A stretch of DNA of 64,000 nucleotides from contig CAMVEB010000003.1 of assembly GCA_947166385.1 (NCBI GenBank), positions 62,001 through 126,000 of the forward strand, written 5' to 3'. Source of the stretch: an uncultured Clostridia bacterium. GTDB lineage: Bacteria > Bacillota > Clostridia > Christensenellales > Aristaeellaceae. Position 1 is the stretch's first letter, and every line of letters starts with the position of its first letter. Position numbers and translations under genes: made by a program. Below the pieces are notes generated by a model that had not been told where the DNA came from, ran no database searches, and was given only the letters and a program-made list of their open reading frames with translations. Positions 1-64,000 of this stretch are shown in pieces.

Positions 1-222
1 TATATCGCGGGACTGCGTAATGAGATCAGTCGGAAAAGGGAGTACCCGCACTCAGGAACGCCTCTCGAGTTCCTGGGTATGTCCACCGGTATACGCTATG
101 TACACTATAAAAGGTATCTCGTTTTCTACAGGGTCCGAAAAGACGCAATAGAAATCGGGCGTGTTCTCTTCGACGGAAGTGACTACATGAAAAAATTGTT
201 TGGCTTTATCGGTGAAGCATAA
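1..222 (+). CDS. RelE/ParE-family toxin, 5' end cut by window edge
   Basis: Frame 1 is open from the first base to a TAA at 220-222, giving the last 73 residues of a small basic protein. The segment IRYVHYKRYLVFYRVRKD followed by IEIGRVLFDGSDYMKKLFG is typical of the C-terminal beta-sheet of RelE/ParE toxins, which act as ribosome-dependent mRNases or gyrase poisons paired with a small antitoxin. The antitoxin gene would normally lie just upstream, outside the window. No antitoxin follows it. Whether the toxin is intact cannot be seen. The family call is from sequence feel; the specific target is unknown. Confidence 0.7.
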   Translation, partial: YIAGLRNEISRKREYPHSGTPLEFLGMSTGIRYVHYKRYLVFYRVRKDAIEIGRVLFDGSDYMKKLFGFIGEA

Positions 223-239
223 ATAAAACAATGGGATGA

Positions 240-437
240 TGCATTGTCCCGGACGCAACAGCATGCTGTGCCCAGGGAATAGAATTCGTCTGGGCTGGTG
301 AACATGACTGGCCGGATGACTATCCGGAGGACGGTACCGATATCACGGTAACCGGACGGCTTGAAGCCTATGAAGAGAACGGTTTTAACTATCTTCATCT
401 CGTTGATGCGGAAGTGTTATGGGAAACCCAGCCATAA
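240..437 (+). pseudogene. C-terminal remnant of an uncharacterised protein
   Basis: An open frame from 240 to the TAA at 435-437 encodes about 65 residues, starting CIVPDATACCAQG and ending in LHLVDAEVLWETQP. It follows directly on an in-frame TGA at 237-239 and has neither a start codon nor a ribosome binding site. The conserved-looking block (CC near the start, then EFVWAGE, YPEDG, TVTGRLEAYEENG) resembles the C-terminal OB-like end of small Firmicutes membrane proteins, but I cannot name the family firmly. It is best read as debris of a gene whose front was lost, sitting between the toxin and the next operon. Confidence 0.45.
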
Positions 438-520
438 AAGTTTATCTTTTGCGATTTTCCTGATCATGAGGTTTAGAAATTCGTAAACATTTGCATGCTT
501 TCTGAAAAGCCCTTCCATTG

Positions 521-550
521 CTTGACATATGTCAAGTATTTTGATATCCT
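521..550 (+). promoter_or_regulatory. Promoter overlapped by a 16-bp palindrome
   Basis: The -35 TTGACA (522-527) and -10 TATCCT (545-550) are separated by 17 bp, 21 bp before the ATG at 571. The -35 lies inside a perfect palindrome, CTTGACATATGTCAAG (521-536). A repressor bound there would block RNA polymerase, as expected for a self-regulated toxin-antitoxin-type operon. The HTH domain of the second gene in the operon is a plausible binder (inference). Confidence 0.6.
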
Positions 551-570
551 GTTTCCGAAGGTGATCGGGA

Positions 571-1389
571 ATGGAACAAATCATTCATGAACTCCAGGAC
601 ATGACCCATCTGAGCTGGGCCAAAGCGAGAAAATCATCCGGTACTGCCGGGTCTTTTCTGAAGGCGTATGAAGAAACGTCACACGGAAAAGTCTATTATA
701 AGCTGTCCAATTATGACGCGTGGCGCGGAATCATCGGGCATGAATGTGTCAATGAAATCATTGTGGACCGCCTCCTGACAATCCTGGGAATTGATCATCT
801 GCACTATCAGCTGATCCATGCAAAGATTCTGATTGATCAGAAGGAGCATGAAACCTGGATGTGCGCCTCGGATGATTTCAAGCAGCGGGGCGAAAGCAAG
901 ATTGCCCTGGATGCCTATTATCAGGCAGAACGCCTGCCGGAGGAATCCCCTCTGGACTTTTGCCTCCGCGCCGGCTGGAAAAAAACAATCTATGAAATGC
1001 TGGTGGTGGATTATCTGATCCTCAACAGGGACAGGCATGGGGCCAACATGGAGGTCCTGCGCAATCCAAAGCAAAAGACAGTGCGGCTGGCTCCCCTGTT
1101 TGACCACGGACTATCCCTGCTCAGCCGGTGCGAAAGTCAGGCGGCCATGCTGCATGAAGACGTGATGGCGGACAAGCCGGTGCAGTGCTTTGTCGGTTCC
1201 CGCTCTGCGCGGGACAATCTGAAGCTGATCCCCGCTGATGAGCGGCCGCAGTTGCAGACGCTGACGGTGCGTGACCGGGATATATTGCTGGACGGTCTTT
1301 CGGATGCGCTGGACAGTACATGGCTGAACCGGATCTGGGAGATGATCTGGAGGAGGTGGCAGGCGTATGAGAATTTTTGCAATCCGTGA
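571..1389 (+). CDS. HipA-type Ser/Thr kinase core without N-subdomain 1
   Basis: The protein has 272 residues, against about 440 for classical HipA. A glycine-rich loop with serines lies at residues 21-31 (KSSGTAGSFLK), a probable ATP-contacting lysine at K44 (YYKLSNYD), the catalytic loop LNRDRHGANMEVL at 151-163 (D154, N159), and the DFG-equivalent LFDHG at 176-180 (D178). These are the HipA/CtkA kinase signatures; known members phosphorylate tRNA synthetases or other translation factors. The short N-terminal subdomain of HipA is missing, as in HipT of HipBST systems. The gene starts at ATG 571 behind a strong promoter and overlaps the next gene by 23 bp, so translation is probably coupled. 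The substrate is unknown. Confidence 0.75.
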   Translation: MEQIIHELQDMTHLSWAKARKSSGTAGSFLKAYEETSHGKVYYKLSNYDAWRGIIGHECVNEIIVDRLLTILGIDHLHYQLIHAKILIDQKEHETWMCASDDFKQRGESKIALDAYYQAERLPEESPLDFCLRAGWKKTIYEMLVVDYLILNRDRHGANMEVLRNPKQKTVRLAPLFDHGLSLLSRCESQAAMLHEDVMADKPVQCFVGSRSARDNLKLIPADERPQLQTLTVRDRDILLDGLSDALDSTWLNRIWEMIWRRWQAYENFCNP

Positions 1390-2185
1390 TGAGAGTCTGT
1401 CGCCGGATACACTGCTGGGATACCTGATCTATTATGAACGAGCCAAAGCCTTCTATATCGAGCTGCCGGACGAGGCCGACCCATGGGAGATTCCTTTGCT
1501 GCTGTCATCTTTCGCAAAGCGCGGAGAGCACTCCGTCGGCAGTTACTGGAGCCATCTGTGGGTACAGCAGCGGATCATCCCACAGGACCGACAGAACATC
1601 GGACAGGTTCTGAAGGAAAACGGACTTATCGAATATGATGAGTTTGGGCTGCTGATGCTCACCATGGGCCGTTGCGCGCAGGATGACTGTTACCTGGAGG
1701 AAATCAACGCTGCTCAGCTTCCGAAGCTGCTGCTGGAAAGATGGAAGACAAAAATCGAAGATGTAGTGCCGCTGCAGAATATCAGGCTGCTGATCTTTTT
1801 CCGAAACGGCGAAGTGAAAATGGCGGACATGCGGGGGTTCGCTGATTTTCATGCGGATTGCAGACCCTACCTTTCCCGGGAAGAACGATTCAATACGGTA
1901 GAGGTTCAGCCGGACGGATACGGCGTTTTCTGGAGTGAACGCGCCATGATCCCGGACCGGGAGCTCTATGAAAAAAGCCAGCCGGTTCCGCTTACACTGG
2001 ATGACTTTATCGGTTTTGTGCAGCACAGAGTCGTCAGCACCAACGAAGCCTGCCAGATTCTGAACTGCAGCCGGCAGAACATTGATGACCTCATGAAGCG
2101 AGGCAAACTGCGTCCGATCCGGCAGGATGCCAGAAATAAACTCTTTCTCCGGAATGAGATCACACAACGCAGGCAGCAATCATAA
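1367..2185 (+). CDS. HipA N1-like (HipS-like) protein with C-terminal excisionase-type HTH
   Basis: The protein has 272 residues and its ATG lies inside the kinase gene (23-bp overlap). Residues about 1-110 read like HipA N-subdomain 1: a strand-rich start, then a polar segment, IIPQDRQNIGQVL (70-82) in the place of the family's LLPxxxxR block, and DEFGLLMLTMGRCAQDDC (91-108) in the place of the DPFxLLxxxGxDCxGA block. The middle (110-220) is unrecognised. Residues 222-272 form an excisionase/MerR-like HTH (STNEACQILNCSRQNIDDLMKRG). Inference: this is the cognate antitoxin and autorepressor of the kinase, combining HipS-like and HipB-like roles in one polypeptide. The N1 match is by eye and needs a structure or profile test. 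Confidence 0.55.
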   Translation: MRIFAIRDESLSPDTLLGYLIYYERAKAFYIELPDEADPWEIPLLLSSFAKRGEHSVGSYWSHLWVQQRIIPQDRQNIGQVLKENGLIEYDEFGLLMLTMGRCAQDDCYLEEINAAQLPKLLLERWKTKIEDVVPLQNIRLLIFFRNGEVKMADMRGFADFHADCRPYLSREERFNTVEVQPDGYGVFWSERAMIPDRELYEKSQPVPLTLDDFIGFVQHRVVSTNEACQILNCSRQNIDDLMKRGKLRPIRQDARNKLFLRNEITQRRQQS

Positions 2186-2188
2186 GCA

Positions 2189-2770
2189 TTAAGGTCTTTT
2201 TGCGGCTGAAAAGTCTCCGATATTGCCAAGTACTTTTCCCAGACTATGATACTTGCCGGAATAAATGACCGGATCCAGAACAGTCAGGTCGACGTCAAAA
2301 GGATCTTTGCAGACAAGACGCTCATCCATCTGAATATTCCGGATAGAGCAGAAAAATGTTGTGGAATCACCGGTATCTACTTTCCGCGACACTTCACACT
2401 CATATACCCATCTGCTCTGATCAAGCACGGGAACGTCCAGCACCTGCCCACGGCTTACGGAATAGTCCATTTCATCCTTTTTGCTGTCCGCAGCATGCCG
2501 CGAGCCGAAATAATCCATCAGGGGCAGCATATCTGTGCTGACAAGGCTGGCACTGAAGATTCCTGTCCGCAGCACATTCTTCTTTGTCATTTTTGTTCCA
2601 AACATGCTGATGACCAGCAGATACCCGTCGCCTTCCTCATGCGTGACACTGACCCATGTGATCGGGGCAAAATCAGCTGTTCCGTCTTCATTGTTTGTCC
2701 CGATGATAAAAGAAGGCTGAACACACATGGAATAAATCGGATCAACAGACTTTCTCCTGATTTTTTTCAT
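2189..2770 (-). CDS. Flavin reductase-like FMN-binding split-barrel protein
   Basis: The protein has 193 residues. The opening SVDPIYSMCVQPSFIIGTNNEDGTADFAPITWVSVTHEEGD matches the flavin reductase-like split barrel (FMN-binding), in which the segment after the first strands cradles the flavin phosphate. The second half (VPVLDQSRWVYECEV, then DPVIYSGKYHSLGKVLG) fits the conserved C-terminal strand of the family. Members bind FMN and reduce flavins or small substrates in the cytosol; the partner here is unknown. A good AGGAGGT precedes the ATG. It converges on the HipA-like operon with only 3 bp between stops, and no terminator hairpin was seen there. Confidence 0.8.
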   Translation of the reverse strand: MKKIRRKSVDPIYSMCVQPSFIIGTNNEDGTADFAPITWVSVTHEEGDGYLLVISMFGTKMTKKNVLRTGIFSASLVSTDMLPLMDYFGSRHAADSKKDEMDYSVSRGQVLDVPVLDQSRWVYECEVSRKVDTGDSTTFFCSIRNIQMDERLVCKDPFDVDLTVLDPVIYSGKYHSLGKVLGNIGDFSAAKRP

Positions 2771-2841
2771 TCTGATCTCCTACCTCCTTGCCAAAATGCC
2801 GGACAGGAACAGAGAATCCACATGTTTCATGCTTTTCTGTT

Positions 2842-3600
2842 TCAAAGGCGTTTTTCGTACGGGCTGTCAAATTCTCTCTCCGCTTTCTTCACGGCTTCTT
2901 CCAGCGTCATACCGGCAAAGTGCTGGGCGCCCAGATACCGACCGGACTTCTTATCATCGGCAAAAACACCGACTACAATGCCCGGAATCGCGCTTTCCGG
3001 CGCGTTCGGAGCCTGAGATCCGCCCAGATCGGTCCGGCACCAACCGGGATCCGTCAGGTTGATCATCACATCCGTGCCTTCCACCTTCGAACCCAGATCA
3101 ATCGTGATCTTGTCCAGAGCCGCTTTGCTGGCGGAATAGCCGGCCTGGCAGACATCCAGCGCGATACCGCTGGTGGTGTTCAGGATCCGTCCGGTCCCGC
3201 GGGCGATCATCTTCTGCAGGAAGTGATAGCAGATCATGGCCGGAGCGATGGTGTTGACCCGGAAGCTGATCTCAAAATCCGACACGGGCGTCTCACAGTA
3301 CTCCGTCCGGTAGGCGATCTGCAGGCCGGCGTTGTTGAGTACGATATCCACGTCAACGCCCAGCGCGTCGATCTCCTTCAGCATGCGCTGAACTGCGTCC
3401 GGATCGTTCAGATCCGCTTCCACGGCCAGCGCGGAAATTCCGTATGAGCGAACCTCGCTCAGCACCCGCTCTGTATGCGCCAGACTGCGGCTGTGCAGGA
3501 TCAGGTTGCAGCCCTGTTTTGCCATAAACCCGGCGGTAAGATATCCGATTCCTCTGGCGGCGCCGGTAATCAGCGCCCATTTTCCTTTTACCTGATACAT
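2842..3600 (-). CDS. SDR-family NAD(P)-dependent oxidoreductase
   Basis: The start was placed at ATG 3600, because GGAGGG lies just upstream and the family N-terminus (strand plus TGAARGIG at 12-19) begins here; a longer frame to 3738 would run through the promoter. NNAG lies at 89-92, S144 is the catalytic serine, and Y155-x3-K159 (YSASK) completes the classical short-chain dehydrogenase active site. The length of 252 residues is normal. The reaction is NAD(P)-dependent oxidation or reduction of an unknown carbonyl/alcohol. A palindrome covers the promoter -35, suggesting a dedicated repressor. The flavin reductase gene lies 71 bp downstream in the same direction and may be co-transcribed. 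Confidence 0.85.
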   Translation of the reverse strand: MYQVKGKWALITGAARGIGYLTAGFMAKQGCNLILHSRSLAHTERVLSEVRSYGISALAVEADLNDPDAVQRMLKEIDALGVDVDIVLNNAGLQIAYRTEYCETPVSDFEISFRVNTIAPAMICYHFLQKMIARGTGRILNTTSGIALDVCQAGYSASKAALDKITIDLGSKVEGTDVMINLTDPGWCRTDLGGSQAPNAPESAIPGIVVGVFADDKKSGRYLGAQHFAGMTLEEAVKKAEREFDSPYEKRL

Positions 3601-3688
3601 TTTGTTCCCTCCTGATGCTCCAGTGGCCTGTAAGCATTGGCCAGCGTTGGTGTTCCTATTCAGATCCTCCGGTTTTTTGCTTTCTTTC

Positions 3689-3717
3689 AGTATACCGTAT
3701 TTGTCCGGATCGGACAA
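3689..3717 (-). promoter_or_regulatory. SDR promoter with inverted-repeat operator
   Basis: On the minus strand the -35 TTGTCC (3717-3712) and -10 TATACT (3694-3689) are 17 bp apart. The -35 is one arm of the inverted repeat TTGTCCG-N3-CGGACAA (3701-3717), typical of a TetR/MarR-sized dimer site. Which protein binds is unknown. Confidence 0.55.
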
Positions 3718-3725
3718 GATTCCGG

Positions 3726-3762
3726 TTAACACCGCCATTATTGAATGAAATGGCGGTGTTAA
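3726..3762. repeat. 14-bp perfect inverted repeat between divergent promoters
   Basis: TTAACACCGCCATT (3726-3739) is followed after 9 bp by its exact reverse complement (3749-3762). It sits immediately upstream of the fic promoter and upstream of the SDR promoter. A partial third half-site, TTGGCGGTTT, follows at 3771-3780, within the spacer of the fic promoter. It is best explained as an operator for the fic-hsd operon. Confidence 0.55.
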
Positions 3763-3763
3763 A

Positions 3764-3792
3764 TTGATTTTTGGCGGTTTTTGTTATATAAT
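3764..3792 (+). promoter_or_regulatory. Promoter of fic-hsd operon
   Basis: The -35 TTGATT (3764-3769) and perfect -10 TATAAT (3787-3792) have 17-bp spacing. The predicted transcript starts about 45 bp before the fic ATG at 3847. The inverted repeat at 3726-3762 abuts the -35. Confidence 0.6.
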
Positions 3793-3846
3793 ACAGCCAA
3801 CGGACAGACAAACGACGATGCTGAAAGCTGAAATGGAGCAATAAAA

Positions 3847-4902
3847 ATGCGAACACTGAACGACAGAGAAACCTATCGGAAACTGCTGACACCGGAGATT
3901 GTCTCCTATCTGGCACAGATCCATGAGCAGAAGGGTCAGCAGAACCTGTTTATTGAAGCTCACCAGGATGAACTGTCAGAGTTGTTGGAGATCGCGAAAA
4001 TTCAGAGTACAGAAGCATCCAACCGGATTGAAGGAATTATAACGACGGATGAGCGCCTGAAGAAGATTGTCCGGAACAAAACCGCGCCGAGGAACCGCAG
4101 CGAACGGGAAATCGCCGGATACCGGGATGTATTGGCTTCCATCCATGAGAATTATGATTATATGCCGCTTCGCCCCGGGATGATTCTCCAGCTGCACCGG
4201 GATTTGTATAAGTACAGCAATTCCGCCATCGGCGGAAACTATAAGAACAGTGACAACATCATTGCTGAAGAACAGCCGGACGGAAGCAAACTGGTACGGT
4301 TCCAGCCGGTATCAGCCTGGGAAACACCGGAAGCGATGGAAACGCTCTGTAACGAGTTCAATGAAGCCATGAAAGACCCGAACATGGATCCGCTCCTCCT
4401 GATGCCCATCTTTATTCTGGACTTCCTCTGCATTCATCCTTTCCATGATGGAAACGGAAGAATGAGCCGGCTGCTGACACTGCTGATTCTGTATCGGTCC
4501 GGATACATTGTCGGCAAGTATATCAGCCTGGAAAAACTGATCGCGGACAGCAAGGAAGACTATTATGAAGCTTTACAGGACAGTGATGCCGGATGGCATG
4601 TGGGAGCGAATGACTATCTGCCTTTTGTCCGGTATATACTGGGGATTATCATTGCGGCATACCGGGATTTCACGGATCGGGTGCAGATCCTGATCACCAG
4701 AGGGTTCTCCAAACCGGATCGGGTGAGGGAGATGATCCGGAATACCACCGGAAAGATGACAAGGAAAGAGATCATGGCACAGTGCCCGGATATCAGCCAG
4801 AGGACTGTGGAACGGACATTAATCAGCTTACAGGAAAGCGGAGAGATTATCAAAATCGGCGGCGGGCGCTATACATCCTATATCTGGAACAGAGGTGACT
4901 GA
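3847..4902 (+). CDS. Fic-family protein (class II, autoinhibited)
   Basis: The protein has 351 residues. The Fic core motif [12 protein letters not shown] (197-208) is complete, with the catalytic histidine H197 and the phosphate-binding GNGR. An N-terminal inhibitory helix motif SNRIEG (58-63) fits the (S/T)xxxE(G/N) rule, with E62 expected to block ATP gamma-phosphate placement. The C-terminus (about 275-351) is a winged-helix-like segment ([25 protein letters not shown]). Fic enzymes transfer AMP from ATP onto protein hydroxyls; the target is unknown. It is the first gene of the type I restriction operon, with its stop 2 bp before the hsdM ATG, so it may regulate or guard that system (inference). 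Confidence 0.9.
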
Positions 4903-4904
4903 AT

Positions 4905-6407
4905 ATGATTACCGGCGAACTGAAAAACAGAATCGACAGCATCTGGGAGATCTTCTGGACCGGCGGTCTGACCAACCCGCTGGACGTCATTGAGCAGATG
5001 ACCTATCTCATGTTCATCCATGACCTGGATGCTGCCGATACGCTGCGGGCCAGGGAAAGCGCGATGCTGGGCCTGCCCTTTGAGAGTATCTTCGCGGAGG
5101 AAGTGCAGATCGGAACGCAGACGGTGGACGGCACTCAGCTGAAGTGGAGCGTGTTCCATGATTTCCCCGCGGCAAAGATGTACAGCGTCATGCAGGAGTG
5201 GGTTTTCCCGTTTATCAAGAACCTGCATGGAAACAAGGAAAGCGCCTACTCCAAATATATGGGCGACGCGATCTTCAAGGTGCCCACCCCCCTGATGCTG
5301 GATAAGATCGTAACCGCGATGGATGATATGTATGAGCAGATGGCGAAGCTCAGTGATACGGACGCCCGTGGCGACGTCTATGAGTATCTGCTTTCGAAAC
5401 TGTCCACCGCTGGCGTGAACGGCCAGTTCCGGACGCCAAGGCATATCATTCGGATGATGGTGGAGCTGATGCAGCCCCAGCCGGACGACCTGATCTGCGA
5501 TCCCGCCTGCGGTACCTCCGGGTTCCTGGTGGCTGCCGGGGATTACCTGAAGGAGAACCGGAAATCCGAAGTCTTCTTCAACAGGGAAAACCGGGAACAC
5601 TATATGAACGATATGTTTACCGGCTTCGATATGGACCGGACCATGCTCCGGATCGGCGCCATGAACATGATGACCCATGGCGTTGAGAATCCCTTCATCG
5701 AATACCGGGACAGCCTGAGCGACCAGAACCCGGATCGCGAAAAATACTCTCTGATTCTGGCCAATCCTCCCTTCAAAGGCAGCCTGGACGCGGAAACCGT
5801 GAGCACCGATCTGCTGAAAGTCTGCAAAACCAAGAAAACGGAACTGCTGTTCCTGGCGCTTTTTCTGAAGATGCTGAAGATCGGTGGAAGATGCGCCTGC
5901 ATTGTTCCGGACGGCGTGCTGTTCGGATCCTCCACCGCACATAAAGCGATCCGGCAGGAGATCATTGATCATCACCGGCTGGAAGCGGTCATCTCGATGC
6001 CGTCCGGGGTCTTCAAGCCCTATGCCGGCGTCAGCACCGCCGTGCTGATCTTTACCAAGACGAACCACGGCGGAACGGATAAGGTCTGGTTCTACGATAT
6101 GAAGGCGGACGGTTTCAGCCTGGATGACAAACGCAGCGAAACCAAAGAAAACGATATTCCGGATATCATCGCAAGATTCAGGAACCGGGACCAGGAGGAA
6201 GAACGCAAGCGCACAGAGCAGTCCTTCCTGGTGCCGAAAGATGAGATCGTCCAGAATGATTACGACCTGTCCATCAACAAATACAAGCAGACGGAATATA
6301 AACCCGTGGAATATCCGCCGACCATTGAAATCATGACGGAACTGCGGGAACTGGAAATGAAGATCGGCGAAGAGATGGACGAGCTGGAAAAACTGCTGGG
6401 GCTTTAA
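4905..6407 (+). CDS. hsdM: Type I restriction-modification DNA methyltransferase subunit M
   Basis: The protein has 500 residues. The N-terminal helical HsdM_N region is followed by the methylase core: AdoMet motif [12 protein letters not shown] (199-210) and catalytic NPPF (287-290), the form found in N6-adenine methyltransferases. The length is standard. With two M and one S subunit it methylates adenines in a bipartite target to mark self DNA. It starts 2 bp after fic, so co-translation is likely. The C-terminal coiled stretch ([18 protein letters not shown]) probably contacts HsdS. Confidence 0.95.
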
Positions 6408-6436
6408 AGCAGGAACAGCAGAAAGAGAGCAGACGG

Positions 6437-7291
6437 ATGAATCAGGACAATATACAGATATACGACAATCAGCTGATCCGGACGGCGTGGGACGAAGAAA
6501 ACGAGGAATGGTACTTTGCCATTGTCGATGTTATTCGTGTATTGACAGAAAGCCCTAATCCTCAAACCTACTGGCGTGTAATGAAAAAACGTCTGAAAGA
6601 TGAGGGAAATGAAACCGTTACAAATTGTAACGCTTTGAAATTGAAAGCCGTCGATGGAAAAAAGCGTCTGACAGATGTGGCCAATACAGAACAGCTCCTG
6701 CGTCTGATTCAATCGATTCCATCCTCAAAAGCCGAGCCATTTAAGCTCTGGTTGGCGCAGGTTGGACGGGAACGCATTGAGGAAACCATTGATCCGGAAC
6801 TTTCCATTGATCGGGCACTGGAAACCTACGCGCGGCTTGGGTATCCGGCGGACTGGATCAATCAACGGCTGCAGGCGATTCGAGTCAGAAAAGAGCTGAC
6901 TGATCAGTGGAAATCCCATGGCGTTCAGCAAGGGAAAGAATATGCGATCCTGACTAATGAGATCACCCGGGCATGGTCTGGGATGAGCACCCGTGAGTAC
7001 AAAAACCTGAAAGGGCTGAGGAAAGAAAACCTCCGGGACAACATGAGCACGCTGGAGCTGGTGCTGAACATGCTGGCCGAAGCCACCACGACCGAACTTA
7101 CAAAAGTGCAGAATCCCAAAGGATTGCAGCAAAACAAAGAAGTTGCCAAAGAAGGCGGAACCGTTGCGGGAAACGCCCGGAAGGATATCGAGCAACGTAC
7201 CGGACAGCCAGTGATTACCGCGGAGAACAGGACACAGTTAAGCCGGGTGGTAATGGATCTGCTTATGGACGCAGAAAGCAACCAGGAGTAG
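6437..7291 (+). CDS. BRO-N domain protein (DinD/antirepressor-like)
   Basis: The protein has 284 residues. The start, IYDNQLIRTAWDEENEEWYFAIVDVIRVL, and the later KLKAVDGKKRLTDVANTEQLLRLIQSI, are the Bro-N domain of baculovirus/phage BRO and antirepressor proteins. The C-terminal part (GKEYAILTNEITRAWSGMSTREYKNLKGL) resembles DinD-type DNA-damage-inducible proteins. It lies between hsdM and hsdS in the same direction, a place where RhuM/DinD-type cargo genes are known to occur. Its role is uncertain: DNA binding or modulation of the restriction complex. It is not a normal subunit of the enzyme. Confidence 0.8.
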   Translation: MNQDNIQIYDNQLIRTAWDEENEEWYFAIVDVIRVLTESPNPQTYWRVMKKRLKDEGNETVTNCNALKLKAVDGKKRLTDVANTEQLLRLIQSIPSSKAEPFKLWLAQVGRERIEETIDPELSIDRALETYARLGYPADWINQRLQAIRVRKELTDQWKSHGVQQGKEYAILTNEITRAWSGMSTREYKNLKGLRKENLRDNMSTLELVLNMLAEATTTELTKVQNPKGLQQNKEVAKEGGTVAGNARKDIEQRTGQPVITAENRTQLSRVVMDLLMDAESNQE

Positions 7292-7321
7292 GACAAAATC
7301 GGATTTGCGGGGGTTGATGGG

Positions 7322-8482
7322 ATGGCAAAATATAGGCTTGGAGAGGTAGCCCCAATACAACAGAGTATACCACCGATGGAATATCCTTGTTGGCTACTCA
7401 ATCTCGATATGGTCGAAAGCAATACAGGAAGAATACTGGAATACGTGTATGTTCAACCTGACGAGATCGGTTCATCAACTGTTTCTTTCAACACCGATAA
7501 TGTGCTTTATTCAAAGCTGCGCCCATACTTGAATAAGGTGGTTTTACCAGATCGGGCAGGCTTTGCCACTTCCGAGATGCTGCCGTTAAGGCCAGATACA
7601 ACGATCATCACAAGAGAATACTTAACATATTTTCTTCGTTCGCCACATTTTGTCGGATACATCAATGACAAAACGAGTGGGGCAAAAATGCCAAGAGCTA
7701 ATATATCTGACCTGAAAGCTGTTGAAATAGAATGTCCTTCCCTTGAGAGACAAAAGACAATTGTTGGAATATTCGAGCACTTGACGAATATAATTGATCT
7801 CTATCAACGCCAGCTCCTCGCCCTTGACACCCTCATCAAGGTCCGTTTTGTCGAGATGTTTGGAGTGCCTGAACTCAATTCTATGGGATGGCCTACCGAA
7901 ACACTTGGTAATCTGTTGAGCGTGGAACCACAGAATGGTCTTTACAAACCACAATCTGATTATGTACAAGACGGAACCGGCACGCCTATTCTTCGCATAG
8001 ATGCATTTTATGATGGAAAAGTCACAAGCTTTTCTGGGCTCAAACGATTAAACTGTACAGAATCTGAAAGGATTCGATATCTTTTGCATGAGAATGACAT
8101 TGTTATCAATCGAGTGAATAGTATTGAATATCTCGGGAAATGTGCGTGGATAAAAGGAATGTCAGAACCTACTGTTTTTGAGTCGAACATGATGAGATTC
8201 CATATTGATGAATCTCGAATCGATCCGTGCTACCTAACAAGATTACTATGTTCAACATTTATCTATAACCAGATATTAGTCAGAGCGAAAAAGGCGGTCA
8301 ATCAAGCAAGCATTAATCAAAATGACGTTCAGTGCTTTTCTATAATTGTTCCGCCAATTGAATTGCAAAAACAATTTGCAGTATTTGTTGCTCGGATTGA
8401 CAAATCAAAAGTTGCTGTGCTGGCAGCACTGGACAAAGCGCAGTTGCTCTTCGACAGCCTGATGCAGCAGTATTTCGGTTGA
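7322..8482 (+). CDS. hsdS: Type I restriction-modification specificity subunit S
   Basis: The protein has 386 residues with the expected layout: target-recognition domain 1 (about 1-135), a central conserved helix (LERQKTIVGIFEHLTNIIDLYQRQLLALDTLI), target-recognition domain 2 (about 185-330), and a distal conserved helix (PPIELQKQFAVFVARIDKSKVAVLAALDKAQLLFDSLMQQYFG). The two recognition domains each read half of a bipartite DNA target. Base composition is clearly more AT-rich than hsdM and hsdR, as often seen where recognition domains have been swapped in by recombination. Its TGA lies within the ribosome binding region of hsdR. Confidence 0.92.
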   Translation: MAKYRLGEVAPIQQSIPPMEYPCWLLNLDMVESNTGRILEYVYVQPDEIGSSTVSFNTDNVLYSKLRPYLNKVVLPDRAGFATSEMLPLRPDTTIITREYLTYFLRSPHFVGYINDKTSGAKMPRANISDLKAVEIECPSLERQKTIVGIFEHLTNIIDLYQRQLLALDTLIKVRFVEMFGVPELNSMGWPTETLGNLLSVEPQNGLYKPQSDYVQDGTGTPILRIDAFYDGKVTSFSGLKRLNCTESERIRYLLHENDIVINRVNSIEYLGKCAWIKGMSEPTVFESNMMRFHIDESRIDPCYLTRLLCSTFIYNQILVRAKKAVNQASINQNDVQCFSIIVPPIELQKQFAVFVARIDKSKVAVLAALDKAQLLFDSLMQQYFG

Positions 8483-8492
8483 GGTGATGACC

Positions 8493-11400
8493 ATGACCAA
8501 CTTCGATTTCCTCCTGTCTGTGCCGGACTTCGTCCCTTTCGGGGAAGTTGCAACGGCGGCGGAAAAGATCTATCCCATTGACCCGGCGGCCTGCGTGCTG
8601 AACTGCCGGCGGGCGATGGAGTTCGCTGTCAAATGGATGTATTCCGTGGATACCGCCCTTTCCATGCCCTGGGATGACAAGCTGGTCAGCCTGCTGAGCA
8701 CGGAGGAATTCCGGGACATTGTGGACGCGAACCTGATGCGTAGGCTTGAGTATATCCGCAAGGTCGGCAACTGCGCCGCCCATGAGGGAAAGAAGATTAC
8801 AAAGGAACAGGCCATGCTCTGCCTGCAGAACCTGTGGGTGTTCATGGATTTTGTGGCCTATTGCTACAGTTCGGACTATCAGTCCGGTGCCTTCGATCCT
8901 TCTTTGCCGGAACAGGCCGCCGCTCCGATGTATGCGGTTTCCCCGGAAACAGAGATCCGGCTGGCGCAGCTGATCGCCGAGAACGCCGCCCTGAAGGAAG
9001 AACTGACCGCCCGCCGGGAGGAACAGCAGGAAACCTATACGCCCAAGCCTCTTGACATCTCTGAATACAAGACCCGGAAACTGTATATCGATGTCATGCT
9101 GGAAGACGCCGGGTGGACAAAGGGCAGGGACTGGCTGGATGAAGTGGAACTGCCCGGCATGCCCAATCAAAGCGAAACCGGATATGCGGATTATGTCCTC
9201 TATGGGGATGACGGGAAGGCTCTGGCTGTCATGGAAGCAAAACGAACCTGCGTGGATGTGGCGAAGGGCCGCCAGCAGGCGAAGCTGTATGCGGATCTGC
9301 TGGAAAAGCAGTTCGGTCGCCGTCCGGTGATCTTCCTGACCAACGGATTTGAAACCCGGATCGACGACGGACAGTATCCGGAGCGCCGGGTGGCAGCCGT
9401 TTACAGCAAACGGGATCTGGAGAAACTATTTAACCTGCGCAAGACGCGGCAATCGATGACGCTGATCCATGTGGATAAGCAGATCGTCGGTCGGTATTAC
9501 CAGGAAGAAGCGATCAAGGCCGTTTGCGAAAGCTTTGACAAAAAGAACCGGCGCAGGGCTTTGCTGGTGATGGCGACCGGCAGCGGAAAAACCCGGACGG
9601 TCATCGCTCTGTGCAAGGTGCTGATGGAAAAAGGCTGGGTGAGGAATATCCTGTTCCTGGCGGACCGCAATTCCCTGGTGACCCAGGCGAAGCGGAACTT
9701 CGTCAATCTGCTTCCGGACTTGTCGGTGGTGAATCTGTGCGAGGATAAGACAAACTATACCGCACACTGCGTCTTCAGCACCTATCAGACAATGTTCAAC
9801 TGCATCGATACGGTGCAGGACGAGGACGGCGGTCGGCTGTTTTCCTGCGGACATTTCGACCTGGTGATCTGTGATGAGGCTCACCGGTCCATCTATCACA
9901 AATACCGGGATATCTTCAATTATTTCGACGCCCCGCTGGTGGGCCTGACTGCTACGCCCAAGGATGAGATCGACAAGAACACCTACGAAGTCTTTGAATT
10001 GCAAAGCGGTATACCGACCTACGGATATGAACTGGCCCAGGCGGTGAAGGATGGGTATCTGGTGGACTTCGTCAGCGTGGAAACCACCCTGAAATTCATC
10101 CAGGAAGGCATCGTATACGACGAACTGTCCGAAGAGGACAGGGAAGCTTATGAAAACACCTTTGAGGATGAGAACGGGGAACTGCCGGGAAGCATCTCTT
10201 CCTCCGCGTTGAACGAATGGATCTTCAACGAGGATACGATCCGGGAAGTCCTGCGGATCCTGATGAAGGAAGGCCTGAAGATCGACTACGGCGATAAGAT
10301 CGGAAAAACGATCATTTTCGCCAAGAACCATAAGCACGCGGAAGAGATCCTGAAGAACTTCGGAAAGGAGTATCCGCAGTATCCCGGCTGGACCAAGGTG
10401 ATCGACAACTATATGACCTATGCGCAGAGCGCGATCGATGAGTTTTCCGAACCGGACAAGCTGCCGCAGATCGCCATCTCCGTGGATATGCTGGATACCG
10501 GCATCGATGTGCCGCAGGTGCTGAATCTGGTATTCTTCAAAAAGGTCATGAGCAAGGCGAAGTTCTGGCAGATGATCGGGCGCGGAACGCGACTGTGCCC
10601 CGGATTGATCGACGGGGAAGACAAGAACAAATTCTATATTTTTGATTTCTGCGGGAACTTTGAATTCTTCCGGATGAACAAGGGAAAGGCCAACAACAAT
10701 ACGCTGGCTCTTTCGGCCATGCTGTTCAATCTGAAAGCGCAGATTGTTTACAAACTGCAGGATATGGCCTATCAGACGGAGGAACTGATTGATTTCCGGA
10801 AAACGCTGGTTCAGGAACTGCTGGAGAAAGTGCGGGAGCTCGACCGGGAGAACTTTGCGGTCAGGCAGCATCTGAAATATGTGGAGTTGTACAGCGATCC
10901 GGAAAGCTATCAGGCCCTGACCTATGAGAACACACTGGAAATGGCAGATGAATTAGCTCCGCTGGTACAGCCTGAACCGGAGGACGCAAAGGCATTGCGT
11001 TTTGACGCATTGCTGTACGGGATCGAACTGGCCTATCTGGCCGGGAAGAAGTATCCCAAAGCCAGACATGATCTGATCAGCAAGGTGCGGGCTGTCGCCG
11101 GAGTTGCCAATATTCCGGAAATCATGGCGCAGCAGGAACTGATTCAGAAAATCCTGAAAACGGACTATCTGGATCAGGCCGGGATCCATGAATTTGAACA
11201 GATCCGGGAAAATATCCGTGACCTGATCAAATATATCCCTGTGTCGAAAGCGATCTATCAAACGAATTTCGATGATCAGGTTTTGTCCATGACGTTCCAC
11301 GAATCCGAACTGGAAACCGATTATCTGGCAGATTACAAAGCGAAAGCGGAATACTATGTCCGTCAGCATCAGGACAACGAGGTCATTGCGAAACTGAAGA

Positions 11401-11789
11401 GCAATATCCCGCTGACGGAAGATGATGTGGCAGTCCTTGAAGGGATTCTGTGGAGCGAGGTTGGAACAAAGCAGGATTATGAGCGGGAGATCGGATCGGT
11501 TCCCCTGGGCGAATTTGTGCGAAGCGAGATTGGACTGGACATGACAGCGGCCAAGGCTGCCTTCGCGGATTACCTGGACAGCACACAACTGGACAGCCGA
11601 CAGATTTATTTTGTGAACCAGATTGTCGAATACATCGTCCATAACGGGATGATGAAGGATCTTTCGGTGCTGCAGCATTCCCCGTTTACGGATCAGGGCA
11701 GCATTGTGGAGATATTTACGGATCTTTCTGTCTGGGCGGGGATCCGGAAGGCCATTGAGCAGGTGAACGCAAACGCGACGGTTGCGTAA
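8493..11789 (+). CDS. hsdR: Type I restriction endonuclease subunit R
   Basis: About 1098 residues. The start ATG 8493 was preferred over GTG 8484 and ATG 8487 because GAGGTG (8481-8486) is then spaced 6 bp away. The domain order is: N-terminal DUF4145-like helical region, PD-(D/E)xK nuclease (GYADYVLYGDDGKALAVMEAKR, about 230-250), helicase motor with Walker A MATGSGKT (about 359-366) and DEAH box ICDEAH (about 462-467), helicase C lobe (DTGIDVP, QMIGRGTR), and an EcoEI-type C-terminal domain. It translocates DNA using ATP and cleaves unmodified DNA at distance. It is the last gene of the operon. Confidence 0.95.
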   Translation: MTNFDFLLSVPDFVPFGEVATAAEKIYPIDPAACVLNCRRAMEFAVKWMYSVDTALSMPWDDKLVSLLSTEEFRDIVDANLMRRLEYIRKVGNCAAHEGKKITKEQAMLCLQNLWVFMDFVAYCYSSDYQSGAFDPSLPEQAAAPMYAVSPETEIRLAQLIAENAALKEELTARREEQQETYTPKPLDISEYKTRKLYIDVMLEDAGWTKGRDWLDEVELPGMPNQSETGYADYVLYGDDGKALAVMEAKRTCVDVAKGRQQAKLYADLLEKQFGRRPVIFLTNGFETRIDDGQYPERRVAAVYSKRDLEKLFNLRKTRQSMTLIHVDKQIVGRYYQEEAIKAVCESFDKKNRRRALLVMATGSGKTRTVIALCKVLMEKGWVRNILFLADRNSLVTQAKRNFVNLLPDLSVVNLCEDKTNYTAHCVFSTYQTMFNCIDTVQDEDGGRLFSCGHFDLVICDEAHRSIYHKYRDIFNYFDAPLVGLTATPKDEIDKNTYEVFELQSGIPTYGYELAQAVKDGYLVDFVSVETTLKFIQEGIVYDELSEEDREAYENTFEDENGELPGSISSSALNEWIFNEDTIREVLRILMKEGLKIDYGDKIGKTIIFAKNHKHAEEILKNFGKEYPQYPGWTKVIDNYMTYAQSAIDEFSEPDKLPQIAISVDMLDTGIDVPQVLNLVFFKKVMSKAKFWQMIGRGTRLCPGLIDGEDKNKFYIFDFCGNFEFFRMNKGKANNNTLALSAMLFNLKAQIVYKLQDMAYQTEELIDFRKTLVQELLEKVRELDRENFAVRQHLKYVELYSDPESYQALTYENTLEMADELAPLVQPEPEDAKALRFDALLYGIELAYLAGKKYPKARHDLISKVRAVAGVANIPEIMAQQELIQKILKTDYLDQAGIHEFEQIRENIRDLIKYIPVSKAIYQTNFDDQVLSMTFHESELETDYLADYKAKAEYYVRQHQDNEVIAKLKSNIPLTEDDVAVLEGILWSEVGTKQDYEREIGSVPLGEFVRSEIGLDMTAAKAAFADYLDSTQLDSRQIYFVNQIVEYIVHNGMMKDLSVLQHSPFTDQGSIVEIFTDLSVWAGIRKAIEQVNANATVA

Positions 11790-11800
11790 TTCTGATTGCA

Positions 11801-14002
11801 TCAGGAATTCCTGTCTTTTTCACCTTTCTTTTTGTTCCGGACGACAAACCGGTCCGCCAGCGCCAGCAGTGCGGGCAACAGCGTCAGCACCAGAATGGCG
11901 GACATCAGCGCCCCCCGGGAAACCAGAAGCCCGATGCTGGAGATGTAGTAGATGCTGCACTGCTTCCCGATGATATATCCGGCGGTCACCAGAATGGTCC
12001 CGGAGGTCAGTACGGTCGGCAGCGCGGTTCGCAGGGTCTCCTGCAGGGCTTCCTGTACTCCCAATCCCTTTCCGCGGCAGATCCGGTACTGCTCGCATAC
12101 CAGGATGCCGTAGTCGATGGTGGCACCCATCTGAATGGAAAGGCAGATCAGGTAGGAGATAAAGAAGATCGGCTGCCCGATGAGTCTGCTGATCCCCATG
12201 GTCACCCAGATTGCCCCTTCAATCACGAAAACCAGCATCAGCGGCAGGCTGAAGGACCGGAAGCTGAGAATCACGATCAGCAGAATGGCAATCAGCGTGA
12301 TCAGGTTCACCTTCAGCAGGTCGCTCCGGAAGGCGTGGCCGATGTCATAGGTGGACATCGGCCCGCCGGTCATATAGAACGCGTTTCCGTATGTCTTCTC
12401 CACGGCCCCCAGAATGCTGTCCATGCAGGCGTTGAAGTCCGCGTCCGTCACGGCGAAACCCGGTTCCAGCAGCATCCGGTGATAGTGCTCTCCGATAAAA
12501 ACCTCCCGGGCGGCCTGCAGCTGGGCCTGCAGCGCGGCGATCTGCCCGTCGTTCCCCGCGATGGCTTCCGCAGCCGCCAGCAGCCTGTCGGCCCGTACGG
12601 TTTTTCCGAAGCCGTTCATCAGGAAAAAGGCGGAAATCAGCATCTCGTTCTTCCCGGTCATCTCCGCTACGTCTTTCACGGAATATTCCTTCAGCGCCGC
12701 TTCCCCGGTGGTCACCATCGCCGTGATCTGAAGGATCATGGGGGATCCGACCTCACGCTTCAGCGCGGTCAGTTCGCCGACGAGGGCCCGCTGCGCGTTG
12801 TAGTCCTCATCCGTTTCCCCGCCCGGCACCAGCAGCACCAGCGGATTGGAGGTTCCGAAAAGCGCCGTAATCCGTCCGGACTCGGTTTTCACGGAGGCGC
12901 CCGGTTCCATAAAGAGATACTGGTTCAGAAAGGACAGCACAGCCCCGGCCAGCACGATTCCCACCAGCACAATGGCGATCGGCTTCCGCCACAGGTAAAC
13001 GCGCTTCCCAAGCTTTTCCCCGCCGAAGCGCAGCGGCCGGTGCCTGGTTTTCCGCAGCAGTCCTTCCATCATCAGGGTCAGCGCCGGCATCAGCAGAAAA
13101 ACGCCCGCCATGCTGATCACGATGCCCTTGCTCAGCACCAACCCGATGTCAAACCCGATCGTGAAGCTCATGAACAGCAGGGAAAGCAGCCCGGCCACCG
13201 TGGTCATGGCGCTGGAGGTGATCCGCATGAAGCATTGGGCCAGCGCTTCTTTCATCGCCTCTTCCGCGCTGAGCCCCTGATCGCGGAAGCCGTTCCACGT
13301 GTGCAGCAGCATGATCGCGTAGTCGATGGACAGCGCCAGCTGCAGAATGGCGCATACCGCGAACGTGATAAAGGATACGTCAGGGAACACAAAGTTGGTC
13401 CCCATGTTGATCAGGATGGAAACGGCGAATACGATCAGCAGCAGCACCGGCTCCAGCCACGCACGGCTCGTCAGCAGCAACACGCCGAACACCACCGCCA
13501 CCGCGATGATCATAATGCCGGGGATTTCCGCGCCGACGCTGCGCTGCACGTCCAGCTGCTGGGCCGCGGTCCCCCCGACGCTGTAGTGCCCCGCTTCCGG
13601 AAACATGCCCCGCAGCTTGGTCACCAGCGCGGCGGCGTCGCAGTCGTCCAGCGTAATCGTCACCAATTGCCATTCGGTCCCGTCCTGCTGCTTCCGGCCG
13701 GTTTCCGGGTCGTGCTGCACCGCCAGGATTTCAGGCATTTCCCTCAGCCTGTCCATGATGTTGTTCAGCGCCGTTTCGTCCTGGTTTTCGAACAGAAGGC
13801 GCAGCTGCTCCGTGGCGCCGAATTCCTCCTGCATCACGGCCAGCGCCTTTTTCGTCATGGTATCGTCGGACAGGTACCGGGTCAGGTCGTAATTGATGTT
13901 TGTCCTCCTGATCTGAAAAGCGCTCCAGGCGGCAATCAGGAGAATGCAAATCAGGATCCAGATCCGGAAATGTACAATGGCGGCGGCGATGCGTTTCTTC
14001 AT
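11801..14002 (-). CDS. MMPL/RND-family membrane transporter
   Basis: The protein has 733 residues and begins with a transmembrane helix (about 9-28) followed by an extracytoplasmic loop, then five hydrophobic helices. A second copy of this arrangement follows after about residue 340: the twofold repeat of RND/MMPL permeases. Charged residues within the helices (for example LSIDYAIMLLHTW and GATIDYGILVCEQY, each with an Asp before Tyr) fit the proton-relay position of the family. The length is typical of the actinobacterial/Firmicutes MMPL exporters of lipids or hydrophobic compounds. The ATG at 14002 follows AAGGAGG. It faces a decayed condensation-domain gene. The substrate is unknown. Confidence 0.85.
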   Translation of the reverse strand: MKKRIAAAIVHFRIWILICILLIAAWSAFQIRRTNINYDLTRYLSDDTMTKKALAVMQEEFGATEQLRLLFENQDETALNNIMDRLREMPEILAVQHDPETGRKQQDGTEWQLVTITLDDCDAAALVTKLRGMFPEAGHYSVGGTAAQQLDVQRSVGAEIPGIMIIAVAVVFGVLLLTSRAWLEPVLLLIVFAVSILINMGTNFVFPDVSFITFAVCAILQLALSIDYAIMLLHTWNGFRDQGLSAEEAMKEALAQCFMRITSSAMTTVAGLLSLLFMSFTIGFDIGLVLSKGIVISMAGVFLLMPALTLMMEGLLRKTRHRPLRFGGEKLGKRVYLWRKPIAIVLVGIVLAGAVLSFLNQYLFMEPGASVKTESGRITALFGTSNPLVLLVPGGETDEDYNAQRALVGELTALKREVGSPMILQITAMVTTGEAALKEYSVKDVAEMTGKNEMLISAFFLMNGFGKTVRADRLLAAAEAIAGNDGQIAALQAQLQAAREVFIGEHYHRMLLEPGFAVTDADFNACMDSILGAVEKTYGNAFYMTGGPMSTYDIGHAFRSDLLKVNLITLIAILLIVILSFRSFSLPLMLVFVIEGAIWVTMGISRLIGQPIFFISYLICLSIQMGATIDYGILVCEQYRICRGKGLGVQEALQETLRTALPTVLTSGTILVTAGYIIGKQCSIYYISSIGLLVSRGALMSAILVLTLLPALLALADRFVVRNKKKGEKDRNS

Positions 14003-14087
14003 GCGGCGCGGCCTCCTTCACTTGCAAGCTACAGCTTAATGATTCGATGCTGGGAGCGGTGAATCCTGTATTTATGCAGGCCCCACC

Positions 14088-14798
14088 ATGTACAGCATGC
14101 CGCTGCGCATCAGAACGGCGGATTTCCTCACCTGGTGCAAATCCGTTTCCGCGTCTCCGGCGGCCGGCGTTTCCGCCATCATGACGCAGGCTGTTGCCCG
14201 GGAATGCGACGTGCAGGACGGCGTGATCATGAGCGTGCTGCCTTTTTCTCTGCGGAAATTCCTGCATGCGGATAAAACCTTTAAGAACTGCGCTTCCGCC
14301 ATCTTCCTGCCGGTGAAGCCGACAGATGCGCGCAGCATGAGCACAGGCGAGCTGGCAGCCCGGCAGAGGGAAGTCATGAGAGCCCAGATGGGCGAGGAGA
14401 TGGCGAAGCTGCTTTCCGCCTCCATCAATCTGATAATCCACCTCGGGAAAAAACTGCCCGGATACTTCCTGAAAAACAAGCTCATGGCCATGGGGGAAAC
14501 CCATCCGCAGGATACTTTCTTCATTGATTATGTCGGAGGCCTGAGAACCAATGACTATACCGATCAGATCACGGAAGTGCGTTACCTGAACGCGGATCCG
14601 GCTTTCGGAAGTTCTTTCGTGATTATGAGCGAGACAGCCGGGTATTTCTATATCAACTTTACCCAGAATTTCAGCAACGACCGGTATTACCGGGCTTTTA
14701 TGGCGATCCTGGAAGAGTTGGGAATCCCCTGCGAAAAACTGCCATGCGATTCTTTCCTGAATCCCGAAGTGGAATTGCCGCCGGAGCAGAAACGATAA
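14088..14798 (+). pseudogene. 5'-truncated condensation/acetyltransferase-like protein
   Basis: The 236 readable residues match only the C-terminal half of the condensation-domain or alcohol-acetyltransferase fold (usual length about 430). Visible parts are SAIMTQAVARECDVQDGVIMSVLPFSLRKFL with the following FKNCASAIFL, and the family's closing strands GSSFVIMSETAGYFYINFTQNF and FMAILEELGIPCE. The N-terminal half with the catalytic HHxxxDG motif is absent. The frame is open only from 14043 (TGA at 14040), and no good ribosome binding site precedes ATG 14088. It was probably truncated by a rearrangement that brought the MMPL gene next to it. A truncated but expressed protein cannot be excluded. 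Confidence 0.55.
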
Positions 14799-14848
14799 AA
14801 TACAAAGAAGCCGTATTTGTTTTTTGTTTGATTTATCGCTCCGGGCGG

Positions 14849-14877
14849 TTGCTGATCACAGGTTGTTTGGTTACAAT
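14849..14877 (+). promoter_or_regulatory. Promoter upstream of the small-protein cluster
   Basis: TTGCTG (14849-14854) and TACAAT (14872-14877) are 17 bp apart, giving a start near 14884 and an untranslated leader of about 130 nt before the small gene at 15017. Confidence 0.45.
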
Positions 14878-14921
14878 ATAGGAGTGCCGGAGAACAGCCG
14901 GGCATTTGCATTTGCGTTTTT

Positions 14922-14933
14922 GCAAACGTTTGC
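14922..14933. promoter_or_regulatory. Palindromic LacI/CcpA-like operator
   Basis: GCAAACGTTTGC is a perfect 12-bp palindrome with a central CG. The extended TGCAAACGTTTGCT fits the catabolite-response consensus TGNAANCGNTNNCA except for the last base. It lies about 45 bp downstream of the predicted -10, where a bound protein would act as a roadblock. A LacI-family binder is inferred from form only. Confidence 0.4.
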
Positions 14934-15016
14934 TGCCAGCCTCCACCTTTGCTGCGTATACACAGATGTCAGCGCGATAAACGGCTGATTATGGATACAG
15001 AAAAGAGGGCATTACC

Positions 15017-15160
15017 ATGGAAGAGAACCATCAAAAGGATGCGCAGGAAGATCCCATCCCCCTCACGGACGAGGAATTTGCCCGGTATCAGAAGAAAGAG
15101 AAACGCAAGGTCACAATCATCGGGGATATTATCGACTTCATCCTGAACTTTTTCCGGTAA
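15017..15160 (+). CDS. Small protein of 47 residues, unknown function
   Basis: ATG 15017 follows GAGGG at 7 bp spacing and the frame ends at TAA 15158. The peptide is acidic at the front (MEENHQKDAQEDPIPLTDEE), basic in the middle (RYQKKEKRK), and ends in a hydrophobic helix-like tail (VTIIGDIIDFILNFFR). This layout suggests a small membrane-associated protein. It has its own promoter and operator and lies 86 bp ahead of the DUF2500-like gene, perhaps in the same transcript. I do not recognise a family. Confidence 0.6.
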   Translation: MEENHQKDAQEDPIPLTDEEFARYQKKEKRKVTIIGDIIDFILNFFR

Positions 15161-15245
15161 TCAGGGGAAAAGCCCTTGGCTGCGGATCGGCCGGATCCGG
15201 CAGGCCGGAGGCATGAGAACAATCTGAAAGGAAGGAATTAAAACC

Positions 15246-15656
15246 ATGAGCTTTGGCACTTCATTTGGCTTTGATGGAAACATTGACGGAGGCGGCAACC
15301 CCGTGATGACGATTCTGATCGTGGTCTTTGCGGTCCTCCTGGTTGGCGTTGTCGGAAGGGGAATCTATGTCTGGATGAAGAACAACCGCTCCCCGCAGGA
15401 GACCGTGAACGCCCGGGTTGTGGCAAAAAGAATGAAGGTTTCGGGCCATGGCGGACCCGCAGTGACAAGAAATGTTTCCACCATGAACACGCTCCATTCA
15501 TCGACTTACACCAACTACTTTGTGACGTTTGAACTGGAAAACGGCAAGCGCCTGGAGCTCGGAGTGAAGGATCCGGAGTACGGCATGCTGGCCGAAGGGG
15601 ATCATGGCCGCCTTTCCTACCAGGGTACAAGATACCTTGGATTTGAGCGGGTATAA
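15246..15656 (+). CDS. DUF2500-like membrane-anchored protein
   Basis: The protein has 136 residues. One transmembrane helix (about 20-43, MTILIVVFAVLLVGVVGRGIYVW) is followed by a soluble beta-rich domain: VNARVVAKRMKVSG, then YTNYFVTFELENGKRLELGV and YGMLAEGDHGRLSYQGTRYLGFER. This pattern (a conserved strand after the helix, YFVTFE, and the final GxLxYQGTRYLxFE block) is that of the DUF2500 family of uncharacterised bacterial membrane proteins. A strong AAGGAAGG precedes ATG. No function is known for the family. Confidence 0.75.
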   Translation: MSFGTSFGFDGNIDGGGNPVMTILIVVFAVLLVGVVGRGIYVWMKNNRSPQETVNARVVAKRMKVSGHGGPAVTRNVSTMNTLHSSTYTNYFVTFELENGKRLELGVKDPEYGMLAEGDHGRLSYQGTRYLGFERV

Positions 15657-15716
15657 ACCGGTTTCCCGGATTCCGGCGATCATGGGTACGCCGCCTTCTT
15701 TCCAGGGAGGTTATGA

Positions 15717-16211
15717 ATGAAGAACGAAATCATTATCAGAAATGCAGAAAAAGAAGATGTCAGGCAGATCGCGGAAATCCTTGTTGAAGACTGGCAAAAA
15801 GCATATCGCGGAATCATGGACGACGCTTTTCTGGATTCCATGAATGTGGATCAGCGATACGAAATCGAAGTAAAAAGATATGAGAAATATATCGTTGCCG
15901 CTGACGGCAATGAGATTCAAGGATACGCCTGGCTGGAAGCAACGGACGAGGAACCGGCGGATTGTGAAGTGATCGCCCTGTATGTCAGATATGCAAAAAG
16001 AGGCAACGGTATCGGGAAGCTTCTGATGCAGTACGCTGTCGATCATTTCAGGGAAACCGGGAAGAAAAAAATGATCGTATGGTGCCTGAAAGAAAATCAT
16101 GAGTCCAGAAAGTTCTATGAAAAGGTCGGCGGGAAAGAATTCCGGACCGGCTCCCATCATTGGGGTGGCAAAGAATACGAAATGATTTCTTACCTGTATG
16201 ACTTAGCATAA
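15717..16211 (+). CDS. GNAT-family N-acetyltransferase
   Basis: The protein has 164 residues. The fold order is typical of GCN5-related acetyltransferases: IIIRNAEKEDVRQIAEI at the start, then IALYVRYAKRGNGIGKLLMQYA containing the acetyl-CoA pyrophosphate loop R/Q-xxGxG/A (RGNGIG), and the closing WCLKENHESRKFYEKVGGKE with the conserved NxxxxxFYEKxGF-type block. It transfers acetyl from acetyl-CoA to an unknown amine. ATG 15717 was chosen over the out-of-frame ATG at 15713; GGGAGG lies just upstream. Confidence 0.88.
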   Translation: MKNEIIIRNAEKEDVRQIAEILVEDWQKAYRGIMDDAFLDSMNVDQRYEIEVKRYEKYIVAADGNEIQGYAWLEATDEEPADCEVIALYVRYAKRGNGIGKLLMQYAVDHFRETGKKKMIVWCLKENHESRKFYEKVGGKEFRTGSHHWGGKEYEMISYLYDLA

Positions 16212-16263
16212 GAACCGTATGCGTTTTACACAGAATCCAGACTGAAAAGGAGGAATCCCGAAA

Positions 16264-16497
16264 ATGGAAGACAAAGAACTGGAACTGAGCGAACTTGAGA
16301 ATATTAACGGTGGCCTGATTGTTCAGGGTGAGTCATGGGAAGGCTTCTGGGTTGTTGAACCAAAGACCGGCAAGGTGCTGGCCAAGAAATACCATTTCGG
16401 CGATGCTGTGGATTCAGCACGGGCGAACGATGTCAGTACCACGGTCATCAACAAGGAAAACTACAAAAAATACTATGGCCGGGATATCGGGTCGTGA
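16264..16497 (+). CDS. Double-glycine leader peptide (bacteriocin/RiPP-like precursor)
   Basis: The protein has 77 residues. The N-terminus MEDKELELSELENINGG (1-17) fits the double-glycine leader rule (LSxxELxxIxGG) used by bacteriocin-type and Nif11-type export peptidase-transporters, with cleavage expected after G17. The 60-residue remainder has no cysteine and is rich in aromatic and charged residues (ESWEGFWVVEPKTGK, NYKKYYGRDIGS), so no lanthipeptide or disulfide pattern is evident. A very strong AAAAGGAGG precedes the ATG. No peptidase-ABC transporter or modifying enzyme is seen in the window; the following gene is a metallopeptidase lipoprotein. It could be an unmodified bacteriocin, a signal peptide or an orphan. 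Confidence 0.6.
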   Translation: MEDKELELSELENINGGLIVQGESWEGFWVVEPKTGKVLAKKYHFGDAVDSARANDVSTTVINKENYKKYYGRDIGS

Positions 16498-16564
16498 GGA
16501 ACTGCGTCCGTATGGCGGAAAATGATGTCATTCCGGCAAGAATGCGAACACGAGGAATCAAGCC

Positions 16565-18529
16565 TTGAAAAGAATCATCAGCATCCTTCTTACCCTGTGC
16601 CTGCTGACAGCCTGCGCACTTGCCGGGGCGGAAGGCAAAACCCTGCAGGGAAAACCCTGGGTCAATTCCAATCTATACGGCCAGTGGCCGGATGAACGTC
16701 CCGGGCCGGAAGACGGCTACGATATGTACGCGAACTATGAGTATTACCGGGAAGCGCTTGCCAGACAGGACTCAGACACATACTCCCGTCACTTGAAGAG
16801 CGAGGATGTGGTTCAGGAGCAGTTCCACGCGCTGTGTGAGGATCCGGAAAAGACCGGCACGGAGGTAGAAATTCTGCAGATCCTGTACCGCCTGTATATG
16901 GACACGGAGAAGCGGGAACAGGATGGCCTCGCCCCTCTGCAGCCCTATCTCGACCGGCTGAAGGCGGTCAGGACACTGGATGAACTGACTGCGCTGATCC
17001 GGGAGGACGGCTGGATGTACGGGCCTGCTTTTTTCACTGCTGACCTGTCGAGAATGGATGGAAAATATACCGTTGGTATCTACTACAATGAATGCATTGA
17101 ATATCTGCCCCTGGAGGAAGGCGACACCGGAATTCCGGATAAAGATACCGAAGGCGCGAAGGCGAAACTGCGTCTCATGGGATACGGGGAGGAAGAAGCC
17201 GCCGAAGCCGTTGAAAAGATCCTCGCGATGATTGATTTAACTGAAACAACGGTCATCGACTTCGAAACAGACCTGGAACGGGATGTCCAGGCGCGGGGCA
17301 TCGCCTCCCTCAGCGAGATCCGGGAATTGTGTCCCCCCGTTGCGGTGATGATCATGGCCCAGGGCCTGGCCCGGGAAGGCGCCGAGGAGGACCGGATCTA
17401 CGGGGTTGTCGCCAGCGAGCTGGTCGGGTTCAGAAACCTTTCCCGGGAGGAAAACCTGGATTTCCTGAAGGCCGTCATAACGCTGGGAATGTATGAAGAG
17501 GCGAAAGCTGTTCTTCCGAAGTCCGGGGAAGACGGTGAAACCGAGGCCTCCATGGATGGTTTCAAAAACCGTTTTCTTCCCGAGGTAATCACGAGCCAGG
17601 CCTACCTCCGCAGCTATGTTCCGCAGGAGCTGCTCGATACGTATTACAGCCTGGTGGACGAATATAAGGAAGCTATGCGGATCCGGTTCGAACAGAGTAC
17701 CTGGCTCAGCGAAGAGGCGAAGAAGGAAACGCTCAGGAAGCTCGACAACCTGCTCGCGTGCAGGCTCGATTATACATACGGGGATATCGACTGCGGACCC
17801 CTGCTGGAAAAGCTGCGCTCCTGTGAAACCCTGCTGGAGGCGAACGGGCTGTGCGTCCAGTTTGACCGGGAATGCGTGGCGCATTTTGCCGGACTGGACT
17901 ATGTCCGGGAAAACCGGTTCAGAAGCGGTCATACCCTGCTGGCCAGCGAAGGCAAGTATAGCACTGGTACGAATATGTTCTATCTCGGCGGCGGCTCGCT
18001 GGCTGTTGACTGCGACTATACTTCCCGGGAAACGCTTCTCGGTTCCCTGGGCGTGCACCTGGCGCATGAACTCAGCCACGGGTTCGACACAACAGGCGCG
18101 CAGTACAACGCGGATATGACGGGCCCCCTGTTTACGGAGGAGGACCAGCAGATCTTTATCGGGAAGGCGACGGCCATCGCGCAGCAGGTCAGCAATATTC
18201 AGCCGCTGGACGGGCTGGACGGGAACGGCACGAAGAAGATCGGCGAGGTGCTGGCGGATCTGACGGGAATGAGTCTGACGCTGGATCTGGCAAAGAAAGA
18301 TGAGAACTTCGACTATGACGCGATGTTCCGTGCTTTTGCCTGGTTCTTCCTCAACTATTACAGCGAAGATGTTATACCGCTTGACGTCGAGGAGAATCCC
18401 CATCCTCTCCCTTATATCCGGATTAACTTTACGGTGCAGCACTTTGACGAGTTCTACCAGACTTATCCGTCCGTGACGGAAGGCAAGCCGATGTACCTGG
18501 CGCCCGAAGACCGGCTTCTGATCTGGTAA
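16565..18529 (+). CDS. M13-family (neprilysin-like) zinc metallopeptidase lipoprotein
   Basis: The protein has 654 residues with a TTG start preceded by GAGGAA. The N-terminus KRIISILLTLCLLTACALA is a lipoprotein signal with lipobox LTAC (Cys about 18). The C-terminal catalytic half carries HELSH (501-505) for zinc binding, and GEVLADLTG (560-568) stands where M13 enzymes have GENIAD, supplying the third ligand E561 and D565. The usual substrate-binding NAYY and PxxNxIxFPAGxLQ segments before HExxH are not recognisable, so this is a divergent member. It likely cleaves oligopeptides at the cell surface. It follows the double-glycine peptide gene by 67 bp in the same direction; a functional link is only suggested. 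Confidence 0.85.
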   Translation: MKRIISILLTLCLLTACALAGAEGKTLQGKPWVNSNLYGQWPDERPGPEDGYDMYANYEYYREALARQDSDTYSRHLKSEDVVQEQFHALCEDPEKTGTEVEILQILYRLYMDTEKREQDGLAPLQPYLDRLKAVRTLDELTALIREDGWMYGPAFFTADLSRMDGKYTVGIYYNECIEYLPLEEGDTGIPDKDTEGAKAKLRLMGYGEEEAAEAVEKILAMIDLTETTVIDFETDLERDVQARGIASLSEIRELCPPVAVMIMAQGLAREGAEEDRIYGVVASELVGFRNLSREENLDFLKAVITLGMYEEAKAVLPKSGEDGETEASMDGFKNRFLPEVITSQAYLRSYVPQELLDTYYSLVDEYKEAMRIRFEQSTWLSEEAKKETLRKLDNLLACRLDYTYGDIDCGPLLEKLRSCETLLEANGLCVQFDRECVAHFAGLDYVRENRFRSGHTLLASEGKYSTGTNMFYLGGGSLAVDCDYTSRETLLGSLGVHLAHELSHGFDTTGAQYNADMTGPLFTEEDQQIFIGKATAIAQQVSNIQPLDGLDGNGTKKIGEVLADLTGMSLTLDLAKKDENFDYDAMFRAFAWFFLNYYSEDVIPLDVEENPHPLPYIRINFTVQHFDEFYQTYPSVTEGKPMYLAPEDRLLIW

Positions 18530-18611
18530 GCCTGTTGCGAAAAAATCGCATTTCAACGAAAATCTCATGAACGCGTATAGAATAAGCGGTGTGAACACAA
18601 AGAGAGGATGA

Positions 18612-19475
18612 ATGAAGATGGCTTTCAGACAAAGCGGACTCTGCAGGCTTATTACGCTTGTGCTGACGCTGTGCATGCTGGCATGTGCTGCATCCGGCGC
18701 GCTGAGCGAATCGGAAATGACGGAGGAACAGATCGACGAGGCTTCGAAAAAAGCCTATGAGGAGGCAAAACTCTACGGAGAGACACAGGTCGCCTTTACC
18801 GTTGTTGCGACCCTCGGCCAGTATCTCTCGGATCTTCTGGTCTACACATACGGAGAGATCCCGGCTTCGGAAACGGACTCCTTCAACGCGGCCGCACAGC
18901 TGGTTGAGGAAGTGATTCGCCGGGCTGATTTGTGCTTCCGCTCCAAGGAAGCCGGTATCGCCGCGGAGAAATTGGCTGCTTTCGACCAGGCGAAGAAAGC
19001 CTGGGAAACTGCCGCCGCGCAATTCGGCGCAGAAGGGGAGAAGTTTGAAGCCGGTTTGCCTCTGGTGGATGACCGTGTCGTTGATCCGGCGACCGACGTA
19101 TTCAACCGGATTCCGGCTGAGGCGCAGGCGGTTTATCTGGAAGAGGCAGAATCTGTCTACAGAGCGATCTGGCAGATCCTGCGTCCGGCAGTTGCCGCAA
19201 AGGCCGTTGAAGCGATTGATATCCCAGAGATTGCGGAGATCGCAGATGCTGAGGAGATCTCGGAGCTGGAGGATGTCGCTGCGGAAATCATAGCAGGGGT
19301 GAAGGACGTCCTGTCCGTCCTGTCCGACGGATTCGACGTGGAAAGGTCTGAAGAGCGCGCAAGGATCGAGCAGGTCGAATCCAGGCTGAACACCCTGGAG
19401 GGAGAGGTGAAACTGGTGATCAATGCCCTGAGCATTGATACGGTGAGCAGGCTGTCAGATCCCGACGAAAAGTGA
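18612..19475 (+). CDS. Secreted helical lipoprotein-like protein, unknown function
   Basis: The protein has 287 residues. A hydrophobic signal (about 11-30) ends in CMLACAASGAL, compatible with a lipobox (LAC) or with signal peptidase I cleavage. The rest is strongly alpha-helical and acidic, with Ala/Glu-rich stretches, and ends in a short coiled-coil (ARIEQVESRLNTLEGEVKLVINAL). No enzyme motif is seen. ATG 18612 or 18618 are both possible behind AGAGAGGA. It shares style and direction with the preceding peptidase gene (82 bp gap), and a strong hairpin lies 38 bp after its stop. Confidence 0.65.
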   Translation: MKMAFRQSGLCRLITLVLTLCMLACAASGALSESEMTEEQIDEASKKAYEEAKLYGETQVAFTVVATLGQYLSDLLVYTYGEIPASETDSFNAAAQLVEEVIRRADLCFRSKEAGIAAEKLAAFDQAKKAWETAAAQFGAEGEKFEAGLPLVDDRVVDPATDVFNRIPAEAQAVYLEEAESVYRAIWQILRPAVAAKAVEAIDIPEIAEIADAEEISELEDVAAEIIAGVKDVLSVLSDGFDVERSEERARIEQVESRLNTLEGEVKLVINALSIDTVSRLSDPDEK

Positions 19476-19512
19476 CTCAGGCGCGGGGCCGGGATTGTTC
19501 TGTTATGGTGAA

Positions 19513-19550
19513 CAGCAAAGCCTGCAGATACAGATCTGCAGGCTTTGCTG
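19513..19550 (+). terminator. Perfect 17-bp hairpin after the secreted-protein gene
   Basis: CAGCAAAGCCTGCAGAT (19513-19529) pairs exactly with 19534-19550 around a 4-nt loop. There is no downstream T-run, so it may work as a weak terminator or 3'-end stabiliser rather than a canonical one. It separates the secreted-protein gene from the nucleotidyltransferase remnant. Confidence 0.5.
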
Positions 19551-19552
19551 CC

Positions 19553-19936
19553 GTGAGACGCGCATCAGGGAAACCCGATACCAGAACGGAAAGGGATTAT
19601 CCAGAGTCGGATCTGGACCTGCTGATTCTGATCAACGACGACCGGGGATGGCAGCTGGGGAAGGCTTTTATCCAGGAAGACCCGGGGGTGGGGCATGATA
19701 TCTACTGCACAAGCTGGGAAAGCCTGAATGAGATGCTGAATGATATCAGCAGCGAAACGGATATCGGGACGTATGATGCTCTTTCCGCCTATGACACCGG
19801 GGACCTGCGGAAGACAGCGGACGGGTTTGACCGGATCCTGCGGCGGTACCTGCAGGAATATGAAAGAGCCGGACTGTACCCCGCACGGTATGCGGATGTG
19901 GGTGAGTTTATTTCAGCATATCTGAAAAAGAAATAA
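19553..19936 (+). pseudogene. Nucleotidyltransferase-fold remnant
   Basis: The frame contains YPESDLDLLILINDDRGWQLG, the second half of the nucleotidyltransferase active-site pattern (SDxDL with two aspartates), and ends with helices like those of MNT/KNTase-type proteins (DLRKTADGFDRILRRYLQEYERAG). The first half (GSxARG preceded by a strand) is absent or scrambled (VRRASGKPDTRTERD), and the frame runs back into a terminator-like hairpin. No ribosome binding site was seen. It was probably a minimal nucleotidyltransferase, as in MNT/HEPN toxin-antitoxin or nucleotide-transfer proteins, whose 5' end was lost. A short expressed protein from GTG 19553 cannot be ruled out. Confidence 0.5.
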
Positions 19937-19981
19937 TCAAGTGAAGGATGGTTCATTTGAAACGAACGAGAGGTGATGAGC

Positions 19982-20731
19982 TTGAAACCTGTGATTGGCG
20001 TAATGCCGCTATGGGATGATCAAAAGGACAGTATCTGGATGCTTCCCGGCTATATGGATGGGATCAGTCAGGCGGGCGGTATCCCCGTCATTTTCCCTTT
20101 CTCTTCCGACGAACAGGAACTGGAGCAGCTCGTTGATCTGTTTGATGGGTTCCTTTTTACCGGGGGTCATGATGTTTCTCCGGATGTTTACGGGCAGGAA
20201 TCTCTGCCAGGATTGATCGTAAGCTGCCCGAAACGCGATCGGATGGAGACCGTTGTTCTTCGGAAAGCCATGAATGCTGACAAACCTATTCTGGGAATCT
20301 GCCGTGGTATCCAGTTCATCAACGCGGCTTTGGGCGGGACGCTGTATCAGGATCTGCCGACACAGCATCCATCGGATGTGGAACATCATCAGACACCACC
20401 GTATGACAAGCATGCGCATTCCGTCAGTGTTATCACCGATTCCCCTCTGTATCAATGCCTGGGGACAGATCAGCTGCCTGTAAACAGTTATCATCATCAG
20501 GCGGTGAACAGGCTTGCGCCGGGACTTTCAGCCATGGCAGTTTCACCTGACGGGCTGACAGAAGCGCTGTATAAACCGGGTCAGCGTTTTCTTTGGGCTG
20601 TTCAATGGCACCCGGAATTTTCCTGGAGGACAGATGAATACAGCAGAAGAATTTTTAAAGCGTTCGTAAATGCCGCCGCGGCGGAGGAAAAAGACAGGGC
20701 AGTCTCATTTAAAGAGGGATCCAAAATGTAA
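19982..20731 (+). CDS. Peptidase C26 / gamma-glutamyl-GABA hydrolase-like amidotransferase
   Basis: About 249 residues. TTG 19982 was chosen because the family begins with the strand KPVIGVMPLW and GAGGTG lies at suitable distance; GTG 19973 and ATG 19976 are alternatives. The class I glutamine amidotransferase triad is present: C107 in LGICRGIQ, and H210/E212 in WHPEF. FLFTGGHDVSPDVY is the conserved PuuD-like loop near the active site. Members hydrolyse gamma-glutamyl amides such as gamma-glutamyl-GABA. No putrescine genes are nearby, so the substrate is open. Its stop codon at 20729-20731 directly abuts the insertion sequence. Confidence 0.88.
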   Translation: MKPVIGVMPLWDDQKDSIWMLPGYMDGISQAGGIPVIFPFSSDEQELEQLVDLFDGFLFTGGHDVSPDVYGQESLPGLIVSCPKRDRMETVVLRKAMNADKPILGICRGIQFINAALGGTLYQDLPTQHPSDVEHHQTPPYDKHAHSVSVITDSPLYQCLGTDQLPVNSYHHQAVNRLAPGLSAMAVSPDGLTEALYKPGQRFLWAVQWHPEFSWRTDEYSRRIFKAFVNAAAAEEKDRAVSFKEGSKM

Positions 20732-20735
20732 AGAA

Positions 20736-22018
20736 TGGTAACCAAAATTGCCAATTAACCAAAAGGATTCGAAGCGTCACAAAGCGAATAGAATCAACGA
20801 GGAGAGGCACATTGGAGAAGATCAAAGTACTCTCGTTGGATCGAATAATGGAATTGTTCGAAGAGATACCAGATCCAAGACGTCCAGGAGGAAATATCCA
20901 GCACAAAATGGTAGATCTATTGGTCATCATTCTGCTGGGAGTAATCAGTGGATGCGAGACATGGATAGAGATAGAGGATTATGCTCACGCCAAAAACGAA
21001 TGGCTGAAGACATTCTTGGAGTTGCCGGGAGGCGTACCAAGCAATGATACATACCGGAGACTCATGACACGAATACTTCCCCAAAAACTGGAGGAAGCAT
21101 ACCGGCAATGGGTGCTTCCGTATGTTGGCGGATGTATAGGGAAACATATCGCAATAGACGGTAAAACAATATGCGCAGCCAGCAACTATCGTCTGAGCAG
21201 CGAAGAAACACCGGAGGGGAAGCTGCATATTATCAGTGCCTGGGTTAGAGAAGATGGGATTTCTCTTGGCCAAATTAAGACCGATGAGAAAAGCAATGAG
21301 ATTACGGCGATTCCCAAGATGCTGGACACAATGGATATTAAAGGAGCAGTAGTCACTATAGATGCAATGGGATGCCAAGTTGATATTGCTGAAAAGATCA
21401 TAGAACGGGAAGCAAACTATCTGCTGGCACTAAAGAAGAACCAGCCAAGTCTATATGAATCAGTGGAAGAGTATTTCAATTGGGCCAGAACGGAACCGAT
21501 AGAGAAGAAGCAACTGAAGGAATACAACTACGAAGATCACGAACATGGGCGCTATGTATATCGTACAATTGAAGTCTGTAATGATATCGCTTGGATCGAA
21601 ACCGTACGGGAATGGAAACAATTATCCTCAATAATATGTGTAACCAGAAAAGGCGAAAGAGAAGGCCGGAAGACCGAGGAAACGGCCTATTACATTAGCA
21701 GTCGCGAATGGGAAGCAGATGAGGTGGCAAAGCATATTCAGGGACATTGGACGATAGAAAACAATCTTCACTGGTCACTGGACGTTGCATTTAACGAGGA
21801 TAGCTCAAAGATTCATTTAGGATATTCAGCGGAAAACATCTCGATCATCAGGAAGATAGCCCAGAAACTATTAAAGGCCGAAACAACGTTCAAAGGTGGA
21901 AGCATTCGCAGAAAAGCAAGACGGGTTGCGCTGCTTAATGACTATGCTGAAAAAGTTCTGATGCTTGGTGATCAACTGTAATTTCAAAAATCGAGAGTCA
22001 GTTCTTGTTTGCTTACCA
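20736..22018 (+). mobile_element. ISAs1-family insertion sequence
   Basis: The element carries one transposase. Candidate ends are TGGTAACCAAA (20736-20746) and, inverted, TTTGCTTACCA (22008-22018), agreeing at 10 of 11 positions. The real termini probably extend several bases outward, since partial pairing continues. A convincing 8-10 bp target duplication was not found; AAATG occurs just outside both ends (20725-20729 and about 22026) but may be chance. The element is more AT-rich than its surroundings, in keeping with recent arrival. Confidence 0.65.
20812..21981 (+). CDS. ISAs1-family DDE transposase
   Basis: The protein has 389 residues with a TTG start behind GAGGAGAGG. The N-terminus FEEIPDPRRPGGNIQHKMVDLLVIILLGVISGCETW is the hallmark ISAs1 (H repeat-associated, DDE_Tnp_1-associated) opening. 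The catalytic acids can be placed as HIAIDGKT (first Asp), TIDAMGCQ (second Asp) and WTIENNLHWSLDVAFNED (Glu). The full family length and an undisturbed frame suggest an active element. Confidence 0.95.
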   Translation: MEKIKVLSLDRIMELFEEIPDPRRPGGNIQHKMVDLLVIILLGVISGCETWIEIEDYAHAKNEWLKTFLELPGGVPSNDTYRRLMTRILPQKLEEAYRQWVLPYVGGCIGKHIAIDGKTICAASNYRLSSEETPEGKLHIISAWVREDGISLGQIKTDEKSNEITAIPKMLDTMDIKGAVVTIDAMGCQVDIAEKIIEREANYLLALKKNQPSLYESVEEYFNWARTEPIEKKQLKEYNYEDHEHGRYVYRTIEVCNDIAWIETVREWKQLSSIICVTRKGEREGRKTEETAYYISSREWEADEVAKHIQGHWTIENNLHWSLDVAFNEDSSKIHLGYSAENISIIRKIAQKLLKAETTFKGGSIRRKARRVALLNDYAEKVLMLGDQL

Positions 22019-22126
22019 CGTTTTCAAATGAGACCACCCTGAGGAAAAAGATTTTATACTGTCGTTCCGCCCGGAAATATGATATACTTATCAATAAAGT
22101 AATCCGTCAGAAGAAGGGGGATATGT

Positions 22127-23056
22127 ATGGATACAAAAATGAGACTGGTAACCCGCAGCGATTTTGATGGCCTGGCCTGCGCCATGATGCTGAAAGATAT
22201 GGACATGATTGACGAAATCAAGTTCGTTCATCCCAAGGACGTGCAGGACGGGAAGGTGGAGCTGAGCAAGCGGGACATTACAACCAACCTTCCCTATGAT
22301 CCCCGGGTGGCTCTGGCTTTCGACCATCACGAGTCGGAAATGGACCGCCTGAAGGCCCAGGAGACAGGCGGCAAGCTGATCATTGATCCCAATGCCCGCA
22401 GCGCGGCCCGGGTCGTCTATGACTATTACGGCGGGAAGAATACCTTTCCCCGCGTCAGCGAGGAACTGATGGCCGCGGTGGACAAGGGGGACAGCGCGGA
22501 TTTTACCATGGAGGAGATCCTTCACCCCGAAGGATGGGTCCTGCTGCATTACCTGATGGATCCCAGGACCGGGCTCGGACGTTTCCGGAATTTCCGTATT
22601 TCCAATTACGACCTGATGATGCAGCTGATCGATTTCTGTATGAATCATACCATTGACGAGATCCTGAAGCTTCCGGACGTCAAGGAGCGGGTCGATCTGT
22701 ACTTTGAGCAGGCGGAGCTGTTTACGGAACAGCTGAAAAGGATCGCGAAGATGCACGACAAGGTGGTTGTGCTGGACCTGCGGGAAGAGGAGATTATCCA
22801 TGCCGGCAACCGGTTTATGATTTATGCCCTCTATCCCGAAGCCCAGATCTCCATCCACGTTGCCTGGGGTTTCCGGAAACAGAATACCGCCGTCATGATC
22901 GGCAAATCCATCATCAACAAGGCTTCTGACGCGGATATCGGCGAGCTTTGCCTGAAATACGGCGGCGGCGGCCATCGCAACGCTGGTACCTGCCAGCTGG
23001 AGAACGACGAAGTGGATGCGAAACTGCCGGATATCATTGCCGCACTGAACAAGTAA
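22127..23056 (+). CDS. DHH-family phosphoesterase
   Basis: The protein has 309 residues. The order of motifs is that of DHH/DHHA1 hydrolases: SDFDGLACAMML (about 9-20), the signature FDHHES, and the C-terminal GGGGHRNAGTC. The DHH aspartates and histidines bind two metal ions. Relatives hydrolyse oligonucleotides, cyclic dinucleotides or polyphosphate; the absence of membrane and GGDEF segments argues against GdpP. The ATG at 22127 follows AGGGGG; a TATACT box (22083-22088) upstream lacks a clear -35. The insertion sequence lies just before it, so its original promoter may have been changed. Confidence 0.88.
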   Translation: MDTKMRLVTRSDFDGLACAMMLKDMDMIDEIKFVHPKDVQDGKVELSKRDITTNLPYDPRVALAFDHHESEMDRLKAQETGGKLIIDPNARSAARVVYDYYGGKNTFPRVSEELMAAVDKGDSADFTMEEILHPEGWVLLHYLMDPRTGLGRFRNFRISNYDLMMQLIDFCMNHTIDEILKLPDVKERVDLYFEQAELFTEQLKRIAKMHDKVVVLDLREEEIIHAGNRFMIYALYPEAQISIHVAWGFRKQNTAVMIGKSIINKASDADIGELCLKYGGGGHRNAGTCQLENDEVDAKLPDIIAALNK

Positions 23057-23101
23057 AAAACGAAAACAGTCCTTCTGATACGAAAATTGTACAACAAAGA
23101 G

Positions 23102-23121
23102 CCCGTAAAACAAAATACGGG
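23102..23121 (-). terminator. Weak hairpin after the 23122-24156 gene
   Basis: CCCGTA-N8-TACGGG forms a 6-bp stem. Read on the minus strand it lies immediately after the stop codon of the unknown gene and is followed by CTCTTTGTT. It may serve both convergent genes. Confidence 0.3.
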
Positions 23122-24156
23122 TCAGGTTTGGCGGGCATCCTCCCGCTGAACTCCGGCCCAGGCCCGGCAGTAGCATTTTGCGTTCTGGAGCACTGCCGCG
23201 CGCCAGCGCGCCTTGACCCAGTTCGGCTGGACCAGCATGGCAAAGAGGCTGGGATTTCCGTTTTCGTCCTCCACCGGAAAGCCGCGGGTCAACGCCATAC
23301 CCGCCGCCAGGCGCCAGCGGCTGTCCGCTGCGCCCCAGGACTCCAGCAGGGTCATCATGCGGGCGAAGTCATCGCTGTCAAAGGAAGACTTCATCTTCTG
23401 CTCGCACAGACGTCCGGCGCTACCGTCGACGGCGAACACTTCGCCCAGCGTCCCATCCGGCCAGACGTCCATCTGGTAATCCGCGTTCCGAACCGTGCCG
23501 AGCCAGGCCGAAACCGCTTGCAGCATCCCGTCGTCATAGGCAGAGAAGCCGATCCGGCGGAAAACTGCTTCCAGGTGCGCCGGCTTTTCCGCGCAGCGGG
23601 CAATCTCCTCCCGGGACAGGTAGCCGCATACGCGCAGCGGGGAACCGGGGCGCCTCCGGAACATGCCAAAGAATGCAGGACGCCATTCCTCCGGCATGCG
23701 CTCCGCCAGATCCAGATACAGTTTTCCGGCATCCGGATCCCCCATGCGCTCGCAGAATTCCCGCGCCAGGTGCAGCTTTTCATGATGCTGAAAGTGAACG
23801 CCCGCCGGGCCGGAAGCGGCGGTGGCGGCGTCCAGTTCAAACCCGAAGCAGATCCGCCGGTCCGCCGCGTGCAGCTTTGTCACCCAGCTGTAAACCGGCT
23901 CCATCTCCGCCACCGCCTCCGGGCAGGCGGGCCCGCCGGGTTCCACGGTATGGATCAGCGCGGTTACATCCAGGAACGGATCGCCCTTCAGCGGAAATTC
24001 CAGGTACAGGTCCGGGAAAAGCACACCCAGCGTATACGGCAGCACCGCATCGCAGGTTTTCTCCCAGTCCGGTCCGAAAAATGCCTGCGCGCGCCCATCG
24101 GACGCCGCGTGGTAAAACAGTGTCCGGCACGTCAGTTCGTTTGATGGAGTCATCAT
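23122..24156 (-). CDS. Uncharacterised protein of about 344 residues
   Basis: The frame is open to 24471, but sensible protein starts at the ATG pair 24156/24153 (MMTPSNELTCRTLFYH), with a G-rich stretch upstream; the part before it reads as GC-rich antisense noise. The protein is soluble, with no signal peptide or membrane segment. Recognisable blocks include GVLFPDLYLEFPLKGDPFLDV, a tract ending FELDAATA, GVHFQHHEKLHLAREFCERMGD and a C-terminal MALTRGFPVEDENG. I do not recognise the family. It ends 66 bp from the convergent DHH gene. The IPP isomerase gene lies 253 bp upstream on the same strand, with no evident feature between. Confidence 0.6.
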   Translation of the reverse strand: MMTPSNELTCRTLFYHAASDGRAQAFFGPDWEKTCDAVLPYTLGVLFPDLYLEFPLKGDPFLDVTALIHTVEPGGPACPEAVAEMEPVYSWVTKLHAADRRICFGFELDAATAASGPAGVHFQHHEKLHLAREFCERMGDPDAGKLYLDLAERMPEEWRPAFFGMFRRRPGSPLRVCGYLSREEIARCAEKPAHLEAVFRRIGFSAYDDGMLQAVSAWLGTVRNADYQMDVWPDGTLGEVFAVDGSAGRLCEQKMKSSFDSDDFARMMTLLESWGAADSRWRLAAGMALTRGFPVEDENGNPSLFAMLVQPNWVKARWRAAVLQNAKCYCRAWAGVQREDARQT

Positions 24157-24409
24157 GCCTGTTCGTTCCCCCCGGGCACTTCTCCCGCGACAAGATACGC
24201 CTTCGCGTCCGCCGGCTCGCCGGCGCGCCAGCGCAGCTTGATAAACGCGGGGAAACAGTAAAGGACCGCGCTTTCCCCGCCGAAGAATTGCCTTTTCTCC
24301 GTTTCTGATGAAGATTGTCTGTTTCCCGCCCATTATACCGTACCGCACCATGCTGCACAAGAAAGGAATGGCCGGCGCACACGTCGGCGCATCCGCCGCA
24401 GCCCGTTCG

Positions 24410-24937
24410 TCAGGGCATGGAGGATCTGCCGGCCTCCGCGATTCCCAGGGCCGTAAAGAACCACACCGCATACCGTCCGGGATGATCGAGCATATCCTGC
24501 TTCAGCTCCGCCAGGGGCACGTACCGCATCTCCGCAACTTCCTCCGGATCCGGGGTAAACGGCCCGTCGTACTCGCCGACGAACACGTGGTCAAATTCAT
24601 ACTCCGTCATCCCGTCGGGGAAGCTGGCCCGGTACACAAAGCTGCCGGCCTCCCGCACGGGGACCCCGGTAATTCCGCATTCCAGGGCCAGCCGCCGGGT
24701 CACCGCTTCCGGCAGCGTCTGGCCGGCCCGCGGATGGGAGCAGCAGGTATTGGCCCAGAGCGTCGCACTGTGGTATTTCCCCGCCGCGCGCCGCTGGATC
24801 AGCAGGCGGTCGCCGCTGAACAGGAACAGGGAAAACGCCCGATGCAGCAGGCCGCGCCGATGCACTTCCGCCTTTTCCCCGCGCCCGATTTCCCGGTCAT
24901 CCAGGTCCACCAGAATCAGATCGTTCTCTGTTTTCAT
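24410..24937 (-). CDS. idi: Isopentenyl-diphosphate delta-isomerase, type I (Nudix)
   Basis: The protein has 175 residues. LWANTCCSHPRAGQ carries the active-site cysteine region (family NTCCSHP), LALECGI is the degenerate Nudix helix, and EYEFDHVFVGEYDG carries the second catalytic glutamate seen in E. coli Idi (YEFDH). It interconverts IPP and DMAPP, supplying isoprenoid precursors, using Mg/Mn ions in the cytosol. The length matches type I enzymes; many Firmicutes use the unrelated type II flavoenzyme, so this is a mild surprise. A GGAGGTG precedes ATG, with a clear promoter about 40 bp upstream. Confidence 0.92.
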   Translation of the reverse strand: MKTENDLILVDLDDREIGRGEKAEVHRRGLLHRAFSLFLFSGDRLLIQRRAAGKYHSATLWANTCCSHPRAGQTLPEAVTRRLALECGITGVPVREAGSFVYRASFPDGMTEYEFDHVFVGEYDGPFTPDPEEVAEMRYVPLAELKQDMLDHPGRYAVWFFTALGIAEAGRSSMP

Positions 24938-24975
24938 CCCGCACCTCCGATCTTTTTCTGTCCCGATCTTCTTTT

Positions 24976-25004
24976 ATTATACACTCATGGCGCCCGGGAA
25001 ACAA
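24976..25004 (-). promoter_or_regulatory. Promoter of idi
   Basis: On the minus strand TTGTTT (25004-24999) and TATAAT (24981-24976) have 17-bp spacing, with the predicted start about 30 bp before the idi ATG at 24937. Confidence 0.55.
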
Positions 25005-25156
25005 ACAACAAAGAATGACAGGTTTTACACGCAGTTCGCATGCGACAGGATCAGCCGGTTTTTTGTTGCCCGTCAGGGGCTCCATATGGTATTCTATCAG
25101 GAGATCGTGCTGCGAAACTATTTGGAAAAAGTGCGGAAGAGGGGAGAAAATAAGAG

Positions 25157-26356
25157 ATGTCGTTTGATTTTACGACGGTGATGGATCGGAGAGGACATGA
25201 CCTGATTGCGGCGGAGATCATTCCGTTTGAAAACGTGAAAGTACGGGAAGGCCGGACGGCCATCCCCATGTGGGTGGCTGACATGAGTTTCCCCACGGCC
25301 CCCTGCATCCAGGAGGCGATTCAGGAACGGCTGGGCTTTCCGAACTTCGGATATTTCTCCGAACCGGAAGCGTATTATCAGGCCATCGCGGACTGGCACA
25401 GGGTTCGGAAGGGCGTGACGGATCTGACCCGAAAGGAGATCGGGTATGAAAACGGCGTACTGGGCGGGGTCAGCTCCGCCATCCGGATGCTGACATCACC
25501 GGGAGACCGGATTCTGCTGCATGCACCAACCTACGTAGGATTTTCGCACGTGCTGGAAGATCTGGGGCGGACCGCGGTTCACAGCCCACTGGTCCGGGAT
25601 GAAGCGGGCATCTGGCGGATGGACTTTGAGGACATGGACCGGCGACTGAAGGCAGAGAAGATTCATCTGGCGATTTTCTGCTCTCCCCACAATCCGACAG
25701 GACGGGTGTGGGAACGGCGGGAAATTGAAAAGGCCATGGAAGTGTATGCCCGGAATGACTGCATCGTGATCTCCGATGAAATCTGGTCCGACCTGATTTT
25801 GCCCGGATCTATGCATATCCCGACGCAGAGCATATCTGAAGACGCGAAGCATCGGACGATTGCCTTCTATGCACCCAGCAAAACCTTTTCCCTGGCGGGG
25901 ATGATCGGATCTTACCATGTGGTATATAACCCATGGCTTCGGGACAGGCTTCGGAAGGAAGGGGCAGGAACCCATTATAACAGCCAGAATGTGCTGTCCA
26001 TGGCGGCATTGATCGGGGCTTATCGCAAGGGCGGCCCCTGGCTGGAGGAACTGCTGGAAGTGCTGAACGGAAACGCCGGATATGCCTGTGATTTTATCCA
26101 GGACCATTTTCCTGGCGTCAGGGTGATGCGTCCACAGGGGACCTATATGCTGTTTATGGACTGCGGAGACTGGTGCAGGGAGACTGGTACAGGCATCCGG
26201 GAACTGCAGCGACGCGGCGTGGAGGCCGGCGTGATCTGGCAGGATGGAGAAGCTTTCTTCTGGCCTGATTCCATTCGCATGAATCTGGCGCTGCCAAAGA
26301 CACAGCTGGAAGAGGCGATGAAACGGTTGGAGACAGAGGTTTTCACGGCTGACTGA
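25157..26356 (+). CDS. MalY/PatB-type PLP-dependent C-S lyase/aminotransferase
   Basis: The protein has 399 residues, fold-type I. AIPMWVADMSFPTAPCI near the N-terminus and FGYFSEPEAYYQAIADWHRVRKG are the MalY/PatB signature (usually PMWVADMDF). FCSPHNPTGRVW, then SDEIWSDLI and APSKTFSLAGM with K242 as the PLP-binding lysine complete it. These enzymes cleave cystathionine or cysteine S-conjugates (C-S beta-lyase); some also repress maltose genes. The ATG at 25157 follows GAGGGGAG. No sulfur-metabolism genes lie next to it, so the precise substrate is open. Confidence 0.9.
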   Translation: MSFDFTTVMDRRGHDLIAAEIIPFENVKVREGRTAIPMWVADMSFPTAPCIQEAIQERLGFPNFGYFSEPEAYYQAIADWHRVRKGVTDLTRKEIGYENGVLGGVSSAIRMLTSPGDRILLHAPTYVGFSHVLEDLGRTAVHSPLVRDEAGIWRMDFEDMDRRLKAEKIHLAIFCSPHNPTGRVWERREIEKAMEVYARNDCIVISDEIWSDLILPGSMHIPTQSISEDAKHRTIAFYAPSKTFSLAGMIGSYHVVYNPWLRDRLRKEGAGTHYNSQNVLSMAALIGAYRKGGPWLEELLEVLNGNAGYACDFIQDHFPGVRVMRPQGTYMLFMDCGDWCRETGTGIRELQRRGVEAGVIWQDGEAFFWPDSIRMNLALPKTQLEEAMKRLETEVFTAD

Positions 26357-26466
26357 CAGCAGAATTGAACGGGCGGATCACAGATCGGGAACTTTTCCGT
26401 TTTTCCCGCGTCTTACAGAACAGAAGGTCATCATGAAGCCACGAACCTGAGGGAGGTGTTTCCGCC

Positions 26467-27582
26467 ATGATGAAAAAGACGGGTGCAATACTGCTGGGAC
26501 TGATGATTCTTTTTGTTTCCCTGCCGGCCCGCGCTGATTACGGCAGCGCCGGGAATATGATCTCCCCTGCTGTCCTGGCCCTGGTTCCCCAAAGCCGCGA
26601 GACAAACCGCTTCTGGGCGGAGCCGGGCCGTTATACCTGGTCTTACGCACCGCTTTTCTTCAAACCGGAAGAGCGGAGGGAATCTGAAGTATCCGGTCCT
26701 GCGGCAACGGATCCGGAAGTGAACACAGCCGCGGCGCATCTGAAGCTTCCGGGAGTTTCCGCCTATTCCCTGAGATGGGAAAGCGGAAAGAAACCGGATA
26801 AGCTGACGGTCAGTTCCTGGAAAATTGATGTTTATACCCATCCGAAACAGGCGGACGGGTATGCTCTGGGAACCGCGGATCTGCAGGTGAATGGGCAGAT
26901 CAAACTGGAACCGGATCGGATCTATCAATTCCATGCGGTCTGGGAACTGGATTACGCGGATGATGAAGTCGGGGAAGCGGACTATTATGTGGTCACGGAA
27001 CAGATGACGGAAGCGGAGATCTCCGCGGCAGAAGCGCGGACAGGCGCCCCGTTCTCTGAAAAAGACCTGATGCTCCTGACCCTGAAGATTGAGAATGTGG
27101 ACTGTGTGATCGGCACCACTACCCCGCGGGATCTGGCCGACGCGGGGCTGTATGTCAACGAGGAATATGACGGGACCGTGGCCATCATGACCACGGATGA
27201 TCCGTATGGCTATATCTATGCGCAAACCGTGGACGGCACGATGGATTCGCCGATCTATTCCATCAACGCGTACTGGGGTTACGAGATCCTGATCGAATAC
27301 TGCGGCGTGATCCTGAGCGAGCCGACCATCGGAACCGAAGACGATTCGGCTGACGATTCGGATGACGACTGGGATGAGGACGATGAACCGGATGACGGAG
27401 ACGGGCTCTGGGGCGTTTGGTTGGCTGTCGCAGAGATGACGGACAATCCGTTCTACGTGGAAGAGAGCGAGGAAGGGATCGCTTCCACCGTTGTCACGCT
27501 GAGCAACGGACAGGAACTGTACATCTCGGAGCATTCTTCGCCCGTCAGCCTGACCCTGCTTGGAGTGAATGGTTGCCCGTGA
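26467..27582 (+). CDS. Secreted protein with acidic linker, unknown function
   Basis: The protein has 371 residues. A signal peptide (about 3-23, GAILLGLMILFVSLPARA) is followed by a mature domain with mixed strands. Near residues 294-317 a stretch of almost only Asp and Glu occurs, after which a second short domain (LWGVWLAVAEMTDNPFYVEES) closes the protein. No enzyme motif is recognised. Acidic linkers of this kind can bind calcium or hold domains apart. GGGAGGTG precedes ATG 26467. The next gene follows 60 bp later in the same direction. Confidence 0.65.
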   Translation: MMKKTGAILLGLMILFVSLPARADYGSAGNMISPAVLALVPQSRETNRFWAEPGRYTWSYAPLFFKPEERRESEVSGPAATDPEVNTAAAHLKLPGVSAYSLRWESGKKPDKLTVSSWKIDVYTHPKQADGYALGTADLQVNGQIKLEPDRIYQFHAVWELDYADDEVGEADYYVVTEQMTEAEISAAEARTGAPFSEKDLMLLTLKIENVDCVIGTTTPRDLADAGLYVNEEYDGTVAIMTTDDPYGYIYAQTVDGTMDSPIYSINAYWGYEILIEYCGVILSEPTIGTEDDSADDSDDDWDEDDEPDDGDGLWGVWLAVAEMTDNPFYVEESEEGIASTVVTLSNGQELYISEHSSPVSLTLLGVNGCP

Positions 27583-27642
27583 GGGACTCAATATGGTATC
27601 CTGTCTGTAAGAAGATCGGGGCATGGATGGGGGAATTCTTCA

Positions 27643-28938
27643 GTGAATAAGCGTTTATTGATCTGCCGGGGGAATATCGTTTATTCCAAAGACCGGGATG
27701 AAATGGCTGTTCATACCGGCAGCTATGTTGTTGTGGAAGACGGCAGGGTGGAAGGCATCTATGAAAAACTGCCGGAGAAATTCCAGGGCGCGCCGATCCG
27801 GGACTTCGGAGACAGCGTGATCATTCCCGCTTTTTCCGATCTTCACGTTCACGCGCCGCAGTTTCCGCAGCGGGGCCTGGGCATGGATCTGCTGCTGGCT
27901 GACTGGCTGAACACCTATACGTTCCCGCAGGAAGCGCGCTATGCGGACACGGATTACGCGAAGGAAGTATACGGCGCCTTTCTGAAAACGCTGACAGAAA
28001 ACGGGACATTCCATGCCTGCATCTACGGAACTATCCACCGGGAAGCCACATCCTGGCTGATCAGTCAGATGGAGAAAAAGAAAATTCGCGCCTTTGCCGG
28101 CAAGGTCAACATGAATATCCAGTCCCCGGAGTATCTTTGCGAAACAACGGAAGAATCGCTGCGGGAGACGGAAATCTTCCTGGAAACGTTCGCCGGGAAC
28201 CGGTACGCCAAACCGATCCTTACCCCGCGGTTCGCTCCGACCTGCAGCTTTGAACTGCTGAAAGGGCTGGGCCGGCTCGGGCAGAAATACGGGGCGGGCA
28301 TGCAGACGCACCTGGTCGAATCCAGGTGGGAAGCCATGGAATCCATCCGACTGAATCCCGAATGCAGCTGCGATACAGAGATCTATGAAAAGGCCGGCCT
28401 GCTTGAAAACGGGCCGGTGATCGCGGCGCACTTTATTTTTCCGGGAGACGAAGATGTCCGGATCCTGAAGAAACACGGCGGATACGCGGTGCAATGCCCG
28501 GACGCAACCGTGAATATCATCGCCGGCATCATGCAAACCGCACATCTTGCGGATGAAGGGATCCGCCTGGGACTCGGCAGCGATATCGCTGGCGGACATC
28601 TGCCGGGAATCTATACACAGGTCGGCCGATCCGTTCAGCTTTCCAAACTGAAAGCTTTCTATGAACCGGAGGGCAACCGGGCGATTCTGTTTGCCAATGC
28701 GTTTTACATGGCAACAAAAGAGGGCGGCGCGCTGTTCGGAAAGGTCGGAAGCCTGGAACCCGGCTATGAATTTGACGCCCTGGTGATCCGCGACTTTTCA
28801 GACCCGTTCCGGAAAATCACGCCGGAGGAGACCGCGGAGCGATTCTGCTATACGGGAAATCCGGGAGATATTCTCGCAGGATTCATCCACGGGGAACAGG
28901 TGACCGGCGGGCAGGCAGAAGAAAAAGCTCTTTGCTGA
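27643..28938 (+). CDS. guaD: Guanine deaminase (amidohydrolase family)
   Basis: The protein has 431 residues with a GTG start behind GGGGGA. The metal site is clear: DLHVHAPQFPQRG (HxH), then THLVES, AAHFIFP and GSDIAGG supply the remaining His and Asp ligands. The PQFPQRG block after HxH and the LLADWLNTYTFPQE segment are typical of guanine deaminases rather than of cytosine or TRZ/ATZ hydrolases. It converts guanine to xanthine plus ammonia, feeding purine salvage or catabolism. The large de novo purine operon in the window lies 7 kb away; no direct regulatory link was seen. Confidence 0.88.
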   Translation: MNKRLLICRGNIVYSKDRDEMAVHTGSYVVVEDGRVEGIYEKLPEKFQGAPIRDFGDSVIIPAFSDLHVHAPQFPQRGLGMDLLLADWLNTYTFPQEARYADTDYAKEVYGAFLKTLTENGTFHACIYGTIHREATSWLISQMEKKKIRAFAGKVNMNIQSPEYLCETTEESLRETEIFLETFAGNRYAKPILTPRFAPTCSFELLKGLGRLGQKYGAGMQTHLVESRWEAMESIRLNPECSCDTEIYEKAGLLENGPVIAAHFIFPGDEDVRILKKHGGYAVQCPDATVNIIAGIMQTAHLADEGIRLGLGSDIAGGHLPGIYTQVGRSVQLSKLKAFYEPEGNRAILFANAFYMATKEGGALFGKVGSLEPGYEFDALVIRDFSDPFRKITPEETAERFCYTGNPGDILAGFIHGEQVTGGQAEEKALC

Positions 28939-28944
28939 AGGCCT

Positions 28945-31002
28945 TCAGGCCAGGTGAACCGCCACGGCCTCAAAGGGCGCCTTCAGCTCCACTTTCAGCT
29001 TTCCGTCCTCCAGGGAAACACGGTTGTTTTCCGAGCACATGACGCTTTGAATCGCCTTTCCTTCCACAGGCAGAATCAGCTGCCGCGGGATCTCGCCGCC
29101 GAAGGTATGGATGACCGCCAGCGTTTCGCTTCCGGCCTGCCGGATGATTGCCTGCCAGCCTTCGGGATGCCGCCAGGAGGCGGATACCGCTCCGTGGAAC
29201 GCGGATCTGCCGTCGCGGATGATATGCCGGACCTCCCGGTAAAAATCGATGCCCTCTGTCACCTTCTCCCACTGCTGCGGGGAGAGACGGATGACGTCGC
29301 CGGAGATGCACATGACTCCCAGGAAGGTATTGATCAGGGAATAATTGATTCTTCGCAGGCTGTCATTCGCCTGCAGCACCGCCCAGATCTGGCTCTGCGC
29401 CGGCAGGATGACCCGGTGCAGCGCTCCGGCAATGATCGGGATCTCCGCACATTCATGGGCATCCGAGAAAGAAGCCATATCTGAAACGGCCATCAGCGAC
29501 GGCTCCAGCCGGTGACCCCCGGAGGAGCAGTTTTCGATGACCAGATCCGGGATCGCCTCCCGCATCCGGCGGAAGAAGCGCAGGGTCCCCTGCATGTTCT
29601 GCCGCAGGCCTTCCCCCAGGCTGTCCGGATCATCGCAGCCGATGCCGATGCAGTCATTGTAATCCACTTTGATATAGGCGAATCCGCAGCGCCTGAGCAG
29701 GCCGATCACCCGATCTTCCAGCCAGCGGTGCGTCTCTTCCTTCCGCAGATCGAGGAAGCGGCGGTTGTCCGTATCGATCACTGTGCCGAACCGCTTGAGC
29801 AGCAGGTCTTCCTTCCGGTATATTTCAGATCCCCTTGCGCAGGTTTCCGGTTCAAACCAGAGACCGGGCTTCATCCCGTGGGAACGGATCATATCCGCGG
29901 TTGCTTTCAGCCCGTCCGGGAACATCTCCCGCTCCTCCGGAATCCAGTCCCCGCCGCAGTCTGACCAGCCTTCTCCGGGCTTCCGGTACCACCCGGCGTC
30001 AATCACCAGATAATCGAAGCCTCTGCCATCCAGGCATCCGGCAATCTGCCGCAGGTTTTCCTGCGTCGGATTGCCCCAGGTGGTGCAGTATTCATTGAAC
30101 ATGACCGGCAGTACCGCCTCCGGATGCGGCATATTCTTCTTCTGCACAGTCAGCAACCGCTGGGACGCTTCGTCCACGCCGCCGATGGCGACAGTGGCAT
30201 ATGCTTCCGGCGTCTCGAAAGTCTCCCCGGGCCGCACCGTTTTCGCCCACTGGCCGAAATCCTCATCCGCCAGGGAAGCCATCATATTCAGGCAGTCATC
30301 TTTCCTGCGGATCTCCATCTGCCAGGAGGAGGGACAGGCCAGCTGGATTGCCCAGGTGACCCCGGCGTTCCGATCCTCCAGCGCGGCAAAGGGGAAATGA
30401 TCCCGCACCGGCATGGATCCCTTCTGGCCAAACTTGCACAGCCTCAGCGCATGACCCGTCCAGGATCTCTCCAGCATCGCCTCTTCGATGCTTTGGCTCT
30501 GAAGCCTGCCCTCCGCGCTCCACATGCTGCGGATCCGGTGAAGCACCAGGGCTCCCGCGGCGTCCCCTGGCGTAAACGGCGTGATGCCGGACAGGTTGAT
30601 ACTGGAGAGCAGATTCAGGGTCACCGGTTTTGCACCGGTATTCTCAAACTGCGCTGAAACCCGCAGCGCCTGGAGACCCTCTTCCCAGCAGACCCGGTGC
30701 CGCACGGTTCTGCCGCTTCCGTCGGAGAGCGTGGTCAGGACGGTATGGCCGATCTTTTCCTGGGAAACAAGCCTCAGGGCGTCCGTGGCCGAAGAGCAGG
30801 CCAGCGTATGGCCGTTGCCGTACCCGTTGGGCAGCCGGTCTCCCCGGGCATGAATCTGCACCAGCGGCTCCGGCGTATGTTCCTTCTGCAGGAGCCGGTC
30901 CCGCAGGGCGGAGGGAACCAGCCGCATGCTGATCCGCCCCAGGCTGTCCGTCAGATACGTGACCAGCATATCCCCGAAGAGGTATTCCCTGTATGGCTTC
31001 AT
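28945..31002 (-). CDS. Alpha-galactosidase, GH36
   Basis: The protein has 685 residues. ATG 31002 was chosen because GGAGGT lies 8 bp upstream; the frame itself extends to 31038. GH36 features are an N-terminal beta-sandwich, then the barrel with FDYLVIDAGWY, the nucleophile D447 in YIKVDYND, ENCSSGGHRLEPS (the CxSGG sugar-binding loop), and the acid/base D514 in FSDAHE. It hydrolyses alpha-1,6-galactosides such as melibiose and raffinose. There is no signal peptide, so it is cytoplasmic and expects imported sugar. Divergent from pepT, with a promoter carrying direct repeats. It converges with guaD (6 bp). Confidence 0.92.
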   Translation of the reverse strand: MKPYREYLFGDMLVTYLTDSLGRISMRLVPSALRDRLLQKEHTPEPLVQIHARGDRLPNGYGNGHTLACSSATDALRLVSQEKIGHTVLTTLSDGSGRTVRHRVCWEEGLQALRVSAQFENTGAKPVTLNLLSSINLSGITPFTPGDAAGALVLHRIRSMWSAEGRLQSQSIEEAMLERSWTGHALRLCKFGQKGSMPVRDHFPFAALEDRNAGVTWAIQLACPSSWQMEIRRKDDCLNMMASLADEDFGQWAKTVRPGETFETPEAYATVAIGGVDEASQRLLTVQKKNMPHPEAVLPVMFNEYCTTWGNPTQENLRQIAGCLDGRGFDYLVIDAGWYRKPGEGWSDCGGDWIPEEREMFPDGLKATADMIRSHGMKPGLWFEPETCARGSEIYRKEDLLLKRFGTVIDTDNRRFLDLRKEETHRWLEDRVIGLLRRCGFAYIKVDYNDCIGIGCDDPDSLGEGLRQNMQGTLRFFRRMREAIPDLVIENCSSGGHRLEPSLMAVSDMASFSDAHECAEIPIIAGALHRVILPAQSQIWAVLQANDSLRRINYSLINTFLGVMCISGDVIRLSPQQWEKVTEGIDFYREVRHIIRDGRSAFHGAVSASWRHPEGWQAIIRQAGSETLAVIHTFGGEIPRQLILPVEGKAIQSVMCSENNRVSLEDGKLKVELKAPFEAVAVHLA

Positions 31003-31033
31003 TTTTCTGCACCTCCATGGTCTGTCAAAACCC

Positions 31034-31073
31034 ATCACACAAAAATCCTATCACACAAAAAAATTCCCGTCAA
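31034..31073 (-). promoter_or_regulatory. GH36 promoter with two direct repeats
   Basis: On the minus strand TTGACG (31073-31068) and TAGGAT (31050-31045) are 17 bp apart. Two copies of ATCACACAAAAA (plus-strand 31034-31045 and 31050-31061), 16 bp apart, flank and overlap the -10. Direct repeats of this form suit AraC-type activators, which often control alpha-galactosidases; no such regulator is in the window. Confidence 0.5.
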
Positions 31074-31081
31074 AAAGAAAA

Positions 31082-31115
31082 CGGATTTTACAACGGAATC
31101 CGAAAATGGTAAAAT
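31082..31115 (+). promoter_or_regulatory. pepT promoter with inverted repeat
   Basis: TTTACA (31087-31092) and TAAAAT (31110-31115) have 17-bp spacing. An inverted repeat CGGATT-N9-AATCCG (31082-31102) overlaps the -35. Confidence 0.45.
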
Positions 31116-31198
31116 ACCTTTCAGTAGCGCTGCTATCCGAGAATGCGGGCAGCAGGACAAAAAGCATATGACCGATCTTTCGGAGAGGAGCGAAAAAA

Positions 31199-32404
31199 AT
31201 GAGCTGTGTAAAAGAACGTTTTCTGAGATACGTCCAGGTGGAGACAACATCCTGCGAGGCGTGTGCGGATTGCCCGTCCACCCCGGGCCAGAAGGTCCTG
31301 GGGGAGATGCTGGCCCGGGAGATGCGGGAGATGGGGATCCGGGACGCCCGGATGGACGATCACGGATATGTCTACGGATCCATTCCCGCCAAAGGGACGG
31401 AAAAAGCGCCGGCCATCGGGCTGATCGCCCACATGGACACATCGGACGCGGTGTCCGGAGCGACTGTCCCACAGGTGATCCCGGACTACGACGGCGGAAA
31501 GATCCTCCTGAAAAACGGAACGGAGATCAGCGGCTTTGATTTCCTGCCCTCCCTGAAAGGGCAGGAGCTGATCGTCACCTCCGGGGATTCCGTGCTGGGA
31601 GCGGACGACAAGGCCGGCGTGGCGGAGATCATGACGCTGTGCGAGCGGATGCTGGCGCCGGACGCGCCGAACCACGGGAAGATCTGCATCGGATTCACAC
31701 CGGACGAGGAGATCGGCCGGGGCGCGGATCTGTTTGACGTGGACGGCTTCGGGGCGGACTTTGCCTACACAGTGGACGGCGGGGCACTGGGAGAGCTGGA
31801 ATACGAATGCTTCAACGCCGCATCCTGCAGGGTGCAGGTCAAAGGCGTGAGCATCCATCCCGGCAGCGCGAAAAACCAGATGATCAACGCCAGCCTTGTG
31901 GCGATGGAATTCGCGGGCATGCTGCCGGCCTGGGAACGTCCGGAGCATACCGAGGGATATGAAGGGTTCTATCACCTGATCGGCATGTCCGGGGATGAGG
32001 AGGGCGCGGAGCTGAATTATATCCTGCGGGATCATGACCTGGCGAAGCTGGAGGAGAGAAAGGCGACGATGCAGCGGATTGCCGACATGCTGAACAAACG
32101 CTACGGCGCGGGCACCGTGACGCCTGTGCTGAGGGATTCCTACCGGAACATGCGGGAGGTTGTGGAAACGCACCCGGAGGTGATTGAAAGGGCCCGGCAG
32201 GCTTTCCTGGCCAACGGGATCGAGCCCCTGATCCAGCCGATCCGCGGCGGGACGGACGGCGCGACGCTTTCCTTCCGCGGGCTGCCTTGCCCGAACCTGT
32301 CCACGGGCGGATACAACTTCCACGGGCGGAAGGAACTGATCTCCGTCGAGGCGATGGAGAAGATGACCGACGTGCTGGTTTCCATCGTGACGGCGGACCG
32401 CTGA
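31199..32404 (+). CDS. pepT: Peptidase T (tripeptide aminopeptidase, M20)
   Basis: The protein has 401 residues. The M20 metal site is visible: LIAHMDTSDAVSGA (His and Asp), LGADDKAGVAEIM (bridging Asp), FTPDEEIGRGAD (catalytic Glu-Glu), and HGRKELI near the end. SIHPGSAKNQMINASLVAMEF is the lid/dimerisation domain signature of PepT. It removes the N-terminal residue from tripeptides in the cytosol using two zinc ions. AGAGGAG precedes ATG 31199. It is followed 23 bp later by a DUF2804-like gene in the same transcript. Confidence 0.95.
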   Translation: MSCVKERFLRYVQVETTSCEACADCPSTPGQKVLGEMLAREMREMGIRDARMDDHGYVYGSIPAKGTEKAPAIGLIAHMDTSDAVSGATVPQVIPDYDGGKILLKNGTEISGFDFLPSLKGQELIVTSGDSVLGADDKAGVAEIMTLCERMLAPDAPNHGKICIGFTPDEEIGRGADLFDVDGFGADFAYTVDGGALGELEYECFNAASCRVQVKGVSIHPGSAKNQMINASLVAMEFAGMLPAWERPEHTEGYEGFYHLIGMSGDEEGAELNYILRDHDLAKLEERKATMQRIADMLNKRYGAGTVTPVLRDSYRNMREVVETHPEVIERARQAFLANGIEPLIQPIRGGTDGATLSFRGLPCPNLSTGGYNFHGRKELISVEAMEKMTDVLVSIVTADR

Positions 32405-32427
32405 GCAGAGAGCAGGAGGAAACCGGC

Positions 32428-33459
32428 ATGCAGAAAAGGATCACGACCCCCGGACCGCTCCACGATGAGCAGGGACACCTGACGGAAACCGGGTACGCCA
32501 CGGAACTGATCAAAACCTACGACAGAAAACGGGTGGCTGTCCGGCGCAGGCGGATCAAGGAATGGGATTATTACTGCGTGTGCACGGATCGGTTTGCGCT
32601 GGCGCTGACGATCGACCATAACGGGTATATGACGATGGACAGCATTTCCCTGCTGGATTTTGAGCGGAACACGCAGGTGACAAAATCCATGATCAACCTT
32701 CCGGCGTTTTCCCGGCGGGATCTTCCGCCCACCAGCGAAAAGGGTGATATCCGGACTTCCGGCAAGGGATATATGCTGTCCTTCGAGAACGACGGGACCA
32801 GCAGGCATCTGAGCGGATTCATGAACCAATTCAGCGGGCAGGATACCATCGTGTTCGACCTTTTCCTGACGGACGCGCCGAAGGAAACCATGGTGATTGT
32901 GACGCCGTTTGCGGAGCATCCGGAAGCCTTCTATTACAACCAGAAAATCAACTGCATCCGGACGGAGGGCGTGATTCAGCTGGGAAAGCGGTCCTATGCC
33001 TGCCAGGCGGCGGATACCTTCGCGGTGCTGGACTGGGGCCGCGGCGTGTGGACCTATGACAACACATGGTACTGGGGTTCCGCTTCCGGCCTGGCGGACG
33101 GGGTTTCCTTCGGATTCAATATCGGCTACGGCTTCGGAGACACTTCCGCGGCCAGCGAGAATGTCCTGTTTTATGACGGGAAGATCCACAAGCTGAGCCA
33201 GGTCCGGTTTGAAATCCCGGAGAAGGACGGCCGGGAAGAGTATCTGTCGCCCTGGCGGTTTACCAGTGACGACGGGCGGTTTGAGATGGACTTCCGGCCC
33301 GTGATGGACCGGAGCGCCAAGACGGACCTGAAGCTGATCTGTTCAGACCAGCACCAGGTTTTCGGACGTTTCAGCGGAACCGCCGTGCTGGACGACGGGA
33401 AGGAAATCCGGATCGGCAGCCTGATGGGGTTCGCCGAAAAGGTTCATAACAAATGGTAA
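32428..33459 (+). CDS. DUF2804-family protein
   Basis: The protein has 343 residues; ATG 32428 follows AGGAGG, although the frame is open back to 32287 inside pepT. ITTPGPLHDEQGHLTETGYATELIKTYDR at the start, LDWGRGVWTYDNTWYWGSASG in the middle and the C-terminal MDFRPVMDRSAKTDLKLICSDQHQVFGRFSG are the conserved blocks of DUF2804 as I know it, a lipocalin-like beta-rich family without known activity. No signal peptide. It is probably co-transcribed with pepT, with no functional link known. Confidence 0.8.
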   Translation: MQKRITTPGPLHDEQGHLTETGYATELIKTYDRKRVAVRRRRIKEWDYYCVCTDRFALALTIDHNGYMTMDSISLLDFERNTQVTKSMINLPAFSRRDLPPTSEKGDIRTSGKGYMLSFENDGTSRHLSGFMNQFSGQDTIVFDLFLTDAPKETMVIVTPFAEHPEAFYYNQKINCIRTEGVIQLGKRSYACQAADTFAVLDWGRGVWTYDNTWYWGSASGLADGVSFGFNIGYGFGDTSAASENVLFYDGKIHKLSQVRFEIPEKDGREEYLSPWRFTSDDGRFEMDFRPVMDRSAKTDLKLICSDQHQVFGRFSGTAVLDDGKEIRIGSLMGFAEKVHNKW

Positions 33460-33484
33460 GAGAAGCGTATCGGAGGTTGCCCGG

Positions 33485-34345
33485 TCAGCAGTTGCCCGGA
33501 TGGACATATTTCAGATGCTCTTCGGCCGTCCGGACCAGGGCGTATACAGTTCCGGGATCCGTCGGTTTCCGGTCCGTCATCCGGTAGCGCGGGAAGAACC
33601 GGGAGATATGCAGGGGAATGTCTTTGCCGGTTTTCCCGCCGTAAACGCCCTGCAGGCCCGCGATCCATCCGCTGAGCTCCAGCATCTCCTCCCGGGTATC
33701 ATTCTCTCCCGGAACAATCAGGGTGGTCAGCTCCACATGGCATCTCCGGACCGCTTCCCGGATAAAGGCCATTGTCATCCCGCGGTCGCCCTGCAGCACC
33801 TCCCGGTAATACCGGTCCGTGAATCCCTTCAGATCAATATTCATAGCGTCGATGAAAGGCGCCAGTTGCTCCAGCACCGGGAGCGACGCGGTTCCGTTGG
33901 TCACCAGGACACAGAGCAGCCCCTTCTCATGCGCCAGCCTTGCGCAATCCCGGACATATTCATAGCCGACCAGCGGTTCGTTATATGTAAAAGCGATTCC
34001 GATGTTGCCCCGGTTCCTGCAGGAAAGCGCGAGCCGGACCAGCTTTTCCGGTTCGACAGCCTCCGTTCCGGCGGCAAATCCGCCGTCTTTCCGCGGCTGG
34101 GCGATCTCGTGGTTCTGGCAGAAGGGGCAGTGCAGATTGCATCCCAAGCTCCCGGCGGACAGGATCATGCTCCCCGGGTGGAAATGCATCAGGGGTTTTT
34201 TCTCGATGGGATCCAGGGCCAGCGAGGAGAGCTGCCCGTAAAACAGGGGCCGGATTTCTCCGCCCCGGTTGATTCGGGCGCCGCAGGCGCCGACCCTGCC
34301 CTCCGCCGGTTCACAGGCCCTGAAACAGACGCCGCATTTAGCCAT
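33485..34345 (-). CDS. amrS: AmmeMemoRadiSam system radical SAM enzyme
   Basis: The protein has 286 residues. The radical SAM cluster site is C69-x3-C73-x2-C76 (GCNLHCPFCQ). The N-terminal CGVCFRAC (C4, C7, C11) and C21 add cysteines typical of the family. TYNEPLVGYEYVRD and LTTLIVPGENDTREEMLEL are the PflA-like blocks of this subfamily. It is encoded 20 bp downstream of the fused Memo-AMMECR1 gene, the constant partner that gives the system its name. The substrate of the enzyme is unestablished as far as I know. The strong AAGGAGGAG upstream overlaps the intergenic gap. Confidence 0.92.
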   Translation of the reverse strand: MAKCGVCFRACEPAEGRVGACGARINRGGEIRPLFYGQLSSLALDPIEKKPLMHFHPGSMILSAGSLGCNLHCPFCQNHEIAQPRKDGGFAAGTEAVEPEKLVRLALSCRNRGNIGIAFTYNEPLVGYEYVRDCARLAHEKGLLCVLVTNGTASLPVLEQLAPFIDAMNIDLKGFTDRYYREVLQGDRGMTMAFIREAVRRCHVELTTLIVPGENDTREEMLELSGWIAGLQGVYGGKTGKDIPLHISRFFPRYRMTDRKPTDPGTVYALVRTAEEHLKYVHPGNC

Positions 34346-34365
34346 CCGGGATCTCCTCCTTTCCG

Positions 34366-35751
34366 TCAGCTGTGCCGGACGACCTCAAAGCGCTCCAGGG
34401 TGATCCGTTCCCCGGCGGTGATTCCGCCCTTCCTCATTGCGATCTCAACCTGTTCGTCCACCGTGTCCACGCCGTCCAGATCCGGCAGCAGCAAGCCGCG
34501 TTTCGAACCGCTGCTGACGATTACGCCGTACTTTTTGACATCCAGGTCCCGCCTGCTTTCTATCCGCTCCGGCGCGGACAGCACATCCACATGAATCTCC
34601 AGGCTGCCGAGCTCCTTCGGGCGGATCGGATCAAAGCGCGGATCCCGGGTGGCAGCGCTGACCGCGTTATGAATAATTTCCTCCGCCACGGAGCCGCGGG
34701 TCGCCAGAATCGTCCCGATACAGCCTCTCAGCCGTCCGTCCTTATGAATCGAAACAAAGATACCCGCCCGCCGGCTCTTCATCTCCGGCGGGGCCCAGGC
34801 CGGAACGGTATTCCATTCCCGCGAAACCACATACTTTTCAATGGTCTCCCGGGCCAGCCGCACATAGCAGTCCTCCTGCTCCCTGCGCTGGCGGAGGGCT
34901 TCCGCCTGATTCGCCCGCCACTGTGCCAGAAAGCGCCGATCCTCCGAAGCCTGTCCGGGACGGAAGGAACAGATGCCGTATCCCACGCCCGTCACATCCT
35001 CGTGGGACAGCTGCCGGGCCTGAACATCCAGCCCGTCCAGCACGCCGGCCATGATGACAAAGGACCGGTGACCGCATTCCGCGGCTTTGTCGCAGAAACT
35101 CTCCTCAAAATCGAGCAGCTCCCCGAAAGCCCCCCGGGAGCAGACATCCATGATCCGCCGGTCGTATTCCGGCCCTTCCGGAGCAAAACCGTAGGGGCCG
35201 TATTCCTGCAGCTTGTGCGACAGATCGCCGCTGGCGATATAGACCACCCGGCGGCCTGTCTGTTCAACGGCATCCCGGATGATCTGCCCGAAGGCATAAT
35301 GATCCGCCAGAGAAAGTCCCGACAGACCGATCCGGACCAGCCGGAAATCCCGGTATTGCTGCTCCGTAAAATACAGCGGAACCATGGTGCCGTGATCCAG
35401 CTGCCGGTCCCGCTCCCCGAGCGTTCCCGCCGGGAAATCCTTCTCCCGGGCAAGACGGCAGACGGCTTCCACCAGTTCGGTATCATAGGTCTCCCGGAAG
35501 CTGACCTTTGGCGCCCTGAAATTCCCGAAATCCCCCGCCGCGGTTTTCCCCGGGGAAATATGGAAATAATCCGCGTACAGCACGCAGTGCGGACTGGAAA
35601 TGAGGATGGTCTCCGGCCGGAGGGAAGCAATCTCCGCCGCTACCTCCTTATAGGCACGGATTGTTTTTTCAATCTGCTGTTCGCTGCCCTTTCCCACCTG
35701 CGGGATGATCATGGGCGGATGCGGAACCATATACGCAGCCAGAACCGGCAT
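34366..35751 (-). CDS. AmmeMemoRadiSam fused protein: Memo (LigB-like) plus AMMECR1
   Basis: The protein has 461 residues; ATG 35751 follows AGGAG, although the frame reaches 35775. The N-terminal half (about 1-265) is a Memo/LigB-type non-heme iron fold: [41 protein letters not shown] and [11 protein letters not shown]. The C-terminal half (about 280-461) is AMMECR1: [32 protein letters not shown] and [18 protein letters not shown]. In many genomes the two domains are separate genes. Together with the adjacent radical SAM enzyme they form a conserved trio of unknown biochemical role. A clear minus-strand promoter lies 60 bp upstream. Confidence 0.92.
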
Positions 35752-35808
35752 CTTCACCGCTCCTCTCCGTCTCAACCTGTTGTATATTTCAACGCTTTGT
35801 CCGGCCTC

Positions 35809-35837
35809 ATTATATCAGCTTCCATGGAGCCGTTCAA
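35809..35837 (-). promoter_or_regulatory. Promoter of the AmmeMemoRadiSam operon
   Basis: On the minus strand TTGAAC (35837-35832) and a perfect TATAAT (35814-35809) are 17 bp apart, about 58 bp before the ATG at 35751. Confidence 0.6.
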
Positions 35838-35852
35838 CCTGAAAAGCTGACG

Positions 35853-35882
35853 TTGACGATGCGAAAGAAATCCATGTATAAT
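35853..35882 (+). promoter_or_regulatory. Upstream plus-strand promoter of the purE leader region
   Basis: TTGACG (35853-35858) and TATAAT (35877-35882) are 18 bp apart. The transcript would begin near 35889 in AT-rich DNA (35883-35998) that holds no recognisable gene. It is arranged back-to-back with the AmmeMemoRadiSam promoter and lies about 146 bp before the second promoter. Confidence 0.45.
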
Positions 35883-35998
35883 TTCCTTATCGCAAATAAG
35901 GGTGATTATAAAGTTTTGAATACGTTTGATTTGGTTTGCTTTCCGGAAAAACATATAAGAAAGTCTGCGAAACAATTGAAAAAAAGAGCAAATAATAG

Positions 35999-36027
35999 TT
36001 GCATAAACGCGATAAATGTGATACAAT
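35999..36027 (+). promoter_or_regulatory. Promoter of the candidate structured RNA
   Basis: TTGCAT (35999-36004) and TACAAT (36022-36027) are separated by 17 bp; transcription would begin near 36034, at the first hairpin of the candidate RNA. Confidence 0.5.
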
Positions 36028-36033
36028 TACATG

Positions 36034-36262
36034 GGTCAAAAGACCCGGCAAGTAGGTACGGGGAGGAGGAGCGAGTTGAACTTTAACAGGAAAAGCGAGA
36101 TCACCACAAACACACAAACACACAAGACGGCAGGAGTGGCGCGGTCTATGATTTCGCACTCGAAATTCTTCGCACTCAATGAACCCGAACCTCTTGGAGA
36201 AGGAGAACGGAGGCAGTGAGGAGTCGACCGGTAAAATCCGGTATAAAGATGCCCAATCCCGA
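36034..36262 (+). ncRNA. Candidate rod-shaped RNA, possibly 6S-like
   Basis: Between its own promoter and a terminator-like hairpin lies DNA with no convincing long gene. A rod can be drawn by hand: 36049-36052/36193-36196, 36054-36057/36189-36192, 36059-36062/36184-36187, then a large asymmetric bubble (2 against 12 nt), 36065-36070/36166-36171, 36072-36076/36158-36162, a second bubble (36077-36094), and 36095-36102 plus 36104-36107 against 36136-36157, closed by an AC-rich loop. Small hairpins GGGTC-AAAA-GACCC and ACCGG-N6-CCGGT flank it. A long helix with a central bubble before purine genes suggests 6S RNA, but no covariance test was made. A 47-codon reading frame overlaps it as an alternative. 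Confidence 0.4.
36076..36219 (+). CDS. Possible 47-residue small protein (alternative to the RNA)
   Basis: TTG 36076 is preceded by GGGGAGGAGG at about 8 bp, a strong ribosome binding site, and the frame ends at TGA 36217. The peptide begins MNFNRKSEITTNTQTHK and ends FFALNEPEPLGEGERRQ; it has no hydrophobic segment and no recognised family. It could be a leader peptide, or the purine-rich stretch may merely be one strand of the RNA rod described for the same DNA. I weigh the RNA reading higher. Confidence 0.25.
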   Translation: MNFNRKSEITTNTQTHKTAGVARSMISHSKFFALNEPEPLGEGERRQ

Positions 36263-36263
36263 C

Positions 36264-36300
36264 AAAAACCGAACGTTTAATTCCGAACGTTCGGTTTTTT
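36264..36300 (+). terminator. Hairpin terminator that also carries PurBoxes
   Basis: The 14-bp arms 36264-36277 and 36286-36299 pair perfectly around an 8-nt loop, and the right arm ends in six T. It fits an intrinsic terminator for the upstream RNA. The same arms contain CCGAACGTT, the core of the purine repressor box, so the element may do two jobs. Confidence 0.55.
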
Positions 36301-36330
36301 ACGGGCAAAGACGGAATATTTCCGAACGTT
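36265..36330. promoter_or_regulatory. Cluster of PurBox-like sites upstream of purE
   Basis: The Gram-positive PurBox consensus is AWWWCCGAACWWT. Close matches occur at 36265-36277 (AAAACCGAACGTT, plus strand), at 36286-36298 on the minus strand, and a third core CCGAACGTT at 36322-36330 preceded by TT, ending just before the -35 (36334). CCGAACGTTCGG (36283-36294) is a perfect palindrome. In Bacillus and Lactococcus PurR binds such boxes and senses PRPP, repressing in one and activating in the other. No purR gene is in the window. Confidence 0.6.
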
Positions 36331-36333
36331 TTA

Positions 36334-36362
36334 TTGACAATGTTCGTGTTTTCGGATAAAAT
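36334..36362 (+). promoter_or_regulatory. Promoter of the purine operon
   Basis: A perfect TTGACA (36334-36339) and TAAAAT (36357-36362) are 17 bp apart, 72 bp upstream of purE. The third PurBox-like core ends 3 bp before the -35. Confidence 0.65.
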
Positions 36363-36434
36363 GGTCCTGGTTTTCAGGAACGCCCCGGCGGAAAGTTCGG
36401 AAGGAAGGCCGGGGACGGAAACGGAGGAGAACGA

Positions 36435-36923
36435 ATGAGGAAAGTCGGCATTGTCATGGGGAGCGACAGCGATCTGCCGGTGATCAGGAAGGCGGCAGAC
36501 CAGCTGAAGAACCTGGGGATTCCCTTTGAGGTGCATGTGTACTCCGCGCACCGGACGCCCGCGGAGGCGAGGGACTTCGCGATCAACGCCCGGAAGAACG
36601 GGTTCGGCGTGATGATCGCGGCGGCAGGCATGGCGGCGCACCTGGCGGGAGCCATCGCGGCCAACACCACACTGCCGGTGATCGGGATTCCGTGCCAGGG
36701 GAGCTGCCTGGAAGGGCTGGACGCGCTGCTGAGCACGGTGCAGATGCCCAGCGGGATTCCGGTGGCGACAGTGGCGGTGAACGGCGGGGCCAACGCGGCG
36801 CTGCTGGCGGCGCAGATTCTGGCGGTTGAAGACGCGGAACTGGCCGGAAAGCTGGACGCGAAGCGGGCAAAGGATGCCGCGGCGGTGCTGGAGAAGGACG
36901 CCGGGATTCTGGAAAGACTTTGA
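36435..36923 (+). CDS. purE: 5-(carboxyamino)imidazole ribonucleotide mutase
   Basis: The protein has 162 residues. [13 protein letters not shown] at the start, [10 protein letters not shown] in the middle and [25 protein letters not shown] are the class I PurE signature. PurE moves the carboxylate of N5-CAIR to give CAIR, step 6 of purine synthesis. No purK is seen in the window, so the carboxylating partner must be elsewhere, or a high-bicarbonate route is used. It is the first gene of the operon, with GGAGGAG before ATG, 45 bp ahead of purC. Confidence 0.95.
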
Positions 36924-36967
36924 GGTTTCCCATTTTATTAATTCATACGGATAAGGAGAAAATGACC

Positions 36968-37654
36968 ATGGAAAAGAAGCTTGTTTACACCGGTAAGACC
37001 AAGAACGTGTATGCCCTGGACAATGGAAACTATGAACTGCTCTTCAAGGATGACTGCACCGGCAAGGACGGCGTGTTCGATCCCGGCGAGAACAGCATCG
37101 GCCTGACCATCGAAGGCGTGGGCGATGTCAACCTGCGGATGAGCATTTATTTCTTCGAGAAGATCAACGCGGCCGGCATCGCGACCCATTTCGTCAGCGC
37201 CGATCTGGACAAGACCACGATGGAAGTCAAGCCTGCCAAGGTATTCGGCAAGGGGCTGGAAGTGATCTGCCGCTATAAGGCCGTGGGCAGCTTCTACCGC
37301 CGGTACAGCGACTACATTGAAGAAGGGGCCGATCTGCCGGCTTACGTGGAAATGACCTTCAAGAACGATGCCAAGGGCGATCCGCTGGTCACGAAGGACG
37401 GGCTGGTGACGCTGGGCGTCATGACCGAAAAGCAGTACGACGATATCAAGGACATGACCCAGAAGATCACGAAGATCGTGGCGGACGAAATGAATGCCCG
37501 GGGGCTGGACCTGTACGACATTAAGTTTGAATTCGGATACGACACCGACGGCAGCGTGATGCTGATTGACGAAATTGCCAGCGGGAATATGCGGGTATAC
37601 AAGAACGGCGAGTATATCGAGCCGATGACGCTCAGTAAGCTGTTTTTTGAATAA
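36968..37654 (+). CDS. purC: Phosphoribosylaminoimidazole-succinocarboxamide synthase
   Basis: The protein has 228 residues. ATG 36968 is favoured over 36962, because AAGGAG is then 9 bp away and the family begins [14 protein letters not shown]. The ATP-grasp-like SAICAR synthase features are [15 protein letters not shown] near the start, [21 protein letters not shown], and the family signature [20 protein letters not shown] (substrate and Mg binding). The reaction joins aspartate to CAIR using ATP. The stop is followed by a structured 148-bp gap before purF. Confidence 0.95.
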
Positions 37655-37770
37655 GGGGGCTATAAAGGGGGCTTTCCGGTATTCAACACTTAAACAGCCT
37701 TCATCTGCCACTGGCAGCGGCTGTATAAGTGCCCCTTAAACCCCTTCGGGGAATAACGCTTTTTGCAAGA
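37653..37770 (+). other. Structured purC-purF intergenic region
   Basis: A long hairpin joins 37688-37699 with 37719-37730 (one mismatch) around an inner stem CTGCC-ACT-GGCAG (37705-37717). Two AAGGGGGC-like stretches on the left (37653-37672) can pair with GCCCCTTAAACCCCTT on the right, and CCCCTTCGGGG (37741-37751) is a small stable hairpin followed by a T5 run. The arms offer competing pairings, as in attenuators or RNA processing sites. It could also be a dispersed repeat. Confidence 0.45.
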
Positions 37771-37802
37771 GAATTCAATGAATTAGGGAGTAAGGACATT
37801 TT

Positions 37803-39227
37803 ATGGGTGGATTTTTCGGGATTGCTTCCAGGAAGGACTGCATGCTGGACGTCTTCTTCGGAGTGGACTATCACAGCCATCTGGGGACCCGGCGGGGCGG
37901 CATGGCAGCCTGGGACGAGGAAATCGGGCTGCAGCGGAAGATTCATAACATCTGCAACGCGCCTTTCCGAACGAAGTTTGAGCACATCTTTGAGGAGATG
38001 CGGGGAACTTCCGCGATCGGGTGTATTTCCGATGCGGATCCCCAGCCGCTGCTGATCCGGTCCAACCTGGGGACGTACGCGATCTGCATGACCGGGGTGA
38101 TCAACAACGCCGATGAGCTGATCGACCAGTTCCTGAGCTTCAGCGGCGGGCACTTTGACTCCATGACCGGCGGCAAGATTAACCAGACGGAGCTGCTCAG
38201 CGCCCTGATCAACCAGAAAAGCGATTTTACCGAGGGGATCCGGTTTGCCCAGAAGTCCATCAGGGGGACGGCTTCCATCCTGATCCTGACGGAGACGGGC
38301 AGCCTGATCGTCGCCCGGGACCGGATAGGCCGGCTGCCGGTGGCCATCGGGAAGAGCGAGGACGGATATGCCGCGGCGTTTGAATCCTTCGCCTTCCACA
38401 AGACGGGATACGAGGACGTATGCGAGCTGGGGCCGGGAGAAATCGTCGAGCTGACGCCCACGGCCATGACGCAGCTGAGCGCGCCGCTGAAGGAGAAGAA
38501 GATCTGCTCCTTCCTGTGGAGCTACTACGGGTATCCCACCTCCACGTATGAAGGCGTGAACGTCGAAGAGATGCGCTACCGCAACGGCGCGATCCTGGCG
38601 GAGAACGACAAGGCCGCCGGGAAGGACGCGCCGATCGACTATGTGGGCGGGGTTCCGGACTCGGGGACGCCCCATGCCATCGGATACGCCAACCGCAGCG
38701 GGATTCCCTTCGCGCGGGCGTTCATCAAATACACGCCGACGTGGAGCCGGAGCTTCATGCCGGCCAGCCAGACGGACCGGGACAAGATCGCCAAGATGAA
38801 GCAGATTCCGGTGAACGCGCTGATCAAAGGAAAGAACCTGCTGTTTGTGGACGACTCCATCGTCCGGGGAACGCAGCTGAAGGAAACGGTGGATTTCCTG
38901 TACGAAAGCGGCGCCCAGTCGGTGCATATGCGCAGTGCCTGTCCGCCGATCATGTATGCCTGCAAATACCTGAACTTCTCCCGGTCCAACAGCGACATGG
39001 AGCTGATTGCCCGGCGGATCATCGTTGAACTGGAAGGCGAGGACGGCCTGAACTATATTGCCGAGTATTCCGACGGGACGACGGAGCGGGGCCAAAAGCT
39101 CCGGCAGGCGATCTGCGACCGGTTCCACTTCGCCTCGCTGGAATTCCAGAGCCTGGAGGGCGTGATCAAGGCCATCGGGCTGAACCCATGCGAACTGTGC
39201 ACCTACTGCTGGGACGGAAAGGAATAA
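37803..39227 (+). CDS. purF: Amidophosphoribosyltransferase-like protein lacking the N-terminal Cys
   Basis: The protein has 474 residues. The phosphoribosyltransferase half is intact, with the PRPP motif LLFVDDSIVRGTQ (about 346-358) and YVGGVPDSGTPHAIGYA. Cysteines in ICSF, YACKY and the C-terminal CELC match the positions that hold the iron-sulfur cluster in Bacillus PurF. The glutaminase half is degenerate: the mature N-terminus is MGGFFG instead of MCGIFG, so the nucleophile is gone, and QHRGQEG is replaced by GTRRGG. Position between purC and purM argues for a role in making phosphoribosylamine, perhaps with free ammonia or a separate glutaminase. Other Clostridia and Bacteroidota have similar MGGFFG proteins, from memory. 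Confidence 0.85.
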   Translation: MGGFFGIASRKDCMLDVFFGVDYHSHLGTRRGGMAAWDEEIGLQRKIHNICNAPFRTKFEHIFEEMRGTSAIGCISDADPQPLLIRSNLGTYAICMTGVINNADELIDQFLSFSGGHFDSMTGGKINQTELLSALINQKSDFTEGIRFAQKSIRGTASILILTETGSLIVARDRIGRLPVAIGKSEDGYAAAFESFAFHKTGYEDVCELGPGEIVELTPTAMTQLSAPLKEKKICSFLWSYYGYPTSTYEGVNVEEMRYRNGAILAENDKAAGKDAPIDYVGGVPDSGTPHAIGYANRSGIPFARAFIKYTPTWSRSFMPASQTDRDKIAKMKQIPVNALIKGKNLLFVDDSIVRGTQLKETVDFLYESGAQSVHMRSACPPIMYACKYLNFSRSNSDMELIARRIIVELEGEDGLNYIAEYSDGTTERGQKLRQAICDRFHFASLEFQSLEGVIKAIGLNPCELCTYCWDGKE

Positions 39228-39233
39228 AATCAG

Positions 39234-40277
39234 ATGAACAACGAGTCCAGATCCGAAGCCTACGCTGCCGCGGGCGTGGATATTACCGCCGGATACAAAG
39301 CGGTGGAGCTGATGAAAAAACACATCCGAAGGACGGAAACTCCCGGCGCCTGCACCGATGTGGGCGGGTTCGGCGGGCTGTTTGAGCCGGATCTGGGAGG
39401 CATGGAGCAGCCGGTGCTGGTATCCGGGACGGACGGCGTCGGGACCAAACTGAAGATCGCCTTCCTGATGGACAAGCATGACACAGTGGGCATCGACTGC
39501 GTGGCCATGTGCGTGAACGATATCATCTGCTGCGGCGCGCAGCCCCTGTTCTTCCTGGATTACATCGCATGCGGAAGGAATGTGCCGGAGCGGATTGAGC
39601 AGATTGTGAAGGGCGTATGCGAAGGCTGCGTACAGGCCGGATGCGCCCTGATCGGCGGGGAAACCGCGGAGCATCCCGGCCTGATGCCGGAGGACGAATA
39701 CGACCTGGCCGGGTATTCCACCGGGATTGTGGACAAGACGAAGATCATCGACAACAAAGCGATGAAGGCCGGGGACGCCGTGATCGCCCTGCCTTCCTCG
39801 GGCGTGCATTCCAACGGGTTCAGCCTGGTGCGCAAGGTGTTTGACATCGAAAACGCCGACCTGAAAACCCCGATGGAGCGGCTGGGAGGCCGGAGCCTGG
39901 GTGAGGCGCTGCTGGAGCCGACCAGGATCTATGTGAAGCCGGTGCTGGCCCTGATGAAGGAAGTGCAGGTCCGGGGGATCAGCCACATCACCGGTGGCGG
40001 GTTCTACGAGAACATCCCGCGGAGCATCCCGGACGGCCTGTGCGCCCGGATCGAGAAGAGCCGGGTGAAGGTGCTGCCGATCTTCGACCTGATTGCCGAA
40101 AAGGGCGGGATCAGCGAGCACGACATGTTCAACACGTACAACATGGGTGTGGGGATGAGCGTGGTCGTGCCCGCGGAACAGGCGGAGAAGGCGCTGGAGA
40201 TCCTGCGGGCAAACGGCGTGGACGCTTACCTCATCGGCGAGATCACCGAAGGGGAAAACAAGATCGAGATCATCTGA
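39234..40277 (+). CDS. purM: Phosphoribosylformylglycinamidine cyclo-ligase (AIR synthase)
   Basis: The protein has 347 residues. [21 protein letters not shown], the central [54 protein letters not shown] and [15 protein letters not shown] are all PurM landmarks. It closes FGAM to AIR with ATP, step 5. Start ATG 39234 lies 6 bp after purF, so translation is likely coupled. Length and motifs are normal. Confidence 0.96.
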
Positions 40278-40291
40278 CCGGGAGAGAGGAT

Positions 40292-40909
40292 ATGAACGAG
40301 AAGAAAGCGCGAATTGCCGTGCTGGTATCCGGCGAGGGCACCAACCTGCAGGCGATCCTGGACGAAGCGGCGAAGGGCGCCATCCCCCACGGGGAAGTGA
40401 CACTGGTGATCAGCGACCGGGCCGGGGCGTACGCGCTGGAGCGGGCGCGAAAAGCAGGAATTCCCGCGATGGAAATCAACAAGAAGGCCTGCGGCGGACA
40501 GACGGCTTTCGAGGAAAAGCTGACAGCCGCCCTGGAGGAAAACCGGACGGACGTGATTGTGCTGGCCGGATTCCTGAGCATCCTGACAGAAAACTTCACA
40601 AAACGGTACGCACGCCGGATCCTGAACGTGCACCCGAGCCTGATCCCCAGCTTCTGTGGGGCAGGCTTTTACGGGCTTAAGGTCCACGAGGCGGCGCTGG
40701 CGCGGGGTGTCAAAGTGACCGGAGCGACGGTTCACTTTGTGAACGAGATTCCCGACGGCGGTGAAATCATTGCCCAGAAGGCGGTGGAGATCCTGGAGGG
40801 GGATACCCCGGAGATCCTGCAGCGCCGGGTGATGGAACAGGCGGAATGGATCATCCTGCCCCGGAGCGTTGAGAAAGTCTGCGCGGAGATCAAAGCGAAA
40901 GAGGAATAA
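40292..40909 (+). CDS. purN: Phosphoribosylglycinamide formyltransferase
   Basis: The protein has 205 residues. ATG 40292 follows GAGAGAGG; the open frame further upstream is only an overlap with purM. AVLVSGEGTNLQAIL is the phosphate-binding start, and ILNVHPSLIPSFCGAGFYG followed by GATVHFVNEIPDGGEIIAQKAV holds the family's catalytic Asn/His/Asp set (N in the LNVHPS block, H in HPSL, D in PDGG). It uses 10-formyl-tetrahydrofolate, which Fhs at the operon end can supply. Stop is 16 bp from purO. Confidence 0.95.
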   Translation: MNEKKARIAVLVSGEGTNLQAILDEAAKGAIPHGEVTLVISDRAGAYALERARKAGIPAMEINKKACGGQTAFEEKLTAALEENRTDVIVLAGFLSILTENFTKRYARRILNVHPSLIPSFCGAGFYGLKVHEAALARGVKVTGATVHFVNEIPDGGEIIAQKAVEILEGDTPEILQRRVMEQAEWIILPRSVEKVCAEIKAKEE

Positions 40910-40925
40910 AGGGAGGAAAAGGAAA

Positions 40926-41645
40926 ATGGACATCTACAAGATCAACACCGTGGAAGAACTGCTGGAGAACAACACGTATCCCGGACGGGGCATCGTGATC
41001 GGCAAGACGCCGGACGGCACGAAGGCCATGACCGCCTATTTCATCATGGGCCGCAGCGACAACAGCCGCAACCGGATCTTTACCGAGAAGAACGGCGAAG
41101 TTTTTACGGAGCCCTTCGATGCCAGCAAGGTGCAGGATCCCTCCCTGATCATCTACGCGGCGATCCGCAGATACGAAAACAACCTGATTGTGACCAACGG
41201 CAACCAGACCGACACGATTTACGACGGACTGAAGGACGGCAAGTGCTTCACCAGGGCGCTGGAGAGCCGGGAATTTGAGCCGGACGGACCGAACTTTACG
41301 CCCCGCATCAGCGGGATGCTGACCTTCGGCGAAGGGGACTTTGCCTACCAGATGAGCATCCTGAAGAGCGCGGATGCGGAAGGCTCTGCCTGCAACCGCT
41401 TTACATGGAAATACGCGCCGATCAGCGGAGTGGGACATTTCCTGCACACCTATGTGTGCGACGGGAATCCGATTCCCACCTTCCAGGGAGAGCCGGAGCG
41501 GATGGCTGTATGCGACGAGATCGACGAGATGACTGACCGGCTGTGGAAAGCCCTGAACGAGAGCAACAAGATCAGCCTGTATGTGCGGTATATTGACCTG
41601 AAAACCGGGAAAGAAGAAAACCGGCTGGTGAACAAGAATAAGTAA
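40926..41645 (+). CDS. purO: IMP cyclohydrolase of the PurO type
   Basis: The protein has 239 residues. YPGRGIVIGKTPDGTKAMTAYFIMGRSDNSRNRIF, then RRYENNLIVTNGNQTD and PDGPNFTPRISG are blocks of the PurO-type IMP cyclohydrolase family (an Ntn-fold enzyme first known from archaea). It closes FAICAR to IMP, the last step. Its place directly before a stand-alone AICAR transformylase shows that the two functions of bifunctional PurH are divided here. ATG 40926 follows AGGGAGG. A PurH N-terminal (MGS-like) domain is not found in the window. Confidence 0.88.
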   Translation: MDIYKINTVEELLENNTYPGRGIVIGKTPDGTKAMTAYFIMGRSDNSRNRIFTEKNGEVFTEPFDASKVQDPSLIIYAAIRRYENNLIVTNGNQTDTIYDGLKDGKCFTRALESREFEPDGPNFTPRISGMLTFGEGDFAYQMSILKSADAEGSACNRFTWKYAPISGVGHFLHTYVCDGNPIPTFQGEPERMAVCDEIDEMTDRLWKALNESNKISLYVRYIDLKTGKEENRLVNKNK

Positions 41646-41666
41646 GGGGAAAGAAGGAGAAGCACG

Positions 41667-42851
41667 ATGAAAGAATTTGAACTGAAGTATGGCTGCAATC
41701 CCAACCAGAAACCCGCGAAGATTTACATGAATGACGGCGGCGAGCTGCCGATCCGGATTCTGTCCGGGCGGCCCGGATACATCAACTTCCTGGATGCCTT
41801 CAACAGCTGGCAGCTGGTGAAAGAGCTGAAAGCCGCGCTGGGCCTGCCGGCGGTGACCTCCTTCAAGCATGTGAGCCCCACATCCGCGGCGGTGGGCATT
41901 CCGCTGAGCGAAGACCTGAAAAAGGCGTGCTTTGTGGACGATATCGAAGGGCTGGACGATTCCCCCCTGGCGTGCGCCTATGCCCGGGCCCGCGGCACCG
42001 ACCGGATGTGCTCCTTCGGCGACTGGGTGGCGATGAGCGACGTGTGCGACGTGACGACGGCGAAGATGCTCAAGCGGGAAGTTTCCGACGGTGTGATCGC
42101 TCCCGGCTATGAGCCGGAAGCGCTGGAGATCCTGAAATCCAAGCGCAAGGGCAACTACAACATTGTGGAGATCGATCCGGAGTACGTGCCGGAGGTGCAG
42201 GAGCGCAAGCAGGTGTTCGGCATCACCTTTGAGCAGGGGCGGAACAACTTTGAGATCAACCGGGCACTGCTGGAGGATATCGTGACAAAGAACAAGGAGC
42301 TGCCGGAATCCGCCGTGCGGGATCTGATCATTGCCCTGATTACGCTGAAGTACACCCAGTCCAACTCTGTGTGCTACGCCGTGGACGGACAGGCGATCGG
42401 CGTGGGCGCCGGCCAGCAGAGCCGCATCCACTGCACCCGACTGGCAGGATCCAAGGCGGACACCTGGTTCCTGCGGCAGCATGAGAAGGTGCTGAACCTG
42501 CCCTTCCGCAAAGACCTGGGCCGGCCGGAGCGGGACAACGTCATCGACGGATACATCAACCAGAACGAAGAGGATGTCTGCGCGGACGGCAACTGGCAGA
42601 AGTATTTCGACGCGCAGCCGGCGCCGCTGACCGACGCGGAGAAGAAGGAATTCCTGGCTACCCGGCAGAACGTGGCCCTGGGTTCCGACGCCTTCTTCCC
42701 CTTCAGCGACAACATTGAGCGGGCCTACCGGAGCGGCGTCAAATACATTGCGGAGCCCGGCGGATCCATCCGCGACGACGCGGTGATCGAATGCTGCGAC
42801 AAATACGGCATGGTGATGAGCTTCACGCATATGAGGCTGTTCCACCATTAA
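41667..42851 (+). CDS. purH: AICAR transformylase, stand-alone PurH C-terminal domain
   Basis: The protein has 394 residues. ELKYGCNPNQKPAKIY at the N-terminus matches the start of the AICARFT domain in PurH (YGxNPxQ), followed by SFKHVSPTSAAVG (Lys-His catalytic pair of the family) and later GAGQQSRIHCTRLAG and SDAFFPFSDNIE. The IMP cyclohydrolase half that bifunctional PurH carries in front is absent. It formylates AICAR with 10-formyl-THF and hands FAICAR to the PurO enzyme encoded just upstream. Confidence 0.92.
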   Translation: MKEFELKYGCNPNQKPAKIYMNDGGELPIRILSGRPGYINFLDAFNSWQLVKELKAALGLPAVTSFKHVSPTSAAVGIPLSEDLKKACFVDDIEGLDDSPLACAYARARGTDRMCSFGDWVAMSDVCDVTTAKMLKREVSDGVIAPGYEPEALEILKSKRKGNYNIVEIDPEYVPEVQERKQVFGITFEQGRNNFEINRALLEDIVTKNKELPESAVRDLIIALITLKYTQSNSVCYAVDGQAIGVGAGQQSRIHCTRLAGSKADTWFLRQHEKVLNLPFRKDLGRPERDNVIDGYINQNEEDVCADGNWQKYFDAQPAPLTDAEKKEFLATRQNVALGSDAFFPFSDNIERAYRSGVKYIAEPGGSIRDDAVIECCDKYGMVMSFTHMRLFHH

Positions 42852-42871
42852 TAAAGAGGAGTTAACACAGA

Positions 42872-44137
42872 ATGAAAATCATGGTCATCGGCGGCGGCGG
42901 CCGGGAGCACGCGATCATTAAAAAGCTGAAGGAAAACCCGGCGGCGCAGGAGATCTACGCGCTGCCCGGAAACGGCGGAATCGCCGCCGACGCGACCTGC
43001 GTGGACATCGGCGCGAAGGATCTGGACGGGATTGTCCGATTCGCGAAGGAAACAGGCATCGACTACGCGGTGGTGGCGCCGGACGATCCGCTGGTGCTGG
43101 GGTGCGTGGACCGGCTGGAGGAGATCGGCGTGCCCTGCTTCGGGCCCCGGAAGAACGCGGCCATCATTGAGGGCAGCAAGGTTTTCTCCAAGGATCTGAT
43201 GAAGAAATACGGGATTCCCACCGCGGCGTACGAGGTGTTTACCTCGGCGGAAGCGGCCCTGGCCTATCTGGAAACCGCACCGATGCCCACAGTGGTCAAG
43301 GCGGACGGCCTGGCCCTGGGGAAAGGCGTGACCGTGGCCATGACCCGGGAGGAAGCCCGGGGCGCGGTGCGGGAAATCATGGAGGACCGGAAGTTCGGCG
43401 CCAGCGGCGAACGGATCGTCATCGAGGAATACCTGGAGGGGCCGGAGGTTTCCGTGCTCAGCTTTACGGACGGCACAACCCTGATTCCGATGATTTCCAG
43501 CATGGACCACAAGCGGGCCGGCGACGGGGATACCGGACCGAACACCGGCGGCATGGGGACCGTGGCGCCGAATCCGTACTATACGGAAGAAACGGCGAAA
43601 GAATGCATGGAACGCATTTTCCTGCCGACGATCCGGGCGATGAAGGCGGAGGGCCGGGAATTCCGGGGCTGCCTGTACTTCGGGCTGATGATTACCAGGG
43701 ACGGACCGAAAGTGATCGAATACAACTGCCGGTTCGGCGATCCGGAAACCCAGGTGGTGCTGCCGCTGCTGGAAAGCGACCTGCTGACCGTGATGCAGGC
43801 GGTGACCGCCGGAAAGCTGGCGGAATGCGAAGTGAAATTCCGCGAGGCCCATGCCTGCTGCGTGGTGCTGGCATCAGCGGGATATCCCGGATCCTACGGG
43901 AAGGGATATGAAATCACGATTCCGGAGAGCGTGCGGCCGAACGTATACGTGGCCGGCGCTGCGCTGAAGGACGGGAAAACGGTGACCTCCGGCGGACGGG
44001 TGCTGGGCGTGACGGCGGTGGAAAAAACCCTGCCGGAAGCCGTGAAAAGCGCCTATGCCCTGGCGGAACAGGTGACCTTTGAGAACCGGTACTACCGGAA
44101 GGATATCGGCGCGAGGGCGCTGAAAGCACTGAACTGA
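42872..44137 (+). CDS. purD: Phosphoribosylamine-glycine ligase
   Basis: The protein has 421 residues, an ATP-grasp enzyme. KIMVIGGGGREHAI at the start, FGPRKNAAIIEGSKVFSKDLMKKYGIPTAAY, KADGLALGKGV (ATP-binding), and YFGLMITRDGPKVIEYNCRFGDPETQ (metal binding) are the family landmarks in order. It joins glycine to phosphoribosylamine, step 2. GAGGAG precedes ATG 42872. The purL start follows 12 bp later. Confidence 0.96.
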   Translation: MKIMVIGGGGREHAIIKKLKENPAAQEIYALPGNGGIAADATCVDIGAKDLDGIVRFAKETGIDYAVVAPDDPLVLGCVDRLEEIGVPCFGPRKNAAIIEGSKVFSKDLMKKYGIPTAAYEVFTSAEAALAYLETAPMPTVVKADGLALGKGVTVAMTREEARGAVREIMEDRKFGASGERIVIEEYLEGPEVSVLSFTDGTTLIPMISSMDHKRAGDGDTGPNTGGMGTVAPNPYYTEETAKECMERIFLPTIRAMKAEGREFRGCLYFGLMITRDGPKVIEYNCRFGDPETQVVLPLLESDLLTVMQAVTAGKLAECEVKFREAHACCVVLASAGYPGSYGKGYEITIPESVRPNVYVAGAALKDGKTVTSGGRVLGVTAVEKTLPEAVKSAYALAEQVTFENRYYRKDIGARALKALN

Positions 44138-44149
44138 GAGGAAGAACAA

Positions 44150-47100
44150 ATGGTCTACAGAATCTTTGTGGAAAAGAAACCGGGGCTGGACAACGAAGCC
44201 CGGGCGCTGCTGAGCGACGCCCGAACGCTGCTGGGGATCAGCGGGCTGGAAAAGGTGCGGCTGCTGAACCGGTATGACGCGGAAAACATGGATCCCGAAC
44301 TGTTCAACTATGCGGTGAAGACCGTTTTCTCGGAACCGCAGCTGGATATCGCCACCGAGGAGGCGGATCTGGCCGGGGCGACAGTGTTCGCGGTGGAATA
44401 TCTGCCCGGGCAGTTTGACCAGCGGGCGGATTCCGCGGCCCAGTGCATCCAGATCATCAGCCGGGGAGAGCGCCCCCTGATCCGCAGTGCGAAGCTGTAC
44501 GCCCTGTACGGCAGGCTGACGGCGGAGGAGATCGCGGAGATCAAGAAATATGTGATCAACCCGGTGGAAGCCCGGGAAGCCTCCCTGGAGAAACCGGAGA
44601 CGCTGAAGACCGAATACGCGGTGCCCACGGAAGTGGCGACGCTGGACGGGTTCACGAAGCTGGACCGGAACGGGCTGGAAAGATTCGTCGAGCAGTACGG
44701 CCTGGCGATGGATGCGGAGGATATCGCCTTCTGCCAGCAGTACTTTATCGGCGAGAAACGGGATCCTACCATCACGGAAATCCGGATGCTGGATACCTAC
44801 TGGAGCGACCACTGCCGGCATACGACTTTCCTGACGGAGATTGACGGGGTGAGCTTTGAGGATCCGCTGCTGGAAAAGGCCTACGCCGACTACCTGGCAG
44901 TGCGCAGGGAACTGGGCAGAACGAAACCCGTGTGCCTGATGGACGTGGCGACAGTGGCGGTGCGCTGGCTGAAGGCCAACGGCAGGCTGCCGAAGCTGGA
45001 CGAAAGCGAAGAAATTAACGCCTGCACGGTGAAGATTGAAGTGGAAGCCGACGGGAAAAAGGAACCCTGGCTGCTGCTGTTCAAAAACGAGACCCACAAC
45101 CATCCCACGGAAATTGAACCCTTCGGCGGCGCGGCGACCTGCATCGGCGGCGCCATCCGGGATCCCCTGAGCGGCAGGGCGTATGTATACGGCGCGATGC
45201 GGGTGACCGGCGCGGCGGATCCCACAGTGCCGGTGAGCGAAACGATTCCCGGCAAGCTGCCCCAGCGGAAGCTGGTCACTACGGCGGCGGCGGGATATTC
45301 CTCCTACGGCAACCAGATCGGCCTGGCGACCGGGATCGTGGACGAAATCTATCATCCGGGCTACGCGGCCAAGCGGATGGAAATCGGCGCGGTGATTGCC
45401 GCGGCACCGGCGGAGAACGTGCGCCGGGAGCGGCCCGCGCCGGGGGATACCGTAATTCTGCTGGGCGGCAGCACGGGCCGGGACGGTATCGGCGGCGCCA
45501 CGGGATCCTCCAAGGCGCACAACGCTCACAGCGTGGAAACCTGCGGGGCGGAGGTCCAGAAGGGTAACGCGCCGGAGGAGCGGAAGCTGCAGAGGCTGTT
45601 CCGCAACGGGGAAGCCTGCCGGATGATCAAGCGGTGCAACGACTTCGGCGCCGGCGGCGTCAGCGTCGCCATCGGCGAACTGGCGGACGGGCTGGACATC
45701 AACCTGAACGCGGTGCCGAAGAAATACGACGGACTGGACGGAACCGAGCTGGCGATCTCCGAAAGCCAGGAGCGGATGGCCGTGGTGGTGGCGAAGGAAG
45801 ACGTGGACCGCTTCCTGCGGCTGGCGGAGGAGGAAAACCTGCAGGCCTGCCCGGTGGCGGAAGTGAAGGCGGAACCCCGTCTGACCATGACATGGAACGG
45901 GAAGACCATCGTCGATATCAGCCGCGAATTCCTGAACTCCAACGGCGCGCCGAAGCATATCCGGGTGACGCCCGCGAAGCCGGAGGACTGGCAGAAAAAG
46001 ACGGCCGGGACCTTTACGGAGACGATGAAGGCGACGGCCGCGGATCTGAACATGTGCTCCCGCCGGGGACTGAGCGAACGCTTTGATTCCACGATCGGCG
46101 CCGGAACGGTCCTGATGCCTTTCGGCGGAAAGCACCAGCTGACGCCCATCCAGGCGATGGTGCAGAAGGTGAGCATGGAGCAGAAGCATACCGAGGACTG
46201 CTCCCTGATGGCCTGGGGATACAATCCCTTTATCATGGAGAAGAGCCCTTACCACGGCGCCTACCTGGCGGTGGTGGAGTCGGTGTGCAAGCTGATCGCC
46301 ACTGGCGCGGATTTCCTGGACGTATACCTGACATTCCAGGAATACTTTGAGAAACCCGGGAAGGACGGAAAGCGCTGGGGCAAGCCCCTGGCCGCGCTGC
46401 TGGGCGCCTTTGAGGCGCAGAAGAACCTGGGGATCGGCGCCATCGGCGGCAAGGACTCCATGAGCGGATCCTTCGAAAAGCTGGATGTGCCGCCGACGCT
46501 GGTCTCCTTCGCGGTGACCATGGCGAAGACCGGAGAGATTGTTTCCCCTGAAACCAAGCAAGCCGGTAACCGAGTGATCCTGATCCGGACGGAGACGGAC
46601 GAAAACGGCCTGCCGGAGACGGAGTCCCTGCTGGAAAACTTCCGGAAAGTGAACGAACTGCAGCGCAGCGGCAAGGCCGTCAGTTGCTACACGCCCGGCC
46701 CGGGCGGGATCGCCGAGGCGATTCTGAAGATGAGCGTCGGCAATGGTCTGGGATTCCGGTTCGCGGAGAACATGACCGCGGAGGAACTGACCCGGTACCG
46801 TTATGGCGACTTCCTGCTGGAAGTCACGGACGGGGAAGGCGAGGCCATTGGCGAAGTGACGGACGACGGAAAGCTGACCCTCGGTGCGGAAAACCTTGAC
46901 CTGAGCGAGCTGCAAGCAATCTGGGAAGACCGGCTGGAGCCGGTGTATGCCTGCAACATTCCGACCGCGCCGGAGAAGCCGGAGAATGTTTCCTTTGAAG
47001 CGAAGAGCTGGCCCACGGCGGCGGTGAAGACAGCCCGGCCGCGGGTGCTGATTCCGGCCTTCCCCGGAACCAACTGCGAATACGACAGCGCAAAGGCTGT

Positions 47101-47833
47101 GCGGGACGCGGGGGCGGACGCCCGGATCATTGTGATCAACAACCTGACGGCGGACGGAATTGCCCGCAGCGTCGAGAACTTTGCCCGGGAGATCCGGGAA
47201 TCCCAGATCATCTTTATTCCCGGAGGCTTCAGCGGCGGCGACGAGCCGGACGGCAGCGCCAAGTTCATCACCGCGTTCTTCCGGAACCAGGCAGTGAAGG
47301 AGGGCGTGACGGAGCTTCTGGAGAAAAGAGACGGCCTGATGTGCGGCATCTGCAACGGTTTCCAGGCCCTGATCAAGCTGGGACTGGTGCCCTTCGGCCG
47401 GATCATGGACACGGATGAGCACTGCCCGACGCTGACTTTCAACACCATTGCGCGGCACCAGAGCCGGATCGTGCATACCCGCATTGCCAGCAACAGGAGC
47501 CCCTGGCTGCAGCTGACCCGGGTGGGCGACGTCTACACGGTACCGATCAGCCACGGCGAGGGCCGGTTCCTGGCGGAGGACGGGATGATCCGGAAGCTGG
47601 CGGAGAACGGACAGATCGCTACCCAGTATGTGGATCTGGACGGGAACGCCACGATGGACGTACGCTTCAATCCAAACGGCAGCTGCGCCGCTGTCGAGGG
47701 CATTACGAGCCCGGACGGAAGAGTGCTGGGCAAGATGGGACACAGCGAGCGCGTCGGCAGCGGTCTGTACCGCAACGTGCCCGGAAACTACGAGATCCGC
47801 ATGTTTGAATCCGCGGTGAAGTACTTCAAATAA
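44150..47833 (+). CDS. purL: Phosphoribosylformylglycinamidine synthase, large single-chain form
   Basis: The protein has 1227 residues. The N-terminal domain is followed by the AIR-synthase-like tandem: [41 protein letters not shown], and [12 protein letters not shown]. The C-terminal glutaminase has FPGTNCEYD, the nucleophile in [13 protein letters not shown], and SHGEGRF with the catalytic His. It makes FGAM from FGAR, glutamine and ATP, step 4. The single-chain form differs from the PurL-PurQ-PurS trio of Bacillus. The long antisense frames under it are GC-pattern shadows. Confidence 0.96.
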
Positions 47834-47846
47834 GGAGATAACAGAA

Positions 47847-49523
47847 ATGGCTTATTTATCCGATATCGAAATTGCGCAGCAGTGCAAAATGAAACCGATC
47901 ACGGAGATTGCGAAGCGGGCCCATGTCGATGAAAAATACATCGAGCAGTACGGCCGGTACAAGGCCAAGATCGATCCCGCGCTGATCGATGAAACGGACC
48001 GGAAGCCCGGCAAGCTGGTGCTGGTCACCGCCATCACGCCAACGCCGGCAGGAGAGGGAAAGACCACTACGACCATCGGCCTGGCGGACGGACTGAGCCG
48101 GATCGGCAAGGATGTGACCGTGGCGCTGCGGGAGCCCAGCCTGGGCCCGGTGTTCGGTGTCAAGGGCGGCGCGGCCGGCGGCGGATATGCCCAGGTCGTG
48201 CCGATGGAGGATATCAACCTGCACTTTACCGGCGACTTCCACGCCATCGGCGCGGCCAACAACCTGCTGGCGGCCATGCTGGACAACCATATTCAGCAGG
48301 GAAACGCCCTGGGCATTGATGTGAAGAAAATCACCTGGAAGCGCTGCGTGGATATGAATGACCGGCAGCTGCGGTTCGTGGTGGACGGCCTGGGCGGAAA
48401 GGCCAACGGAACACCCCGGGAGGACGGGTTTGACATCACGGTCGCCAGCGAAATCATGGCGGTCTTCTGCCTGGCTTCCTCCATGAAGGACCTGAAAGAG
48501 CGCCTGGGCCGGATCATCGTGGCCTATACCTATGATGACCGGCCTGTGACCGCAGGCGACCTGAAAGCCACCGGCGCCATGGCGGCCCTGCTGCGGGACG
48601 CGCTGAAGCCCAATCTGGTTCAGACGCTGGAAGGAACCCCCGCTTTTGTGCACGGCGGGCCTTTTGCCAATATCGCCCACGGGTGCAACTCCGTGATGGC
48701 CACCCGCATGGCGATGCGGATGGGGGACTACACGGTGACGGAAGCCGGATTCGGCGCGGATCTGGGCGCGGAGAAGTTCCTGGACATCAAATGCCGCATG
48801 GCCGGGCTGACCCCGGACGCTGTTGTGGTGGTCGGCACGGTGCGGGCGCTGAAGATGCACGGCGGCCTGGACAAAAAACAGCTGGCGGAAGAGAACCTGG
48901 AAGCGCTGGAAAAAGGCATCCCGAATCTGCTGCGCCATGTGCGCAACATCCGGGAAGTATACCAGCTGCCCTGCGTGGTGGCCATCAACCGCTTCCCCAC
49001 GGATACGGACAGGGAAATTGAATTCATTATCCGCAAGTGCCGCGAACTGGGCGTGAACACCGTGCTGAGCACCGTGTGGGCCGAGGGCGGCAAGGGCGGA
49101 GAGGAACTGGCCCGCGAAGTGGTTCGTCTGTGCGAGGAGGAGAAGGGCCACTTCACCTTCAGCTATGACCTGGATATGACCATCGAGGAAAAGCTGCATG
49201 CAGTGGCGACGAAGATCTACGGCGGCGCCGGCGTGGCCCTGACACCCGCGGCGAAGAAGCAGGCGGAACGCCTGACCGCCCTGGGATTTGATAAAATGCC
49301 GGTATGCGTGGCAAAGACACAATACTCCTTCTCCGACGATCCCACGCTGCTGGGCGCGCCGGAAGGATTCACCGTTACGGTGCGGAATCTGAAAGTTTCC
49401 GCGGGCGCCGGTTTCCTGGTGGCGCTGACCGGGGAGATTATGACGATGCCCGGGCTGCCGAAGTCTCCGGCGGCGGAGCGCATCGATGTGGACGAAACCG
49501 GGAAGATTACCGGACTGTTCTGA
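47847..49523 (+). CDS. fhs: Formate-tetrahydrofolate ligase
   Basis: The protein has 558 residues, standard length. [20 protein letters not shown] (about 63-82) is the P-loop, followed by [23 protein letters not shown] and the characteristic [15 protein letters not shown]. It charges THF with formate using ATP to give 10-formyl-THF, the one-carbon donor for PurN and AICAR transformylase, which explains its place at the end of the purine operon. Stop at 49523 is followed 14 bp later by a strong terminator. Confidence 0.97.
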
Positions 49524-49537
49524 TTCCGGATACAGAA

Positions 49538-49582
49538 AGAGAGCGCGAACCCGCCGCGGCAGGTTCGCGCCCTCTGCTTTTC
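49538..49582. terminator. Terminator of the purine operon
   Basis: GCGCGAACC (49543-49551) pairs with 49562-49570. After one mismatch AGAG (49538-49541) pairs with CTCT (49572-49575), and CTTTT follows. It lies between convergent genes and may serve both. Confidence 0.65.
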
Positions 49583-49589
49583 CAGCCTT

Positions 49590-50750
49590 TCAGGCAGCCG
49601 GCTTTTTCAGCAGGTTCGCGGTCTTCTTCCAGACCCAGCGGAACAGGATCGTGGCGGGGACGGCGCAGGCCAGCACTGCGCAGATGAACAGGGGAACATT
49701 ACTGATATAATAGAGACTATTTGTGAAATCCAGGAAATTATAGCCGAAGAGCTCGACAAAGATGCCGTGCATCAGATAGAACTCCAGCGTTACGGCGCCA
49801 AGCCAGGCCAGCACCCTGTTGCCAAGCTTTACCTTCATCATGAGCAGGAAGCAGAAGGCCACGAAGGCGATGCCGACCAGCCATTCCAGGCCGCAGCTCA
49901 TCAGACGGTGGGGGATCTTCAGGGGATCTCCCCATTCGCCGTAGTATCCCCAGACGAAATTATTCATGTATTGCGACTGCTGGAAGAGCAGGAAGATAGC
50001 GGCGAAGCTCAGGAGCAGCCAGAACCAGTACCCCTTCTTCAGGAAGCGGGTGATTTTCTCCTCGTGCTTCGCGAAGAGCAGCCCCAGGGGGAAGAGGATG
50101 GCGCTGTTGTACCACCATTCGCCCCGCATCCACCAGTCATCCTGGTGATCGATGAAAGCGCCGAGCACGGTATAGCCCAGCGTGAACAGGAAGACCCAGA
50201 AGATGGCGGTTCCCTCGCGCCGGCAGAATCGGAAAGCCGCCCAGAAAGCCAGATAGAAGAAAGGCATCACAATCAGGTACCAGGCGTTGAAATTGGCCAT
50301 GTGCAGGCCGGACAGATACCAGAGGACGGTGATGGCGTCCATCTTTTCGCCCATCAGCAGGCGGACCGCCGTATAGATGATTTCCGACAGATAGAAGGCG
50401 ATGATCAGGGGAACGATCCGCCGGCGGAAGAAACCCTTCAGGTAGTCCGGCTTGGATCTGAAGCTTTTATACAGCCCCAGGCCGCTGCAGAAAAAGAATA
50501 CGGCTACAAACATATAGCCCATGGGGACAAAGGGATCCATGCCGTGGATGATGTATGTCCGGGGATGCCAGGAGGCGCAGGTTTTCTGGGCCATATGGTG
50601 CAGGGCGACGCCGAGGATCATGATCCCCTGCAGGATTTTTGTCTGCTGCAGGGAGGTATAGTCATCATTCCAGTTTCCGCGCCCGACGCTTTTTGCCCCA
50701 AAGAACAGGAGGAGCGCCAGAGCGAAATAAAACAGGTACATCCAGTCCAA
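49590..50750 (-). CDS. Acyltransferase-3 family membrane protein
   Basis: The protein has about 386 residues with ten or so hydrophobic helices. The start has an N-terminal helix (MYLFYFALALLLFFGAKSV) followed by the family's first reentrant region LQGIMILGVALHHMAQKT, with a conserved-looking His pair, and later a C-terminal LEFYLMHGIFVELFG. These fit the acyltransferase 3 (OafA/NodX-like) family, which O-acetylates surface glycans or similar substrates. The first codon is read as TTG 50750, with ATG 50741 an alternative; neither has a strong ribosome binding site. No glycan cluster is nearby. Confidence 0.75.
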   Translation of the reverse strand: MDWMYLFYFALALLLFFGAKSVGRGNWNDDYTSLQQTKILQGIMILGVALHHMAQKTCASWHPRTYIIHGMDPFVPMGYMFVAVFFFCSGLGLYKSFRSKPDYLKGFFRRRIVPLIIAFYLSEIIYTAVRLLMGEKMDAITVLWYLSGLHMANFNAWYLIVMPFFYLAFWAAFRFCRREGTAIFWVFLFTLGYTVLGAFIDHQDDWWMRGEWWYNSAILFPLGLLFAKHEEKITRFLKKGYWFWLLLSFAAIFLLFQQSQYMNNFVWGYYGEWGDPLKIPHRLMSCGLEWLVGIAFVAFCFLLMMKVKLGNRVLAWLGAVTLEFYLMHGIFVELFGYNFLDFTNSLYYISNVPLFICAVLACAVPATILFRWVWKKTANLLKKPAA

Positions 50751-50925
50751 ATTCCATCATCCCTTCGGTCATTTCTTCCGGCGGCTGCCGCAGGCAGACC
50801 GCCCGGTCATTATAACAGATCATTTCCTGCCGGAAAAGATGTCCGGACTTTTTTTGTTCGCCTTTTATTTCCCGGGGAATTACGGTATAATACACATACT
50901 TTTTTCGGAAAGGGGAGGGAAAGGC

Positions 50926-52326
50926 ATGAATGAATCGTTTCTTCCACAGGAGGAGATGCCGCTGGCGGGGCAGCCGCTGGCTGCCCGGATGCGTCCCTCC
51001 ACGCTGGATGAAATTGCCGGCCAGCAGCACCTGCTCGGGCCGGGCAAGGTGCTGCGGCGGCTGATTTCTTCCGACTGCATAACATCCATGATCTTCTGGG
51101 GCCCGCCCGGCGTCGGCAAGACGACGCTGGCCCGGGTTATCGCCCTGCAGACGCAGGCGACCTTCATTGATTTTTCCGCCGTGACCAGCGGGATCCGGGA
51201 AATCCGCCAGGTGATGCTGAAGGCGGAGGAGAACCGGACCTACGGGGTGCGCACGATTGTGTTTGTGGATGAAATCCACCGGTTCAACAAGGCGCAGCAG
51301 GATGCCTTCCTGCCTTTTGTGGAGAAGGGCAGCATTGTGCTGATCGGCGCGACGACGGAGAATCCTTCCTTCGAGGTGAACAGCGCGCTGCTTTCCCGCT
51401 GTAAGGTGTTTGTGCTGCAGGCGCTGAGCCGGGAGGACATCCTGACGCTGCTCCGCCGGGCGCTGAGCGATGACCGGGGATTCGGGCGGGACCATGTGAC
51501 CGTCAGCGGGGAAGCGCTGAACGCGATTGCCGATTTCTGCAACGGAGACGCCCGCAGCGCGCTGAGCACGCTGGAGATGGTGGTGCTGAACGGCGAGGTG
51601 AGCGAGGAAGGCATCCGGGTGACGGATGAGATCGTCGCCCAGTGCCTGAGCCGGAAGAACCTGATGTACGACAAGGACGGAGAGGAGCACTACAACCAGA
51701 TCTCCGCGCTGCACAAGTCCATGCGCAACTCGGATCCGGACGCCGCGGTCTACTGGATGATGCGCATGCTGGAAGGCGGAGAGGATCCCCTGTATATCGC
51801 CCGCCGGGTGCTGCGCTTCGCGGCGGAGGATGTCGGGCTGGCGGATCCCCGGGCCATGGAAGTGGCCGTGGCGGCGTATCAGGCCTGCCACTTTATCGGC
51901 GTGCCGGAGTGCAACGTGCACCTGGCGGAGGCAGTGGTCTACATGTCGCTGGCCTCCAAATCCAACGCGATGGAAATGGCGGTCATGGAAGCCCGGGAAG
52001 CCATTGAAAAGGAACCGGACGCGCCGGTGCCCCTGGTGATCCGCAACGCGCCGACCCGGCTGATGCGCAACCTCGACTACGGCAAGGGCTACCAGTATGC
52101 CCACGACTATGCCGAGAAGATTACGGCCATGCAATGCCTGCCGGACTCTCTGAAGGACCGCCGGTTCTACCATCCGACCGCCCAGGGGCAGGAAGCCCGC
52201 TACAAGGAGCGGCTGGAGCAGATCCTCGCCTGGAAAGAGGAGCGCCGGAAACAGGAAAAAAGGAGTGGTTATGCTGAAGGAACTGCTGTATCAGGCGGTC
52301 GACTGGATCGCGATGATTCACGATAA
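50926..52326 (+). CDS. rarA: RarA/MgsA replication-associated recombination AAA ATPase
   Basis: The protein has 466 residues; ATG 50926 follows [26 protein letters not shown], Walker [10 protein letters not shown] (about 60-68), Walker [28 protein letters not shown] (sensor/arginine finger region) and the C-terminal [35 protein letters not shown] are all diagnostic of RarA. It is a clamp-loader-like ATPase acting at stalled replication forks. A TATAAT box (50886-50891) lies upstream without a good -35. The C-terminal end overlaps the next gene by 56 bp. Confidence 0.95.
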
Positions 52327-52693
52327 GATTACCCGCTGGAACGACCAGTTTGAAATGACCCTGTCGGACAAGGAACTGCACTTTCTGGTGATCGGCGTGC
52401 TGGGCATGCTGCTGATCTTCCTGATTCATCCGCTGTTCCGCCACCTGGCGAAAACCAACCATGTGATGGTGATCTCCTGGATCTATGTATTCACGCTGAT
52501 CCTGGTGATCACCTTTGCCATCGAGATCGGCCAGCGGATCAGCAAAAAGGGGGATATGGAGTTTGCCGATATCGTGTTCGGGGTGGGCGGGTTCATTGCG
52601 CTGTTCGCGGTGTTCGCCGTGATCCGGGCGGTTGCCCTGGGTATTGCCCACCTTGTCCGCAGCCGCAGGGCTGCCCGGGCGATTGATGCTTGA
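52271..52693 (+). CDS. Small three-helix membrane protein, unknown
   Basis: The protein has 140 residues; ATG 52271 follows AAAGGAG inside the end of rarA. Three hydrophobic helices lie near 39-57 (FLVIGVLGMLLIFLIHPLF), 67-86 (VMVISWIYVFTLILVITFA) and 98-120 (IVFGVGGFIALFAVFAVIRAV). The C-terminus is basic (RSRRAARAIDA) and should be cytoplasmic. No family is recognised. The overlap implies translation coupled to rarA, though a functional link is not established. The promoter of the next gene overlaps its stop codon. Confidence 0.75.
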   Translation: MLKELLYQAVDWIAMIHDKITRWNDQFEMTLSDKELHFLVIGVLGMLLIFLIHPLFRHLAKTNHVMVISWIYVFTLILVITFAIEIGQRISKKGDMEFADIVFGVGGFIALFAVFAVIRAVALGIAHLVRSRRAARAIDA

Positions 52694-52718
52694 CAGGCCT
52701 CCTGCCGGATGTCATAAT
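52690..52718 (+). promoter_or_regulatory. Promoter of the GH3 gene
   Basis: TTGACA (52690-52695) and CATAAT (52713-52718) have 17-bp spacing; the -35 overlaps the TGA of the preceding membrane-protein gene. It gives a leader of about 65 nt before ATG 52789. Confidence 0.6.
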
Positions 52719-52788
52719 GACGTTGGATAAAAGCGCTTTTCCACAGACTGATTTCTACAATAAAATAAGGAGCAAAGGAGAGCGACAG

Positions 52789-55065
52789 ATGGATATCAGG
52801 AAGCTTGTATCACAGATGACACTGGAGGAGAAAGCGGGCCTGTGTTCGGGCGACGACTTCTGGCACACCAAAGCCGTGGAGCGGCTGGGGATTCCCAGGA
52901 CCATGGTGAGCGACGGCCCCCACGGACTGCGGAAGCAGAGCCAGGAGGCGGACCACCTGGGCATTAACGACAGCATTAAGGCGGTTTGCTTTCCGGCGGC
53001 CAGCGCCACCGCGGCTTCCTTTGACACGGACATGATCCGGCAGATGGGCGAAGCACTGGGCGACAGCTGCCAGCATGAGGAGCTTTCCGTGCTGCTGGGC
53101 CCGGCGGTGAATATCAAGCGCTCTCCCCTGTGCGGCCGGAACTTTGAGTATTTTTCCGAGGATCCCTATCTGGCAGGGAAAATGTCCACCGCCATGATTC
53201 AGGGTGTCCAGAGCCGCAACGTGGGCACCAGCATCAAGCACTTTGCCTGCAACAACCAGGAGCACCGCCGGATGAGCTCTTCCTCGGACGCGGATGAGCG
53301 GACTATGCGGGAGATCTATTTTCCGGCGTTTGAGATGGCGGTGAAGGAGGCGCAGCCCTGGACGGTGATGTGCTCCTACAACCGGATCAACGGGGTGTAT
53401 GCCTCTGAAAACCCCTGGCTGCTGACGGATGTGCTCCGGAAGGAATGGGGATTTGAGGGCTATGTGATGTCCGACTGGGGCGCCGTCAGCGACCGGGTGG
53501 CCGGCGTAGCGGCGGGGTTGGATCTGGAGATGCCCGCCTCCGGCGGAGTCAATGACCGGAAGATTGTGGAAGCGGTCCGGGCCGGGAAGCTGGACGAAAA
53601 GCTGGTGGATCTGGCCTGTGAGCGGATCCTGAACATCGTTTTCCGGTATGTGGAAAACGCGAAGCCCGATACGCCCTGGGATCAGGAAAAGCAGCATGCC
53701 CAGGCGGCGGAGATCGCGGCAGACTGCATGGTGCTGCTGAAAAATGAGGAGAATCTGCTGCCGCTGGCGAAAGAAGACGCAGTAGCTCTGATTGGTGAGT
53801 TTGCGGAAAAGCCCCGGTTCCAGGGCGGCGGGAGCAGCCATATCAACTGCTTCAAAACCACCGGCGCGGTCGAGGCCGCGAAGGCTGCCGGCCTGAAGGT
53901 GACCTACGCACAGGGCTATTCCGTGGCCGGAGACGAGGCGACGGAGGAGATGCTGGCGGAAGCGGTTGCCGCCGCGAAAGCAGCGCGGGTGGCCGTTGTG
54001 TTCGCGGGCCTTCCGGATTCCTACGAATCAGAAGGCTACGACCGGACTCATATGCGGATACCGGATTGCCAGAACCGGCTGATCGAGGCGGTGGCAGCCG
54101 CGAATCCCGACACGGTCGTGGTGCTGCATAACGGATCGCCGGTGGAGATGCCCTGGATCGGCCGGGTGAAGGCTGTGCTGGAGGCTTACCTGGGCGGACA
54201 GGCGGTCGGCGAGGCAGCTGTCCGGGTGCTCTTCGGCGACGTGAATCCCTCCGGCCACCTGCCGGAGTCCTTCCCGATCCGGCTGGAGGATAATCCCTCC
54301 TACCTGTTCTACGGCGGGGAAGGCAATGTGACCGAATACCGGGAGGGTGTCTTCGTCGGCTACCGGTACTACGACAAAAAGAAGATGGAAGTGCTGTTCC
54401 CCTTCGGGCACGGCCTGTCCTATACGACATTTGCATACAGCAACCTGCGGGTAAGCGCGGACAGCATCCGGGATACGGACACGCTGACAGTGACGGTGAC
54501 GGTGAGCAATACCGGCAGCCGTTTCGGGAAGACTGTGGCGCAGCTGTATGTGGGCGATCCGGAGAGCACGCCCATCCGCCCGGTGCGGGAGCTGAAGGGA
54601 TTCAAGAAAGTGGCCCTGGAAAGCGGGGAGAGTAAGGATGTCTCCTTCACGCTGGATAAGCGCTCCTTCGCTTACTGGAATCAGCAGATCCATGACTGGC
54701 ATGTGGAGACGGGAGACTTCACGATCGAGATTGGCTCCTCCAGCCGCGACCTGCCCCTGAAGGCAACGGTGAAGGTGGAATCCACAGTGGAACTGCCCCG
54801 GCATTATACGGCGGACAGCATCTACCTGGATCTGATGGCGGATCCGAAGGCGCGGGAGATCATTACGGCCTTTATGAAGAAGACCATGGAAATCTTCGGC
54901 CATGAGGAGGAAGGCGGAACGGATGCCGCGAAGGAGGCCATCTCCGCGGACATGGCTATGGCGATGATGAAATACATGCCGCTGCGGGGAATGCTCAGCT
55001 TCGGAGGCGGGCCTGAAAGCGCGAAGGAAATGGAAAATCTGCTGGAGCAGCTGAACAAAATCTGA
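52789..55065 (+). CDS. GH3-family beta-glucosidase
   Basis: The protein has 758 residues; ATG 52789 follows AAAGGAG although the frame is open from 52690. VSDGPHGLRKQ, SIKHFACNNQEHRR, and VMSDWGAV with the nucleophile D229 belong to the N-terminal barrel. The second alpha/beta domain (AVVFAGLPDSYESEGYDRTHMRIPDCQNRLIEAV) carries the general acid region, and a C-terminal fibronectin-type domain (VTVTVSNTGSRFGKTVAQLYV) follows. No signal peptide, so it acts on imported beta-glucosides. The last 80 residues, Met-rich and beyond the usual fibronectin end (ADPKAREIITAFMKK), are an extension seen in many clostridial members. Confidence 0.93.
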   Translation: MDIRKLVSQMTLEEKAGLCSGDDFWHTKAVERLGIPRTMVSDGPHGLRKQSQEADHLGINDSIKAVCFPAASATAASFDTDMIRQMGEALGDSCQHEELSVLLGPAVNIKRSPLCGRNFEYFSEDPYLAGKMSTAMIQGVQSRNVGTSIKHFACNNQEHRRMSSSSDADERTMREIYFPAFEMAVKEAQPWTVMCSYNRINGVYASENPWLLTDVLRKEWGFEGYVMSDWGAVSDRVAGVAAGLDLEMPASGGVNDRKIVEAVRAGKLDEKLVDLACERILNIVFRYVENAKPDTPWDQEKQHAQAAEIAADCMVLLKNEENLLPLAKEDAVALIGEFAEKPRFQGGGSSHINCFKTTGAVEAAKAAGLKVTYAQGYSVAGDEATEEMLAEAVAAAKAARVAVVFAGLPDSYESEGYDRTHMRIPDCQNRLIEAVAAANPDTVVVLHNGSPVEMPWIGRVKAVLEAYLGGQAVGEAAVRVLFGDVNPSGHLPESFPIRLEDNPSYLFYGGEGNVTEYREGVFVGYRYYDKKKMEVLFPFGHGLSYTTFAYSNLRVSADSIRDTDTLTVTVTVSNTGSRFGKTVAQLYVGDPESTPIRPVRELKGFKKVALESGESKDVSFTLDKRSFAYWNQQIHDWHVETGDFTIEIGSSSRDLPLKATVKVESTVELPRHYTADSIYLDLMADPKAREIITAFMKKTMEIFGHEEEGGTDAAKEAISADMAMAMMKYMPLRGMLSFGGGPESAKEMENLLEQLNKI

Positions 55066-55205
55066 TTTTCGCTGCAAAAATTGAAAAAATACATAAAAAA
55101 ACAAAAAGTCCGTACTCATTGATGTACAAGGATTGTTAACGTTTCCGTAAGTTGCCTGGCATGTGCAATACGGGCAAAAAAGCAGGAAAATTCAACATTT
55201 GATGG

Positions 55206-55234
55206 TTGCAAAATTACACTATCTGGGGTATACT
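55206..55234 (+). promoter_or_regulatory. Promoter of the sugar ABC operon
   Basis: TTGCAA (55206-55211) and TATACT (55229-55234) are separated by 17 bp, giving a leader of about 115 nt before ATG 55355. The 290-bp gap upstream of the gene otherwise holds no coding region. Confidence 0.55.
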
Positions 55235-55354
55235 TTGCCCGCTGAAACGGTAACAGAATGCATGCAGGTTTTCTTCGGTGTCGATAACAGCGTGAGGATC
55301 GCTGTTTGAGAATAATGCGGCAATGCCGCGAAAACAAAAAGGAGGTTTCCCTGT

Positions 55355-56722
55355 ATGAAGAAAGTCCTTTCCCTGGTCCTGGCTCTGGTTCTCGCTCTGG
55401 GCATGATGAGCTTTGCGAGTGCTGAAGATGCCAAAATCAAGCTGGTTGTTTGGTCTTTCACCAACGAACTGCAGGGCATGATCGAAAAGTACTATGCCCC
55501 CAACCATCCGGAAATCGAGTTCGAGTTCCAGATTTATCCCACCGACGGTAATGCCTACACCACCAAGGTTGACAACCTGCTGGGCGTGGCCGATGCCGCT
55601 GTGAGCGATGAAGCTCCCGACATCTTCACCCTGGAAGCTGCTTTCGTGAAGCACTATGTCGAGACCGACTGGACCGGCGATCTGAAAGAGATCGGATTCA
55701 CCGATGATGAACTGTCCGTCGCGTTCCCCGTCATGGCTCAGATCGGCCAGAATGCTGCCGGCGTCCAGAAGGGCCTGTCCTGGCAGTCCACCCCCGGCGT
55801 TCTGATGTATCGTGCTTCCCTGGCTGAGAAGTACCTGGGCGTCACCTCTCCTGAAGAAATGCAGGCGAAGGTTGCTGACTGGGATACCTTCCTCGAGACC
55901 GCTGAAGAACTGAAAGAAAAGTCTGAAGGCGCCTGCAAGATGGTTGTCGGCTCCGGCGACATCTGGAACGCCTATCAGTATCAGCGCGCTGCGGGCTGGG
56001 TTGTCGATGGCAAACTGAACATCGATGACGAACTGCTCGACTTCGAAGAACTGTGCAAGACCCTGGAGCAGGATGACCTGACCCACAAGGCTGGTGCCTG
56101 GGGCGAGACCTGGTTCGCCGGTATGCGCGGTGAAGTGGAAACCCTGTGCTACTTCCTCCCCACCTGGGGCCTGCATTACACCCTGAAGCCCAACTGCGTG
56201 GCTGGCTGGGATGCTGAGAATCCTGACAGCGAAGAGAACATCAAGAATGCTACCGAAAACGGCACCTACGGCGACTGGCGCATCACCGACGGCCCCGTGG
56301 CTTACAGCTGGGGCGGCACCTGGATGGGCATCAACGCTGCGAAGGCTGCTACTGCGGACGACGCCAAGAAGGCCGCTATGCATGACCTGATCAAGTTCTT
56401 CACCCTGGACGACGACTTCCTGACCCAGTACGCTGCGGACAGCGGAGACTTCGTGGGCAGCGCGAAGGCTGTGGAGACCATCCTGGCCAACGGCGGCACC
56501 CCGAACCCCTTCCTGGGTGGACAGGATCACTACGCCATCTTTGCCAAGGCTGCGGCTCTGGCCAACGGTTCTCTGATGAGCGAATATGACGACACCATCA
56601 ACGGTCTGTGGAATGACTATGTCACCACTCCCTACACCAAGGGCGAGAAGGACCTCGACACCTGCCTGACTGAGTTCAAGGCTGCTGTCGCTGCTGCCAT
56701 CACCACCATCGCCGTTGAATAA
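55355..56722 (+). CDS. ABC transporter sugar-binding protein
   Basis: The protein has 455 residues. A signal peptide KKVLSLVLALVLALGMMSFASA is cleaved before EDAKIKLVVW. No lipobox cysteine is seen, which is unusual for a Gram-positive binding protein, so retention at the membrane must come from another route. The mature part starts LVVWSFTNELQGMIEKY, as in family 1 extracellular sugar-binding proteins. Codon use is strongly biased (GCT/CTG/AAG/ACC), indicating high expression. The two permease genes follow; an RNA hairpin region between may lower their level relative to this one. The sugar is unknown. Confidence 0.9.
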   Translation: MKKVLSLVLALVLALGMMSFASAEDAKIKLVVWSFTNELQGMIEKYYAPNHPEIEFEFQIYPTDGNAYTTKVDNLLGVADAAVSDEAPDIFTLEAAFVKHYVETDWTGDLKEIGFTDDELSVAFPVMAQIGQNAAGVQKGLSWQSTPGVLMYRASLAEKYLGVTSPEEMQAKVADWDTFLETAEELKEKSEGACKMVVGSGDIWNAYQYQRAAGWVVDGKLNIDDELLDFEELCKTLEQDDLTHKAGAWGETWFAGMRGEVETLCYFLPTWGLHYTLKPNCVAGWDAENPDSEENIKNATENGTYGDWRITDGPVAYSWGGTWMGINAAKAATADDAKKAAMHDLIKFFTLDDDFLTQYAADSGDFVGSAKAVETILANGGTPNPFLGGQDHYAIFAKAAALANGSLMSEYDDTINGLWNDYVTTPYTKGEKDLDTCLTEFKAAVAAAITTIAVE

Positions 56723-56760
56723 TCGGTGTTAGACCTCACTGTTACTGAAAAGTAACTCGC

Positions 56761-56882
56761 GGGGCTGTCTCTTGCCTGACGGCGGGGACAGCCCCGTTTC
56801 CGGTATTTTTTCCAAAAGGCTTCCCCTGCAGGGGAAGATTTCTGCTGTGAACAGGCGGGCTGCCCTCCAGCGGAAGCCTTTT
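56761..56882 (+). other. Competing RNA hairpins between binding protein and permeases
   Basis: First, GGGGCTGTC (56761-56769) pairs with 56787-56795 and is followed by a T-rich stretch, a likely partial terminator. Second, the 18-bp palindrome CTTCCCCTGCAGGGGAAG (56820-56837) shares its left part with AAAAGGCTTCC (56814-56824), which also pairs perfectly with GGAAGCCTTTT (56872-56882). The latter two pairings exclude each other. The layout suits differential expression: a stem protecting the upstream message, or a switch on read-through. Confidence 0.5.
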
Positions 56883-56923
56883 GGGGCGGGGGTTCCTATT
56901 ATTTTTGAAAAAGGGGTGGACCT

Positions 56924-57904
56924 ATGCAGGCGGAAGCCAGAGCGACGGCGAAAACGAAGCACAAATCCATCAGCTACAGCAAGTATGGATATCTCTTCAT
57001 TGCGCCGTTTTTCATTACGTTCCTGATTTTTGGTCTGTATCCGATTCTCTTCACGTTCAAGACATCCGTAACGGACGCGGTTGGCTGGGAAAAGATCCTG
57101 AACAACAATATCATCGGGTTTGAGAATTTCCGCCAGCTGTTCGATCCGGCGAGCCTGGTCTACAGCAAGTTCTGGGGAGCACTGTGGAACACGATTATCA
57201 TCTGGTTCTTCAACTTCGTGCCCCAGCTGGGCCTGGCGCTGATCCTGGCCTCCTGGTTTACCGACAGCCGTCTGCGGCTGAAGTGCCAGGGCTTCTTCAA
57301 GACCACGATTTTCATGCCGAATATCATCACCGCCGCGACCATCGGTATGCTGTTCATGAGCTTTTTCGCGTATCCGATCGGCCCGGTGAACACCTTTATC
57401 CAGACATTCGGCCTGGCCAATATGCCGATTGAGTATTTCCGCTCCACGGAATGGAGCCGCGGACTGATCTCCTTCATTCAGTGGTGGATGTGGTGCGGCA
57501 ATACGATGATCATCATGATTGCCGGCATCAGCGGCATCAACCCCAGCCTGTTTGAAGCGGCGCTGGTGGACGGATGCTCCTCCCGCCAGACCTTCTGGAA
57601 GATTACCCTGCCTCTGATTAAGCCGATCCTGGTCTACAACCTGACGACTTCTCTGGTCGGCGGTCTGACCATGTTCGATATCCCGCACATGATGACCCAG
57701 GGCGGGCCGAACGAAACCACGAATACCGTGGCCCGGTTCATCTACACCCAGGGCTTCACCGGATCCCGCAACTTCAATATGGCCAGCGCGGCTTCCGTGG
57801 TGCTGTTTGTGATTATCATCATCGGCTCCCTGATCATCCGCTATGTGCTGAATGATCATGATCCCAAGCCCGGCAAGGCGCCGAGGAAGGGGGCGGTCAA
57901 ATGA
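56924..57904 (+). CDS. ABC transporter permease, MalF type
   Basis: The protein has 326 residues with six hydrophobic helices. KYGYLFIAPFFITFLIFGLYPILFTF is the usual first helix of sugar permeases, and the EAA loop EAALVDGCSSRQTFWKITLPLIKP contacts the ATPase. Length and order are normal. ATG 56924 follows AAGGGGTGG. Its stop overlaps the next gene's start (ATGA), so the two permeases are coupled. No ATPase is in the operon; a shared MsmK-type ATPase elsewhere is likely, as in many Firmicutes. Confidence 0.93.
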   Translation: MQAEARATAKTKHKSISYSKYGYLFIAPFFITFLIFGLYPILFTFKTSVTDAVGWEKILNNNIIGFENFRQLFDPASLVYSKFWGALWNTIIIWFFNFVPQLGLALILASWFTDSRLRLKCQGFFKTTIFMPNIITAATIGMLFMSFFAYPIGPVNTFIQTFGLANMPIEYFRSTEWSRGLISFIQWWMWCGNTMIIMIAGISGINPSLFEAALVDGCSSRQTFWKITLPLIKPILVYNLTTSLVGGLTMFDIPHMMTQGGPNETTNTVARFIYTQGFTGSRNFNMASAASVVLFVIIIIGSLIIRYVLNDHDPKPGKAPRKGAVK

Positions 57905-59424
57905 AAATGACAAGAAAGATCATCTATCTCGTTTTCGTTGCGATCGCGATTCTCGGCATGTTCCTGCCGGTTGCCACCTTCCATGATGATTCTTCCGCCT
58001 CCCTCGCCGGCGATATTGTGAAGCAGCAGGAAAAGGTGGACAGCGCTGCGACCCAGCTGCAGCGCTGGATTGACGGCGGCAAGAAGTCCGAAAAGGACAT
58101 CGAGAAACAGAAAGCCAAAGTCGAAAAAGAGCAGGCCAAGCTGGACGAGCTGATTGCCCAGCAGGCGAACGCCAGCGGCGACAGCGAAGCGGGCCTGAGC
58201 TACGCGCTGCTGCCCGGCAAACTTCCGGCAGAGCTGCAGGTCGACATGACGGTTGTCAACCAGTACAAACTGTATGACAGCTGGAACATGGCCGAAAGCA
58301 AGCGGATCAACGAGGCCGAATGGAATTTCAGTCCGTACTACCTGTGCATCTGGATCGCCTTCGGCACGCTGGTCGCGGCGGCGGTGCTGGTGGTGCTGGC
58401 AGGCAGCAAGGACGCGAGCGTGCTCTTCACCATTTCCTCCTTCCTGCATCTGATCAGCTTCCTGCTGTCTGCGTATGTGATCGTCCGGCTTTCCGTCATC
58501 CCGGTAAAGCTGCCCTACAGTAGCGCAGTTCTGAGCACTCCGGTTGTGCTGATGATTCTGGTCGGCAATGTTGTTTCCTTCGCGGCTCATGTGCAGGGCG
58601 TGCATAACTCCAAGCGGAGCATGATCTACGTGTTCTGCACCTTCCTGAGCGTGTTGGCGATCGTGCCTTTCTGGATCATGATCGTGAACGCGACCCGTTC
58701 CAGCCAGGCCATTCAGCAGGGCGTCAGCCTGATTCCGGGCAGCTACCTGAACTACAACTGGAACGTGCTGGCCAGCAAGAACTTCGACGTTTCCGTCGGC
58801 TTCATGAACAGCGCGATCATCGCTTTCGGATCCACGATCCTGAGCGTGTTCTTCTCCGCGATGACAGCCTACGGCTTCAAGGTTTACCAGTTCAGGGGCA
58901 ATAAGCTGCTGTACGCGGTTGTGATGGCCATCATCATGATCCCCGGACAGGTGACCGGTACCGGTTTCTTCATGTTCATGTATCAGCTGCACTGGGTTAA
59001 CAACCGGCTGGCGCTGATCATCCCGTCCATCGCGGCGGCAGGCACGGTGTTCTTCTTCCGGCAGTACCTGGAGGCAAATCTCCAGATCTCCCTGGTGGAA
59101 GCGGCCCGGATCGACGGCTGCGGCGAACTGAGAACCTTTGTGAAGATCATCCTGCCGATCATGGTGCCTGCCATGGCGACCATGGGCATCATGGCGGTAA
59201 TCGGTTCCTGGAACAACTACCTGACTCCGTTGATGCTGTTCACGGATCCCGGCCTGAAGACCCTGCCGATGATGGTGCAGGAGCTGCGTGGCGATATCTA
59301 CCGCACAGAATACGGCTCCATCTACCTGGGCCTGGCCATGACGGCGCTGCCGCTGATCATTGTGTACTTCGCCTTCAGCAAGTACATCATCGCGGGCGTT
59401 GCCCTGGGCGGTGTCAAGGAATAA
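57901..59424 (+). CDS. ABC transporter permease, MalG type, with long N-terminal extension
   Basis: The protein has 507 residues, against about 280 for the usual partner permease. The C-terminal part from about residue 237 is the standard domain, with EAARIDGCGELRTFVKIILPI as its EAA loop and the usual end SKYIIAGVALGGVKE. The front adds a helix (about 7-23), a Lys/Glu-rich coiled-coil-like segment (about 38-92), a soluble stretch to 140 and three more helices (about 146-228). The additional part faces outside if the first helix is membrane-spanning. It may aid substrate capture or partner binding (inference). It begins at the ATGA overlap. Confidence 0.9.
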   Translation: MKMTRKIIYLVFVAIAILGMFLPVATFHDDSSASLAGDIVKQQEKVDSAATQLQRWIDGGKKSEKDIEKQKAKVEKEQAKLDELIAQQANASGDSEAGLSYALLPGKLPAELQVDMTVVNQYKLYDSWNMAESKRINEAEWNFSPYYLCIWIAFGTLVAAAVLVVLAGSKDASVLFTISSFLHLISFLLSAYVIVRLSVIPVKLPYSSAVLSTPVVLMILVGNVVSFAAHVQGVHNSKRSMIYVFCTFLSVLAIVPFWIMIVNATRSSQAIQQGVSLIPGSYLNYNWNVLASKNFDVSVGFMNSAIIAFGSTILSVFFSAMTAYGFKVYQFRGNKLLYAVVMAIIMIPGQVTGTGFFMFMYQLHWVNNRLALIIPSIAAAGTVFFFRQYLEANLQISLVEAARIDGCGELRTFVKIILPIMVPAMATMGIMAVIGSWNNYLTPLMLFTDPGLKTLPMMVQELRGDIYRTEYGSIYLGLAMTALPLIIVYFAFSKYIIAGVALGGVKE

Positions 59425-59441
59425 TTTCTCCGCGGATACAA

Positions 59442-59475
59442 GAATCGCCGGCATTTCTGCCGGCGATTCGTTTTG
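59442..59475 (+). terminator. Terminator of the sugar ABC operon
   Basis: GAATCGCCGGCA (59442-59453) pairs perfectly with 59458-59469 around a TTTC loop, followed by GTTTTGT. It stands 18 bp after the permease stop. Confidence 0.7.
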
Positions 59476-59505
59476 TCCCCCGTGCCGGAGAGGAAGGATT
59501 CCTTC

Positions 59506-60480
59506 TCAGCCTATCCCGCCCAGAGCGGAGTTGTACTCGTATTGTTCCACCGCGCCGGTCTCCACATTGATGTATACCTTGTAATACCCATCCTTCGGCC
59601 TCCGGTCCTTCAGATCACCCGTCTCCAGATCTTTCACGGAGACAGGAGGATAGAGCAGGTATTCCACCTGGAAGCAGGGGGTTCCGTTCACCATTTCATA
59701 CCAGAGGTTGCCGCTTTCCTCAGCGGGGGTGGTATACAGCTCCAGGCCGGCGATCTGTTCTTCCTCCAGCCCGTAGCTGGTGATGATGAACTCCCGGGCG
59801 GTTTCAATCATCTCTTCCTCGGACAGCTTCCGCGCTTCCAGGGCGGCGGTCTTTTCCGCCTCCAGTCGCTCAAAATAATGCTCATCTGCAACGGACGATT
59901 CTTCGCTTTCAGCAGTGCCGTTCTTTTCGGCATGGGCGGCAGCCTTCAGCAGGAAAGCCATCTTGCGCTTCTCCGACGCGGAATCTGTCATCATCTGCTT
60001 CAGCTGTTCCAGACCCCAGACGTTCCCCTCATATCCGGCGGAAATCTCCTTTCCGTCGTGACTCCAGGTGACTTCCGCCTTTCCGTCCCGAACGATGGCA
60101 GTGTAGGTTCCGAGCACATAGTCCAGACCGCTGACGCCGGTATAGGTGACCCGGACGGCGCCGTCCGGCAGTTCCTCTTCCTGGCGGAAGAAGAAGGTTT
60201 GCATCTCTTCTGTAATGCCATAGGTTTCTTCCAGCCCTCGGTCCGCGATCCGGGCGGCGGAAACACGGGGGGAGATCAGCAGACTCGCGGCCAGCGCGGC
60301 CACGGAGAGCAGGGCCAGGACCATCGCAAAGACCAGGCCGACAGACAGTTTTTTCTTCATCGCAGGTTCCTCCTCCTGGGCGATCCGATACCGGAGGGCT
60401 GCGCGGCAGGAAGGCACATCATCCAGAAAGGAAAGGCGCCGATCCATCGCGGCCTGAAGCGTTTCCTTATTCTTCTTCAT
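59506..60480 (-). CDS. Membrane-anchored anti-sigma-like protein
   Basis: The protein has 324 residues. A short cytoplasmic N-terminus (about 1-43) precedes one helix (about 44-66, LSVGLVFAMVLALLSVAALAASLLI), and a long extracytoplasmic domain follows with helical then PepSY-like strand parts (GYYKVYINVETGAVEQYEYN at the end). It overlaps the ECF sigma gene by 14 bp. The layout is that of a regulator holding the sigma factor at the membrane. No classic zinc anti-sigma motif is visible, so the call rests on context. Confidence 0.7.
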   Translation of the reverse strand: MKKNKETLQAAMDRRLSFLDDVPSCRAALRYRIAQEEEPAMKKKLSVGLVFAMVLALLSVAALAASLLISPRVSAARIADRGLEETYGITEEMQTFFFRQEEELPDGAVRVTYTGVSGLDYVLGTYTAIVRDGKAEVTWSHDGKEISAGYEGNVWGLEQLKQMMTDSASEKRKMAFLLKAAAHAEKNGTAESEESSVADEHYFERLEAEKTAALEARKLSEEEMIETAREFIITSYGLEEEQIAGLELYTTPAEESGNLWYEMVNGTPCFQVEYLLYPPVSVKDLETGDLKDRRPKDGYYKVYINVETGAVEQYEYNSALGGIG

Positions 60481-60973
60481 AATACCAGTCCTCCAATTGA
60501 TTTTTCAGCATCGTTTTCGCTTTCTTTAACCGATAATTGATCGTTGACCGGGGGAGCCGCAGGATCCGGGTCATCTCATCCAGGGTCATGCCCTGATACC
60601 AGTGGAGCAGGGTGACCTCCTTGAGCTTCACCGGCAGGGACAGCACCGCACGCGTAACGGTATCATCCCGTTCCTCAAAGGGAATGGATCCTTCGGGCAG
60701 GGAGTCCGGGGTCACGGACCGGTCCGTATTCCGTGCCCAGGAGCTCTTCAGCAGGTCCTTGCAGGTATTGACGGCAATGCGCATAATCCATGTTTTTTCT
60801 TCTGCTTCGCCGCGGAAGCGGTCATAGTTTTTCCAGGCCTTGAAAAAGGTTTCCTGAACCGCGTCTTCCGCCAGGGCTCTGTCACACAGATAGGAAAAGC
60901 ACAGGCGCAAAACCGGCTTTTCCCAGCGGGTAAGCACATCGTCCAGCCATTCCCGGCGCAGGTCCTCTGCCAC
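60467..60973 (-). CDS. ECF-type RNA polymerase sigma factor
   Basis: About 168 residues. GTG 60973 was chosen, because AAAGGAGG sits 8 bp upstream; a longer frame to 60994 includes that site. Region 2 is WEKPVLRLCFSYLCDRALAEDAVQETFFKAWKNYDRFRG, with the typical DAVQETFxKAW. Region 4 is LLHWYQGMTLDEMTRILRLPRSTINYRLKKAKTML, the HTH for the -35. It should direct polymerase to its own regulon, with the next gene as its brake. CGTCTAA on the minus strand (61004-60998) resembles an ECF -10, pointing to autoregulation. Confidence 0.92.
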   Translation of the reverse strand: MAEDLRREWLDDVLTRWEKPVLRLCFSYLCDRALAEDAVQETFFKAWKNYDRFRGEAEEKTWIMRIAVNTCKDLLKSSWARNTDRSVTPDSLPEGSIPFEERDDTVTRAVLSLPVKLKEVTLLHWYQGMTLDEMTRILRLPRSTINYRLKKAKTMLKNQLEDWYYEEE

Positions 60974-61042
60974 AGCGCTCCCTCCTTTCAACACTGATTA
61001 GACGACAGGGTTCTCAAAACAGGCCAAAGTTTTTTTCAAACG

Positions 61043-61056
61043 AATTTCATGAAATT
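61043..61056. promoter_or_regulatory. 14-bp palindrome in the sigma/aldolase divergent gap
   Basis: AATTTCATGAAATT is a perfect palindrome in the 182-bp gap between the divergent ECF sigma and threonine aldolase genes. It lies 34 bp upstream of the aldolase -35 and may be an operator. No binder is suggested by the surroundings. Confidence 0.35.
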
Positions 61057-61089
61057 TGATGCCATCCGGAACGAAGCGAAGGATCTTTA

Positions 61090-61118
61090 TTGTTTTTTCC
61101 CGGAACCCATTGTACAAT
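61090..61118 (+). promoter_or_regulatory. Promoter of the threonine aldolase gene
   Basis: TTGTTT (61090-61095) and TACAAT (61113-61118) have 17-bp spacing, about 38 bp before ATG 61156. Confidence 0.5.
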
Positions 61119-61155
61119 AAGATCATCGAAACCGCCACCGCAGGGAGGATATACC

Positions 61156-62202
61156 ATGAAAACCGAACAGACAGAAAAGCTGTATTTTGCCTCTGATTAT
61201 ATGGAAGGAACGCTTCCGGCCATCCTGCAGCGGCTGACGGAAACCAATCTGGTTCATTCGGCCGGATACGGGGCGGATGAGTTTTCAGCGTCCGCCCGGC
61301 AAAAAATCCGGGAAGCCTGCTGTGCGCCGGAGGCGGATGTTTTTTTCCTGATCGGGGGGACGCAGGCCAATGCGACAGTGATTGACGCCATGCTCCGTCC
61401 GTACCAGGGGGTGATCGCGGCCGCGACCGGGCACATCAGTGTTCATGAAGTCGGCGCGGTGGAAGCCGGCGGCCACAAGGTGATTCCCCTGCCGCAGGAG
61501 AGCGGGAAGCTTTCCGCCGAGGCAATCAGATCCTGCGCCGGGACTTACTGGAAGGATGAGACCCGGGAGCATATGGTCATGCCGGGCCTGGTCTATCTTT
61601 CGCAGCCCACCGAGTATGGCACGCTCTACTCCCTTGAGGAACTGAGGGCGATCAGCGCAGTCTGCCGGGAATACAGCATGGGGCTTTATGTGGATGGCGC
61701 CCGTCTGGCTTATGCGCTGGCGTGCCCGGAGAATGACGTGACCCTGCCGGACCTGGCGGCGCTGTGCGACACGTTTTACATCGGGGGTACAAAATGCGGG
61801 GCGCTGTTCGGGGAGGCGGTGGTTTTCCCGAAGCACGACACGGTGCCTCACTTTTTCTCCATCGTGAAGCAGCACGGCGCGCTGCTGGCCAAGGGACGGA
61901 TTGCCGGCATCCAGTTTGATACGCTGTTCACGGACAACCTGTATGAGCAGGCGGGGAAGACTGCCATTGCCGCAGCGGATCGGATCAGGGCGGCGCTGAA
62001 GGAAAAGGGATACAGGCTGACGATCGATACCCCGACGAACCAGATTTTCATCGCTCTGGATCCGGAACAGCTGCAAAAGCTTTCGGAGCGGGTGGAGATG
62101 GGATTCTGGGAGAACCGGCCGGACGGGACAACCGTCATGCGAATCGCAACCAGCTGGGCAACCAGCAAAGAAGATACGGACAGGCTGATTGCAGCCCTGT
62201 AA
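61156..62202 (+). CDS. ltaE: Low-specificity L-threonine aldolase-type PLP enzyme
   Basis: The protein has 348 residues; ATG 61156 follows AGGGAGGA. FASDYMEGTLPAIL and GADEFSASARQKI start the fold-type I aldolase pattern, with FLIGGTQANATVIDAML, the PLP-facing HISVHEVGAVEAGGH, LYVDGARLAYAL and the lysine K213 in YIGGTKCGALFGE. It splits L-threonine or allo-threonine to glycine plus acetaldehyde. A beta-eliminating lyase of the same family is an alternative. The pullulanase gene follows 22 bp later on the same strand. Confidence 0.88.
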   Translation: MKTEQTEKLYFASDYMEGTLPAILQRLTETNLVHSAGYGADEFSASARQKIREACCAPEADVFFLIGGTQANATVIDAMLRPYQGVIAAATGHISVHEVGAVEAGGHKVIPLPQESGKLSAEAIRSCAGTYWKDETREHMVMPGLVYLSQPTEYGTLYSLEELRAISAVCREYSMGLYVDGARLAYALACPENDVTLPDLAALCDTFYIGGTKCGALFGEAVVFPKHDTVPHFFSIVKQHGALLAKGRIAGIQFDTLFTDNLYEQAGKTAIAAADRIRAALKEKGYRLTIDTPTNQIFIALDPEQLQKLSERVEMGFWENRPDGTTVMRIATSWATSKEDTDRLIAAL

Positions 62203-62224
62203 AAACAGAAGGAGGAAACGGAAC

Positions 62225-64000
62225 ATGAAAAAGGCGGTATGCATGCTGACGGCACTGGTAATGGCGCTGCTGTTCTCCGGCGGATTGGCGCCTGCGGCCC
62301 GGGCGGAGGAAGAATACGCTCTGCCCCGGGAGGAGGGGACCCGCCAGCTGACTTTCTACTGGTACGGGGAGGGCGTGGACTATGACACCTGTGACATGTG
62401 GATCTGGTATCCCAACGCCGACGGCCGCGGATACCTTTTCCATCCCTGCGAATACGGGGTGAAGGTGGTTCTGAACGTGCCGACGGAAGTGGAGAAGGTG
62501 GGCTTTATTGTCCGGCGGAACTGCTCCAGCCCCGGCGGCACCAGCTGGGGTTCGGCCACGAAGGATTACGACGGCGACCGTTACGCGGAAATCCTGGGGG
62601 ATACGACGGAGGTCTGGCTGAAACCCGGAGATGCCAACATGTACCGGAGCGACGACGGCGGAAAAACGCTGTATCAGGAGAAGAAAATGACACTGGTCGG
62701 AATCACGGATATGAATACATTCCAGTACTTCCTGAACCCGGCGGCGCGGATCGGCTCGCTGGACCAGGTGAAGGTCACCGAGCAGGAAACCGGCAGGGCT
62801 CTGGAGGTGACCGGCCTGAGCAGCCTGGAGATGGAGGTGGTTACCGGGAAGATCACCGTCGCGGAAGAGCTGGATCTTTCCCGGGTGTATACGGTGGAAA
62901 TCGCGGGCTATGAGCCCATGAACGCTGTGCCGACAAAGGTTTTTGATACGGAAGCCTTCGCGGAGCAGTATGTCTATGACGGGGACGATCTGGGCGCGGT
63001 AATCGGGGAAAGCGGAACGACTTTCCGGGTCTGGGCGCCGACAGCGAGCCGGGTGGTGCTGAACCTGTTTGAAGCCGGGAACGGCACTGATGCCTGTGAC
63101 AGACTGGAGATGGCCCGCGGGGAGAAGGGCGTCTGGAGCGCGGAAGCGCCCTGCGGCAGCGGTACCTATTACACGTATACGGTGACAACGGCCGTCGGAG
63201 AGCAGGAAGCGGTGGATCCCTATGCCCGTGCGGTGGGCGTGAACGGCGACCGCGGCATGGTGGTAGACCTGCGCGCAACGGATCCGGAAGGATTCGACGC
63301 GGATACCTGGACGGACAGCATCAGCGCCTATAACGAGGCAGTGATCTGGGAAGTGCATGTCCGGGATTTCTCGAACCGTCTGGCATCCGCCCGGTATCCG
63401 GGAAAGTACCTGGCGTTTACCGAGCATGGCCTGACGAACGCCGCGGGAGAACCGGCCGGCGTGGATTATATGACAGATCTGGGGATTACCCACGTGCATC
63501 TCCAGCCGGTATACGACTTTGCCACGGTGGACGAAACGTCAGAGGAACCCCAGTTCAACTGGGGATATGACCCGAAGAACTACAACGCGCCGGAAGGCAG
63601 CTATTCCACGGACCCGTACCACGGGGAGGTCCGTATCACCGAGTTCAAGCAGATGGTGCAGGCGCTGCACGGGAGCGGTCTGGGCGTGGTGATGGACGTG
63701 GTGTACAACCATACCTACGAGGGCAACTCCTGTCTGAACCGGATTGTACCATATTATTACTACCGCTATGACGGAATGGGTGGCTGGTCCAACGGATCCG
63801 GCTGCGGAAACGAGACGGCATCCGACCGGGCCATGTTTCGGAAATACATGGTGGATTCCGTGTGCTACTGGGCGAAGGAATACCATGTGGACGGTTTCCG
63901 GTTTGACCTGATGGCGCTTCATGATGTCCGGACCATGCAGGAGATCGAAGCGGCTGTGCACGCGATCAATCCCCGGGCGATCCTTTATGGGGAAGGCTGG
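62225..64000 (+). CDS. pulA: Secreted type I pullulanase, 3' end cut by window edge
   Basis: There are 592 codons up to the window end, with no stop. A signal peptide (about 1-28, ending APAARA) precedes an N-terminal carbohydrate-binding region (TRQLTFYWYGEGVDYDTCDMW, CBM41-like), and a CBM48-like domain follows (GTTFRVWAPTASRVVLNLFEAG). In the GH13 barrel, NWGYDP (445-450) is the type I pullulanase marker. VMDVVYNHT (about 488-496) is region I, GFRFDLMAL carries the nucleophile D561, and YGEGW the acid/base E590. It debranches alpha-1,6 bonds of starch or pullulan outside the cell. ATG 62225 follows AAGGAGG. Confidence 0.93.
   Translation, partial: MKKAVCMLTALVMALLFSGGLAPAARAEEEYALPREEGTRQLTFYWYGEGVDYDTCDMWIWYPNADGRGYLFHPCEYGVKVVLNVPTEVEKVGFIVRRNCSSPGGTSWGSATKDYDGDRYAEILGDTTEVWLKPGDANMYRSDDGGKTLYQEKKMTLVGITDMNTFQYFLNPAARIGSLDQVKVTEQETGRALEVTGLSSLEMEVVTGKITVAEELDLSRVYTVEIAGYEPMNAVPTKVFDTEAFAEQYVYDGDDLGAVIGESGTTFRVWAPTASRVVLNLFEAGNGTDACDRLEMARGEKGVWSAEAPCGSGTYYTYTVTTAVGEQEAVDPYARAVGVNGDRGMVVDLRATDPEGFDADTWTDSISAYNEAVIWEVHVRDFSNRLASARYPGKYLAFTEHGLTNAAGEPAGVDYMTDLGITHVHLQPVYDFATVDETSEEPQFNWGYDPKNYNAPEGSYSTDPYHGEVRITEFKQMVQALHGSGLGVVMDVVYNHTYEGNSCLNRIVPYYYYRYDGMGGWSNGSGCGNETASDRAMFRKYMVDSVCYWAKEYHVDGFRFDLMALHDVRTMQEIEAAVHAINPRAILYGEGW

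Follow-up and report, generated by a model that had tools for sequence, protein, structure and literature searches.

Within the window, by which we mean the whole 64,000-nucleotide stretch analysed here, taken from an assembly of 96 contigs and 4.33 Mb, two forward-strand genes overlap by 23 nt (1367-1389): a HipA-type kinase core without N1 (571-1389, 272 aa) and, downstream, a partner of HipS-DUF2442-HTH composition that we regard as a putative antitoxin-repressor (1367-2185, 272 aa). This confirms the overlapping, kinase-first pair reported in a preliminary description of the DNA. The kinase shows the features of the HipA-type superfamily, namely a Gly-rich loop (SSGTAGSFLK, residues 22-31), a catalytic Asp/Asn motif (LNRDRHGANME, with D154 and N159), a metal-binding Asp (D178 in the motif FDHG) and a HipA/HipT fold, and it matches CtkA at E 8.5e-7. 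Lys44, N152, D154, H156, N159 and D178 are invariant in 51/51 family members; the functions of the loop, Lys44 and the catalytic and metal residues are presumably those of their counterparts in HipA and HipT. The absence of N1 proposed earlier is borne out by the predicted kinase structure, which aligns with HipA only from residue ~120 onward. In this model of the kinase on its own, residues 20-26, beside the Gly-rich loop, score below 50 in pLDDT.

The partner is made up of three parts, all encoded on the forward strand: a domain of predicted HipS/HipA N1-like fold (residues 1-114; 1367-1708), a DUF2442 domain (residues 124-207; 1736-1987) and a winged HTH of the MerR/excisionase type, HTH_17 (residues 215-272; 2009-2182). 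Both the N1-like N-terminus and the excisionase-type C-terminus that had been suggested for this protein thus reappear in our analysis, the best Foldseek match of the partner being HipA at E 1.9e-3, with no match at E 0.001 or better. Conservation peaks at residues 59-116 (mean entropy 0.87), with mean entropies of 1.14 for residues 1-58 and 221-267 and 1.90 for residues 131-205. A profile of the partner N-terminus gave no match to five classical HipA/HipS-type N1 sequences (L137, L161-L164; 0.1%), and a profile of single-chain-kinase N-termini matched neither the HipN profile (1.5%) nor the classical one (0.2%). The partner N-terminus therefore appears to be tied to HipS and N1 by its predicted fold and through HipN, not via a direct match to a classical N1 profile. 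According to the available text of PMC10627512, Trp65 of E. coli HipS is essential. In a motif alignment, which is not a structural one, PEGW of E. coli HipS sits over P-x-D-R of the partner, and the Trp65 position is taken by an invariant Arg (R75) throughout the partner family, so the detail of kinase blocking must differ. The preliminary description had also read the second protein as HipS and HipB merged; it missed the DUF2442 domain between N1 and HTH, but the merger itself is supported, all the more because a conserved dyad spans the promoter.

This promoter candidate (522-550, forward strand) consists of TTGACA at 522-527, a 17-nt spacer and TATCCT at 545-550 with TG before it, agreeing with the consensus at 10/12 positions; by itself it is not above chance, as the region holds 2 promoter-like pairs vs 1.6 in shuffles. 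Its -35 hexamer lies within a perfect 16-bp palindrome, CTTGACATATGTCAAG (521-536, not assigned to a strand), which is a candidate operator for autoregulation of the pair. The exact palindrome, including A/T at the inner arm position, occurs a single time in the whole 4.33-Mb genome. For a survey of the 150 bases 5' of the approximate kinase start, the window and L053-L133 were considered (82 loci), of which 13 were dropped for missing kinase, kinase start or upstream DNA, leaving n=69. The dyad CTTG[AT]C-N4-G[AT]CAAG was found exactly in 48/69, with up to one mismatch in 60/69 and with up to two in 67/69, against means of 0, 0 and 0.9 in 20 dinucleotide-preserving shuffles; when only its two symmetric forms were admitted, the counts were 20, 59 and 66 of 69, against at most 2 at two mismatches in four coding windows. 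It starts a median of 57 bases upstream of the kinase start. Pairing between the 8 bases to the left of the dyad and the 8 to its right scores 3.80 when both come from the same locus, against 3.08 when they are exchanged between loci (maximum of 500 swaps, 3.53), and a plasmid locus outside the motif set (L206) carries TTTGACGCGCGTCAAA 51 bases 5' of its kinase. Because the left arm is in part the -35 box, the case for a dyad rests on the right arm together with the outer arms. The stretch 519-538 also comes up as terminator-like in a terminator scan; we set aside the view that the dyad terminates the upstream gene, since it keeps a fixed place before unrelated upstream genes, staying where it is while the neighbouring ORFs vary between loci. 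In six loci (L103, L105, L109, L111, L127 and L133) another dyad, CTTGTC-N4-GACAAG, precedes the main one by 32-33 bp, which suggests cooperative binding. The dyad arms of L085, L093 and L115 extend to 19-21 bp, beyond the expected need of one winged HTH dimer.

The pair is conserved. A contig scan with the partner found 133 related stretches, of which the best 80 were retained; most of these are from uncultured Clostridia of gut and rumen, and the best named match (81% identity) belongs to RUG199, an uncultured Clostridiales bacterium. Among the best 80 of 133, a kinase ORF lies immediately upstream of the partner in 75, overlapping it by 23-38 nt (26 nt in 61 cases) and always in the identical relative frame. 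Of these kinases, 68 span the full length, 6 run off the end of their contig and 1 (L087) survives as a truncated remnant. The other five comprise four loci without a kinase core (L097, L101, L107, L116) and one at a contig end (L110). The surroundings vary from locus to locus, with 55 clusters among 59 upstream ORFs and 48 among 54 downstream when each side is represented by its longest ORF (80 aa or more, within ~2 kb; not all of these need be genes). Purifying selection acts on kinase and partner alike, with dN/dS of about 0.09-0.10 (window vs L053: dN 0.123 and dS 1.417 for the partner, dN 0.122 and dS 1.262 for the kinase), although synonymous sites are close to saturated and dS is >1.8 or undefined in several of the eight comparisons. 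That these are two unrelated neighbours or a decaying remnant is barely conceivable: the single-sequence Pfam scores of the pair are weak, and nothing else speaks for such a view, while chance neighbours and pseudogenes are ruled out by the overlap kept in 75/80, the low dN/dS and the invariant catalytic residues.

A phylum sample yielded the kinase at E<=1e-20 in 3/398 genomes, all three from the class of the source genome. Two of the 80 loci come from MAGs labelled Synergistaceae (L088) and Succinatimonas (L076), through either transfer or misbinning. Viral contigs gave no match to the single partner sequence, one match to the partner alignment (L136) and three to the kinase alignment (L133-L135), L135 and L136 being one contig. 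Phages yielded one distant kinase match, in a record without annotation, and plasmids two partner matches, one spanning 91% of the query; in the one annotated plasmid record examined, both genes are labelled just "hypothetical protein".

Kinase and partner are not lost equally. In a sample of 100 related genomes, each of the 10 that carry a family kinase at full length has the partner next to it, frameshifted before the HTH in G034; this tally leaves out G032, where both genes are fragmentary, and genomes whose only matches were distant, HipA-like ones. In a class sample of 391 genomes, 9/9 with a kinase at E<=1e-20 also have the partner, which in G194 (L160) and G239 (L153) is the HipS part alone. 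Because G000 is in both samples, these are 18 different kinase-bearing genomes, and as some of them also appear among the 80 loci, neither tally is independent of the other. Viewed from the partner, the kinase core has been lost in 5/73 loci with complete upstream DNA (L097, L101, L107, L116 and L087), each of which retains the dyad (<=1 mismatch), the kinase tail and a full-length partner; as L097, L101 and L107 barely differ from one another and are scored as a single loss, this amounts to about three events. G407 holds a partner remnant and no kinase match, and on a viral contig (L134:3986-4501) a 172-aa ORF behind the dyad passes from kinase profile positions 2-83 to partner positions 185-271. 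Such one-sided loss, with the kinase gone and the partner and dyad kept, fits the pattern of a toxin and its antitoxin.

Because the kinase is lost while partner and dyad remain, and no family kinase stands without a partner, we consider it probable that the pair is a two-gene, kinase-first type II toxin-antitoxin module with lid and putative repressor on one partner, a reading based on predicted domain folds, gene overlap, purifying selection, dyad conservation and unequal gene loss. The pair could instead consist of a signalling or regulatory kinase and a DNA-binding adaptor, the kinase phosphorylating the partner or a host regulator and so acting on transcription from the operator. This we think improbable, given the same one-sided loss, the HipS fold of the partner and the neighbours that differ between loci.

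In the available text of PMC8262856, ten Hip organisations are described, the kinase-first ones including hipIN (HipS-HIRAN) and hipJS (HipS), whose kinases fall in clade XI of the published tree of 1,239 Hip sequences. The preliminary description knew of no account of this layout, and on that point it needs correcting: hipIN and hipJS already place the kinase before a HipS-containing partner, so only the DUF2442-HTH version looks new. In hipIN, the HipI kinase is accompanied by HipN (HipS-like plus HIRAN), whereas the window partner has DUF2442 and a winged HTH in place of HIRAN. No HIRAN appeared among the Pfam matches of the window partner at E<=1, where DUF2442 and HTH_17 were found instead, or among the 25 families listed for the 51 family members; the positive controls L138 and L139 gave HIRAN at 2.7e-12 and 2.3e-11. 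Both controls have hipIN domains (Couple_hipA over the cut-off plus HIRAN) and match the PADLOC candidate pair PDC-M03A/B at E below 1e-99. The window pair is only remotely related to it, with E 4.7e-11 for the kinase (PDC-M03A) and 0.0045 for the partner (PDC-M03B), the latter a weak match limited to residues 68-108; 51/51 family partners match PDC-M03B at E<=1, the best at 3.5e-7. A PDC-M03B search of the window's own genome gave no match, and as its positive control was likewise without one, this negative is uninformative.

Another related layout is hipJS, which like the window pair has its kinase (HipJ) first and a HipS-type partner second; that partner is HipS alone, whereas in the window it has an added DUF2442-HTH. 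The HipS-only loci L160 and L153 resemble hipJS. In a kinase tree (36 rows given, L049 dropped, and a long-branch warning that applies above all to L153), the DUF2442-HTH kinases and the two HipS-only kinases form one clade (99/99), outside which the hipIN and CtkA-like kinases fall. Either the HipS-only partners may have lost the cassette, or the other partners may have acquired it. The CtkA-like kinases of the genus branch apart from the window family, and we know of no HipS-type partner for CtkA itself, a Helicobacter pylori kinase. Like the window pair, hipBST has its N1 lid and bare kinase on separate chains, and its HTH component autoregulates; it differs in having three genes, ordered B, S, T, where the window has two with the kinase first, HipS and putative repressor in one chain and an HTH of MerR/excisionase rather than Cro-like type. 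In hipBA, N1 and kinase share one chain after an Xre-type HipB, whereas here a bare kinase precedes a partner with a MerR/excisionase HTH. Gene order and domains thus exclude a classical hipBA or hipBST. In two single ORFs, L047 (471 aa) and L049 (463 aa), an Xre-type HTH at the N-terminus is combined with an N1-like part and a kinase; by our reading they would be HipB-HipA fusions, HTH-N1-kinase in one chain.

A search of the openly readable literature, including the main text of PMC8262856, found no description of a HipS-DUF2442-HTH partner. The term "DUF2442" is absent from the main text of PMC8262856, the phrase PDC-M03 returned nothing, and one paper names DUF2442 and HipA, separately in its available part. 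The pair is a genuine variant of the kinase-first Hip modules, conserved across its family, with a domain combination that we did not find described.

The DUF2442 domain points to another toxin family. The Dickeya DUF4160/DUF2442 pair dhiTA is a tested, toxin-first toxin-antitoxin pair whose antitoxin represses its own promoter, according to the accessible portion of PMC8198452. As in the window, the toxin comes first and the DUF2442 protein second; unlike in the window, the toxin is a DUF4160 protein rather than a kinase, there is no HipS domain and the palindrome has a different sequence. No DUF4160 gene lies upstream of the window partner, the kinase being in that place. We inspected nine DUF2442 matches with open frames of 147-159 aa in related Clostridia and found a DUF4160-like gene directly upstream in 7/9 (L018, L184, L186, L187, L191, L194, L016), split over two frames in L189 and not intact in L195. 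These calls come from Pfam for L018 and L186 (DUF4160 at 1e-22 and 1.4e-22, DUF2442 at 2e-11 and 1.7e-11, and HTH_59 too) and were made by eye for the others, L016 looking Xre-type. In 6/9 regions the first gene is preceded, at a distance of 48-52 nt, by a palindrome; in L018, L184, L186, L187, L191 and L194 this is of the TCACG-N4-CGTGA type, precedes the start of the DUF4160-like gene and is a likely operator of these DUF4160-DUF2442-HTH modules. Because DUF2442 proteins sit beside DUF4160 toxins, the window partner resembles a HipS lid joined to the antitoxin cassette of another toxin family, a direction of the fusion event that we infer. This suggests that one DNA-binding cassette serves two unrelated toxins. 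A tentative extension, which we hold to be possible but would not favour, is that cassettes are swapped, DUF2442-HTH giving operator binding and perhaps trigger sensing and the detachable HipS lid giving toxin specificity. If so, the pair would be an eleventh Hip organisation, with one chain doing the work of HipS and HipB, and Hip and DUF4160 modules might be cross-regulated within one cell.

HipA-type kinases are the textbook toxins of persistence, and debate continues over how they are switched by the N1 lid. In the module described here, found mostly in gut and rumen Clostridia, lid and putative repressor share one chain and are accompanied by a candidate operator; lid binding and promoter control should therefore be separable by domain. 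HipS blocks HipT through action on the Gly-rich loop, as described in the available text of PMC10627512 and PMC9325769. For the toxin-antitoxin module we propose that, in the resting cell, the HipS-like domain of the partner would rest against the N-lobe of the kinase, close to its Gly-rich loop, and keep the kinase inactive, in a lid-type inhibition with a wedge residue other than Trp65. The winged HTH, held through DUF2442 probably as a dimer, would bind the palindrome over the -35 box and repress the operon. Loss or displacement of the partner, by whatever trigger, would both derepress the operon and free the kinase to phosphorylate its target and stop growth; by analogy with HipA and HipT, this target may be a tRNA synthetase. 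Binding, inhibition, DNA binding by this HTH, toxicity, target and trigger are proposals of this model.

A further reading, compatible with this mechanism, is an abortive-infection defence module in which the partner would sense phage through its DUF2442-HTH and release the kinase. The available text of PMC8262856 proposes hipIN as an abortive-infection-type system, both window proteins are remotely related to PDC-M03A/B, and a Fic gene and type I R-M genes, identified by eye, adjoin the module; PDC-M03 is, however, itself a candidate in PADLOC, and we consider a defence role rather unlikely.

The remaining genes around the module were likewise assigned by eye. The Fic gene (3847-4902) is followed by the type I R-M genes M (4905-6407), S (7322-8482) and R (8484-11789), with a BRO/DinD-like gene (6437-7291) between M and S, so that 3847-11789 has the appearance of a defence-island setting. 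Farther downstream, at 20812-21981, an ORF resembles ISAs1/IS4-type transposases. Directly upstream of the module, L205:9609-10222, which ends at position 222 of the window, holds Phd/YefM-like antitoxin and RelE/ParE-like toxin genes, which would place two toxin-antitoxin-type pairs in tandem.
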